A stretch of DNA of 46,231 bases, taken from assembly GCA_903889905.1 (NCBI GenBank), contig CAISZI010000001.1, positions 1-46,231 of the forward strand. Reading direction: 5' to 3'. Position numbers and translations under genes: made by a program. The stretch's first letter is position 1. Every line of letters starts with the position of its first letter. Shown piece by piece: positions 1 to 46,231 of the stretch. The notes under the pieces were generated by a model. The model had not been told where the DNA came from. It was given only the letters and a program-made list of their open reading frames with translations, and did not search any database. This DNA is from Candidatus Wirthbacteria bacterium (GTDB lineage Bacteria; Patescibacteriota; CG2-30-54-11).

Positions 1-2
1 AA

Positions 3-2258
3 ATGCGCCAGCAATATGTAATTACAGCAGGAACAGATGCCAGAATTGTCACAGAAGGTGACGAACAACTAAAAAAAGAAATGGAAACAGCGAAAGCCGA
101 ACTGGCAGCGGCTCAAAAAATAGTTGATGACCTCGAAAATGCCCGTGTTGACTTAGCCGAAAGATTTGGAACAAAAGTAGGAAAAAGGCTGGAACGGTAC
201 GTGTCACCTGAAGACAAGACCAAATCTACCCAGGCTGCTGCTGCTGCGCCAGGAAAAAACGGACTGACTGGGGCCTCCAAGGTGTGGGGTGATCAAGCCA
301 TCCAATTTGGCAGTGAATACTTCACAGACGATAATAACGTTGAAGACTTTGTGGAGGGATATATCGCCATGTGCAAAGCTCAACCCTTCCTGACAAACCA
401 TCACGTCTTTGACCCCAAAAGACTACGAGAAAACGCTGAACAAATTTTTCTGCGTAACCGATTGGCGTGGCAAAAAGCTGGAATGACAACTGAGGACATT
501 GAAGCCTATTTGGTAAAAGTTGGAGGACAGCGAGTCTCCGAAACTGGTGAAGTTGTCGGCGAAAAACAAGACAATGGCAAATATAGAGGTAAAAGAACAG
601 GAAGGGAATTTGACGAAAAACAAACCAGCACCGCCTACGAATCCGCACGTCGAATTTCTACGACCGGTGGCTCGGTTCGTTCCATTGACGGACGCGCCTA
701 TGCGACGGACTCAGGCTTTAATGACTTCCACATGGCAGATGGTGCCCGTGAAGACGCACAGGTTTCTAACACAATGAGAGGAAATCTTCAGGAGGGAAAA
801 CTTGGCAGTTCTGACTGGTTGGACGGTGTCAACACAAGAATTGAAGACAGTAGTGGAAATCATTTCAAAGACATCCAATACAATACTGAGATGAGAATGA
901 TGCTCACCATTGCTGGCGCCGGCAACATAAAAGACTCTATAGTCCCAATTTTGTGGGATCAATTTTCAGATCATTATTGGAAAAACAGCACAAGGGGTAA
1001 AGACCAACAAGATAAATTTAAAAATGATCCGCAACAACTAGAAAAAGAAAAAGCAAAAATCAAACTTGAACTTTGGAATGAATTGTTTAGCCACCTTTAT
1101 AATGGTGAGACCAATAACAACGATGACAATTGTTTTACTATGACAAAATGGGCCAATAAGTACAACGATTTTGATAAAGAAGAAGATCGGGCAGCCATTA
1201 TGGATGAAAAAAATGGCGGAAAAGAAAAAGTGGATTTCCTTAAGGTAAAAGGTATGAAAGATAAACACAATATAATGGGTGGGGGAGTAGATGCCGAATA
1301 CGATCCCTACGGCCGCTTACGACCCGGCGCTTGGTTAGCAAAAAGAATGGGAGCGCTAGTAAGCTCGGGTAGCAAAACAGCAACAGACCCAAATGCCAAC
1401 TTTAATATTTTCAAAGCGTTGGATCCAAGATTTGTCACGGATAAAGACGGACAATTCATTGCACCCAGTAACGTTGCAGGCACAAACAACTTTGTTACCG
1501 AACTAAAACAACTGCAACAACTTACAGGTATCGTCGCCACAGTGCCAGTCTCAGGAACTGGCGCAGTAAGCGAAGAAGGTGGATCAAAAGGAACAGCGAC
1601 TGCTCCATCATCAACCAGAACAAGTAGTGGCGGTGGAATGTCCGACGATGCCGCTACCATGCTCGGCGGCAAACTCGATGCCATCAAAAACACACTGGAT
1701 GACAAGCTTAATTTCCCCGTATTGGTCGACGGCTTCAAGAAATCCATGCTGACCCTTTCCAAGGCACAAGAAGATATTGCAAGCGATGAAAGAGTAAGAA
1801 CGATGGCGGCGGACGCAAAACGCACAGTCGAAAACAAAGCCATCCTGCTCGCGACCAACGACATTCCGGCTCAAATGCACCGGGCCACCGGCCAGGTCAG
1901 CGAAAAAGAAGCCAAGGATTTCACCAATCAAACGTTCACCAATCCCGATGCCGCCCAGCTGGTCATTGGTCAAAGCAACAATCCCGGATTCTCTCTGGCT
2001 ATGGTACAAAAAGCACAAGACCAAGATGCAATAAAGAATGCCACAGCAGCCCTCCAGCTCGCCCCCCCTGACCGCCAAGAATACGTAGTGAAACAGGCCA
2101 TGGAGGTTGACGATCCCGCACTGCGTCGGAAATTAGCCAATATGTTTGCCAATATGACCGACATGTTCAACACCCTCAGCTTTGAAACAAGACAAAAAAT
2201 CTCCAATGAAGCCTCCGTCGCCCCACCCGCCCCAAGTTCCGGTGGTCACGGGATGTAA
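3..2258 (+). CDS. Unidentified hydrophilic protein, first gene of the T4SS-like cluster (5' end possibly cut)
   Basis: I do not recognise this protein. The frame is open from the first bases of the window, so the Met at base 3 may be internal and the true N-terminus may lie upstream. The 751 visible residues are hydrophilic with no membrane segment. Residues about 20-65 are rich in Glu, Lys and Ala and look like a coiled coil. A Gly/Ser/Thr-rich linker near residues 515-550 separates a charged, Asn/Asp/Lys-rich N-terminal part from an Ala/Gln-rich helical C-terminal part ending in a Pro/Gly tail. The first 1.3 kb is visibly more A-rich than the genes that follow. It lies 42 bp upstream of the PrgI-like gene on the same strand, so a role with the secretion apparatus is an inference from position only. 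Confidence 0.75.
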   Translation: MRQQYVITAGTDARIVTEGDEQLKKEMETAKAELAAAQKIVDDLENARVDLAERFGTKVGKRLERYVSPEDKTKSTQAAAAAPGKNGLTGASKVWGDQAIQFGSEYFTDDNNVEDFVEGYIAMCKAQPFLTNHHVFDPKRLRENAEQIFLRNRLAWQKAGMTTEDIEAYLVKVGGQRVSETGEVVGEKQDNGKYRGKRTGREFDEKQTSTAYESARRISTTGGSVRSIDGRAYATDSGFNDFHMADGAREDAQVSNTMRGNLQEGKLGSSDWLDGVNTRIEDSSGNHFKDIQYNTEMRMMLTIAGAGNIKDSIVPILWDQFSDHYWKNSTRGKDQQDKFKNDPQQLEKEKAKIKLELWNELFSHLYNGETNNNDDNCFTMTKWANKYNDFDKEEDRAAIMDEKNGGKEKVDFLKVKGMKDKHNIMGGGVDAEYDPYGRLRPGAWLAKRMGALVSSGSKTATDPNANFNIFKALDPRFVTDKDGQFIAPSNVAGTNNFVTELKQLQQLTGIVATVPVSGTGAVSEEGGSKGTATAPSSTRTSSGGGMSDDAATMLGGKLDAIKNTLDDKLNFPVLVDGFKKSMLTLSKAQEDIASDERVRTMAADAKRTVENKAILLATNDIPAQMHRATGQVSEKEAKDFTNQTFTNPDAAQLVIGQSNNPGFSLAMVQKAQDQDAIKNATAALQLAPPDRQEYVVKQAMEVDDPALRRKLANMFANMTDMFNTLSFETRQKISNEASVAPPAPSSGGHGM

Positions 2259-2300
2259 CCGTGCTTGCTCCCATGCTCTCTTACCCTCTAGCCCACCCCC

Positions 2301-3233
2301 ATGCCCCAATACAAAATTCCCCAAAAAACCCAGCGTGAAGACAAAATCATTGGCCCCTTAACGGCCAAGCAGCTGCTCTATGCCATTATCACGGTGGTGG
2401 GGGCGTTTATCGCGTTCATGTCGTTAGACCAGAACCCTTTTTTTACCCTGGACGTGATCGACAAGGTGGTTCTGCTCCTGCCCGTTGTGGTGCTTGGGTT
2501 GCTCTTTACCTTTATGGAAGTCAACGAACGGCCGTTTGAGATTTACTTTTTTGCCTTTCTGCACTTTCTGACGGTACCCAAGGTGCGCATCTGGGACAAG
2601 GAAATCATTCTCGGCCTGGACCGTGTGGCGGAAAGTGACAAGGTTAACAGTGACAAAAAGGCCGAGCCCGCGGTGGAAAACAACGTTAGCCGCGCCGATA
2701 TCCGCAAGCTCTCGGAAATGATCGACAAACCCCAGAAAGCCGAGCCGATGGGTAACGGCCCGACCAGCAAAACACTGGAACTGCTCAATGCCGTCGGCAA
2801 AGGCGACCAGGGGAATGACTCCATGCAGGTGATTGCCAAAAAGGAAACGGATTTCATGTCCAAAGCCAGCTCCATCCTGACCTTCGTCCCCAACCTGTTT
2901 CTGGGTGGCAAAGGCAAAAAAAACAAACAAACGTCCAGGCCAGACGAGCGCGGAGTCAAAGCCCAAAACACGGACGAGAGCCCACGTCCGCCCATTACCA
3001 CGACCGCAGCCAGCCAGTCGGCCAATGACGACGCCAAAGCCAAGCTGCAGCAACTGCTCCGCACCAGCGCCCCCGCCGGCAGCCAGCCCCAACCAATGAG
3101 CCCCCCGCCCCCCAAACCACCCGCCAGTGCCGCCGAAGCGGCTGCTGCCCAATCCGAACTTGATAAAGTACTCGGTCCCGAGATAAACTTAAGCGATTTC
3201 ACCAACAAAGCCCCCAAGGATGGAACGAAATGA
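2301..3233 (+). CDS. PrgI-family membrane protein
   Basis: The first 110 residues match the PrgI pattern seen in Gram-positive and CPR type IV secretion loci: a short polar N-terminus, two hydrophobic segments (about residues 24-43 and 54-73), and a cytosolic stretch with Phe-rich and Lys-Val-Arg-Ile-Trp residues. PrgI proteins are small inner-membrane partners of the VirB4 ATPase, comparable in position to VirB3. At 310 residues it is longer than usual because of a Pro/Ala/Gln-rich, probably disordered cytosolic tail (about 120-310). No good ribosome site precedes the ATG at 2301. Its stop overlaps the next start in an ATGA arrangement, which suggests translational coupling with the TraC-like gene. 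Confidence 0.8.
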   Translation: MPQYKIPQKTQREDKIIGPLTAKQLLYAIITVVGAFIAFMSLDQNPFFTLDVIDKVVLLLPVVVLGLLFTFMEVNERPFEIYFFAFLHFLTVPKVRIWDKEIILGLDRVAESDKVNSDKKAEPAVENNVSRADIRKLSEMIDKPQKAEPMGNGPTSKTLELLNAVGKGDQGNDSMQVIAKKETDFMSKASSILTFVPNLFLGGKGKKNKQTSRPDERGVKAQNTDESPRPPITTTAASQSANDDAKAKLQQLLRTSAPAGSQPQPMSPPPPKPPASAAEAAAAQSELDKVLGPEINLSDFTNKAPKDGTK

Positions 3234-3967
3234 ACCCGAGCGCCACCATGCCCATCAAAGCCAAAAAAGCCTCGACCCAGTCCCACCTGGATATTGAACG
3301 TATCCGCGATGGCATCATCAAACTCAAGGGTGGTGGCTATCGCATAATCCTGCGCACCACCAATGTCAACTTTTCGCTCAAGTCCGAGATGGAACAGAAT
3401 GCGATGATCTATGCCTACCGCAACTTCCTCAACGCGTTGCAGTATCCGGTACAAATCCTGATCCGGACGCGGGCCCTCAATATCGACCACTACATCGAGA
3501 AATTGAAAAAGTATGAAGAAGCCCAGACCAACGAACTGCTCAAGTTGCAGACTGGCGAATACATTGATTACATCAAACGGCTGATTGAGGTCGCCAACAT
3601 CCTCGACCGGCAGTTTTATGTCATCATTCCCTACAGCTCCACAGCCGGCGACGAAGTCAAGGTGATGGCCGGGCTGTTTGGCAAAAAAAAGGGCGGGGAC
3701 GACGGCTCCTTCGAGGGCGCCAAGATGCAGCTGATGCAACGCGCTGACGCGCTCATGAGCCATCTCAGCACCGTGGGCGTCAAAGCCAACATCCTCACTA
3801 CCCAGGAAGTGATCGAGCTCTTCTATGATATTTACAACCCCGGCGTGGCGCAGCTTGAAAAGCTGGAGATCGATCCCAAAGAGCTGACCACCTACGCCAC
3901 CACGTTCAAGACCAAGCAGGAACTTGAAGACCTGCAAAAGAAAAAAAAGGAAACCGGCACCACTTAA
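3230..3967 (+). CDS. TraC-like conjugation/secretion protein
   Basis: This 245-residue soluble protein resembles the TraC-like family that sits between PrgI and VirB4 in CPR and Gram-positive secretion loci. It also resembles the N-terminal, non-ATPase part of VirB4-type proteins: an alpha/beta fold around residues 20-80 (ILRTTNVNFSLKSEMEQNA), then a long charged helix near 85-115. No Walker motif is present, so it is not an ATPase. The start overlaps the PrgI stop by four bases; a second in-frame ATG lies six codons later and could be the real start. It precedes the VirB4-like gene by 16 bp. The product probably acts at the cytoplasmic face with that ATPase; this is inference from context. 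Confidence 0.7.
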   Translation: MNPSATMPIKAKKASTQSHLDIERIRDGIIKLKGGGYRIILRTTNVNFSLKSEMEQNAMIYAYRNFLNALQYPVQILIRTRALNIDHYIEKLKKYEEAQTNELLKLQTGEYIDYIKRLIEVANILDRQFYVIIPYSSTAGDEVKVMAGLFGKKKGGDDGSFEGAKMQLMQRADALMSHLSTVGVKANILTTQEVIELFYDIYNPGVAQLEKLEIDPKELTTYATTFKTKQELEDLQKKKKETGTT

Positions 3968-3983
3968 CCAGATTTAGAGCACC

Positions 3984-5792
3984 ATGGCCAAAACCACCAA
4001 ACAAAACAAAGCCGAACAGGAAGCCCAGAAGCGCGCCCAGCAAATGGAACGGGTTATGCAGCAAGGCATGAGCACGATCAAGGACATTATCTCGCCGTCT
4101 GTAATTGAGCTCACCCCGAATTATTTCAAAATCGGCGACCGCTTTACCCGCACCATGTTTGTTTCGGGCTACCCGCGTTATGTCAGCACCAACTGGCTCT
4201 CGCCGCTGATTAATTTCAATGCCGACATCGCCATTTCGTTGTTCCAGTACCCAATCGATTCCAAGGCTGTCATGGACGACCTCAAGCGCCGCATTGGCCA
4301 AATGGAAGCGACCTGGAACATCAACCAGGAAAAGGGGCTGGTCAAAGACCCGGAACTCGAAACGCAGCTACAGGACGCCAACACCTTGCGCGATGCGATC
4401 CAGCGTGGCGAGGAAAAATTCTTCCAGTTTGGCCTTTACCTGACGCTGAGCTCGCCCACCCTGGAAGAACTGAACAACCTGTGCCAAAAAGTCGAATCGC
4501 TGCTGGGGGGCATGCTGATCTACACCAAAACCACCAGCTTGCAAATGGAAGAAGGTTTCCGCACCACCATTCCGCTCTGCAATGACCACGTCCAGGTTGT
4601 CCGTAACATGGACACCTCGGCGCTCAGCTCGACATTTCCGTTCACCTCGTCCGACCTCACCACCAACGAAGGCATCCTCTACGGCCTCAACCGCCACAAC
4701 AATTCGCTGGTGATCTTTGACCGGTTCAAACTGGAAAACGCCAACTCGGTGATCTTCGCCAAATCCGGTGCCGGTAAAAGTTACACCGTCAAACTCGAAG
4801 CCTTGCGCTATCTGATGATTGGTACAGAAATCATCATCGTTGACCCGGAACGGGAATATAAAGCGCTCTGTGACGCCGTGGGTGGCACTTACATCAACAT
4901 TTCGCTCAACTCTCAGACACACATCAACCCGTTTGATATGCCCAAAGTGCAAACCACCGACCCGGAAATTGGCGACGAACTGCGGGGCAAAATCATCTCC
5001 ATGCTCGGTCTCTTTGCCATCCTGCTCGGCGAACTCACCAACAAGGAAGAATCGTTACTGGACCGCGCCCTGCTCGAAGTTTACCGGCAAAAAGGAATTG
5101 TCTCGGATCCGTCCACCTACAACAATCCGCCGCCGCTTATGGGCGACCTGTTTGAGCTGCTCAAAACCATGCCTGGCGCCGAAACCGTGGTAGAAAAAAT
5201 GGAAAAGTACGTGCGCGGCTCGCTTTCCGGCATGTTCAATATGTCCACCAATGTCGCGCTCGACACTCCCTTTATCGTTTTTGACATTCGCGACCTCGAA
5301 GACGTGCTGCGCCCCATGGCCATGTTTACCATCCTCGAATTCATCTGGAACAAGATCCGCACCTCGCACAAGCGTCGTCTGCTGCTGGTCGATGAAGCCT
5401 GGATCATGATGCAGCACGAAGACAGCGCCCGCTTCCTGTTTGGTATGGCCAAACGTGCCCGCAAATACTGGCTGGGACTTACCACCATCACCCAGGACGT
5501 CGACGACTTTCTGGAGTCCAGCTACGGCAAGGCGATCGTCTCCAACTCCTCCATGCAGATTTTGCTCAAACAATCGACCAGCGCGATCGAAAAAATCGCC
5601 AAAATTTTTAACCTCACTGAAGGCGAGAAGTATCTGCTGCTGGAATGTGATGTGGGTGAAGGGTTATTCTTTGCTGGCCAGAACCACGTCGCCATCCGCA
5701 TCATCGCCTCCTACATCGAAGACCAGATCATCACCACGGATCCGGAAAAAGTCACCAAAAAAGACCAGGAAGCGTCGGAAGCAGAAGTTTAA
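3984..5792 (+). CDS. VirB4/TraC-family secretion ATPase
   Basis: This is a VirB4-type ATPase of 602 residues that powers a type IV secretion or conjugation-like machine at the inner membrane. The N-terminal 230 residues correspond to the CagE/TrbE/VirB4 region. The P-loop (AKSGAGKS) lies at about residues 258-266 and Walker B (LLLVDEAW) at about 465-472, followed by a Gln-containing motif (TTITQDVDDFL) typical of the family. At 602 residues it is shorter than classical VirB4 proteins (about 800), which fits the separate TraC-like gene just upstream. The hydrolase gene follows by 20 bp, so the cluster is probably one operon. No VirD4 coupling ATPase or relaxase is in the window, so conjugation itself cannot be claimed. 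Confidence 0.92.
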   Translation: MAKTTKQNKAEQEAQKRAQQMERVMQQGMSTIKDIISPSVIELTPNYFKIGDRFTRTMFVSGYPRYVSTNWLSPLINFNADIAISLFQYPIDSKAVMDDLKRRIGQMEATWNINQEKGLVKDPELETQLQDANTLRDAIQRGEEKFFQFGLYLTLSSPTLEELNNLCQKVESLLGGMLIYTKTTSLQMEEGFRTTIPLCNDHVQVVRNMDTSALSSTFPFTSSDLTTNEGILYGLNRHNNSLVIFDRFKLENANSVIFAKSGAGKSYTVKLEALRYLMIGTEIIIVDPEREYKALCDAVGGTYINISLNSQTHINPFDMPKVQTTDPEIGDELRGKIISMLGLFAILLGELTNKEESLLDRALLEVYRQKGIVSDPSTYNNPPPLMGDLFELLKTMPGAETVVEKMEKYVRGSLSGMFNMSTNVALDTPFIVFDIRDLEDVLRPMAMFTILEFIWNKIRTSHKRRLLLVDEAWIMMQHEDSARFLFGMAKRARKYWLGLTTITQDVDDFLESSYGKAIVSNSSMQILLKQSTSAIEKIAKIFNLTEGEKYLLLECDVGEGLFFAGQNHVAIRIIASYIEDQIITTDPEKVTKKDQEASEAEV

Positions 5793-5812
5793 TTTTTTTT
5801 GACAAGTCTGTT

Positions 5813-8800
5813 ATGCCAGAAATCGCCTCCCCCATGCCCAAGAAAAGTCCCAACTGGATCAAACGCATTGTGGCTGTTTTGCTCCCAATGTATCTGGCAA
5901 CGTCCTGCGGACTGTCGACCCTGTGGTCCGTGATGGACAACCCGCTCATGCACTTCATCAACCAGCACGGCATGATTATGCGTTATAAAAACCCCATGGA
6001 TGCGGTTTTTTCCAAGGGCATTGCCGCGCTGCCGGCATATCTGAAATCCAAATTCAATCCCGGCTCGCTGGGCAATGAAATAAACAAAGAATTCGCCGAT
6101 CAAAAAGTGACCGTGGACACTGAATCGGGCCAGTGGATGAAAAAAACCACGGAAAATGGGGTCGAAAAACTGGTCGCCATCAGCGATGAAGACGCCATCA
6201 AAGCACTCAATAAATCCGGTTTCATGGATTCCCTGCTCAACAAAACCGCCACCTACAGCATGGCCAATGACTTGGGGCAGGACATGGGCGCGCTCAAGGC
6301 CAAAGTCGAGGAAAAGAAAGCTGCCGAAGAAGCCAAACTGAACGACATGAAAAACAAGATGACGGAAACCCAGACCAAAATCGAAGAAATCGACACGAAA
6401 CTTAAAACCAGCACAGATGCCACAGCCATTGAAGAACTCAATAAACAAAAAGCCGCTCTCATTGCCGACCTGGAGAAACAACCCGAGCTGGTCGCCGCCA
6501 AAGAACAGATGGTCAAAGACCTGGGCCGCGCGATCGAAATGATTCCAGCCGATGCCAAAGCCGACCTGATGAAGGCCATCAAAAACAACCTCAAAGGCCC
6601 AGAACTGGCCAAACATATCAAAAGTTCAATTGTCAGTCTGCAATCAGTGCAGGCCATTGTCCAGGCAGGGGGAGACGCCACCATCTCCCTGATTTCCGCC
6701 CAAATGGCCGACAATCCCGGCGCCCTCCTCAATAGTGACGGCACGGGGTTCGCAAACGCCGACAAAATCGCCTCCTCTTTGATTGGGGAATTAATCAAAC
6801 ATCCCGAGATTGCCATCAAAGCGGTGGGGGAAGTGGTTGGCTCGATTGCCATCAACACCGTAGCCAGTGTAGTGATGAGCACGTTGAGCACATTCCTGCT
6901 GCAAGCGGTTTCCCGGCACGTCTTACTGACTGAAGTGGGCGTAGTTGGCGCCCCCGTAACGGAAGTTTTATTTAATGCGGTTGGTGTGGCGATTGACGTC
7001 GCCATGCTGGTCAAGGCGGCCATCGATATCCAGGACGCGTACAAAAAAGCCATGACCATTGCCATGCTAGCGCAGTGGTTCATGACCGTGCAGCGCTATA
7101 TGGCTGGGGATTTGTCAAACCCCGAAATGTCGACTGCCTTAAAAGTGTTCAACAAAGGTACCCCAACCAAATCCAAAGCTTACCAGGCAGGTGCCCCCAC
7201 CAATTACGATAAAGTTCCGGACCAACCCGTAGAAGTGGCAGATGCTTCCCTGTTTTTTCCCTCTTCGGTTGGGGACTTCTCGTTGTTTGGCACCGCCTAT
7301 GCGGCCACCGACCCCGCCTTACCCAACAGCCAGGATTTCCTGGACACGTTTTATCACTCCATTGATTCTTATATCACCAAGCCCAAACTCAAGGAATGCG
7401 AAGCAGACCAGTACTCCTGCGCCGCAGACGTCGTGAATGCCATCCAAAACAATGGTGATTTTGCCGCTGGTGTAACAAATGGTGTTGCCGCAGCGGGCAA
7501 TACGAAAGCCTCATGTGGTGCCCCCACCATGGTCGCAACGCCACAATTAACTACCGTCAAATCCGCCCTCTTCACTGCTGCCGGCCAAGCCAATAATGTT
7601 TCCCCGGCTGTTCTTGCGGCTCTGGCGACTGAAGAAAATGGTGGCGCCATCCCAACCAAAACCGAGGGTTATGACCGCAGCGTCTGCGGCGCTGTCGGGT
7701 TAATGCAAATCACCTTTGTCAAAATGATCGATCGAAGCCAATTGGGTGTGGTCGGCCCCCCGATCGTGCCCAATGAATCCTTTCCTGATTGTATTTACCA
7801 GGGAAAACAGGTTACCCCTGCCGACTGGTGGCACAGTAAAAAAGCCACGGTATTTTCACAAATAGCGGCAGCGCCCGATACGGTGATTGCGGCAGCAGAC
7901 AAGGCGGCCCTGATTCCGATCATTGATCAGATCAGAGGAGAGAACAATGAGGGATTGGAAATGCAGATAGCAGATAAAGATATTTTCAATATTTATAGTG
8001 CTGCGGTTGGTGTTAGTGGTCTTAAATCAGCCTATGGTATTACCAAATCCTGGGATCAAACCTGGTCAGAGAGTGAAATTCGCTCCATCGCCGGCAGTTA
8101 CTTTGGCGACCCCAATTCCAGTTATGCAACGATGGTATGGCAATTTTATCAGGCTTATGAAAACGCTCCCTCCAAAGGAACCGCCGTCGCCATCACGCCA
8201 ACCCAAACAATGCCTCTCGCCATCAACGCTAGAGCGACAGGCACACTCTTCCCGACAGCCTATGCGGCTACCACCAATACCGCACTCCCCAGCTCTGGCA
8301 CTATTTGTTCTGCGCTTGTCTCCGCAACTGGGAATAGTATCGTTGACACAGCCGGCTCGCTTAGTTCCACGGGGTACTATCCTGCAAGCCACAACCTCGC
8401 AACCCACCTAAACCCAGGCGAGACTGCAAAGAGTCCGACCAAACCGGATGCGGATTTGTGCGTTTTCTTGCCGACTTTTAGCCAGACAGAATGTATCACG
8501 CAAGGATGGTGTATTGAATTTGCAGAAAAAGTACTGCAGAGCGCTACCGGATCCATGGTTGCCGCTTATTACGCCCCCACGCCGACAAGTGGTTCGTTCT
8601 CTTTTATTCCCTTTACCCCGGGTGGCCCCAATCTTCAACCTGGCGATGCGATCGTTTGGACCAATGGTGCGCCGGTGATAGACAAGGGGATATATACCAA
8701 TGGAGCCCATGGGGCAATTATTCTCGAAACCGCTCAAGACCAAAGCGGAACGTTTGTAATCAAAACAGCGGACGGGAACTGGGGAGACCAAACGACACAG

Positions 8801-8911
8801 CTTGCTTTACAGGTAAGTCGTTCATCCCCGGGCGGTAACCATGGTAGCGGAAGCAAGGGAAACTCCTACTATTTAGCTGGGGTATGGAGGTATAATGGAT
8901 CGTCTCTTTAA
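5813..8911 (+). CDS. Large cell-wall hydrolase with SLT-like and CHAP-like domains (VirB1-like role)
   Basis: This 1032-residue exported protein probably opens peptidoglycan for the secretion machine. The N-terminus has a basic stretch, a hydrophobic segment and a lipobox-like LATSC (Cys near residue 32). Residues about 165-230 form a charged coiled coil; about 340-405 are hydrophobic. A lytic-transglycosylase-like region spans about 580-760, with a Glu pair at 607-608 (ATEENGG) and GLMQIT near 630. The C-terminal 140 residues look like a CHAP amidase/endopeptidase, with Cys900 in GWCIEF and His966 in GAHGAI as candidate catalytic residues. Two copies of LFxTAYAAT (near 492 and 813) bracket the SLT region. 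The ATG at 5813 lacks a clear ribosome site and the ATG seven codons later is an alternative. The last 17 bases overlap the next gene. Confidence 0.8.
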   Translation: MPEIASPMPKKSPNWIKRIVAVLLPMYLATSCGLSTLWSVMDNPLMHFINQHGMIMRYKNPMDAVFSKGIAALPAYLKSKFNPGSLGNEINKEFADQKVTVDTESGQWMKKTTENGVEKLVAISDEDAIKALNKSGFMDSLLNKTATYSMANDLGQDMGALKAKVEEKKAAEEAKLNDMKNKMTETQTKIEEIDTKLKTSTDATAIEELNKQKAALIADLEKQPELVAAKEQMVKDLGRAIEMIPADAKADLMKAIKNNLKGPELAKHIKSSIVSLQSVQAIVQAGGDATISLISAQMADNPGALLNSDGTGFANADKIASSLIGELIKHPEIAIKAVGEVVGSIAINTVASVVMSTLSTFLLQAVSRHVLLTEVGVVGAPVTEVLFNAVGVAIDVAMLVKAAIDIQDAYKKAMTIAMLAQWFMTVQRYMAGDLSNPEMSTALKVFNKGTPTKSKAYQAGAPTNYDKVPDQPVEVADASLFFPSSVGDFSLFGTAYAATDPALPNSQDFLDTFYHSIDSYITKPKLKECEADQYSCAADVVNAIQNNGDFAAGVTNGVAAAGNTKASCGAPTMVATPQLTTVKSALFTAAGQANNVSPAVLAALATEENGGAIPTKTEGYDRSVCGAVGLMQITFVKMIDRSQLGVVGPPIVPNESFPDCIYQGKQVTPADWWHSKKATVFSQIAAAPDTVIAAADKAALIPIIDQIRGENNEGLEMQIADKDIFNIYSAAVGVSGLKSAYGITKSWDQTWSESEIRSIAGSYFGDPNSSYATMVWQFYQAYENAPSKGTAVAITPTQTMPLAINARATGTLFPTAYAATTNTALPSSGTICSALVSATGNSIVDTAGSLSSTGYYPASHNLATHLNPGETAKSPTKPDADLCVFLPTFSQTECITQGWCIEFAEKVLQSATGSMVAAYYAPTPTSGSFSFIPFTPGGPNLQPGDAIVWTNGAPVIDKGIYTNGAHGAIILETAQDQSGTFVIKTADGNWGDQTTQLALQVSRSSPGGNHGSGSKGNSYYLAGVWRYNGSSL

Positions 8912-9911
8912 TCGCATCGGCCGTAAGCAGATCATCTGGCTCGGTCTCGCGCTTTTGGTCGTGCTAGGAGGTGTTTGGGGATACAATTTCTTCAAAGTCC
9001 GTCTGGAGCCAGTGAGCATTACTAGCACAACCCCGGCGATGGATGCACTTGAAGTTTCACTTGCTCCAACAATTGTGATTACCTCTGACAAGCCTTTTAA
9101 TATTCTTCCTGGCAGTTTAAGTTTATCCCCTGAAATGGGCCCAATCATATTAGAAAGCGGCCAACAGCAATCCCAGATCCATTTCAATCAAGCGCTCGCT
9201 GTCGACACGCCCTATACACTCACATTTCAGTTTACCAATCGTTATGGTTGGATGAAAAAAACACAATCTCTTACTTTTACCACTCGCAATAAAAACACGA
9301 TCATCTCCATCAAACCAGCCGACTCGTCCGTAATCAACCTTGACGACAACCTGACGCTTGTCTTCCAATATCAAATCCGGCTTTCTGATCTTGATATCGC
9401 TTTGTCGCCAACAATAAAACCAACACTGGCCCTGAGCAATGACACACTCAGCATTTCACCACCGCTTTTATGGGTACCCAATACTGACTACACCTTATCC
9501 ATCAAACCTAGTAGTAGTGCTACTACATTGGAACAATTTGATCCCTTCACTTTCCACTTCAAAACAACCAACGATGCAACTCAAAGTGGTAATTACAATA
9601 AAATCAAAACCTATCAACAAAGTTACCAGAATACCGATGATCCAGCCACGCAGGCACAAATCAAAGGAGATGCTCTCTTCTATCAACAAACCAAACAGGA
9701 TATAGCAAGTACTCCGGAACTTAAGATTTTAAACCAACTACTCACCCCCCTGATTACCCCCGACTTCACCATCAACTACTGGGTAAGTGGAGGTTTCTAT
9801 ACGATCGGTTACTATACTGAGGCTGGCAAGCAAAAGGCGCTGGATTGGTTTGCCGCTCAAGGTTACACACCAAGCAAAATCAATTACATCCCCATGACAC
9901 CACGTCAGTAA
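8895..9911 (+). CDS. Membrane-anchored protein with SbsA-type Ig-like domains
   Basis: The product has a short basic N-terminus and one hydrophobic segment (residues about 12-30) that should anchor it with the rest outside. The extracellular part resembles bacterial Ig-like (SbsA/Big_5-type) folds: alternating hydrophobic strands, a TSTTPAMDA motif near residue 43 and PYTLTFQF near 105, then a second similar unit near 130-230. The last 100 residues are a separate, unrecognised domain with Tyr and Trp. Start choice is supported by GGAGG at 8886-8890, four bases before the ATG and inside the end of the hydrolase gene, so the two are probably co-translated. The stop at 9909-9911 touches the stop of the convergent DciA-like gene with no gap. 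No enzyme motif is visible. Confidence 0.75.
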   Translation: MDRLFNRIGRKQIIWLGLALLVVLGGVWGYNFFKVRLEPVSITSTTPAMDALEVSLAPTIVITSDKPFNILPGSLSLSPEMGPIILESGQQQSQIHFNQALAVDTPYTLTFQFTNRYGWMKKTQSLTFTTRNKNTIISIKPADSSVINLDDNLTLVFQYQIRLSDLDIALSPTIKPTLALSNDTLSISPPLLWVPNTDYTLSIKPSSSATTLEQFDPFTFHFKTTNDATQSGNYNKIKTYQQSYQNTDDPATQAQIKGDALFYQQTKQDIASTPELKILNQLLTPLITPDFTINYWVSGGFYTIGYYTEAGKQKALDWFAAQGYTPSKINYIPMTPRQ

Positions 9912-10229
9912 TCATCGCCCCGTCACCCTCATGCGCTCCACTTTGACGGTTTGCGGCAGCTCCGCATTGATTTGGTCAATCAAATCCAACGTGCTGAGGC
10001 GCAGTTTTTGGGAGACATACGGATCCTGGACCATCACCACCAGTTCGCCCTCGCGGCAGGAGCGCGCACATGGAGTGGCTGCGGTGGAGGTAAAATTTTT
10101 GTCCAGTACCTGTTGGGCAACATTCAGAATATAGGCTTCATCAACTTTGGCTTTGGGCAGGTTGTGTCGCTGCAGAAAACCGCCAAACAGGTCGGTGAGC
10201 GCTGTCGCTTCGGCGTCATTTTTGGTCAT
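9912..10229 (-). CDS. DciA-like (DUF721) replication protein
   Basis: This small protein of about 105 residues fits the DUF721/DciA family, whose members help load the replicative helicase DnaB in bacteria lacking DnaC or DnaI. Support comes from size, a helical N-terminal half, a C-terminal half of short strands (GELVVMVQDPYVSQKL, then LDLIDQINAELP) and position directly after recF. The frame is open further upstream, but those residues lie inside recF and look non-native. I start at the ATG at 10229, with GAAGGGA about ten bases upstream; the ATG at 10247 is the alternative. The start overlaps the recF end by 14 bases, so the two are probably coupled. Confidence 0.7.
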   Translation of the reverse strand: MTKNDAEATALTDLFGGFLQRHNLPKAKVDEAYILNVAQQVLDKNFTSTAATPCARSCREGELVVMVQDPYVSQKLRLSTLDLIDQINAELPQTVKVERMRVTGR

Positions 10230-11334
10230 GTGTAAATTTCCCTTCATGCACACGATAAAGAGTACCCTGGCGCAGCAGACTGGGGCTAAAAAAGGAAGTC
10301 TCGGTGGCAGTAAAGATCGTCTGGTAGGGAAGGGTGGCCGCTTCAATGCGCTCGCGATTAGGCTTATCCATCTCAGACATGACGTCATCCAGAAGCAAGA
10401 TTGGTTTGGTTTGAGTAACTATTTCCAGAGACTGAAGCTCGGCCAGTTTTAGCGCAATGGCCAATGTCCTTGTTTCGCCGCGGGAGGCATAGTCAGCAAC
10501 GACATTGCCCCCCCGTAATGGGTACAAATCGTCCAGGTGTGGGCCCAAACAGGTACGGCCCAATGCGCGCTCGCGCTGGTGCAGGAACTGCAGCTGCTCA
10601 CCGTAAAGCTCGGCAATCGCGACGGCAGAGGGTTGTTTGTCGTGAAAATTTAACGCCGGGTGATAATGCAGGTTGGGCGGATCATGATCGTGCCAGAGCT
10701 CAGCACTAAGCTGGTCATAGAGCGGGATAAACAGGGTTAGAAACTGCAAGCGTTCAGACCAAATGATCGCGGCCGATTCCACCAATGTTGTCGTTAGAAC
10801 TTGCAGCAATTGTTCGTTGATGTGGCCGTTGAGGGCTCCCAGCTCCAGGACTTTGTTGCGATTCTGGAGAGTCTTTTCGTAACGTGACAGGTGGTTTTTA
10901 TAAACATGGCTGAGGGAAGCCAGCAGATTGTCGATAAATTCCCGGCGGCGTGATGGTGGTCCGGTAAAGATGCGGACATCCGCAGGCGAAAAAAAAACGG
11001 TATAGAAGGGAATGCGCCTTTTGGAAAATGGCTTGGAGACTCCCTGCTCAAGGAATTCCTTTTGCAACCTTCCGCTTGCTGACCGCACCATGCGGCGCTC
11101 AATATCCCCATTGGCGGTGCTGCCGCTGACTTTGGCAAAGGGCGCGCCGTGCTGCACCAGGTGTTTGAGTTCGGACCCACGCGCCAGACGGTCTTTGGCA
11201 AGCAGATTGATGGCTTCGAGCACGCTCGTCTTGCCTTGACCGTTGTCGCCCACCAGGAACGATCGTGGTGAAGCAAGCGCAAGTTCGGCGCGGGTAACGA
11301 TACGGAAATTTTGGATCACAATCTGGTTGAGCAT
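10216..11334 (-). CDS. recF: RecF, DNA replication and repair ATPase
   Basis: RecF binds gapped DNA and helps load RecA through RecFOR. The P-loop GDNGQGKT lies at residues 28-35, an ABC-type signature (SRGETRTLAIALK) is near the C-terminus, and Walker B (ILLLDDVMSEMD) follows it, as expected for the family. Length from the ATG at 11334 is 372 residues, close to typical RecF. An in-frame TTG at 11391 would add 19 poorly conserved residues and cross a strong hairpin, so I reject it. The order dnaA, dnaN, recF, DciA is the classic replication-start arrangement. Confidence 0.95.
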   Translation of the reverse strand: MLNQIVIQNFRIVTRAELALASPRSFLVGDNGQGKTSVLEAINLLAKDRLARGSELKHLVQHGAPFAKVSGSTANGDIERRMVRSASGRLQKEFLEQGVSKPFSKRRIPFYTVFFSPADVRIFTGPPSRRREFIDNLLASLSHVYKNHLSRYEKTLQNRNKVLELGALNGHINEQLLQVLTTTLVESAAIIWSERLQFLTLFIPLYDQLSAELWHDHDPPNLHYHPALNFHDKQPSAVAIAELYGEQLQFLHQRERALGRTCLGPHLDDLYPLRGGNVVADYASRGETRTLAIALKLAELQSLEIVTQTKPILLLDDVMSEMDKPNRERIEAATLPYQTIFTATETSFFSPSLLRQGTLYRVHEGKFTHDQK

Positions 11335-11353
11335 GTTATGGGGGGATACGTTA

Positions 11354-11377
11354 AGGGACACGGCCTGGCGTGTCCCT
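11354..11377. repeat. Perfect 9-bp stem hairpin in the dnaN-recF gap
   Basis: AGGGACACG at 11354-11362 and its exact complement at 11369-11377 enclose the six-base loop GCCTGG. In the direction of transcription (minus) the run of T precedes the stem rather than following it, so it does not look like a normal intrinsic terminator. It lies 20 bases upstream of the recF start and may affect recF translation or mRNA processing, or be a small dispersed palindrome. Confidence 0.7.
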
Positions 11378-11403
11378 GTTAAAAAAGACAAAAGACAGAA
11401 CGC

Positions 11404-12528
11404 TTAAGCCCTGATCGGCATAATCACGTAAGTATACTGGCTGGAGACCTTGTCGTTGCCCTGGGGGATGAGGATGCCGGGCGCCAGTGCGTCATTAAGA
11501 CGCATGGTGATTTCGGCTTCACCCGCGACAGCCAGAAAGTCAGTTACATAACGCGAATTATAGGCGATTTTGTTGTCCTCACCTGTAATTTTGGCGCTCA
11601 TCACCGTGCTGTTTTCACCCACCTGGGAGGAAGCGGCCTTAATCGTGAGCGTTTGTTTGGCCTGATCTAACTCGAAATGCACCACCGAGGCGCTGTCTTT
11701 GGCAAAAAGGGCGGCAATGCGCACGGCTTTTTGGAGCTCGTCGCGTTTGATGGTCGCTTCGGTTTTAAATTTAGCGGGAATAATCTGTTTGTAATCAGGA
11801 TACTGGCCAATCAAAAGGCGGGAAAAGAGTTGCACTTCTTTGTAACTAAAAATCACCTGATTGTCGTCATAAGCCACTTCCACGACGTCATCTTTGCCGG
11901 CACCGGCAAGAATGCGTTGCAGTTCGTTGAGATTACGGGCAGGAATGATCAGACGGCTGCCGGATTTGGTGGAATCTTCGTGTAATTCGATTTTTTTCTC
12001 AGCCAGGCGATAACCGTCGGCGGCGACCAGCGTCATTTTTTTACCATCCAAGAGCATCATGACGCCCGTGATGACTGGACGGGATTCGTCCGAGGCTGCG
12101 GAAAAGCTAACCAGAGGAATATTGGAGACCAAATCAGAGGCATTAATGACGACTTTTTCGGCGCCTTTGAGAGCCGGGTTTTCGGGAAATTCATCAGCAT
12201 CTATGCCATTGAAGCTGGCTTCGTAGTTACCGCTTTTCACGGTCATGATGTTGTTGGTAAGAGTGAAGTCGATCTTGTCTTCGGGCACGGAACTGACAAA
12301 TTCGGCCAGGAGCTTGGCGGGTACGGTGAATTTACCTTCCTGTTCCACTTTGGCGCCCACGTTGGCATTAATGCCAACGTCCAAATTAGTGCCCGCCACC
12401 CAGACTTGTTTGTCGGTCGCCTTGATCAGCACATTGCTCAAAACGGGGAGTGTGGGACGGGGGCTGACTATTCTCGCTAGGGTTTGTAATATAGGATCTA
12501 AATTGGATTTGAGACAAGAGAACTGCAT
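11404..12528 (-). CDS. dnaN: DNA polymerase III beta sliding clamp
   Basis: DnaN forms the ring that tethers the replicative polymerase to DNA. The 374-residue length and three-domain pattern fit: an N-terminal start MQFSCLKSNL, SPRPTLPVLSNVLI near residue 23, FTVPAKLLAEFVSSVPEDKI near 67, VITGVMM and VAADGYRLA in domain 2, and a C-terminus ending in YVIMPIRA, the usual MPIR/MPMR type tail. GGGAG lies six bases before the ATG. It is 70 bases upstream of recF on the same strand and separated from dnaA by a 396-base gap that may hold the origin. Confidence 0.97.
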   Translation of the reverse strand: MQFSCLKSNLDPILQTLARIVSPRPTLPVLSNVLIKATDKQVWVAGTNLDVGINANVGAKVEQEGKFTVPAKLLAEFVSSVPEDKIDFTLTNNIMTVKSGNYEASFNGIDADEFPENPALKGAEKVVINASDLVSNIPLVSFSAASDESRPVITGVMMLLDGKKMTLVAADGYRLAEKKIELHEDSTKSGSRLIIPARNLNELQRILAGAGKDDVVEVAYDDNQVIFSYKEVQLFSRLLIGQYPDYKQIIPAKFKTEATIKRDELQKAVRIAALFAKDSASVVHFELDQAKQTLTIKAASSQVGENSTVMSAKITGEDNKIAYNSRYVTDFLAVAGEAEITMRLNDALAPGILIPQGNDKVSSQYTYVIMPIRA

Positions 12529-12781
12529 GGGGCGCTCCCAATAAGAATAGGATGTTATAAATTTAAAAAATCGTAGGGGTCGTAGGCTGGTGGATTTGGT
12601 GGAAAAGTGGTTTTAGCATTGTGGTGACGGCCAGAGATTTCCCTGGCGCATATTGTAAAACTTTTTATCGGTTGTGTATAGATTGCGACGGGTGAAATAA
12701 TCCACAAGCTTTCCTCATTTTTTCCACCGGGGAATGTGGATGACGAGAAACATGATTTGGGATGATTAAACAAGCAAATAA
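12529..12781. other. Candidate replication origin (oriC) between dnaA and dnaN
   Basis: This AT-rich interval contains three single-mismatch matches to the DnaA box TTATNCACA within 71 bases: 12673-12681 (minus), 12698-12706 (plus, TAATCCACA) and 12735-12743 (minus, TGTGGATGA); a looser TTTTCCACC lies at 12720-12728. An A/T-only run near 12554-12570 could be an unwinding element. The position next to dnaA and dnaN is typical of bacterial origins. GC skew could not be computed here, so this is a candidate only. Confidence 0.5.
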
Positions 12782-12881
12782 GCTGTCGTTGCGAGGAGGC
12801 TTTTGCGACGTGGTAATCTCTCTAAAAAAAGAACAAAAAACTAGATTACCGCGGGAATGGTAATTCCCTCGCAATGACAGC
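12782..12881. repeat. REP/MITE-like imperfect palindrome in the dnaA-dnaN gap
   Basis: Two outer arms of 15 bases (12782-12796 and 12867-12881) are complementary with one mismatch and carry the TTGCGAGG core. Inner arms GGTAATCT (12812-12819) and AGATTACC (12843-12850) pair exactly around an A-rich centre. The core resembles a palindromic repeat family scattered through many unrelated bacterial genomes. There is no coding capacity, so it would have to be mobilised by an outside transposase. Confidence 0.65.
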
Positions 12882-12891
12882 CAACCACAAA

Positions 12892-12907
12892 CCCCGTAGC
12901 GACGGGG
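12892..12907 (-). terminator. GC-rich hairpin just after dnaA
   Basis: CCCCGT (12892-12897) and ACGGGG (12902-12907) pair around a four-base loop, 18 bases beyond the dnaA stop. On the minus strand only TTTGT follows, so it would be a weak intrinsic terminator; it may equally be part of the adjoining repeat. Confidence 0.35.
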
Positions 12908-12924
12908 CGCGACCTGTCCCTGTG

Positions 12925-14379
12925 TTACGTATAGACTTTTTGTTCGATAATATCGATTTCATTTTTGAGGGTGTCATCGGTAAGGAGCTGGTCTTCGATC
13001 TTTTGGCAGGAATGCATGACTGTGGTATGGTCTTTACCGCCAAATTCGGCGCCGATCTGGCTAAGGGACAATTTGGATAAATCGCGCATCAGGTACATGG
13101 CAATTTGCCGGGGGAGCATGACTTCTTTTTTGCGGCTGATGCCGGTGATCTCCTCGGCCGGAAGGTTGTAATAAGAGGCAATTGCTTGAAGGATTTTGTC
13201 GGGATGGATTTTTTTGGGCGCGGCGGTGTCTTTGTAGGTGACCAGGATATTTTCGGCGACATCGCGTGTCAGGGGCAGATTGTGAACCTTGGAATGGGTC
13301 AAGACCATATTGAGCGCGCCTTCGAGTTCGCGGATGTTGGAAGTGACGCGTTCGGCGATCACCACCAGCACGTCTTCGGGAATATTGAGGCTGCGTGACT
13401 TGGCGACCAGGATGGCCATGCGCGTTTCAAAACTGGCTTTCTGGATATCGGCAATCAGCCCCGCACCAAAACGGGATTTCAACCTGTCTTCCAGGGTTGG
13501 AATCGCCTTGGGTGGCCGGTCGGATGAGAGCACGATCTGGCTGCCGGAGTTATATAACTCGTTGAACGTATGAAAAAATTCTTCCTGGGTTGAATCCTTG
13601 CCCGCGATGAACTGGATGTCGTCGATCAGGAGCACGTTGGCGGAACGGTATTTGGCCCGAAACTGTTCGGTCTGGTTGGTGCGGATGGAGGAGATTAAGT
13701 CGTTGGTAAACTTTTCCGAGGTTTCGTACAAAATTTTGGCCTGCGGGAATTTGGCCAGTACGCGTTTGGCAATGGCGTGCATCAGGTGAGTCTTGCCCAG
13801 GCCGACGCCACCATAGAGAAACAGGGGATTGTAGGCTTCTCCCGGTTGCTCGGCAACGGCCACAGCCGCCGCGTGGGCCAGTTTGTTATTGTCCCCCACG
13901 ACATAATTATCAAAAGTATAGCGTGAACTCGCTGCGCTGTTGCCTTTGCCGTTGAGGTAGGCGTGCAGCGGCGGGAGACCGCTCTGGCTGGGTGCGGGGC
14001 GCTTGATGCCATCCATCCCAACATTGCTCATGCCCGGGCTGCCACTGGCGGAATTTTGTGCCAGGGAAGCCTGTGCGTTTTCAGTCGCTGCAAACATGCC
14101 CCGGGGCGGTGCCTCAGCGGGCGTGACAGCGACGATTTTGCAGGCAATTTTGGTCATTTCTCCCAAATGCTGCGAGAGAGTTTTTTCAATGATCGGCTGG
14201 TATTTGGTTTCAATGCGCGTTTTGCAAAACCCATTGGGCACAGCCAGTGTCCACATGCCCGGTTCGGACGTGAGCAAACGGCTCTGTTTGATCCAGGTGT
14301 TGTAATTGGCTGGGCTGATCAGCATTTCCAGTTCGCCCAAAACCACGGTCCAGATTTTGTAGGGGTCGATGGTGGACAT
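12925..14379 (-). CDS. dnaA: Chromosomal replication initiator DnaA
   Basis: DnaA binds DnaA boxes at the origin and opens DNA for replication. Domain I covers about residues 1-85, followed by a variable Ala/Ser/Pro linker. The AAA+ domain has its P-loop GGVGLGKT near residue 190 and Walker B (LLIDDIQFIAGK) downstream. The C-terminal domain has the DnaA signature with GGKDHTTVMHSC near residues 440-455. Length (484) is normal. The ATG at 14379 gives a conserved N-terminus, but no good ribosome site precedes it. Upstream lies a composite palindromic repeat, downstream the candidate oriC, so self-regulation through nearby DnaA boxes is possible. Confidence 0.98.
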   Translation of the reverse strand: MSTIDPYKIWTVVLGELEMLISPANYNTWIKQSRLLTSEPGMWTLAVPNGFCKTRIETKYQPIIEKTLSQHLGEMTKIACKIVAVTPAEAPPRGMFAATENAQASLAQNSASGSPGMSNVGMDGIKRPAPSQSGLPPLHAYLNGKGNSAASSRYTFDNYVVGDNNKLAHAAAVAVAEQPGEAYNPLFLYGGVGLGKTHLMHAIAKRVLAKFPQAKILYETSEKFTNDLISSIRTNQTEQFRAKYRSANVLLIDDIQFIAGKDSTQEEFFHTFNELYNSGSQIVLSSDRPPKAIPTLEDRLKSRFGAGLIADIQKASFETRMAILVAKSRSLNIPEDVLVVIAERVTSNIRELEGALNMVLTHSKVHNLPLTRDVAENILVTYKDTAAPKKIHPDKILQAIASYYNLPAEEITGISRKKEVMLPRQIAMYLMRDLSKLSLSQIGAEFGGKDHTTVMHSCQKIEDQLLTDDTLKNEIDIIEQKVYT

Positions 14380-14386
14380 AGACTTG

Positions 14387-14508
14387 AAATTCTAAGCACT
14401 AATAACTAACAAACGAAAAACTCTAAGCACTAATCTCTAACAACCAAACCAAGCAGGACTTCCTGATTGTCTTTGTTTGGTGATTAGTATTTAGTTATTA
14501 GAATTTTA
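14387..14508. repeat. Composite direct and inverted repeat upstream of dnaA
   Basis: CTAAGCACTAAT occurs twice in direct orientation (14392-14403 and 14423-14434). The right side (14476-14508) is a degenerate inverted copy of the left (AATTCTAA..., ...TTAGAATT). The centre is a short hairpin, CAGGA (14454-14458) and TCCTG (14461-14465). It fills most of the 174-base gap between the SpoIID gene and dnaA, so it overlaps the probable dnaA promoter region. No separate promoter is clear to me. Confidence 0.6.
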
Positions 14509-14553
14509 AGCGTACCTGCAGTCTATCGCAAAACCGGCCCCAACTCAAACTGG

Positions 14554-17500
14554 CTACAAGCCGATGCGGTAAAGACGGACATTGACGGTGGCGTTTTGAT
14601 AGTTGGGGTAAGTAAGCAGGGTGTCGGCGGGATCGTAGTAGTATTGTAACAATCCAAATGCCGTCAGGGCGTTGCCATTGTTGATGCCAGGATGATGCGT
14701 GGGATCCTGGGAAAAAAGTGATAAACATTCGGCGCCACGCTGGCTATAGCCGTAGCCATGGCCGTTTAAGGTGCGTTGTGTAACCTTGCTTGTGGCACTT
14801 GCCGTGCAGCCGCCGTCGGCTTCGGCGTAGGTTGGTACCGTTGAGTACCAGTAGGGATCCGGGACGCCGGATGGACTCATGCCGGGATTGTTTGACCCAT
14901 AAGTATTGCCATTGCTGTAGGCAAAATACAAAGACTGGAAGAGGTGGTTGGGTTCACTGGAGTTGTTATTGGTCAAGACTTGTCCTGCGGTTTGGGTCAC
15001 TGCTTTGGTGAGGTTGGAGGCGGGTATTTCGTAACCGTAGCCATAATAAACTTGATCCTGGGCATTGTTCCTGAGGTCATAGCCACCATCTGACCATTTC
15101 CCTCCTTTTTGGATCCAGTAAAAGGCATAGGTGCGGGCAGCGACAATGTTGGCCTTGGTGTATTCGAGGTCGTGGTTCTGCCCGGATTCTCCCAGACTTT
15201 TGAGGTAGTCTTCGACTTTGATGCGGTTGATGACAGTGAGATAAGTATTGGCCTGGTTGGCCTTGGCGAGTACAACTCCACGGAACGAGGTATAACTGCC
15301 AAAACAGCCACCGCTATTGACGTCGTTTTGGTTGGGGCAGTTGTTGATCGTGACCATCGGGACCACTTGCGGGTCGGGTGAATTGACGGGAGTTAGGAGT
15401 ACGGGCAGTTTGGTTTTGACGACACGACCGGGAGTGGAGACGAAGTAATCATTGCTTTGTTTGACATAAAAGACAGAAATGGTCTGGTTGGCTCCCACGC
15501 CAAACAGCGAGCTGCCGGCTTCTTCCCCCGCGCCCAGTCCAAGAGGGCTGCTGAACTGGATGGGGCTGCCCGGGATCCAGCTGAGATGCAGGTCCGCATC
15601 ACCCGTGTCCTCACCAAATTCTACCTTGATCACGTGCGTGCCGGCCGAGAGGGTTTTGAGTGCTGAATAGTTACCACGATGCGGGCGCCATTCGTCCAAA
15701 AGCGGAGTGCTCATATCGTCGACATAGAGGCGGAGACGATCATCCACCATGGCGGTAAAGGTATAGTCGCCGGCCTGTGTAATGGTGAAACCGCCCATGT
15801 ATCGGATCGAAAAGTAATCCACAGGCAGTTGCGGGAACGGGGAACCCTGGCCCCAGCCGTAATCTAACCCGACGGAAGGGCGCGCAAGCGGTGCTCCTGT
15901 CAGGTTTTCATTGCCAAAGTACTGTGCCACATAGGTATTGTCCGGCAGCGAGTTCTGGCCCCAGGTCAGCGCGATATGGGAGGTGTTGTTGTTGTCATAA
16001 TAGTCCACACGGATGGAGTGGTTGCCAGCGGGCAGATACAGCAGGGTCGTCCGGTAGTTGTAGAGGTGGTCATTCCAGTTGTCGATCAGAATATTACCGT
16101 CCACATAAAGTCTTCCCCCGTCAGCGCTGCCCAGGGTAAAGACATAGGAATTGGCGGTCGCTGTGGTGAAATTTGCCAGGTATTGGGCCGAATAGTGGGC
16201 GGTATTTACGCCCGCCAGCGGTGAAATATGGTCAAAGAAGAGGTCTAGCTGGCCCTGACTTCCCTCCTGCCGGGTTGCGATGGGCGCTCCTGACAGTGAC
16301 ATGTTATTGAAGTAATTCCCGGTAAAGGACAAGCCGGTTCCCAAACCCAAGGTTGATAAGTCATAACTATAGTGTATAGCAGCGTCGCCAATGTGTTCCA
16401 TGTATTCAATCTTGATCGTGTGGACGCCGCTATAGAGGAATTTCACGGCTGTCACGGTTGTGCGATGGTCTTGCCATTCGTCGACCAGCGGTGTTCCCAT
16501 GTCATCGACATAGATCCGGACGCGGTCATCCACCATGGCGGTAAAGATATAGTTGCCAGTAGTATTGATCATTGTGGAGCTAATCCAGCGGACGGAAAAA
16601 TTATCGCCCGGGATGAGCAGTGATGGTGCTCCCGTTCCCCAACTAAAATCCACCGCGGGATCAATGCGGGTCATTGCCGGAGCTCCACTCAAGGTCGGGT
16701 TGTTGAAGTACTGGCCGACCGAGGCGCCGGCCGCCACGGGTCTGCGTCCCCACCAGAAGCTGAGGCGAGCGCCGCCGCCGTTTTGATAGTAGCGGACATA
16801 AATCGTATGGTCCCCTGGCGGGAGCATGATATCCGCAGATTTGAAGCCATAACGATGGTCCGACCAGTTGTCGATCAGGGGTTGCCCGTCGATGATTAAC
16901 GTTGATCCGTCGTCGCTGCCGAGAGTAAAGGTATAAGTTTCGGGGACAGCGTTATGAAATGCGGTGTAATACAGTGCCGAATAGTTTGTGTTGCCAAGCC
17001 CGGAGAGAGGGGAGGAGGTCCCAAAGTTGAGGTTCAACTGTCCATACGAACCATCCTGGCGACTGCCGATCGCGCCACCCTGGAGCGCCATGCCGTTGTA
17101 ATAATAACCATAGACATTCAGTGCCCCGTCGGTTCCCTGGCTGGTTTTTTGCCAGCTTAAATGTAGCTCTGCTCCACCGCCGGCCTGCATGTATTCGATT
17201 TTAAGTATATGGTAACCCGAACTTAGTGGAACCACCGCGTCGTGGGAAGCCATTTGGTCGTACCATTCATCCATGACGGGCGTAACCATGTCATCGACAT
17301 AGAGGCGGATGCGGTCATCCACCATGGCGGTAAAGAGATAATTGCCCGTTTGGTCAACATTAACTGCGCCAATCCAGCGGCCGCTCCAGTTGGTGTTGGG
17401 AATTCCTGCTGCTGGCGATATGTTGCCCCAGGCATAATTTAGGGTTGTCGTATCTGCTGCAGGTACACCGGCGCCACTCAAATCGCGATTGGGGAAGTAG

Positions 17501-18045
17501 GTGCCGACAAATGTCCCGATGGTCTGTGTTGTCTTATTCCAGGAAAATTTAAGGCGGGCGCCGCCGGTATTCTGGTAGTATTCAATTTTAATGGCATGTG
17601 CACCAGGGTTGAGTCCCACAACGGCGTTGGTTTCGGTATAGGCATGGTCATACCACAGGCTGGAGATGAGCGCGCCATCAATCCAGAGCTGGGCACCATC
17701 ATCCGCTCCCAGTGTCACGTTATACACTCCGGCTGTCCCCGGATCGATGTTGACAGTCCCTGCCAGTCTTGCTGACCAGTGTTGGGCAGGCATGCCAGCC
17801 GCTGGAGCCGTATCGGTTCCCCAGTTCAGGTCAACAACGTTTCCCGCGCTCTGTGTGGCGGCCGTGGTCACACGCGCTCCACTCAAGCTCTGGTTGTTGA
17901 AATAATCAATGGCTAAGGAGGTCTCTGCTGTCGCCGCCAGAGTTTGTGCAGGGAGCAGGCAAACTGACAACAAAAAGAGGACTGGTGCACCCAGCACAAG
18001 TCCTCTGAGGTGGCGAAAAATGTTTTTTTTGTTTTGGTTTGACAT
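14554..18045 (-). CDS. Secreted SpoIID/LytB-domain protein with six PA14 domains
   Basis: The product has a signal peptide (basic start, hydrophobic core, cleavage around TLAA near residue 38). Six tandem PA14-like units follow (residues about 45-840), each starting with a YFNN-, YFPN- or YYNG-like motif and containing Asp-rich strands (DDGAQLWIDG, DDRIRLYVDD, DDGSTLIIDG). PA14 domains usually bind sugars. The last 320 residues match SpoIID/LytB, a peptidoglycan lytic transglycosylase that cuts denuded glycan: INRIKVEDYLKSLGE near 935-950 (its Glu is the candidate catalytic residue), NIVAARTYAFYW, and HGYGYSQRGAECL near 1095. No other sporulation genes are present, so the role is probably wall remodelling at the surface. 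The start lies 11 bases after the L25 stop, with AAGGA overlapping that stop. Confidence 0.88.
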   Translation of the reverse strand: MSNQNKKNIFRHLRGLVLGAPVLFLLSVCLLPAQTLAATAETSLAIDYFNNQSLSGARVTTAATQSAGNVVDLNWGTDTAPAAGMPAQHWSARLAGTVNIDPGTAGVYNVTLGADDGAQLWIDGALISSLWYDHAYTETNAVVGLNPGAHAIKIEYYQNTGGARLKFSWNKTTQTIGTFVGTYFPNRDLSGAGVPAADTTTLNYAWGNISPAAGIPNTNWSGRWIGAVNVDQTGNYLFTAMVDDRIRLYVDDMVTPVMDEWYDQMASHDAVVPLSSGYHILKIEYMQAGGGAELHLSWQKTSQGTDGALNVYGYYYNGMALQGGAIGSRQDGSYGQLNLNFGTSSPLSGLGNTNYSALYYTAFHNAVPETYTFTLGSDDGSTLIIDGQPLIDNWSDHRYGFKSADIMLPPGDHTIYVRYYQNGGGARLSFWWGRRPVAAGASVGQYFNNPTLSGAPAMTRIDPAVDFSWGTGAPSLLIPGDNFSVRWISSTMINTTGNYIFTAMVDDRVRIYVDDMGTPLVDEWQDHRTTVTAVKFLYSGVHTIKIEYMEHIGDAAIHYSYDLSTLGLGTGLSFTGNYFNNMSLSGAPIATRQEGSQGQLDLFFDHISPLAGVNTAHYSAQYLANFTTATANSYVFTLGSADGGRLYVDGNILIDNWNDHLYNYRTTLLYLPAGNHSIRVDYYDNNNTSHIALTWGQNSLPDNTYVAQYFGNENLTGAPLARPSVGLDYGWGQGSPFPQLPVDYFSIRYMGGFTITQAGDYTFTAMVDDRLRLYVDDMSTPLLDEWRPHRGNYSALKTLSAGTHVIKVEFGEDTGDADLHLSWIPGSPIQFSSPLGLGAGEEAGSSLFGVGANQTISVFYVKQSNDYFVSTPGRVVKTKLPVLLTPVNSPDPQVVPMVTINNCPNQNDVNSGGCFGSYTSFRGVVLAKANQANTYLTVINRIKVEDYLKSLGESGQNHDLEYTKANIVAARTYAFYWIQKGGKWSDGGYDLRNNAQDQVYYGYGYEIPASNLTKAVTQTAGQVLTNNNSSEPNHLFQSLYFAYSNGNTYGSNNPGMSPSGVPDPYWYSTVPTYAEADGGCTASATSKVTQRTLNGHGYGYSQRGAECLSLFSQDPTHHPGINNGNALTAFGLLQYYYDPADTLLTYPNYQNATVNVRLYRIGL

Positions 18046-18056
18046 GACGGAAATCC

Positions 18057-18701
18057 TTAATGGGTAGCTTCCGCCGCCTCCTCGTCCACTTTTTTCTCTT
18101 TGACAATGAGTTCCGGAGCGGTGGGTGCGGCTGCTTCAATATCTTCGGCTTTTTCTTCCTGAGGCGGTTGAATTTTGACGACAATGGTATCGCCGTCGGT
18201 AACCACTTTGACATTGGCGGGCAGGACTAAGTCCTTGACGACAATCGCGGCGTTCAGTTCGGCCAAGACGGAGACGTCAACCAGGATTTCTTTGGGCAGG
18301 TCCTGGGGCAGGCTTTCGACTTCCACTTCGCTCAATGCTTCGAGCAGGAAGCCGCCGAGCTTGAGGCCGGGGGCCGTGCCGGTTAATTTGAGGGGGACTT
18401 TGGCAGAGATTTTTTCGGTGAGGGAAACCTTGTAAAACTCTACGTTCAGGGTTTTGCGGGTGATCGGGTGGATTTGTTTCTGGTGAATCAACACGGGGAA
18501 GGATTTGCCTTCCACCTGCAAATCCACAAGTGAAGTTCCACCGGCTTTTTTGTAAACGTCGATAAAATCTTTTTCTGCAATTTGCAGGGAAATGGAGGGA
18601 AACCCATGTCCATAAACGGTTCCCGTAATCACTCCCTGATTGCGCAAAGCTTTGGCTTTGGTCTCTGACCTGGAACTGGCAGCAAGCGTAATTTTTTCCA
18701 T
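18057..18701 (-). CDS. rplY: 50S ribosomal protein L25 (CTC form)
   Basis: This 214-residue protein fits the long L25/CTC form that binds 5S rRNA. The N-terminal part is the 5S-binding beta barrel (MEKITLAASSR, then VYGHG near residue 30, and HQKQIHPITRKTLNVEFYKV near 74-93); the C-terminal TL5 domain follows, with a charged Glu/Ala/Pro tail. I start at the ATG at 18701 because the 21 codons upstream do not resemble L25 and contain the promoter. The SpoIID gene follows 11 bases downstream and is probably co-transcribed. Confidence 0.93.
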   Translation of the reverse strand: MEKITLAASSRSETKAKALRNQGVITGTVYGHGFPSISLQIAEKDFIDVYKKAGGTSLVDLQVEGKSFPVLIHQKQIHPITRKTLNVEFYKVSLTEKISAKVPLKLTGTAPGLKLGGFLLEALSEVEVESLPQDLPKEILVDVSVLAELNAAIVVKDLVLPANVKVVTDGDTIVVKIQPPQEEKAEDIEAAAPTAPELIVKEKKVDEEAAEATH

Positions 18702-18735
18702 ATACTGATTTCCACCCATAAAATAAGCATTGCTT

Positions 18736-18764
18736 ATAATAGCATAGCAAATGGTCAAACTCAA
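18736..18764 (-). promoter_or_regulatory. Candidate promoter of rplY
   Basis: Read on the minus strand: TTGAGT at 18759-18764, a 17-base spacer and TATTAT at 18736-18741, about 35 bases before the rplY start. The inverted repeat ATAAGC-ATT-GCTTAT (18723-18737) partly overlaps the -10 and could be an operator or an early hairpin. Confidence 0.5.
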
Positions 18765-18782
18765 GGCGAAATGGCCTCAGAA

Positions 18783-19592
18783 CTACTTACTGAGTGCAGT
18801 GCGCACGGCGGCCGTGATATCCGCGGGGCTGTTATTGGCCTTGACCAGATAGTTAAGGGCCCCCAGCTCCAAGCCACGGTCAATGGCAGAACCCGAGTCC
18901 AGATTGGAGAGGATAATCACGGGAACATCGGGAAGTCGATGTTCCTGTTTCATGGTTTTGAGGATATTGAGGCCGTTTTCTTTGGGTAGCATCAGATCCA
19001 GCAACACGAGATCGTATTTATTGGACTGAAGTTTTTCTTTGCCCATCAAGCCATCCGAGGCAATGTCAGCGACAAAGCCGTTGTGGGTCAATTCCTGTTG
19101 ATAAAGTTGTGCAATCAAATCGTCGTCTTCGATAATCAAAATGCGCTGGTTGCCCAGTGGAGCAGCCATTGGCGAGGGTTGCGGTAGTGGCGCGGAAAGG
19201 GGCGTTGGCATAATCACCATCGGTGTTGGCGGAGCGAGCGGCAACGGCGGGGTGGCGACCATGGCGGGCGGGGCCTGTACCATCGGCGCCGCCACAATGG
19301 GCGTCAAGCCAGGGGCCGTACTCTCTGCTGCAGATGTTTGTGTAGCAGCGCTGAAAAAAATCTGCGTGGCAGGTTCCGGCGCCATGGGAGGAATGGCCGC
19401 GGGAGCTGCTGGCTGAGCAAGGCCCTCAGGGACCACAACGGGTTGGGCCGGCAAGCTGGTTGGGAGCAGGGGGGCATTAAGCAAAGGTTGCGGGGCAACC
19501 TGGATCTGGTATGGTTTTAAATCAAAACCACACTGGGTGCAGGTGGTGCTGACTGGATCGGTGTTGGGCGTACCGCATTTGGGACAAAACAT
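18783..19592 (-). CDS. Zinc ribbon plus response-regulator receiver protein
   Basis: The N-terminus is a four-Cys zinc ribbon (CPKCGTPN, then CTQCGF, residues 4-22). A long Pro/Ala-rich linker (about 30-145) leads to a full receiver domain (about 148-269) with the acidic cluster IIEDDD, phospho-acceptor Asp199 in LLDLMLP, a SNLDS switch region and Lys in YLVKANN. Receiver domains take phosphate from histidine kinases. No DNA-binding or enzyme output domain is fused and no kinase is in the window, so output would have to be by protein contact. It is the last gene of a minus-strand group with two other zinc-ribbon proteins, though 72 bases separate it from the next one upstream. Confidence 0.88.
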   Translation of the reverse strand: MFCPKCGTPNTDPVSTTCTQCGFDLKPYQIQVAPQPLLNAPLLPTSLPAQPVVVPEGLAQPAAPAAIPPMAPEPATQIFFSAATQTSAAESTAPGLTPIVAAPMVQAPPAMVATPPLPLAPPTPMVIMPTPLSAPLPQPSPMAAPLGNQRILIIEDDDLIAQLYQQELTHNGFVADIASDGLMGKEKLQSNKYDLVLLDLMLPKENGLNILKTMKQEHRLPDVPVIILSNLDSGSAIDRGLELGALNYLVKANNSPADITAAVRTALSK

Positions 19593-19664
19593 GGCTTTAT
19601 TTCCATGATGAATAATTCCCTTTATTATAGCATGGATTTGGGTTAATAATGCGGAATTTTTGGT

Positions 19665-20093
19665 TTACAGCGAGGAAGGAGGCTGCGGCGAGGCTAAAGC
19701 GGTGCCACAATTGGGACAAAACAAACTATTGAGGGGAAGGTAAGCATCACAATGCGGGCAGGGTTTTCCAGCTTCACCGCGCCCCACATAGCGAAAAATC
19801 CGGATGCCGGGGATATCCCAATGGTAGCTGCCGGCGAGTTTTTGCAAATCTTCATCAATCGCCTGTAAGCCCACTTCAAGTGCAGCGGTTTCTTTGGCCA
19901 GCGGGGTTATGTCCGGAGCCGCATCGCGCAGATTGCCGCGGTGTTCGTAAACACTGCGCCCCATTTGCAGGAAATGGCGATTGAGGCGGGACTGGATTTT
20001 GGCACGACGGCGCTGCAGTTTGAAACGCAGCAGCAGATACTGCCCAAAGCGCAGCAAATTAGCAAAGCCTTGTTTGATGATCGTTAAAAACAT
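19665..20093 (-). CDS. Basic helical protein with C-terminal zinc ribbon
   Basis: This 142-residue protein is not one I can name. It starts with a short hydrophobic stretch (FLTIIKQGFANLL), continues with an Arg/Lys/Gln-rich helix (about 20-50) and another helical region (about 65-90), and ends in a four-Cys zinc ribbon (CPHCDAY and CPNCGTA, about residues 110-132). The ATG at 20093 overlaps the upstream stop in a TAATG arrangement, so translation is probably coupled; a GTG 12 bases upstream is the alternative start. It probably associates with the membrane together with its neighbour. Confidence 0.75.
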   Translation of the reverse strand: MFLTIIKQGFANLLRFGQYLLLRFKLQRRRAKIQSRLNRHFLQMGRSVYEHRGNLRDAAPDITPLAKETAALEVGLQAIDEDLQKLAGSYHWDIPGIRIFRYVGRGEAGKPCPHCDAYLPLNSLFCPNCGTALASPQPPSSL

Positions 20094-20656
20094 TACGGTC
20101 CACACAGGGATAAATTACTTAAACTGTCATAGTTGATGTACCAGTGAAAATTGTCGGCGGTGAGATCGAGCACGTCGTTGAAGGAAATTTGCTGCAGCTG
20201 GCCACCCGTGGTTTCGTTGGCTTTGCCAGTGATGCGAACCTTGGCACTGGTTTTGGTCTGAGTGACGACTTTAAATTGGGGATTTTGGAACACAATTGAC
20301 ACATTGGGTTGCATCAACAGGTGCAGACAATTATTGAGGCCCTGGCTACGGCTTGAGGGCAGCAGATAGTCCACCGCGTTATTTTGTTTGCCAGAGGCGA
20401 TGGCCTGGTAAAAGTCACGCACGACAGGAACCGGATCGCCAAGATGGTGGGAGCTCCACCAAGTCAAACCGCCTACCACGGGAACGCCGACCAAAAGCAG
20501 CAGGAGCAAGCCAAAAACATGGGGACGGACCAGCCAATTGGCCCAGGCAGGGATTTTGCTCACCATTGAAACCGGTGGCAATGCTGTCTGGCATTGCGGA
20601 CAATGGGTCAATTTTTCCTGGTCGCTGATGGCATAACCGCACTGCGGGCAATACAT
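20093..20656 (-). CDS. Zinc-ribbon single-pass membrane protein
   Basis: The 187-residue product begins with a four-Cys zinc ribbon (CPQCGYA and CPQCQTA, residues 3-23), then a strongly hydrophobic segment (about 47-67). The exported part (about 70-187) begins with a helix (PVPVVRDFYQAIASGK) and continues with strands, reminiscent of an NTF2-like or DUF4878-type lipocone fold; that match is tentative. Topology would put the zinc ribbon inside and the sensor-like domain outside. The start overlaps the PH-domain gene stop (TGATG) and its stop overlaps the next start, so three genes are coupled. Confidence 0.75.
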   Translation of the reverse strand: MYCPQCGYAISDQEKLTHCPQCQTALPPVSMVSKIPAWANWLVRPHVFGLLLLLLVGVPVVGGLTWWSSHHLGDPVPVVRDFYQAIASGKQNNAVDYLLPSSRSQGLNNCLHLLMQPNVSIVFQNPQFKVVTQTKTSAKVRITGKANETTGGQLQQISFNDVLDLTADNFHWYINYDSLSNLSLCGP

Positions 20657-21372
20657 CAGGCGCCTCCTTGGGTGGGAGTGTTGGGCTCTGGTACGGGCGT
20701 GTCTGTCGTAACCGCAGTGGGTGCTGCGAGTCCAGGCTGCACGTCAGGGGGCATGAGCTGGTCCTGAAGTAACGAGCTTTTGAGCAGCTTGGCTTTTTCG
20801 TGGCTGAGCATCATGTTGAGTAAGTCTTCGGGGGTGGCGATTTTTTCCGCTTTGGTTTCTTTGTAGTCGTCGACTTCTTTGAGCAGGTAGCGCTGGACTT
20901 CCTGGGGCGCGTGCACCTGTTCGAAATCAATGTCGCCGGAAGGGCCAGCGGTGTGGATTTTGACGTCACCGTAGTTAAAAATGGTGGGAATGATGCCATT
21001 GATGTCATAAATTACGTCCTGCACGTGGTCGAGTGTGGTTTCCCCGACTTTGCGGTGAAACAGACCATTTTGGGTAATGTCGATCACCCGCATGTTGGTT
21101 ACCAGATAGATGTCCAGATACCAGTCCAGAAAATTGATCAGGCCAAAAATAAAGGCCAGAAATGTCCAGATCGCGGCACCCAGCAGCAGGGTTTCGGTGC
21201 TGAGGGTGACCAGGTTGAGTTGCGGAAAAAAGAACAGCCAGGCAAGCAGTGGCACGATGAAAATGACCAGTGTCAGAGAGAGTGGAGCCAGGAAGGTGAT
21301 CCAGTGCCGCCGCAGCATGAGCAGCACCTGCTCGCCGTCTTTTTGCCCGGTAAAACGATAGTCTTTGGCCAT
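20656..21372 (-). CDS. Bacterial PH-domain membrane protein (YdbS/bPH_2-like)
   Basis: The protein has two membrane segments (about residues 27-50 and 61-88), followed by a bacterial PH-like domain (about 90-165) with the typical pattern YLVTNMRVIDITQNGLF, then HVQDVIYDI and GDVKIHTAG. Such domains are found in membrane proteins of unknown function and often occur next to SPFH proteins. The C-terminus is a Lys/Glu helix and a Pro/Thr-rich tail. The upstream neighbour is the SPFH gene (21 bases away); the zinc-ribbon membrane protein overlaps downstream. A role in a membrane microdomain is inferred from context. Confidence 0.85.
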   Translation of the reverse strand: MAKDYRFTGQKDGEQVLLMLRRHWITFLAPLSLTLVIFIVPLLAWLFFFPQLNLVTLSTETLLLGAAIWTFLAFIFGLINFLDWYLDIYLVTNMRVIDITQNGLFHRKVGETTLDHVQDVIYDINGIIPTIFNYGDVKIHTAGPSGDIDFEQVHAPQEVQRYLLKEVDDYKETKAEKIATPEDLLNMMLSHEKAKLLKSSLLQDQLMPPDVQPGLAAPTAVTTDTPVPEPNTPTQGGA

Positions 21373-21393
21373 AGTGATTGGTTTTGGAAAAAA

Positions 21394-21978
21394 TTAATCG
21401 CGGGTGCCGGACTTGAGTTCTTCTTCGCTGGAGGGAGAAATATTGCCCAGCAGTACGTCTTCGAGGTGCAGGCTTTTGGAGCGGAAAATGGGCGCGAGTT
21501 CGTTTTCGATGGCCAGCTCAATTTCTTCCTGGCGGGAATAGACTTCCATGTTGGTGTAATTGGAGATGACCATGCGCACACGGCTGCGGGTCATGGGGCG
21601 GATGATTTTTTTGACAAAATCGTCGCCAATCGTTTCCCACAGAAAGGACGCGTCTTCGGCCACGAGCTTGAACAAAATTGTGCCTTCGATGCTGACCGGA
21701 CGGTCGTCGAGAGTGAGGGCGATGATGTTTTTGTCACCGACGGTAGAGTCGTCTTTGAGCTGGAAGCCTTTTTTGATCGGGTATTCCTGGATCTGGGTAT
21801 TGAATAATTTGGCTTTTTGCCAGAAGGGTGTTTTGAAATGCAGGCCAGGTTTAAGCACTTTTTTGAGCACCCCGCGGCCGCGGTCATATAGGCAGGCAAT
21901 ATGACCGGGCGGAACAGAGACCAGAAAATTTCCCAGAATATCATCGATCAGGATCGAGGCGATCAGTTTCTCGAGCAT
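21394..21978 (-). CDS. Short SPFH/prohibitin-domain protein
   Basis: An N-terminal hydrophobic stretch (about residues 3-25) is followed by an SPFH core: VPPGHIACLYDRGRG, LKPGLHFKTPFWQK, NIIALTLDDRPVSIEGTILFKL, and a helical part ending with FRSKSLHLEDVLLGNI. SPFH proteins form ring-like membrane assemblies. At 194 residues it stops soon after the SPFH domain and lacks the long coiled-coil tail of flotillins and HflK/C. AGGA lies six bases before the ATG. It heads the minus-strand group with the PH-domain and zinc-ribbon genes and is divergent from the NUDIX gene. Confidence 0.85.
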   Translation of the reverse strand: MLEKLIASILIDDILGNFLVSVPPGHIACLYDRGRGVLKKVLKPGLHFKTPFWQKAKLFNTQIQEYPIKKGFQLKDDSTVGDKNIIALTLDDRPVSIEGTILFKLVAEDASFLWETIGDDFVKKIIRPMTRSRVRMVISNYTNMEVYSRQEEIELAIENELAPIFRSKSLHLEDVLLGNISPSSEEELKSGTRD

Positions 21979-22047
21979 GGTGTTTCCTAATGAAAGCTGG
22001 CCTGAAGTTTAACACGAATCAGGCTTTCAGGGAAATGCAAAATTGTT

Positions 22048-22053
22048 TATAAT
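22048..22053 (+). promoter_or_regulatory. Possible -10 element for the NUDIX gene
   Basis: A perfect TATAAT lies 38 bases before the NUDIX start in the divergent gap. The hexamer 17 bases upstream (TTTCAG) is a poor -35, so this is tentative. Confidence 0.3.
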
Positions 22054-22091
22054 CAACCCAGTTTTGACTATTGCAGCAAGGGAAAAAGACC

Positions 22092-22586
22092 ATGAGCGGA
22101 CTGGATCCATCCGTCGCCAGATGGCAGCAGGTGATTGGGGCCGCGGTGCTGGTGCGCCAGGGCAAAGTGCTGATTTTGCAGCGCCGTCAGGACGCCGGCA
22201 TCCTGCCGGGCGACTGGGAATTCCCGGAAGGCAAAAAAGAACTGGGAGAAACCATTCAGGAGGCCGTGCAGCGCGAGTGCCGGGAAGAAACCGGACTTGA
22301 GATCAAGCTGGGCAAGGTGATAGACGTGTTTGAATATGGCGTGGATTCCCATCATGTCGTGCGCGACTGCACCCAGATCAATTATCTTTGTATCGACCAG
22401 CACCCTGACCAGGCAGTGGTTTTGTCTGATGAACACCAGGCCTACCGCTGGATTGGACCGACAGAGCTTGCGGTTGTGACCAATGCCAATCGACGCCAGA
22501 CGTTGAGTCAGGTTTTTGTACAAAGGGAACCGGTCCGTCGCTATACCGCGCGTCTGGTCAAGGCCAAACAGGCAAGGCAAGGCTAG
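22092..22586 (+). CDS. NUDIX hydrolase (MutT-like)
   Basis: This 164-residue protein carries a complete Nudix box: Gly-Lys-Lys-Glu-Leu, then REC-REETGL (residues about 46-68), which binds Mg2+ and hydrolyses nucleoside diphosphate-X compounds. The N-terminal IGAAVLVRQGKVLILQRR and the opening GDWEFPEG are typical of MutT-type enzymes that clean oxidised or unwanted nucleotides, but the substrate cannot be read from sequence. I choose the ATG at 22092, which has AAGGGA about eight bases upstream, over an in-frame TTG 21 bases earlier. It is the only plus-strand gene between 9912 and 39571 and overlaps the convergent yraN by four bases. Confidence 0.92.
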   Translation: MSGLDPSVARWQQVIGAAVLVRQGKVLILQRRQDAGILPGDWEFPEGKKELGETIQEAVQRECREETGLEIKLGKVIDVFEYGVDSHHVVRDCTQINYLCIDQHPDQAVVLSDEHQAYRWIGPTELAVVTNANRRQTLSQVFVQREPVRRYTARLVKAKQARQG

Positions 22587-22963
22587 TCCATCGATACATT
22601 GTCAAAATGTTTCAATGCCGCCAGCGTGCCATCGGGATTTAACTGCAGTGCCAGTACATCAATGCGCCACGGGAAATCACCCGGATGCTTCATCAGATAA
22701 TATTCAGCCGCCCGGATCATGCGTCCCAGTTTGATCTCGTCCACGGATTCCTGGGGTGAACCGCCCGAATGGGTCTGGCGGGTGCGGACTTCGACGAAAA
22801 CCAGCGTTTCGCCGTCCTGGGCAATAATGTCAATTTCCCCAAAATGCGAAGCGTGGAAATTGGTCGCGACAATGTCGTAATGTTGGTCGCGCAGGTATTG
22901 CAGCGCCTGGGCTTCACCAGTTTTTCCCGTTTGTCGTCGGTCGGATTGCCAGGTTTGAGACAT
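22583..22963 (-). CDS. YraN/UPF0102 family nuclease-like protein
   Basis: The 126-residue protein has the UPF0102 pattern: GKTGEAQALQYLRDQHYDIV near the start, then GEIDIIAQDGETLVFVEVR (Asp, Glu and the E-V-R/K triad of the restriction-endonuclease-like fold). The family is widespread and often lies near rnhB, as it does loosely here. Biochemical function is not firmly established; a nuclease role in DNA processing is predicted from the fold. Confidence 0.93.
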   Translation of the reverse strand: MSQTWQSDRRQTGKTGEAQALQYLRDQHYDIVATNFHASHFGEIDIIAQDGETLVFVEVRTRQTHSGGSPQESVDEIKLGRMIRAAEYYLMKHPGDFPWRIDVLALQLNPDGTLAALKHFDNVSMD

Positions 22964-23013
22964 GCCAAAAAGTCCATAAAAAGCAGAAGCAAACAGAACC
23001 GGTTGGCAGCAGG

Positions 23014-23217
23014 TTAGTGTGAAGTGGAACTTAAGGGAGAGGTGAGGGGCCTGGTCAGCGGCGCAACCACAACACTGCGACTTAGCCGGGGAGAACTGAT
23101 GTCTTCGGGTGTAGTTTGGGTGCTGGCCCAGTAGCCAAAGCCACCGACGGCAACCAGGAGAAGCACAATAACGATCCAGCCAAAGGTCGCCCCTGGTTTG
23201 GTTTTTGTTTCTGGCAT
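23014..23217 (-). CDS. Small single-pass membrane protein
   Basis: About 67 residues: a short polar start, one hydrophobic segment (residues about 12-30, rich in Val, Leu and Gly) and a Ser/Thr/Pro-rich tail probably outside the cell. I do not recognise it. Of two in-frame ATGs, the second (23217) has AAGGA at a normal six-base spacing, while the first sits directly against it, so the second is preferred. It lies between yraN and the PolB-like exonuclease gene, all on the minus strand. Confidence 0.6.
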   Translation of the reverse strand: MPETKTKPGATFGWIVIVLLLVAVGGFGYWASTQTTPEDISSPRLSRSVVVAPLTRPLTSPLSSTSH

Positions 23218-23233
23218 GCGCATTCCTTTTTGA

Positions 23234-23911
23234 TTAATAAGGATAATTAAACGTTAGATATTGACGGAAATAATCAAAAAGTTTGGCGGTGGCGATAGTA
23301 TCCTGCAGACAATAATGGGCAATTTCGGCAATGCGGCCGGCCTGAAAATAGCGCTTTACGTCTTTGCCGCACATGCCGTCTTTGGGTGAATCAATATTGA
23401 ACGCTTTGCAGTAAAAATGCAGCGGAAAGGCTTTGGGTACGGCGCTGTAGAAACGCAGCTGGTCGGCAAGGTCGCAGTGTGTGTCGGCTTTGTAACGATT
23501 CGGCATCAGGTTGCGGGTCGGTTTGATCTGGTTGATGGCGGAGCGCAGCAGGAGGAAGGGGCAGTCAAAGACGCGGCCATTGAAGGTGATGATCTGAGGA
23601 TAATGTTTGATGTCCTGCCAAAAAGTTTCCAGCAGGGCTTTTTCGTCAGCAACATAGACAAAATCCGCCTGTTCCGTGCTCTGCGCCATTTCCTTGTCCG
23701 AGACAGCGATGACTTTGCCTTTGTGTGTGTCGGGGTTAAACAGGGCCAGGCAGATGATTTGGCCTGTGAGTGCATAAAACGCGGTGCTTTCCCGCAGCCG
23801 TTCCTCGTCCGCCGCATCCTCGGCGTACTTGAACCAGAATTCATTTTGGATGGCGTCAAAGGTTTCTGTATCCTGACCGACAGTTTCGATGTCCAGGACA
23901 ACGCTTGTCAT
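23234..23911 (-). CDS. Predicted 3'-5' exonuclease related to the PolB exonuclease domain
   Basis: The 225-residue protein has the three DEDD exonuclease motifs: Exo I DIET near residue 7 of MTSVVLDIET, Exo II FNGRVFDCPFL (about 130), and Exo III HYCLQDTIATAKLF near the C-terminus. This fits the stand-alone PolB-like exonuclease family (DNA_pol_B_exo2) found in many bacteria, and no polymerase domain is attached. The start at 23911 has AAGGA five to six bases upstream; the further 20 in-frame codons upstream are rejected. Confidence 0.88.
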   Translation of the reverse strand: MTSVVLDIETVGQDTETFDAIQNEFWFKYAEDAADEERLRESTAFYALTGQIICLALFNPDTHKGKVIAVSDKEMAQSTEQADFVYVADEKALLETFWQDIKHYPQIITFNGRVFDCPFLLLRSAINQIKPTRNLMPNRYKADTHCDLADQLRFYSAVPKAFPLHFYCKAFNIDSPKDGMCGKDVKRYFQAGRIAEIAHYCLQDTIATAKLFDYFRQYLTFNYPY

Positions 23912-23953
23912 AGAGTTCCTTGGGTGAAAGTGAACGTCCGTATCATAATAATG

Positions 23954-23981
23954 AAAAGGCCTGTTTGGCAAGTTGCCTTTT
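23954..23981. terminator. Possible bidirectional hairpin beyond glf
   Basis: AAAAGGC (23954-23960) and GCCTTTT (23975-23981) flank a 14-base loop, with extra T on the plus-strand side and TTTT within the arm on the minus strand. It could end glf transcripts from the minus strand. The 245-base gap it lies in (23912-24156) holds nothing else I can identify. Confidence 0.35.
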
Positions 23982-24156
23982 TTGCATTTTGGTGAACGTG
24001 TCGCACGGGATGTTTACTCACGTTGTCAGTCCTTCGGGAAATCCGCCGCCAAAAAACCCAAAGCCTGCGCATTGGTCTGGGCATGACGAGCTTGAGCTCG
24101 CCGGGAATTTGGATTGCCTGGCGATTGACCGCTCACACAGCACAGCGATATTGGAT

Positions 24157-25272
24157 TTAGCCTGACGCGACAGTTTGATTCGCTTCCAGCCGGTCGTGAA
24201 GGTTCATGCTGGCAAGCACCACTTGATCCATATTGAGATAGCGATAAGTCGCCAGCCGTCCGACAAAAAAAGTGTTGGGCACTGTGGTGGCCAATTGTTG
24301 GTATTGCAAATAGATTGCCTGATTGTCACTGCGGGGAATAGGGTAAAACGGCTCTCCTTCTGCCATTGGATATTCCCGCATGAGGGTTGTCACAGGATGG
24401 CTCTGGCCGGTGGCATGTTTGATTTCGACACAGCGGGTATAGTCAAAATCATTGGGATAATTGATTTGAGGGAAATCCTGGAAATATGGCAGGGGTAGGG
24501 TTTCGAAGGCAAAGCGTACGGAGCGGTAAGGAAGCGGACCAAAACGATAAGCAAAAAAAGCATCGACACAGCCACTATAAATCAACTGGTGGTAGTGAAA
24601 GGCGGTGCGATTTTGCAGGAAATCACAATTGAGTTCCACTTGGATCTTGGGGTGATCGAGTAAATGGTGAAAAAGGTTGGTATAGCCCGCTTTGGGCATG
24701 GCCTGATACCGACGGGTGGAATAGCGTTGATCCTGGTCGAAACGAAGAGGAATCCGGGCAGTAACTTCTGGATCAAGCAGGCGGGGATGAAGGCCCCAGT
24801 GTTTCAGCGTGTAGTTGAGGAAAAATTTATCATACAACGCGCGACCGATTTGGCGAAGGACCTGGTCTTCGGCGTTGGTCGGATTGGGTATGGTCGGACA
24901 TTGCGTTTTAATAAAGGCCTGCGCCTCGACTGAGGTGAATTGTTTGCCATAAAACTGGTTGATTGTATTGAGATTGATCGGGAAATCAAATAATTGGCCA
25001 TCAACCAATGCTTTGACCTGGTAGAGGTACTTTCTCCAGGCGGTAAAGCGCGAAATAAAATTCCAGACGCGGTCACTATTGGTGCTGAAATAATGCGGGC
25101 CATAGCGGTGCACCAGCACGCCAGCAGCGTCCTGTTCATCGTAACAATTGCCGCCCACCTGCGGCCGCCGGTCGAGGACGAGGACGGATCTGCCGGCTTC
25201 CGCTTGCAAACGGGCCAGGGTGGCGCCGGCAATTCCTGCACCAACGATAAGGGTGTGGATCGAGGAAGCCAA
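24157..25272 (-). CDS. glf: UDP-galactopyranose mutase
   Basis: Glf converts UDP-galactopyranose to UDP-galactofuranose, the donor for galactofuranose in cell-surface glycans. The FAD-binding motif GAGIAGAT is at residues 11-18, followed by LVLDRRPQVGGNCYDE and the family motif HRYGPHYFSTN (about 56-66). The C-terminus has NTFFVGRLATYRYLNMDQV, which closes the FAD site. Length (371) is normal. The only start giving the conserved N-terminus is a TTG at 25272, with no convincing ribosome site, so the exact start is uncertain. galE lies 162 bases upstream and supplies its substrate. Confidence 0.95.
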   Translation of the reverse strand: MASSIHTLIVGAGIAGATLARLQAEAGRSVLVLDRRPQVGGNCYDEQDAAGVLVHRYGPHYFSTNSDRVWNFISRFTAWRKYLYQVKALVDGQLFDFPINLNTINQFYGKQFTSVEAQAFIKTQCPTIPNPTNAEDQVLRQIGRALYDKFFLNYTLKHWGLHPRLLDPEVTARIPLRFDQDQRYSTRRYQAMPKAGYTNLFHHLLDHPKIQVELNCDFLQNRTAFHYHQLIYSGCVDAFFAYRFGPLPYRSVRFAFETLPLPYFQDFPQINYPNDFDYTRCVEIKHATGQSHPVTTLMREYPMAEGEPFYPIPRSDNQAIYLQYQQLATTVPNTFFVGRLATYRYLNMDQVVLASMNLHDRLEANQTVASG

Positions 25273-25434
25273 GGGAAAGGTTCTCGCAAGTAAGCCGGTT
25301 GGGTGTGAAGGTATCAGTCTGGGAAGGTTTTTGCGCTTTTTGGCAAGGCTCGTGCTTGTTCCAAAAGGATTCGGGTTGGCAGCAGGCGAAGGGGGTCTAC
25401 TTTTTCATGCGACCCCATGCATTTTATCTTTTTG

Positions 25435-26448
25435 CTATGGTTGATAACCGTGGGGATGGCCCTCGTACCATTTTTTTAGGCTGAGGATGCTGTCTTCCAG
25501 TGATTTGTGGGTGGTAAATCCCAATGTTCGTCTGGCTTTGTCGGGATTGGCATAGATTTGAGCGGCTTCGCCTTTGCGTGGGGTGGCATTGGCAGTCGTG
25601 ATCTGTGTTTGGAAAACCGCTTCGACTTTGGCAATAATTTGTTTGACGCTATAGCCAGTGCCATTGCCGAGATTAAAAGTGTCGCTGCTGCCACCCTGGT
25701 GTAAATAGGTATAGGCAGCGAGGTGCGCCACAACCAGGTCTTCGACGTCAATATAATCACGAATGGGTGTCTTGTCGGGAGTTGCCACGGTTGGACAGGT
25801 CAGGGAGAATGGCTCAATGCCCAGCGCGCCACGAACGGCGTTTTGCAGCATCAGTTGGGAGGGTTTTTTGGAGTCGCCGATCGTTCCGTCGCTGGCGGCA
25901 CCACACACGTTAAAATAGCGTAAAATCGCATAACGCAGACCATAAATTGAGCCATACCAGCGGATCATACGTTCGGTTAGCAATTTGGATTCACCATAGG
26001 GACTGGCTGGTTCGGTGGGGTGTTGTTCGTCGACAGGTAAGTATTGGGTGTTGCCATAGACGGCGCAGGTGGAAGAAAAAATCAGGGTACTGATCGCCTC
26101 GGCACGCATGGCTTCTAACAGATTAAGGGTGCCGAGCGTGTTGTTGTAAAAATACAAACCCGGCTGTTCCACAGATTCGTTGACCAGGCAGAGGGCGGCA
26201 AAATGCAACACCGCGTCAATGCCCGGATGTTCGGCAAATAGTTTTCGCAAATCATCCGGTTGCCGCAAGTCCCCCTGGACAAAGGTTAATGGGCCGTTTT
26301 GGTGCAAAATGTCGATCGCTGCCCGATAGCCACGGCTAAGGTTGTCAAAGACAACGACTTCATAACCACGACTTAAAAACAGTTTGACGGCATGGCTGCC
26401 AATATAGCCAGCCCCGCCAGTTATCAAAATTTTGGGCAAAGTGGTCAT
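25435..26448 (-). CDS. galE: UDP-glucose 4-epimerase
   Basis: GalE interconverts UDP-glucose and UDP-galactose with bound NAD. The Rossmann motif GGAGYIGS is at residues 11-18; the Ser/Thr of FSSTCAVYG and the Tyr and Lys of SPYGESK are the catalytic set; NVCGAASDG and RDYIDVEDL follow as in the family. I start at the ATG at 26448 (337 residues, AAGGA nine bases upstream) because the extra 68 in-frame codons upstream are low-complexity and run into rnhB. With glf it makes UDP-galactofuranose from UDP-glucose. No glycosyltransferase is visible in the window. Confidence 0.95.
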   Translation of the reverse strand: MTTLPKILITGGAGYIGSHAVKLFLSRGYEVVVFDNLSRGYRAAIDILHQNGPLTFVQGDLRQPDDLRKLFAEHPGIDAVLHFAALCLVNESVEQPGLYFYNNTLGTLNLLEAMRAEAISTLIFSSTCAVYGNTQYLPVDEQHPTEPASPYGESKLLTERMIRWYGSIYGLRYAILRYFNVCGAASDGTIGDSKKPSQLMLQNAVRGALGIEPFSLTCPTVATPDKTPIRDYIDVEDLVVAHLAAYTYLHQGGSSDTFNLGNGTGYSVKQIIAKVEAVFQTQITTANATPRKGEAAQIYANPDKARRTLGFTTHKSLEDSILSLKKWYEGHPHGYQP

Positions 26449-26581
26449 GGGTGAATATCCTTGTGAGCTACGCTTGGGAATTGTTTGGTTAGTTTGTAGC
26501 AAGTCAGAACGGTGGGCGCTGTTGTCATTATAGGTAAATTGGTGATGAGGGGCAACCAACGATTCTTTGTTTGTTCTGTGG

Positions 26582-27283
26582 TTAGGAAAGTTTACCTCTG
26601 GGTAAATTGCTGCAGGCGAGCACGGGTTTGTAGGTTTGGCGGTGAATGGCACAAGGCCCCAATTGGCTTAACGCTGCCTGATGCTGCTTTGTGCCATAGC
26701 CTTTGTGTTTGGCAAAGCCATAGCCAGGGAATTGTACGTCCAGTTCCTGCAGCATACGGTCGCGGGTTACTTTGGCCAGGATGGCGCCAGCGGCAATCGA
26801 TAGACTGATATCTTCGCCATGGATAGGTGCTGTGCAGACTTGGGGTAAATCAAGGAGCGTGGATTGGGGCATTAACGCGGCGACATCCTCTGGCTTAAAG
26901 CGGACCGCATCCACCAGCACATGATGGTGGTTTAGATTAAACGAAAGCTTGTCCAGGGCCCGCAACATGGCCATTTTGGTTGCCTGCAAAATGTTGTACG
27001 TGTCAATTTCCTCGGCCGAGGCGATGCCAATCGCGGTTTGCTGTGCGCAATCTGTAATCACGTCAAACCAGTCGTTACGTTGTCTGGCAGAGAGTTTTTT
27101 GGAGTCTTTGAGGCCTTGCAGCCGTTCTGTGGCAAAGCAAGCGGGGAAGATGACGGCACCCGCGACTACCGGTCCTGCCCAAGGTCCACGCCCTGCCTCG
27201 TCGATGCCAATGACGAGCTTGCCCTGGTTCCAAGCGTCTTGTTCGAGCAAAAAAGTGGGAAGTGTTGAAGTTAAAAAGTTCAT
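26582..27283 (-). CDS. rnhB: Ribonuclease HII
   Basis: RNase HII cuts RNA in RNA-DNA hybrids and removes single ribonucleotides from DNA. The signature GIDEAGRGPWAGPVVAGA sits near residues 26-43 (Asp and Glu are metal ligands). LVDAVRF, SIAAGAILAKVTRDRM with its Asp, and FPGYGFAKHKGYGTKQH follow in the normal order. Length (233) is typical. The ATG at 27283 lacks a clear ribosome site. The L19 gene and its terminator lie just upstream. Confidence 0.97.
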   Translation of the reverse strand: MNFLTSTLPTFLLEQDAWNQGKLVIGIDEAGRGPWAGPVVAGAVIFPACFATERLQGLKDSKKLSARQRNDWFDVITDCAQQTAIGIASAEEIDTYNILQATKMAMLRALDKLSFNLNHHHVLVDAVRFKPEDVAALMPQSTLLDLPQVCTAPIHGEDISLSIAAGAILAKVTRDRMLQELDVQFPGYGFAKHKGYGTKQHQAALSQLGPCAIHRQTYKPVLACSNLPRGKLS

Positions 27284-27309
27284 AAAGCTTGCAAAGTGGA
27301 AACGGATTA

Positions 27310-27344
27310 AAAAAACAAAAAAGCGAGACAGAGTGTCTCGCTTT
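27310..27344 (-). terminator. Intrinsic terminator after rplS
   Basis: On the minus strand GCGAGAC pairs with GTCTCGC (27323-27329 and 27335-27341) around a five-base loop, extended by three A-T pairs, and is followed by TTTTTTGTTTTTT. This is a textbook rho-independent terminator 27 bases after the rplS stop, so rnhB probably needs its own promoter. Confidence 0.9.
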
Positions 27345-27370
27345 GGGGGGAATTATTCAAGTTGTAAGGA

Positions 27371-27805
27371 TTATTCAGCAGGAGCTGTTTCGCTTTTGAC
27401 TGCGGCGGTTTTGCCTTTTTTCTTGTTGGCTTTGGCTTCAGCGTGGGCGGCGGAGGCGGTATAGTCTTTCTTTTCCTTGATGTTGATGCTTTTGGTGCGG
27501 AGATTGCGTAAATAATAGAGGCGGGCGCGGCGGACATCGCCATGGCGAACCACTTCGATGCTGAGCACATTGGGCGAATGAATCAAAAAGGTGCGTTCCA
27601 CGCCAACACCGCTCGCGATCTTGCGCAGGGTGAAGCTGGCGTCAATACTGGTTCCGCTGTTACGTTTGATCACCACACCTTCGAACATCTGGGTGCGGAC
27701 TTTGTCGCCTTCTTTGATGCGGTTGGCGATTTTGATGGTGTCGCCTTCGCGAAAAACAGGGATGTCGTGCTTGAGTTGATCTTGGGTAAGTTGCTTCAAA
27801 TCCAT
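27371..27805 (-). CDS. rplS: 50S ribosomal protein L19
   Basis: L19 lies at the 30S-50S interface. The sequence shows the family pattern: FREGDTIKIANRIKEGDKVRTQ split over residues 18-40, FEGVVIKRN, SFTLRKIASGVGVERTF and RRARLYYLRNL. At 144 residues it has a charged Lys/Ala/Glu extension of about 30 residues beyond the usual end. The ATG at 27805 is chosen because upstream codons are not L19-like. AGGA lies nine bases before it. It follows the NusB-NadM gene after 83 bases. Confidence 0.97.
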   Translation of the reverse strand: MDLKQLTQDQLKHDIPVFREGDTIKIANRIKEGDKVRTQMFEGVVIKRNSGTSIDASFTLRKIASGVGVERTFLIHSPNVLSIEVVRHGDVRRARLYYLRNLRTKSINIKEKKDYTASAAHAEAKANKKKGKTAAVKSETAPAE

Positions 27806-27888
27806 TGGAGGTTTCCTATAAAAAACGCAAAAGCTATTATAACCAAAAGGCATGGTTTGGGCAATGGGGTATTGGGGAAGGACTTATT

Positions 27889-28875
27889 TTACGAACTCGC
27901 CACCGCCAGATTGTGGATTCTTTCGAGTAGTTTGCGGCGGCGCAGGTAGCGTTCCACCTTGATCGGGACAAGGCGGCTCCAGGGCTGCCCCAGCACCATG
28001 CAGCGGCGAATATTGGTGCTGCTGAGCTCGGTTTCGTCAATCAGCTGGGCGTGAAAGACCGGGATTTTGGCCATTTCAAAGAGTTCGGTCAGTTTGTCGT
28101 CGTTGGTGTAGACCACAGCAAAGGGCTGGCAGAGCTCTTTGACATGCCGCAGCCATTCTTCCTGGTTTTCGATGGTTTTAAGGCCGACGATTTTGAATGT
28201 TGCCTTGATTGGTTCGACGTCGGCTTCGCGTTCATCTTCTTTGAGTGACAGCGTCGACAGTACATCTTCGAGCATTTCGCGGCGTTCATCCCAGGAGAGT
28301 GGATTGTGGGCAGTATGTTTCTGGTCACTGTCGATCACGCCAATGGTGACTTTGGGGAAGCGGCTGGCGATCTGGCGCAGGGCTTTGGTGTGGCCTTTGT
28401 GCAGGGGTTGAAAATGGCCTAGAAAAAGGGCGGTTTCGGTATCGAGTTCGCGTTCACGCAGCTTGATGATCGTGCCCAGTGCGCCGTTGACAAAACTGCT
28501 GCCGGTATCGGAACTGAATTCTTTGGCCAGTTCCACGCCTTCATCGATTGCGACTTTGGGGGGCACGGATTTGGCAAAGTAGAGTTCAAAAATGGCGATG
28601 CGCAGAATATTGAGGTCAATTTTGGGCAATTGCTTCAGTGGCCATTCCGGCGCACAGCGAGAGATCATGATATCGATCTCGTTCAAATTGGCGGGAATGC
28701 CTTCGAGCAAAAAATGCAGCAATTCTTCGTCCAGCAAATCGAGCAACATGTCGGCGCGGATGCGTTTGGCTGTGGCGATCAGGTCGCACTGGTGGAAACT
28801 GGCTTCAAATAAGGCTTGGAGCACTAATTTGCGGGATTCGTGGCGCAGGTCGACTTGCTGTTTGAGGGGCTTCAT
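27889..28875 (-). CDS. NusB fused to NadM-like NMN adenylyltransferase
   Basis: One continuous frame joins two normally separate proteins. Residues 1-140 are NusB, the antitermination and rRNA-processing factor: RHESRKLVLQALFE near 11-24, IDLNILRIAIFEL near 86-98, VAIDEGVELAKEFSSD and FVNGALGTI near 128-136. Residues about 147-328 are a nucleotidyltransferase with GHFQPLHKGH at 153-162 and SSTNIRRCMVLGQPW at 285-299, the pattern of archaeal-type NadM that makes NAD from NMN and ATP. The linker is about ten residues, with no start codon or ribosome site at the junction. AGGA lies seven bases before the ATG. NadM as opposed to a related nucleotidyltransferase is likely but not certain. Confidence 0.88.
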   Translation of the reverse strand: MKPLKQQVDLRHESRKLVLQALFEASFHQCDLIATAKRIRADMLLDLLDEELLHFLLEGIPANLNEIDIMISRCAPEWPLKQLPKIDLNILRIAIFELYFAKSVPPKVAIDEGVELAKEFSSDTGSSFVNGALGTIIKLRERELDTETALFLGHFQPLHKGHTKALRQIASRFPKVTIGVIDSDQKHTAHNPLSWDERREMLEDVLSTLSLKEDEREADVEPIKATFKIVGLKTIENQEEWLRHVKELCQPFAVVYTNDDKLTELFEMAKIPVFHAQLIDETELSSTNIRRCMVLGQPWSRLVPIKVERYLRRRKLLERIHNLAVASS

Positions 28876-28918
28876 ATGAAAATCCTAAATTCTAAATTCG
28901 AATAACCAAATTGGGGAG

Positions 28919-28998
28919 AATCCCCCTGCGCCCCCTTTACAAGGGGGTATGAACAGAATCTTAGTCCGACCCCCTTGCAAAGGGGGTGCAGGGGGATT
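28919..28998. repeat. Palindromic MITE-like repeat, copy 1
   Basis: Two 31-base arms (28919-28949 and 28968-28998) are nearly perfect inverted repeats around an 18-base spacer. Each arm contains its own small palindrome, CCCCCTT then AAGGGGG, so a cruciform or three-stem RNA can form. It nearly fills the gap between ftsK and the nusB-nadM gene. A second copy is at 33207-33295. Confidence 0.85.
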
Positions 28999-29003
28999 TG
29001 CAT

Positions 29004-31367
29004 TTAACTTTCATATTCATCAAACAACGACTCGCTGTCATCAATGGGTTTGGCGGGTGGGAGAGTTTGTGGAAAAGCGGCGGGAGGTGGGGTTTCGCGA
29101 ACATTGCCCGTTGGCAGCGAACGTTTGAGCACTTCGCGCGGTTTGGAGCCATCGGCAGGGCTGAGGCAGCCTTTGTTTTCCAGAATATCGATCAGGCGGG
29201 CAGCACGGGCATAGCCGACTCTGAGTCTCCGTTGCAGCAACGAAGCGGAACCACGGCCTTCACGCACAATTTCATTGAGCGCGTCCTGGAGTAATTCATC
29301 ATCCATGTCGTCATCGTTGCTGCCGCCACCATTTTTCATATTGACCGGTTGGCTGATGACTTCGTCGAGGTAGGTGGGCTCGCCCTGTTTGGACCAGAAT
29401 TGGACGAGGCGTTCAACTTCGGTGTCTGAGACAAACACGCCTTGCAGCCGGACCATTTTACCTAAATCGGGTGCGTGGTAGAGCATGTCGCCGCGGCCGA
29501 GGAGTTTTTCGGCGCCGTTCTGGTCCAGCACGACGCGGGAGTCCATTTGCGAGGCCACGGCAAAGCAGATGCGGGTGGGAATATTGGCTTTGATCAAACC
29601 GGTGACGACGTTAACCGATGGCCTTTGGGTGGCGATGATGAGGTGAAGACCCGTGGCACGGGCCTTTTGGGCCAACCGGCAGATGGACTCTTCAACCTCC
29701 ACCGGGGAGGCCATCATCAGGTCGGCAAGTTCGTCGACAATGATGACAATGTAGGGGAGCTGCGCCATCGCATCGCGCTGGGCTTTGTTGTAGGATTCGA
29801 TGTTGCGCACACCGTGGCTGGCAAAAATCTGGTAACGGCGTTCCATTTCGTCAATCGCCCATTTGAGTGCGCTCAGCGTTTTGTCTGGCCGGGTGATGAC
29901 TGGCGTGAGCAGATGCGGAATACCATTGAAACGGGACAATTCCACGACTTTCGGGTCAACCATGATCAGTTTGAGTTCGTCGGGATTGTATTTGTACAAA
30001 AAGCTGCTGATCACTGAGTTGATACAGACCGATTTGCCCGAGCCGGTGGCACCGGCAATCAGCGCATGCGGCGCATTGGTGAGGTCGGAAACAAACACAT
30101 CACCTGAGACATTGCGCCCGAGAGCCATTGGTAAAAGCTTCTTGGGGTTTTGGAATTCAGAGGTTTGGATTAAACCGCGCAGGTTGACTGTGGTGGCTAC
30201 GTAATTGGGAACTTCAATACCAATGTACGGTTTGCCGGGAATGGGGGCTTCAATGCGGATCTGGGAGGTCGACAAGGCAAGGGCGAGGTCGTTCTGTAAC
30301 GCGGTAATCTTGGCCACTTTGACGCCGGGTTCGAGTTTTAGTTCATACTGGGTAATGGTGGGGCCGATGTTGTGGCCGACGACGCTGGCTTCCACGCCGA
30401 AGTTTTTGAGGGTACGGTTGATGATGTCTTTGCGCAGATGCGGACTTGCGGTTTCGGCCAGGCTCTTGGCCTGTGGATCCAGCAGGTCGATGGTAGGTAA
30501 AAACCACACCGACGGATGAATTGTTTTGGCCTGGCTCGCAGCAGGGAGAACGGTGGTGGAGAAGTCAGGCGGAGTAGCTTCCGCTTTGGCCAGGGCATGT
30601 TTTTTGAATGACACTGTACTGGGTTCTACGTAGGGGCCTTCACTGTCGTCAACGATTTCGTCCTCCTCGGCTGCGATGGCTTCAGCGTCCTCTTCCACGG
30701 CTTCGTCTGCGGCGACATTGTGTTCGATCAGGGCATCGTCTTCGTCGTCGCCGAATTTCTGGAACCATTTGACTTTGAGCCATTCCCAGGCGTCGGCCAG
30801 TTTTTCACGAACCATGGAAAGGGCTTTCTGCAGTCCCGTAAATCCGTTGGTGAGAGACCAGTTGGTGAGCACGATGAGGCTGACCACGATCAGGGCAATT
30901 TCTACCACGCCGGTGAAAAAAGTCCCAAGCACGCTGCTCAGCAGTTTGCTGACCGCGTAACCAATGATACCGCCCCGCGTGGTGGCGACCATATAGCCGG
31001 AGGAGATTTTGCCAAGTTCAAGCAATCCGAGTGCCATCAAACCAATCAACAGCGCCCAGAGGATGCGGCTGCCGCGTTCCCAGAATTTGGCCGGAAGCAA
31101 TAAGAGTACGGTGATGTAAAAACTGATCAGGCTGATCAGCCAACTGCCGACGCCAAAGGTGCCAACCAGGAATTCCCGCAGGCCATAGCCAAATTCACCC
31201 TGGCTTTTGTACATGACGATCAGACTCATCAGCCCAAAGACAAAGGCAAAGACCGAGATGATCTCGCGGATCAGTCGCTCTTGTTCTTTTTTGGTGCGGC
31301 GGTGCATGAGCACCTTTTTCACGCCAGCATGGCGGGTGGGAGTGGAGCGGCGTTTTTTACGCGGCAC
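29004..31367 (-). CDS. ftsK: FtsK/SpoIIIE DNA translocase
   Basis: FtsK pumps chromosomal DNA during division. The N-terminus has four hydrophobic segments (about residues 35-190), then an acidic linker (about 215-260). The motor has its P-loop AGATGSGKS near residue 438, Walker B (YIVIIVDELADLMM) and the TGLHLIIATQRPSV motif. The C-terminal gamma winged helix (about 700-765, with RLRVGYARAARLID) reads DNA polarity sequences. Length 787 is normal. The first start is a GTG at 31367 with GAGGG six bases upstream; an ATG at 31307 with AAAGGTG is the alternative. RNase J lies just upstream. Confidence 0.96.
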   Translation of the reverse strand: MPRKKRRSTPTRHAGVKKVLMHRRTKKEQERLIREIISVFAFVFGLMSLIVMYKSQGEFGYGLREFLVGTFGVGSWLISLISFYITVLLLLPAKFWERGSRILWALLIGLMALGLLELGKISSGYMVATTRGGIIGYAVSKLLSSVLGTFFTGVVEIALIVVSLIVLTNWSLTNGFTGLQKALSMVREKLADAWEWLKVKWFQKFGDDEDDALIEHNVAADEAVEEDAEAIAAEEDEIVDDSEGPYVEPSTVSFKKHALAKAEATPPDFSTTVLPAASQAKTIHPSVWFLPTIDLLDPQAKSLAETASPHLRKDIINRTLKNFGVEASVVGHNIGPTITQYELKLEPGVKVAKITALQNDLALALSTSQIRIEAPIPGKPYIGIEVPNYVATTVNLRGLIQTSEFQNPKKLLPMALGRNVSGDVFVSDLTNAPHALIAGATGSGKSVCINSVISSFLYKYNPDELKLIMVDPKVVELSRFNGIPHLLTPVITRPDKTLSALKWAIDEMERRYQIFASHGVRNIESYNKAQRDAMAQLPYIVIIVDELADLMMASPVEVEESICRLAQKARATGLHLIIATQRPSVNVVTGLIKANIPTRICFAVASQMDSRVVLDQNGAEKLLGRGDMLYHAPDLGKMVRLQGVFVSDTEVERLVQFWSKQGEPTYLDEVISQPVNMKNGGGSNDDDMDDELLQDALNEIVREGRGSASLLQRRLRVGYARAARLIDILENKGCLSPADGSKPREVLKRSLPTGNVRETPPPAAFPQTLPPAKPIDDSESLFDEYES

Positions 31368-31438
31368 GGTTTGCCCTCAGGTTGCGAGGATAGACAGTTT
31401 GGTCTTGGTGAAATTGAACGGCACTATGATAACTGCAA

Positions 31439-33133
31439 TCAGACCTCGATGACAACAGGCAGCACCATGGGTTCGCGTTCGGTGCGTTCATAGAGAAAAT
31501 CCTGAAGCTTGACCTTGAGGTCGCCGCGGATGGTCATGGGGTCAGGTCTGGCAGCGGCGCGGGCGCTGTGCTGCAGTGTTTCCAGGATGAGGGCGCGTGC
31601 TTCCTTGATCAAATCCTGGGATTCTTTGACATAGACAAAGCCGCGGGAAATGATTTCGGGATTACCGACAATGTCGGCGGTGCCTTTTTTGACGTTGACC
31701 ATCACCATGAAAATGCCACTTTGGCTCATCACTTCACGGTCTTTGAGCACCACGTTGCCAATGTCCCCGACGCCGGAGCCATCGACCAGCACGTAACCGC
31801 AGGTGTCGTTGGTGTCCACGGTCACGCCTTCTTTGGTAAGTTCCAGGTGGTTACCATTGTCCATAATAAACGTATTTTCTTCTTTGATCCCAACTTCTTT
31901 GGCCATATTGGCATGTGCGACCTGCATGCGGCGTTCGCCATGCACTGGCATGAAGTACTTGGGGCGGATGAAGTTGAGCAGCAGTTTGTGTTCTTCCTGG
32001 TGGGCGTGGCCGGAGACGTGGACATCCATTTCTTTGCCATAGATGACATTGGCACCCAGCCGGTAGAGCTCGTTGATATTGCGGTTGATGCCTTCTTCGT
32101 TGCCAGGAATGGGCGAGGAGGAGAGCATGATCGTGTCGCCTTTTTTGATTTTGATCTGCTGGTGTTCGCCGGCGGCAATGCGGGTCAGCGCGGAGTGCGC
32201 TTCGCCCTGGCTGCCGGTCGTAATCATCACCAGTTTGTGATCCGGGATGCTGGTAAGTTTGTTGGGGGGGAGCAGCACGCCGGCGGGAATAGTGAGATAA
32301 CCCAGCTCCATGGCGATGTTGACGTTATTGATCATGCTGCGGCCAAAGATAAAGACTTTGCGGTCGTGTTCGACCGCGGCCGTGATGATCTGTTGGATGC
32401 GATTGAGGTTGGAGGCAAACGAAGCCACGATAATACGGCTCTTGCTTTTGGTGAAAATTTTGTCAATTGTATCGCGCACTACGGATTCGGAAGGGGTATA
32501 GCCTGGCACTTCGGCGTTGGTGCTGTCGCTCATCAGCAACATGACACCGTCGTCGCCGACCTGGGCCAGCCGCGCCACGTCGACGGCTTTGCCGTCGGGC
32601 GGGGTGTAGTCGAATTTGAAGTCGCCGGTGTGGAAGATCGTTCCCACCGGGGTGCGGATGATGAAGCCGACCGCGTCGGGAATGGAATGGTTGATGCGTA
32701 CGGGTTCAATGGCAAAATCACCGAGGACCACTTCCTGGCGGGTTTTGATGATTTTGAGCTTGGCGGTGTCCAGTAGCCGTTTTTCCTTGAGGTTGACCGA
32801 AATTAGTCCTTGCGTCAACTTGGTGGCATAGATCGGTGGGTTGCCCAGCTTGTCGAGCAGAAACTGGATCGCGCCTTTGTGGTCTTCGTGGCCGTGGGTG
32901 ACGAAAATGCCACGAATCATGCGCAGTTTGTTCTTGAGGTAACTGATGTCGGGAATGACGAGGTCCACGCCCAGCATGTTGGAATCGGGGAATTTGAGGC
33001 CGCAGTCGACAATGATGATGTCATTGCGGGTCTCAAATACGGTCATGTTTTTGCCAATCTCGCCCAAACCACCTAAGGGGGTGATACGAACGAGTTGGTC
33101 GGCTTTTTTGATGCCTTTTTTGATGGGATACAA
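31439..33133 (-). CDS. rnj: Ribonuclease J
   Basis: RNase J combines endonuclease and 5'-3' exonuclease activity in mRNA decay and rRNA maturation. The metallo-beta-lactamase motif THGHEDH lies near residues 79-85, with LGGLGEIGKNM at the N-terminus, FHTGDFKFD, SDSTNAE and the beta-CASP part (SGHAHQEEHK, MPVHGE) in order. Length 564 is normal. The start is a TTG at 33133, supported by AGGAG six bases upstream. PNPase lies 3.5 kb further upstream, so two major RNA-decay enzymes are near one another. Confidence 0.96.
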   Translation of the reverse strand: MYPIKKGIKKADQLVRITPLGGLGEIGKNMTVFETRNDIIIVDCGLKFPDSNMLGVDLVIPDISYLKNKLRMIRGIFVTHGHEDHKGAIQFLLDKLGNPPIYATKLTQGLISVNLKEKRLLDTAKLKIIKTRQEVVLGDFAIEPVRINHSIPDAVGFIIRTPVGTIFHTGDFKFDYTPPDGKAVDVARLAQVGDDGVMLLMSDSTNAEVPGYTPSESVVRDTIDKIFTKSKSRIIVASFASNLNRIQQIITAAVEHDRKVFIFGRSMINNVNIAMELGYLTIPAGVLLPPNKLTSIPDHKLVMITTGSQGEAHSALTRIAAGEHQQIKIKKGDTIMLSSSPIPGNEEGINRNINELYRLGANVIYGKEMDVHVSGHAHQEEHKLLLNFIRPKYFMPVHGERRMQVAHANMAKEVGIKEENTFIMDNGNHLELTKEGVTVDTNDTCGYVLVDGSGVGDIGNVVLKDREVMSQSGIFMVMVNVKKGTADIVGNPEIISRGFVYVKESQDLIKEARALILETLQHSARAAARPDPMTIRGDLKVKLQDFLYERTEREPMVLPVVIEV

Positions 33134-33206
33134 GCGAAACTCCTAAAAAGAAAAATAAAAGAGGTCGAATGGGTAGGGGCGATGCATGAATCGTTTGAGG
33201 GGACCG

Positions 33207-33295
33207 AATCCCCCTGCGCCCCCTTTACAAGGGGGTATGATAGTTTTAAAAAAGGCAGTGATCCGACCCCCTTGCAAAGGGGGCGCAGGGGGATT
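33207..33295. repeat. Palindromic MITE-like repeat, copy 2
   Basis: The arms 33207-33237 and 33265-33295 match those of copy 1 almost base for base, but the spacer is 27 bases and unrelated. It lies between rnj and the Lon-like AAA+ gene, 23 bases beyond the stop of the latter. Confidence 0.85.
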
Positions 33296-33318
33296 CTCCC
33301 CTGACTTAGAATCTATTG

Positions 33319-34365
33319 TTACACCAGTACATAATCCTTGATATTGGCCGCGGAGATTGTGTAATTTTTCTCTCCGGTTTCCACCACCTGGCGGGCGATT
33401 TTATAAAAAATCTGGCCAATCGAGTGCTGCAGGGTGCGCATTCCCGAATCCCAGGCAAAGGGGTTTAAAAGTTTGTCCCAGGCGTCTTCGGTGATGTTGA
33501 TGGTGACACCGGATTGCGTCAGGCCCATTTCTTGCATTTTCTGCGGGACAATGAACCGTTTACCGATTTCGCGCTTGTCGTCCCGACTGTAGTCGGGCAG
33601 GGTTATGAGCTCAAGGCGGTCGATGACCGGACTGTCAGCGCCCAGCATTTTATTGGCAGTAGCGATAAACAGGACCTTGGAGAGGTCAAAGGGAAAATCA
33701 AGATAGTGGTCAATAAAGTGCGAATTCTGTTCTGGATCCAGAATTTCCAGGAAAGCGGCCATCGCCTCTCCTCCCAGCATGCCTTCTCCCCCAACTTTTT
33801 CAATTTCATCCAGACAAATGACAGGATTTTTGGTGCCAGCGTTATGGATGGCTTTCAAAATCAAACTGGGTTCGGCATCGGCTTGAAAGCGGCTGCGGCC
33901 ACGGAGCTGAGACATGTCGCCCAAAGCGGCAAGGGAAATGCGTTCAAATTTCCGTCCCAGGGCATCCGCGACGATGCGTGTTACCGTGGTTTTTCCCGTT
34001 CCGGGAGGTCCAATAAAGCATAACACCATTCCGTGCGCATTGCCACCGGTTAATTTTTGCACGGCAATGAATTCGAGGACGCGCTTTTTGATCAGTTCCT
34101 GGCCAAAGTGGCCTTGATCCAGAATTTCACGGGCGTTTTCCAGTGATAATGTGTCAGGCGATTCGGTATAAAAAGGCAGTCCGGCAATAAAGCTGAGCCA
34201 TTCCTGGATCTGGTCAATGAGTCCGTAGTTCTGGCGGTTGGCTTCGAGTACGGCCATGCGTCTCAGGGCAATACGGACGTTTTCATCCAAGCCGACGGGA
34301 AGCTGTTTGCCCAGAAACATCCGCCCGATGCGTTCGGTCGCCGACAGTGCGTCGATTTCAGCCAT
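33319..34365 (-). CDS. Lon-type AAA+ ATPase without protease domain
   Basis: The AAA+ module closely follows Lon: GPPGTGKT near residue 118, RKFERISLAALGDMSQLRGR, AGTKNPVICLDEIEKVG (Walker B), LEILDPEQNSHFIDHYLDFP, LSKVLFIATANK (sensor 1), IDRLELITLPDY with the Arg finger, then the helical lid. The family normally continues into a Ser-Lys protease domain; here the protein ends at residue 348, right after the lid, and the N-terminal substrate domain is reduced to about 85 residues. It may act as an unfoldase or regulator. The next sequence downstream is the palindromic repeat, so loss of the C-terminus by rearrangement is possible. A good promoter precedes it, with no clear ribosome site. Confidence 0.88.
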   Translation of the reverse strand: MAEIDALSATERIGRMFLGKQLPVGLDENVRIALRRMAVLEANRQNYGLIDQIQEWLSFIAGLPFYTESPDTLSLENAREILDQGHFGQELIKKRVLEFIAVQKLTGGNAHGMVLCFIGPPGTGKTTVTRIVADALGRKFERISLAALGDMSQLRGRSRFQADAEPSLILKAIHNAGTKNPVICLDEIEKVGGEGMLGGEAMAAFLEILDPEQNSHFIDHYLDFPFDLSKVLFIATANKMLGADSPVIDRLELITLPDYSRDDKREIGKRFIVPQKMQEMGLTQSGVTINITEDAWDKLLNPFAWDSGMRTLQHSIGQIFYKIARQVVETGEKNYTISAANIKDYVLV

Positions 34366-34395
34366 GTACGTGAGTGTTTAAGAATGAGTCATATG

Positions 34396-34424
34396 ATTAT
34401 AACAAAAAGGAGCGCTGAGTGCAA
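34396..34424 (-). promoter_or_regulatory. Strong candidate promoter of the Lon-like AAA+ gene
   Basis: On the minus strand TTGCAC (34419-34424), a 17-base spacer and a perfect TATAAT (34396-34401) lie 30 bases before the ATG. Predicted start of transcription is about 24 bases before the start codon, giving a very short leader. Confidence 0.7.
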
Positions 34425-34443
34425 AAAGGGTCAAGCCAGCATG

Positions 34444-36507
34444 TCAGGGCGCGAGCAGTAGCCAGTTATCCACGCTTTGGACATTGTTTTGGATCTGGCT
34501 GAAGCCAAAAATGCCTTGCAGCGGTAATAACTCCTTGGTCAAAGCGCCTAAGTCCAAAGGCGTGTCTGACTTGACCGGCAAGCTGGGGGAAAAAGCGCTC
34601 AAGGTTGCCAGCAGTTTACCAATGTCAAGATAGTGCACTGCCGAGAGGTGGGCAGGAACGGATTGATAGGCGGCGTTAAAGGGGGTGTTGGCGAGCAGGT
34701 TTTGGCGTTTTTCGTTGTACACGTCGGCAAAGGCTTTGAAGCTGCTTGGCGTGGAGCTGATCACGAGGTAATCGCCCACCAGGCCATAACTGGGCTCAAT
34801 CCTTTCGGGCAGAACCGGCAGCCGGAGGATTTTGTAATTGACACCATCCTGGGCCGCGGCTAGCCGATAATCGGTTTGGCTGTTGAGCGCGAAGGCCGGA
34901 TTGGCACCGTTTAAAGTGTTGATCAAAATGGTTTGCACAGAGGCAAGCAGTTTGTCCGCTCCTGCCAGGGCAGCGGTATTGTCTGTGGTTTTGAAAATCA
35001 CGCTCACCCCCGGGGTTTGGTTTTCCAGCGTCACCGCCACGGCAAAGGCGGTGTCGAGATGGGGCGAGAGATCGGCATCCCAGTCAAACGCAGGGCCGTT
35101 TTGGGCCAATGTCGACTGGGCCAGTTTGAGGTCCGCCGCAAAGGTTGGGTCAAACAGTCCCGATGCTTTAATCCATTGGCCGAGGGTGCTGCCAAAGTCG
35201 GTACTTTCCTGATAAAGGACGGTGCCGCTGGGGATGGCAGGGAGCAGTTTGGGGGAAAACGGGGCTGTTAGCTTGCCGAGGCCGAGCGGAGCGAGCAAGT
35301 TGAGCTTGGCGTTCGCTTTGGCCAGCAGATGCACGCCCTGATTGTCGGCGGCGGCTGAGAGCAGGATCGGTCCCAGGATCTGGGCAGCGGCTACGACCGT
35401 TGCATTGTTTTTAAATAACGGGGCCAAGGAATCCAGCGGCGCCGGTGCAAGTGCAGGGGTCGCAAGTCCTCCCACCAGGGCAGGCGTGTTGATGTATAGG
35501 TTGAGGAAATCCGCGCCAGGAGCATTTGCCAGCAAAGCCGTGTACTGGTCGTTTTGGTCCAGGCCGCCCTGAAGGTGGGCATCCAGAATGGCGGTCATGA
35601 GTTCGTTGCTGTCGGTGACGACGTAGTAATTGCTGACAATCGCCATAAAAATGGGCGGAGTGTCCGTGGGGCCTGTCGCGGGAAGTGAAGTTGGATTGAG
35701 GGATTTGCTGTCTGAAGGTGGTGCGCTCACTGCCATGGTATCGAGCTGCGCATAGGTTTGCTGGCGATAAGTCAGCGTGGTTTGCTTGGCGTTTTGGGTG
35801 TTGGCCAGGGCGTTGATCAGGACCTGCGTTTTGGCTTTGTCTTTGGTCTGCAGCAGGTAGGCGACGCTCCAGTTGCCGGTGGCGCTTTGGGGTGGCTGGT
35901 AAATGATGCCAACATTCTGTCCCAGCCACGGCGTGACGTCTTTGTCCCAGGTGACGGCAGCGTTGCTGTCTGTCTGTACCAGCAGTTTCTGCAGTAAATT
36001 TTTCCAGGTGCGTACGTTGGAAAAATGGATCAGGTAACTATTCAGTTTTTGGATCTGGCTGGTATCTGAAGCGACTGTTTGCACAAAAATAGCGCTGCTA
36101 TTGGGAACCAGTGCAGCGAGGTTGTTGTCCCCGCTCCCGGTGATTTGGGCGATGAGGCGGGAAAACGGGAAGCGTCCCAGTACCGGCAAATGTCCGCGGG
36201 CAGCCCAGACTCCGCCCAGACTAAGACAACCCGCAAGAACCAGCAAGATCGCCAGCAGCCAGACACTCGTTTTGGGATGGCGCGGGGTCAGCTTTTCCAT
36301 CTCCGGCGAAACAACGGCAGCGTGCACCGGTTGAGGGGGTTTGGCTGCTGGATGTTCCGTCTGTGGAGTTGTCCGCGACAGTGGCGGCAGGGGGTGTTTG
36401 GGCGTAATCACCACGTGGTGATGCTGCGTTGGTTGCAGCCGCTGGCCGCACTGCGAACAGAAGGCCTTGCCTGCGTTTACCGGACTACCACAGCGAGGGC
36501 ATAACAT
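34444..36507 (-). CDS. Zinc-ribbon membrane protein with DUF3352-like exported domain
   Basis: The N-terminus is a four-Cys zinc ribbon (CPRCGSP and CSQCGQR, residues 3-23), followed by a Pro/His-rich linker, one membrane segment (about 82-102) and a long exported part. The exported region has the DUF3352 pattern: AALVPNSSAIFVQTVA near residue 130, repeated alpha/beta units, VLYQESTDFGS, and PSYGLVGDYLVISSTPSSFKAF near 590. The function of that family is unknown. Its architecture, zinc ribbon inside and large domain outside, echoes the smaller protein at 20093-20656. It lies between the AAA+ gene and pnp with its own gaps on both sides. Confidence 0.82.
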   Translation of the reverse strand: MLCPRCGSPVNAGKAFCSQCGQRLQPTQHHHVVITPKHPLPPLSRTTPQTEHPAAKPPQPVHAAVVSPEMEKLTPRHPKTSVWLLAILLVLAGCLSLGGVWAARGHLPVLGRFPFSRLIAQITGSGDNNLAALVPNSSAIFVQTVASDTSQIQKLNSYLIHFSNVRTWKNLLQKLLVQTDSNAAVTWDKDVTPWLGQNVGIIYQPPQSATGNWSVAYLLQTKDKAKTQVLINALANTQNAKQTTLTYRQQTYAQLDTMAVSAPPSDSKSLNPTSLPATGPTDTPPIFMAIVSNYYVVTDSNELMTAILDAHLQGGLDQNDQYTALLANAPGADFLNLYINTPALVGGLATPALAPAPLDSLAPLFKNNATVVAAAQILGPILLSAAADNQGVHLLAKANAKLNLLAPLGLGKLTAPFSPKLLPAIPSGTVLYQESTDFGSTLGQWIKASGLFDPTFAADLKLAQSTLAQNGPAFDWDADLSPHLDTAFAVAVTLENQTPGVSVIFKTTDNTAALAGADKLLASVQTILINTLNGANPAFALNSQTDYRLAAAQDGVNYKILRLPVLPERIEPSYGLVGDYLVISSTPSSFKAFADVYNEKRQNLLANTPFNAAYQSVPAHLSAVHYLDIGKLLATLSAFSPSLPVKSDTPLDLGALTKELLPLQGIFGFSQIQNNVQSVDNWLLLAP

Positions 36508-36632
36508 AAAATTTTTAGTGATAAAGTGGAAAGTTTATAATGATCATAAAGTAAGGGTATTTTTAATTTTTGTTATCAAGTAAATTCAATTTCACTGCTT
36601 TATGAACTTGACAACTTCAGGGACTTTATCAA

Positions 36633-38744
36633 CTAATTTTGTGTTTCGGCTTGTCTTTTGGACAGGCGCAGCCGGCCCTGGGAATCGATTTCGATCAGTT
36701 TGGCTTTGACGCTGTCGCCCATTTTGACGATATCTTCGACCTTACCCACGCGGAAAGGTGCGAGTTCGGAAATGTGGATCAGTCCGTCTTTGCCACCCGG
36801 CAGTTCGACAAAGGCGCCAAAGTCCATGATGCGCACGACTTTGCCTTCGTAAATGGTGCCCACTTCAAGTTCCATGGTCAGGTTTTTGATGATCGCGAGC
36901 GCTTTGCGGACCATTTCCTGGTCCACGCCGCTCACCATTACGGTGCCGTCGTCTTCGATGTCGATTTCCACGCCGGTGTCGGCAATGATTTTGTTGATGA
37001 TTTTGCCGCCGGAGCCGATCACGTCACGGATTTTATCGGGGTTGATGGTAATGACGCTGATCTTGGGTGCATAAGGCGAAATATCAGCGCGGGGTTCGCT
37101 CAAAGTCTGTTGCATGATGTTCAGGATATGCAGGCGTCCAATACGGGCTTGCTCGAGGGCGCGGGTCATGATTTCCAGTGAGATGCCTTTGATCTTGATG
37201 TCCATTTGTAAGGCGGTGATCCCGGTATCCGTACCAGCCACTTTGAAGTCCATGTCGCCGCAGAAGTCCTCGGTGCCCTGGATGTCAGACAGAATGGCGT
37301 ATTTGTCAGCACTTTCATAAATCAGGCCCATGGCAATGCCCGCGACCGGTTTACGGATCGGGACACCCGCGTCCATCAGGCTTAGGGTGCTGCCACAAAC
37401 GGAAGCCATACTGGAGGAACCGTTCTGGGACAACACTTCGGAAACGACCATGACCGTATAGGGAAAAACTTCTTTGGAAGGGATGACAGGCTCGAGCGCG
37501 CGTTCCGCCAAGGCACCGTGGCCGATTTCACGGCGTTTCGGGCCCATCATGCGACCGGTTTCGCCGACGCTGTAGGGAGCGGCATTGTAGTGATGGATGT
37601 AGCGTTTTTTGACTTCGTCTTCGATGTTGGCGCCATCAATAATCTGAGCATCCGAGCTCGAACCAAGGGTGGTAATCGTAAGCGCCTGCGTTCCACCACG
37701 AGTAAAGAGTGCACTGCCGTGATTGGTTGTGAGCAGCCCGACTTCGCATTCGATGGTGCGAATTTCATCCAGCTTGCGGCCGTCGGCGCGCAGGGACTGG
37801 TTGAGGACGTTGCGGCGGATGTGTTTTTTGACCAAGTTAAAAATACCCTGCTCTACGGTTGAGGCATCGTTGTCGTCATCCACCAGCGCTTCGACTTCGG
37901 TTTCATACAGGTCATTGAACAGGTTTTTGGTGCGCATGTCGCCACCAATGACGCCCTTGTTCATGTTTTCGATCAAACGCTGCTCGACAATCGGGCCGAA
38001 TTTGGTTTCCAGTTCCTGGGCTTTGACGTCGGTGACTTCTTTTTGTTGAAAGGGTTTTTTCTTGACGTTGAGCTTGCCAATAAATTCGTTTTGCAAAGCG
38101 ACAATCTGTTTGATCACGGCATGGCCTTGGGCCAAAGCGTCGATCATGATGTTTTCGGAAACTTCATTGGCGCCGCATTCGACCATCATGATGGCGTCGG
38201 CGGTGCCGGCAATGTTCAGCGTCATGCTGGATTTGGTCATTTCTGTCGAGGTTGGATTGACCACTACCTGGCCATCGATATAGCCAACCGTCACACCGGC
38301 CACCGGGCCCATGAAGGGCGCGGCGGACATGCTAAGGGCGGCGGAAGCACCGATGACTGACATCATTTCGGGTTCGTTGGCAAAGTCCACACTCAAAATG
38401 GTGCTGACAATCTGGACTTCGTTGCGCGCTTCTTTGGGAAACAGCGGGCGGATCGGGCGGTCGGTGAGGCGCGCGGTGAGCACGGCCCAGTCCGAGGGGC
38501 GTCCTTCGCGTTTGACAAAGCGGCTGCCTTTGATTTTGCCGGCAGCATAAAAACGTTCCACCACTTCGACGGACAGCGGGAAATAGCTGGCTTTGGGGTC
38601 AGCTTTGTAGCGTGCCACCGAGGTGGTCAAAATGGCGGTGTTGCCGTAGCGCACCATGACGCTGCCTTCGGCCTGCAAAGCGAGCTTGCCGGTTTCGAGT
38701 GATAACGTCCGGCCGCAAATATCGGCGGATACTTTAACAATCAT
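36633..38744 (-). CDS. pnp: Polyribonucleotide nucleotidyltransferase (PNPase)
   Basis: PNPase degrades RNA 3'-5' using phosphate. Its 703 residues show two RNase PH domains (first about 1-210, second about 310-545 with RGGTQALTITTLGSSSDAQ and FKVAGTDTGITALQMD), a KH domain (about 555-615 with RDVIGSGGKIINKI) and a C-terminal S1 domain (about 620-695 with GKVVRIMDFGAFVELPGGKDG). It follows rpsO after 57 bases, the gene order conserved in most bacteria. I see no terminator in that gap, so read-through from rpsO is likely. Confidence 0.98.
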   Translation of the reverse strand: MIVKVSADICGRTLSLETGKLALQAEGSVMVRYGNTAILTTSVARYKADPKASYFPLSVEVVERFYAAGKIKGSRFVKREGRPSDWAVLTARLTDRPIRPLFPKEARNEVQIVSTILSVDFANEPEMMSVIGASAALSMSAAPFMGPVAGVTVGYIDGQVVVNPTSTEMTKSSMTLNIAGTADAIMMVECGANEVSENIMIDALAQGHAVIKQIVALQNEFIGKLNVKKKPFQQKEVTDVKAQELETKFGPIVEQRLIENMNKGVIGGDMRTKNLFNDLYETEVEALVDDDNDASTVEQGIFNLVKKHIRRNVLNQSLRADGRKLDEIRTIECEVGLLTTNHGSALFTRGGTQALTITTLGSSSDAQIIDGANIEDEVKKRYIHHYNAAPYSVGETGRMMGPKRREIGHGALAERALEPVIPSKEVFPYTVMVVSEVLSQNGSSSMASVCGSTLSLMDAGVPIRKPVAGIAMGLIYESADKYAILSDIQGTEDFCGDMDFKVAGTDTGITALQMDIKIKGISLEIMTRALEQARIGRLHILNIMQQTLSEPRADISPYAPKISVITINPDKIRDVIGSGGKIINKIIADTGVEIDIEDDGTVMVSGVDQEMVRKALAIIKNLTMELEVGTIYEGKVVRIMDFGAFVELPGGKDGLIHISELAPFRVGKVEDIVKMGDSVKAKLIEIDSQGRLRLSKRQAETQN

Positions 38745-38801
38745 AACTTAACCTATGGTTTGTTGATTAAACAGAGGCAGAGCAAAGCTACCGGCATGAG
38801 A

Positions 38802-39071
38802 CTACTTGCGCAGGCCCAATTTCTTGAGGATGGCTTTGTAGCGGGTGGCTTCTTTGCCCTGGAGGTACGAAAGGAGACGACGGCGCTGGCCGACGAGTTT
38901 GAGCAGACCGCGACGGGAATGTTCGTCTTTGGCGTGTTCCTTGAGGTGGGTGGTGAGCAAATTGATGCGTTCGGTGAGCAGGGCGATCTGCACGTCGGGC
39001 GAACCCGTGTCTTTGTCGTGCAAATGAAATCCACCGATGATTTTGTCCTTGGCTGCTTTTTTGAGGGCCAT
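38802..39071 (-). CDS. rpsO: 30S ribosomal protein S15
   Basis: S15 binds 16S rRNA early in 30S assembly. The 89 residues match: [20 protein letters not shown] near 23-42, [19 protein letters not shown], and [19 protein letters not shown] lies seven to eight bases before the ATG. A hairpin in the 70-base leader could let S15 control its own translation, as known in several bacteria by different structures. Confidence 0.98.
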
Positions 39072-39098
39072 TGCTTACTCCTTATACATGGGCGATCC

Positions 39099-39118
39099 AA
39101 AGTAGGCCTGACTACCTT
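39099..39118 (-). promoter_or_regulatory. Hairpin in the rpsO leader, possible S15 autoregulatory site
   Basis: In the transcript AAGGUAG pairs with CUACUUU around the loop UCAGGC; the stem holds a G-U pair next to a G-C pair, the type of motif S15 recognises. It lies 28 bases before the ATG, close to the ribosome site. A second copy of AGTCAGGC just upstream could form an alternative pairing. Structure is read by eye. Confidence 0.4.
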
Positions 39119-39146
39119 AGAAGCCTGACTAATATAAACTTGCGGC

Positions 39147-39176
39147 ATTATAGCACAGGCCACAAACATCGGACAA
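39147..39176 (-). promoter_or_regulatory. Candidate promoter of rpsO
   Basis: On the minus strand TTGTCC (39171-39176), an 18-base spacer and TATAAT (39147-39152) preceded by TG at the extended -10 position. It lies about 75 bases before the rpsO start and should drive rpsO and pnp. Confidence 0.65.
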
Positions 39177-39284
39177 GCGTAAAAATCAGATTGGATAAGG
39201 ATGAGATCCGGTCAGCGGCAGCAAGAGTTTATCCTTTACCGTTCAAAGATGAGTATTTTGCTTATATCTAAACAGATTAAACAA

Positions 39285-39313
39285 TTGCTTTGTTTCGCTT
39301 GAATTAATATTTA
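39285..39313 (+). promoter_or_regulatory. Weak candidate promoter of the giant surface protein
   Basis: TTGCTT, a 17-base spacer and TATTTA lie about 260 bases before the ATG in an AT-rich gap (39177-39571). Other AT-rich stretches could serve as well. Apart from this and the hairpin at 39511-39546, I see no gene or RNA in the gap. Confidence 0.3.
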
Positions 39314-39510
39314 AAAGATGATAGTGTCATTGAAGGTTAAGCCTTCCAGAAACCAATTAAAATATAGACTAAAATTAAGCTTAGCTTTAATAAAATATAG
39401 TAAATCGGCTTAAAACACGAATTAAATACAGAAACAGGCAAGCAGAAAAAATGAGCCCTAAAAATTGGTTTCCGTTATCCCATTGTTGGTTGTGTTTATT
39501 AACATAGTTG

Positions 39511-39546
39511 GTCCTTTGTCCCTAAAAATGGGCAAAGGGCTTTTTT
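39511..39546 (+). terminator. Intrinsic terminator or attenuator before the giant surface gene
   Basis: CCTTTG-T-CCC (39513-39522) pairs with GGGCAAAGG (39530-39538), with one bulged T and a seven-base loop, followed by GC and six T. It ends only 10 bases before the ribosome site AAGGAG of the next gene. With no upstream plus-strand gene it may be an attenuator in that gene's leader or the end of a small RNA. Confidence 0.7.
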
Positions 39547-39571
39547 ATTTTCATCAAGGAGAATCGCGACG

Positions 39572-42500
39572 ATGGTCCAATTTGCCAAACAATTAGCGAA
39601 ATCGTGGCAGGTTAAGCCTCGGACGATACGCAATTTAAAAAGGACTTGGGCGATGGTCACCATCGTCTGCATGCTGCAGTGGGCCTGGGGAGCACCCTTG
39701 AGTTTGTTGCTGCCGGGAAAAGCCTATGCTAATCCGCTAACCGGAGTCACCTATGACCTTTCGGGGGCGACGGTCGGCTCTTATGTTCCTGCGAGTACGG
39801 CGATTGGACATTTTACGCCGGCGACACTGGTCACTGCCGGCAGTACGATTATATTTACATTTCCTGCGGGAACAGATTTGAACAACGGTGGTGGGATTAC
39901 TATAGCGTCTGATTTTGAAATTGAAGAAAGTGGAGCCGCTTGGACTGCGCCGACTATTCTTTCGATCGATGCCCCCAACCGTACCCTTACTTTTACGATA
40001 GACGCTGCATCGCTAAATGGTGGTGCGGGTGTGATTACCGTTAAAACGTCTGCCACAGCAGGGGGAAATGAAATTCGCCATCCAACCGCAGCAACGACAA
40101 CCGGTGCTTTTAGTGTAGACACGATGGGAGAGACTGACACTATTAATAATGTAACTTTTGTCGCAGGTGCTGCCAACTACCTGGGGATTGCCGCGACGGC
40201 CACCATGACGGCCGGTGATGTCAACGTCGCCACAGTGACGGCGCACGACCAGTATGGCAATACCGCCACCAGCTATGGCGGCGATCAGACCCTGGTATTT
40301 TCCGGGGCTAGTGGTTCTCCTTCGCCTGTGATTTATCCCTCAGCGCAGAACAAACTCAGCCGCAACATGCGTTTTGGTCTGAATACCGTCATCACCTTTA
40401 CCGCCGGTGTCGCGACCACAGCGCTGCGTCTCTATAATGAAGAAGCAGCGATCGTGCACATTGTCGCCGGGGGCATCAGTTCGACCGGGCATGACTTTAC
40501 GATTACCGTGAATCCTGACGTGGAATACAAATTGATGTGGGGCACCTCTCCAACGACACCGCGTACTGCTGGCCAGGTCTGGCCGACATTTACGGTCAAG
40601 GTCACGGACCAGTTTGGTAACCGGACCGACGATACAGATATGGTGACGATCGCTGTCGATGGTGGCCATCCTTTTGTTGCACCGGTTGCCACCGCGCACG
40701 GGGCGGTCAATGGTTTGGCCACTTTTACGACAGCTGATAACCTGGTGGTGAATTATTCTGAAACCGGCTCTCCTTATTATAGCTGGGCTTATGTGACCGC
40801 GAGTGCCGAAGGTCTGGTTTCGACCAATGCGAACGTGCTCATGTATCCGGCGGAATTGGCCAGTCTTTCTGCTTCTCCTGCTGGTCCGCTCACTTTGGCG
40901 GCAGGTGCTGCACAATCGTTTGCCGTGACCGGTTTGGATACTTATAACAACGCCACGGGTAACATTACGTCTTCGTCAACCTTTGCCATTGTCGGCGCAG
41001 GGTCTGGATGCACCTGGGGTGGAAGTTACAGTGCCACCTGCACGGCGCACACGATCGGCGACTGGACAATCCGTGCTTCCAATTCAGGGCTTCATCAAGA
41101 CATTTCGTTGCACGTCAATCCCGGCACTCCCACCAAATATCAGATTGTTGATCCTACTGACGGAACCGTGGATGCTTCGATCACGGTGCGTATCAATCTG
41201 CTGGATGCGGCTGACAATATTGTCAATGGCAATACCGAACAAATTCGACTCAATACAACGGGTGCAGCCACCGGCGGCGGTGTCGTGACGATGTCACATG
41301 GCGGTTGGGGTACGATTGATATCACCGACCACACGCCCCAGACCGTCAACTTGTCGTTACAAATGGTGGGTGGACAGCCCGCCCGGGACACGTCATCAAC
41401 TCAGAATATGATTTTTGACTTGGGCGCGCCTTCGCAGTTGATTTTTAGCACTGAGCCTTCGGGTACGGTGGTCGCGGGGGTGCCTTTGGCGACACAGCCA
41501 GAGGTCACGATCAAAGACCAGTTTGGGCATGTCCGGACTGCGGATACAACCACCATTACTTTGACAGCCTATACGGACGAGACTTGTGAAACTCCGGCCA
41601 GCGGTACTTTGGCCGGTACGGATACCGAGGCCGCCGTGGCAGGCGTGGCAAACTTTGTCGGCAATGGCGTGAATTATCACAAGGCGGAGACGATTTACCT
41701 CAAAGCCAGTGATGGAACCAATACCAAATGTTCGACCGCGATTGTGGTGAGCCCGGCTGCAACGCATCACTTTACGCTTACTGCCCCGGCCAACATCAAT
41801 GCCGGAGGCACGCGTGCCGCGTATACAGTGACTCGTTATGACGCGTTTGATAACCTGGTTATCAGCGGGGACCAGACCGTCTATCTGTATACGGATTCAA
41901 CCGGATTAAATGCCGCTTTTTACAATCAAGCCAATAATGGCAGTACTGAAACACAAGTTACGATTGCGGGCGGAACATCGGCCAAGAATTTCTGGTATTA
42001 TGATGAAAAAGCCGGCGACTGGACGATTGCCGCTTCCGACGCGACCCCCGCCGCGGATGGAGCAACCGGGATTGCGGATGCCACCGATGCTTTGAGTGTC
42101 CTTGCCCCAAGCATTGTCTCAATCACATCGGATGCAACCGGTGCCGGGACCCTCAAAATCACACAATTCATTCACTTTGAACTAACCCCCAACCACGCCG
42201 TGACTGGCGAGGGTTCGCATGTGACGGGCTCTTATAATGGCCAGGTGCTGGTTTGGTCAACTACCGATAGTGGTGCCCATTACACGGCGACCTATACCGT
42301 GACCGAAAGCGATAGCGATCAAACGTCTCCCTTGCAGATTTCCGGCGTCACCGTTACCGACACCTACAACAACACGAGTGCCACTGCGGGTGGATCGGAT
42401 ATCGTCAAGCACATTGACGCCACCCGGCCGACCATCTCCAATGTGGTCATCCACGATTACTTCGGCTGGACCAATGCTTCCCTGGCGACATCGGGCTGGA

Positions 42501-45500
42501 ATATCGACGTGACAACAACCGGTGTTGAAAACGGCCAGACTGTTACCTGTTATATTACCGATCCAGCGGAACATTCTGTCGGTCCCGTTAGCGGTCTGAT
42601 AAACAGTAACGCCACCACGATTGCTTCCGGCGCTCTCACTTCATTGAATGATGGGACGATTACTTTGAGCTGTCTGGTTGCTGACGTTGCAGGCAACCAG
42701 GTATCGACTCCTAGTTCAAATGTTTCTACTAAAGACGTCATCGCGCCCAGCCAGCCAGCTGATGGCGACATTATACCAAACCTGGGCTCCACCGAGATCA
42801 TTTCACCCGCCAATGAAGACACCCAAACCATCACCGGCACAGTCGAGCCCGGCGTCACGGTTGAAATCGTGGTCGATGGGACGCCAACCGGAGTTACTGC
42901 AACTGCTGATGAAGACGGCTCGTTTACCTTTACGGCAGGTGCCGAGGGCGACTTGGGAACGGCGGGATTGGTTGGAGCAGATTATGATGAAAAAGCGGTA
43001 ACTTTCACCATTACGGATCCAGCGGGTAATCCTACCACCACCAATCATGCCATTACCTTTACCAAAGATTTCACGCCGCCCGTGCTGACGTCGATTGCGA
43101 TCGCCAAAACCAATGGTTATACCACGACGACGACGCCTTCGATTACCTTCACTGTCGATGAAGATGCCGCGGATATGGCTTTTAGTTGCGATGCCGGTAC
43201 ACATTGGAGTAATTGGATTGTCATGGCATCCCCGACCACAGCCTTTAACATCACCAACGGAGCTACGGGTTGTACTGCAACCAATGATTCCAAAACGATC
43301 ACGGCCAAAGTGCGAGACAGTTTTCACAACGAATCGACAACGGTTTCCGATACGGTCAGTTATGACAATGTCAAACCAGCAGTTGCTTCCATTGTCTCCA
43401 ATCCCAACCCGGCCAAAGCCGGCAGCGTAGCAGTAACCGTTACCTTGACAGAAGCAACGTCGGGTATTGATACCTCCGTTGCCCCGGTAGTGGCCTTGCA
43501 GGACAGCGGCGATCACGCGGTTGCGGCTGTTGCCGATGGCAGCCATACGAATGGGTATCGCAATGGCAACCATTTGATCTGGGACGGCACGATCAACGTC
43601 ACGGGACGAACCGACGGAACGCTCAATTACAAAGTTTCGGCTGCCGCGGATCTGGCGGGTAATGTCATGAACGAAAATGACAGCGCCGGCAGCGTGGTTG
43701 TTGACCAGATTGGACCAACCTATACCGTCAATAACGGGATAGAAGAAGGCCCGGTCCAAAGCGATACGATCAACATTACCGTGGATGATGCCACTTCTGG
43801 CGTGAACACGGAGACCGTTGCATACGCTTTCAGCGCCGAAACGGGAGCCTGCAGCGGGCTTGAATACGGCACTGCCTTCACTTCGGGCGACGGTTTTGAC
43901 ATTGCTGATAACCACACCGACTTCCTTTGCGTCAAAGCGACCGATATGGCCGGCAATACGACCTATCATGAAGTTGGACAGCTCAACACCGACAACACGC
44001 CGCCGACCTTGACTTCGATTGCGATTACCGACCACAGTGGGTATACCAACGACAGCACCCCAGCCATTACCATTGTTTCTGCTGGCAGCCCGGCCGAAAT
44101 GTCCTTTAGTTGCAACGGTGGAGACAACTGGAGTGAATGGATCAGTTATGCCAGCCCGACCAGCGCTTTTGATTTAACCAGTGGAGCGACGGGTTGCACA
44201 GCTACCAATGAACTCAAAACCATTACAGCCAGATTGCGTGACACAGCGGGAAATATTTCGGGTACGGCGAATGACGCGACTCATTATGACAATGTGCCGC
44301 CGACTGGAACGGTAGAAGCTAGCGTACAGGTTCTTACCGAAGCCGGTTTGATACAAACCGTCACGGTTACTTATGACGAACCCATGGAGAGCACTTCGGC
44401 ACCAACCATTACTTTTGGCACCACTACAGGTATCTGGACTCCCGGCGTGGGAGCCTGGAATGGCGGCCCCAGCAAAACCGTCTGGACACAGACTTTTACA
44501 CTGTCTGATGCCAATGAAGAAAGAGCCAGCGTGTCGGTAAGCAGTTCAGGTGCCACGGATGTGGCTACTAACAGTGAAGGCACCAGCGTTGGGGATACGT
44601 TTGCGATTGATACGCTTGCCCCGACTTTACCAGTAAGTGGTATTGTGGGAACAACCATTCAAGGCGCTGCGGATACGATTACCCTTAACTTCAGTGAACC
44701 CGTTAAACCGGCAGATGGCACCTGGTCAGCGAACGAGTTCAGCGCCATCGCGAGCCCGGATGGCACGGCCAAGACCCTGGTTGGGGCGACGTTTAATCCT
44801 TCGTCCGGGGCTTCCCCGACATCAACCTTGATCATTACCCTGGCCGAAAACAGCACCAATGCCCAGACCTATCTGATTAATGGCAATGCGGTTGCAGTAA
44901 CGCCAACGAGCACGGCGATCACGGATGCGGTTGGGAATTACCTGGGTAATGGGAAAGTCGTCAGTTCCGCTACCAATACGGGGGATGTTGTCCATCCAAC
45001 TGTGACTCTAAGTTACAGCCCTGACCGCTATGTGAACCAAGGCGATTCGATCGCCATTACCGCCACCTTCTCCGAAGCGATTGCCTTGACGCCCCAAATT
45101 GCCATTGCTACTCAGGGAAATGGCAGCTTGTCCGCCACCAATATGGTCCGCACTTCAGCTACTGTCTGGACTTACAACTGGATTGCGCCGAGCGGGAATA
45201 ATAATGAAGGCACGGCGACAATTACCATTACCGGGAATGACCTGGCGGGCAATACGATCGGCACGCACAACAACAATACGCGACGTATCGATACTTATCC
45301 GCCCGTGGTGGACAGCTTTACGGTCAGCAACATTACCCAGACCGGAGCTGTTCTGCATGTCACGACCAATGAAAATGCGACCTGCCGTTATGCCGCAACC
45401 GACACCGATTATGCCAGCATGACGCTGATGGATACGACTGGAAACGTGACCACCCACGCCAATTCCTTAAGCGGTTTGTCGTACGGAACGCCCTATAATT

Positions 45501-46231
45501 ATTATGTCCGTTGCACTGACAGCTACAACATTATGGGTAGTTCGGCGCATGTCTTCTTTGCCACGCCGAGTGAGAATTCCGCTCCCCCACAACCCGTGAT
45601 TACCACCGCTGCCACAACCGTGAACGCCCCTTCTATTATCATCGCAGGCACTGCGGGTGCCGATACCCCTGTGGATACCGACCGTCTGATTAGACTCTAT
45701 GACGGTGGCGTCCAGGTCGGACTCTGGAGCCTGCAAGCCGGTCAAACCTCTTGGTCTATCACCGTTTCACTCAATCAAGATGCAGCCAATAGTTTTACAG
45801 CCACATCCACTGACGCGGCGGGCAATACAAGCTCAACCAGCGATGCGGTGGTGATCACCGAAGACAGCACTGCCCCGGTGATTGCAGCGCATGCGACAGT
45901 CACAGTAGAAGCGACGACAGCGGCAGGAGCCACGGTCACCTATACAGCACCCACTGCCACCGACAATGTGGATAGTACCGCAGCAGCAACCTGTTTGCCA
46001 GCATCGGGAACAGTGTTTGCGCTGGGAACGACACAAGTCACTTGTAATAAGACCGATACAGCAGGAAATCCAGCAACCGCAACGCACTTTAATGTCGTTG
46101 TTCACGACACAACCGCCCCAGTCATCGCATCACATTCAAATATAACCGGCGTTGAAGCTACCTCATCTTCTGGAGCCACAGTCACCTATACCGCCCCCGA
46201 TGCCACTGACAATGTAGACAGTACCGCAGCA
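39572..46231 (+). CDS. Giant secreted Ig-like/HYR repeat surface protein (3' end beyond window)
   Basis: I followed this frame codon by codon for 2220 codons to the window end with no stop, so the gene is incomplete at the 3' side. AAGGAG lies ten bases before the ATG. The product has a long basic N-terminus, a hydrophobic core (about 27-47) and a cleavage site after AYA at residue 53. Residues about 55-830 are invasin/filamin-like units with DQYGN, DQFGN, DTYNN, DQFGH and DAFDN motifs. Later parts hold Big/cadherin-like units, a duplicated 104-residue unit with paired Cys (1166-1269 and 1474-1576), SbsA-like units, an FN3-like unit (about 1911-2003) and HYR repeats from about 2101. No enzyme motif is seen. 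It is probably an adhesin or cell-surface fibre; the anchor would be in the missing C-terminus. Confidence 0.9.
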   Translation, partial: MVQFAKQLAKSWQVKPRTIRNLKRTWAMVTIVCMLQWAWGAPLSLLLPGKAYANPLTGVTYDLSGATVGSYVPASTAIGHFTPATLVTAGSTIIFTFPAGTDLNNGGGITIASDFEIEESGAAWTAPTILSIDAPNRTLTFTIDAASLNGGAGVITVKTSATAGGNEIRHPTAATTTGAFSVDTMGETDTINNVTFVAGAANYLGIAATATMTAGDVNVATVTAHDQYGNTATSYGGDQTLVFSGASGSPSPVIYPSAQNKLSRNMRFGLNTVITFTAGVATTALRLYNEEAAIVHIVAGGISSTGHDFTITVNPDVEYKLMWGTSPTTPRTAGQVWPTFTVKVTDQFGNRTDDTDMVTIAVDGGHPFVAPVATAHGAVNGLATFTTADNLVVNYSETGSPYYSWAYVTASAEGLVSTNANVLMYPAELASLSASPAGPLTLAAGAAQSFAVTGLDTYNNATGNITSSSTFAIVGAGSGCTWGGSYSATCTAHTIGDWTIRASNSGLHQDISLHVNPGTPTKYQIVDPTDGTVDASITVRINLLDAADNIVNGNTEQIRLNTTGAATGGGVVTMSHGGWGTIDITDHTPQTVNLSLQMVGGQPARDTSSTQNMIFDLGAPSQLIFSTEPSGTVVAGVPLATQPEVTIKDQFGHVRTADTTTITLTAYTDETCETPASGTLAGTDTEAAVAGVANFVGNGVNYHKAETIYLKASDGTNTKCSTAIVVSPAATHHFTLTAPANINAGGTRAAYTVTRYDAFDNLVISGDQTVYLYTDSTGLNAAFYNQANNGSTETQVTIAGGTSAKNFWYYDEKAGDWTIAASDATPAADGATGIADATDALSVLAPSIVSITSDATGAGTLKITQFIHFELTPNHAVTGEGSHVTGSYNGQVLVWSTTDSGAHYTATYTVTESDSDQTSPLQISGVTVTDTYNNTSATAGGSDIVKHIDATRPTISNVVIHDYFGWTNASLATSGWNIDVTTTGVENGQTVTCYITDPAEHSVGPVSGLINSNATTIASGALTSLNDGTITLSCLVADVAGNQVSTPSSNVSTKDVIAPSQPADGDIIPNLGSTEIISPANEDTQTITGTVEPGVTVEIVVDGTPTGVTATADEDGSFTFTAGAEGDLGTAGLVGADYDEKAVTFTITDPAGNPTTTNHAITFTKDFTPPVLTSIAIAKTNGYTTTTTPSITFTVDEDAADMAFSCDAGTHWSNWIVMASPTTAFNITNGATGCTATNDSKTITAKVRDSFHNESTTVSDTVSYDNVKPAVASIVSNPNPAKAGSVAVTVTLTEATSGIDTSVAPVVALQDSGDHAVAAVADGSHTNGYRNGNHLIWDGTINVTGRTDGTLNYKVSAAADLAGNVMNENDSAGSVVVDQIGPTYTVNNGIEEGPVQSDTINITVDDATSGVNTETVAYAFSAETGACSGLEYGTAFTSGDGFDIADNHTDFLCVKATDMAGNTTYHEVGQLNTDNTPPTLTSIAITDHSGYTNDSTPAITIVSAGSPAEMSFSCNGGDNWSEWISYASPTSAFDLTSGATGCTATNELKTITARLRDTAGNISGTANDATHYDNVPPTGTVEASVQVLTEAGLIQTVTVTYDEPMESTSAPTITFGTTTGIWTPGVGAWNGGPSKTVWTQTFTLSDANEERASVSVSSSGATDVATNSEGTSVGDTFAIDTLAPTLPVSGIVGTTIQGAADTITLNFSEPVKPADGTWSANEFSAIASPDGTAKTLVGATFNPSSGASPTSTLIITLAENSTNAQTYLINGNAVAVTPTSTAITDAVGNYLGNGKVVSSATNTGDVVHPTVTLSYSPDRYVNQGDSIAITATFSEAIALTPQIAIATQGNGSLSATNMVRTSATVWTYNWIAPSGNNNEGTATITITGNDLAGNTIGTHNNNTRRIDTYPPVVDSFTVSNITQTGAVLHVTTNENATCRYAATDTDYASMTLMDTTGNVTTHANSLSGLSYGTPYNYYVRCTDSYNIMGSSAHVFFATPSENSAPPQPVITTAATTVNAPSIIIAGTAGADTPVDTDRLIRLYDGGVQVGLWSLQAGQTSWSITVSLNQDAANSFTATSTDAAGNTSSTSDAVVITEDSTAPVIAAHATVTVEATTAAGATVTYTAPTATDNVDSTAAATCLPASGTVFALGTTQVTCNKTDTAGNPATATHFNVVVHDTTAPVIASHSNITGVEATSSSGATVTYTAPDATDNVDSTAA
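43067..43378 (+). repeat. 104-residue internal repeat, unit A
   Basis: Encodes a unit running from FTPPVLTSIAI through FSCDAGTHWSNW and GATGCTATND to YDNVKP. It is clearly paralogous to unit B at 43991-44299; the two Cys may form a disulfide outside the cell. Confidence 0.85.
43991..44299 (+). repeat. 103-residue internal repeat, unit B
   Basis: Matches unit A along its whole length (NTPPTLTSIAI, FSCNGGDNWSEW, GATGCTATNE, YDNVPP), with the Cys pair and Trp residues kept. The 204 residues between the units are of another type, so the copies are not directly adjacent. Confidence 0.85.
45872..46231 (+). repeat. HYR-domain repeats reaching the window end
   Basis: The first unit (45872-46114, 81 codons) begins APVIAAHATVTVEAT and contains TYTAPTATDNVDSTAA, a Cys, and a GTTQVTCNKTDTAGN stretch, the HYR pattern. 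The second begins at 46115 with APVIASHSN and repeats TYTAPDATDNVDSTAA before the window ends. DNA identity between the units is high, so more copies probably follow. Confidence 0.85.

Follow-up and report, generated by a model that had tools for sequence, protein, structure and literature searches.

NusB is fused to an NadM-like nucleotidyltransferase domain in three genera of Wirthbacteria

A single gene of the Wirthbacteria encodes NusB and an NadM-like nucleotidyltransferase domain on one polypeptide, and we confirmed that this fusion is real and conserved across three genera of the family. The gene lies at positions 27,889 to 28,875 on the minus strand of the window, by which we mean the whole 46,231-nucleotide stretch of DNA that was analysed, and belongs to a 1.99 Mb draft genome of the Wirthbacteria family within the CPR (Patescibacteria). 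As the best explanation we propose, with a rough probability of 0.45, one bifunctional protein that joins a working NusB to a diverged, HxGH-dependent adenylyltransferase of NadM descent serving NAD synthesis. The fusion is built from known families and is apparently undescribed; our literature search found no published description of a NusB-NMNAT or a NusB-Nudix fusion, which is not proof of absence.

The reading frame begins with ATG, and translation of the window sequence gave 328 residues with no internal stop codon in the minus-strand frame from 27,889 to 28,875; around the NusB/NadM junction this frame has no further start codon. The initial annotation had described NusB and an NadM-like enzyme in one frame, separated by a linker of ten residues, and Pfam and NCBIfam matches to both halves proved its domain assignments right. 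The NusB domain covers residues 11–138 (28,462–28,845, minus strand); here Pfam NusB (PF01029) matched residues 12–137 with 97.2 bits (cut-off 23.1) and TIGR01951 scored 115 bits, above its equivalog cut-off of 88.35. A linker of about ten residues between the two domain matches (residues 139–147, LRERELDTE; 28,435–28,461, minus strand) leads into the NadM-like domain at residues 148–324 (27,904–28,434, minus strand), where Pfam CTP_transf_like matched residues 150–291 with 56 bits (cut-off 21). The more specific profiles scored 110.7 bits (PRK01153, cut-off 127) and 102.9 bits (TIGR01527, equivalog cut-off 181.2). Judging by these matches, the C-terminal half is clearly NadM by homology, although it stays under the equivalog cut-offs. 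The closest solved structures are 1f9a, the NMNAT of M. jannaschii, for this half and 1tzt, a NusB, for the other. PF01029 matched only once in the window's genome, making the fusion protein its only NusB.

All three available Wirthbacteria genera carry the fusion in a single frame, and the proteins of the other two genomes, G001 and G002, are 54% and 51% identical to the window protein. When public-genome contigs were scanned with an alignment of the three fusion sequences, only two relatives matched, their proteins being those of G001 and G002; a scan with the single window protein as query gave no match. The initial annotation had named recurrence across a clade as support for the fusion, and the architecture does recur. 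A sequencing indel or assembly artefact at the junction can be excluded because the same fusion is present in two further genera: the junction is the same in three independently assembled genomes whose proteins share 51–55% overall identity, leaving this explanation a negligible probability. Synteny is also kept downstream, where the rplS gene for L19 (27,371–27,805, minus strand) and then rnhB follow the fusion gene in the window, in G001 and in G002. Upstream, an ftsK-type gene (29,004–31,367, minus strand) directly precedes it in the window and in G002, and an insert of other genes intervenes in G001. Between ftsK and the fusion gene, outside the latter, lies a palindromic element of approximately 80–90 bp (28,919–28,998, with no strand assigned), seen again at 33,206–33,296, each arm carrying CCCCCTTTRCAAGGGGG. 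The arm motif occurs in 12 copies in the genome, compared with none for a reversed control, and the element looks like a dispersed MITE/REP-like repeat.

Comparison of the three fusions with 22 stand-alone NusB proteins from CPR revealed that almost every strongly conserved NusB residue is retained in the fusions, including R11, H12, R15, D68, W78, P79, D87 and R92, and likewise E97, E112, E115, K118, F128, N130 and G131. In a mixed alignment of the fusions with stand-alone NusB and NadM sequences the NadM N-termini were misplaced on the NusB half, so only its NusB columns were used and it did not serve for structure. In the window's genome, the rRNA leader (G000, contig 42, locus L152) contains an exact boxA of the E. 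coli type, TGCTCTTTAACA, located 129 nt upstream of the 16S gene, and a complete 9/9 boxA core appeared in only ~0.6% of leader shuffles (chance about 0.006). A TTGACA-like promoter was also seen upstream of this 16S gene. The best boxA-like site in the rRNA leader of G001 matched at 8/9 positions and was not significant, a point against the bifunctional reading, and no 16S gene was found in the G002 genome. The retained residues and the boxA suggest that the N-terminal half is probably a working NusB.

Next, we considered the C-terminal half. Its structure, modelled from 16 related sequences, reached a pLDDT of 90.9 and aligned with M. jannaschii NMNAT 1f9a at TM scores of 0.84/0.92, so that the predicted fold of this half is that of an NMNAT. 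We then compared motifs in an alignment of the three fusions with 20 other NadM sequences (23 in total). The window protein has GHFQPLHKGH at residues 153–162 (28,390–28,419, minus strand) and SSTNIRR at 285–291, both within the range 153–291 that the initial annotation had given for them. The HxGH motif is intact in all three fusions, each of which keeps G153, Q156, P157, H159, G161, H162, P192, R198 and W241 of the residues found in the other NadM sequences. Trp241 (28,153–28,155, minus strand) is the pocket tryptophan, equivalent to W87 of the M. thermautotrophicus enzyme, and is invariant in 23 of 23 aligned sequences. The arginine of the GRFQP motif (Arg-8 in M. jannaschii, Arg-11 in the M. 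thermautotrophicus enzyme) is present in 20/20 of the other NadM sequences and is replaced by His, Gln and Glu in the three fusions, the residue in the window protein being His154. The SxTxxR motif is intact as SSTNIR in the window protein (residues 285–290; 28,006–28,023, minus strand) and reads SCHEVK in G001 and KCLEIR in G002, T287 and R290 being altered among the relatives. Retention of key residues of both halves across the clade, which the initial annotation had also put forward, therefore held in part: the NusB set and HxGH are kept, whereas the GRFQP arginine is lost in all three proteins and SxTxxR is changed in two of them. An apparent loss of 'GS' after strand 2 (I/A/C and D/G/G at positions 181–182) is not claimed, since it depends on the alignment, in which a shift by a single residue would bring D-S/G-A opposite G-S.

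Published mutants offer a guide to the weight of these changes. In E. coli NadD the H19A mutant retains only 0.62% activity, and R46A, at the position that archaeal Arg-8 occupies, was the most damaged active-site mutant in that study (PMC1249556). In yeast Pof1 the histidine of the T/HxxH motif is essential for NAD synthesis and the arginine of SxxxxR is largely dispensable (PMC13191266). Together, these mutants suggest that the fusion has its more essential motif intact and is missing a phosphate-binding arginine. Among the three fusions, the divergence of the NMNAT half is 2.1–2.5 times that of the NusB half. For similarly diverged pairs of stand-alone NadM and NusB the ratio is 1.7–1.8, a mild excess for the fusions drawn from few data points, and the closeness of the two ratios gives no sign of free decay in the NMNAT half.

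The same motifs bear on a second reading, which we consider possible and rather doubtful. Here the domain derived from NMNAT would have lost its housekeeping role as an enzyme and, recruited through covalent fusion, would serve the rRNA transcription complex structurally or by binding a ligand, as SuhB does in E. coli apart from its catalysis, with NadD making NaAD. The association of SuhB, an inositol monophosphatase (IMPase), with elongating RNA polymerase at rRNA depends on NusB, and its mutants have a phenotype separable from IMPase activity, a precedent for an enzyme in a NusB-dependent rRNA complex (PMC4807359; PMC6614801). Replacement of an otherwise invariant arginine by three different residues, and a broken SxTxxR in two of three proteins while the predicted fold is intact, would be consistent with such a role. 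On the other hand, HxGH and the pocket tryptophan are kept in all three fusions, and the NMNAT half evolves at a rate close to that of stand-alone NadM.

The NAD pathway of the window's genome weighs on both sides of this choice. Genes nadB, nadC and nadA are clustered and nadE lies elsewhere, nadB having been recognised by reading its translation without a family search. Adenylation of the NaMN made by NadC must require some enzyme, and the only other NMN/NaMN adenylyltransferase in the genome is NadD. A salvage-only role for the fused domain, with NMN coming from NAPRTase/NAMPT, was rejected given that the genome has no PF04095 match. Wirthbacteria NadD passes its own equivalog cut-off of 112 with 131 bits (136 in G001), as would be expected if NadD made NaAD and the fused domain had left catalysis. 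Against this, each of the three genomes has a NadD with TVAY or TIAY (T[VI]AY) in the place of HxGH, with both motif histidines lost. Considering that NadB, NadC, NadA and NadE are present and NadD is without HxGH, the fused domain would be the better candidate for the adenylyltransferase. This preference holds by motif, and by family score NadD would be the better one, a conflict that we regard as the main uncertainty. The loss of the GRFQP arginine, the changes at T287 and R290 in the relatives, the missed NadM cut-offs (TIGR01527 being passed by none of 380 CPR genomes) and the NadD cut-off that was passed would all count against reading the fused domain as an adenylyltransferase. The NadD genes (L044:2021-2608 in G000, L045:1931-2551 in G001 and about 2322-3041 of L046 in G002) adjoin acyl-CoA carboxylase genes in the three genomes: in G000 and G001 they are flanked by biotin carboxylase and carboxyltransferase, and in G002 the gene follows biotin carboxylase.

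In the bifunctional protein that we propose, the NusB half would bind boxA in the rRNA leader together with NusE/S10 and would contribute to the transcription and folding of rRNA. The NMNAT half would rely on HxGH to couple ATP to the mononucleotide of nicotinate or nicotinamide. With neither HxGH histidine left in the separate NadD, this half would supply the adenylyltransferase step for the pathway of NadB, NadC, NadA and NadE. We infer both activities, as well as the division of labour with NadD, and the proposal includes no coupling between the halves. Regulatory coupling, in which NMN, NaMN or NAD in the C-terminal half alters the affinity of NusB for S10/boxA so that rRNA tracks NAD/ATP, seems improbable to us, and the suggestion of the initial annotation that NAD level is linked to rRNA transcription stays a conjecture. 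Coupling would agree with the retention of the covalent join in three genera or more, although in other CPR the genes for NusB and NadM lie apart, and with two halves that are each fold-competent by homology; however, a full-length model made from the three sequences was poor (pLDDT 59.8), and therefore no interdomain contact can be claimed.

To place the fusion in its wider distribution, we inspected the reading frames of the listed matches in searches of 59 relatives and 380 CPR genomes. Among the matches listed, none outside the Wirthbacteria family had NusB and NadM on one polypeptide. NusB was present in 354 of the 380 CPR genomes sampled and an NadM-type match at E ≤1e-6 in 36, none of the 380 passing the TIGR01527 cut-off. 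Eighteen genomes of this set outside Wirthbacteria carry NadM homologues of at least 100 bits, so the statement of the initial annotation that NadM is mainly archaeal needs softening. NusB was near none of the 18 NadM loci checked. A motif scan of 57 other CPR NusB loci found rnc nearby in 45 and rplS in none; most CPR NusB proteins end near residue 145–170 and adjoin rnc, unlike the fusion. The idea that the fusion arose from a nusB-nadM gene neighbourhood of the kind that other CPR might show was accordingly rejected, as no other CPR locus examined has the two genes side by side.

In a tree of the NadM domain the three Wirthbacteria sequences formed one clade (support 99/100) on a long stem, and neither the CPR nor the archaeal sequences provided a resolved sister group. 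One well-supported clade fits a single fusion before the three genera split, and the tree is consistent with the fusion having arisen only once, at that time. A single origin, the few genomes involved and the presence of rplS downstream in all three of them would also suit an ordinary fusion without coupling, in which a lost stop codon and a lucky junction gave a protein kept as harmless or for co-expression beside rplS. The initial annotation had likewise suggested that the fusion might only fix dosage beside rplS. We give the explanation without coupling a small chance, for nusB and nadM are adjacent in no other CPR locus examined and other lineages have independently acquired nucleotide-related domains on the C-terminus of NusB.

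One such case, a second C-terminal fusion, NusB-Nudix, was seen among the long NusB frames in the CPR phylum sample (L014:1468-2334 in G051, L017:1069-1914 in G014, L022 and L119-L127). Pfam confirmed both domains in six proteins of several families, and six more were recognised by eye. The Nudix box is intact, GKVEEGETWQEAAIREVKEETGI, in family f13 (L014 and L017) and degenerate in most others, a mixture that the SuhB-like reading of the Wirthbacteria domain would also accommodate. Since Nudix and NMNAT are different folds, NusB-Nudix and NusB-NMNAT arose independently, both at the C-terminal end of NusB. Another CPR lineage has an NadM-like domain fused to the quinolinate synthase NadA (L077:1486-2850, G272). 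A broader pattern, in which the NusB of Patescibacteria is a recurrent platform for covalently attached nucleotide domains that, within the rRNA transcription complex, sense or make NAD, NMN, ADP-ribose or dinucleoside polyphosphate and so tune rRNA output to nucleotide status, is an unlikely extension of these observations.

The fusion shares features with several known systems. Like NusB (TIGR01951; PF01029), its N-terminal half passes the family cut-off and keeps the conserved residues, and it differs from NusB by a 177-residue C-terminal NMNAT domain. It resembles archaeal-type NadM (TIGR01527, PRK01153; 1f9a, 1ej2) in fold (TM 0.92), HxGH, pocket tryptophan and an E value of about 1e-30, and differs in scoring under the equivalog cut-offs, in the replaced GRFQP arginine, in the SxTxxR changed in two relatives and in the attached NusB. 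The bifunctional NMNAT/Nudix enzymes (PRK05379; 2qjo, 2qjt, 2r5w) also fuse NMNAT to another domain, but theirs is N-terminal, its partner is an ADP-ribose pyrophosphatase and NusB is absent. The NusB-Nudix proteins of CPR likewise have a nucleotide-related domain at the NusB C-terminus, whereas Nudix has an unrelated fold and occurs in other lineages. SuhB of the E. coli rRNA complex resembles only the alternative in which catalysis was lost, sharing metabolic-enzyme ancestry and work with NusB on rRNA, and differs as a separate protein with the unrelated IMPase fold.

These genes may be a trap for annotation, with a NadD that passes an automated cut-off without HxGH and an HxGH domain hidden under the label 'NusB'. 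The NusB-Nudix parallels in other CPR families mean that the same question can be approached in several independent cases. If the enzyme half has decayed, the fusion would be a case like SuhB, in which the machinery of rRNA transcription has taken in a domain of enzyme descent. If both halves are functional, a lineage with a reduced genome would have its rRNA antitermination factor and one reaction of NAD synthesis on the same polypeptide, offering a directly testable link from cofactor status to ribosome production.
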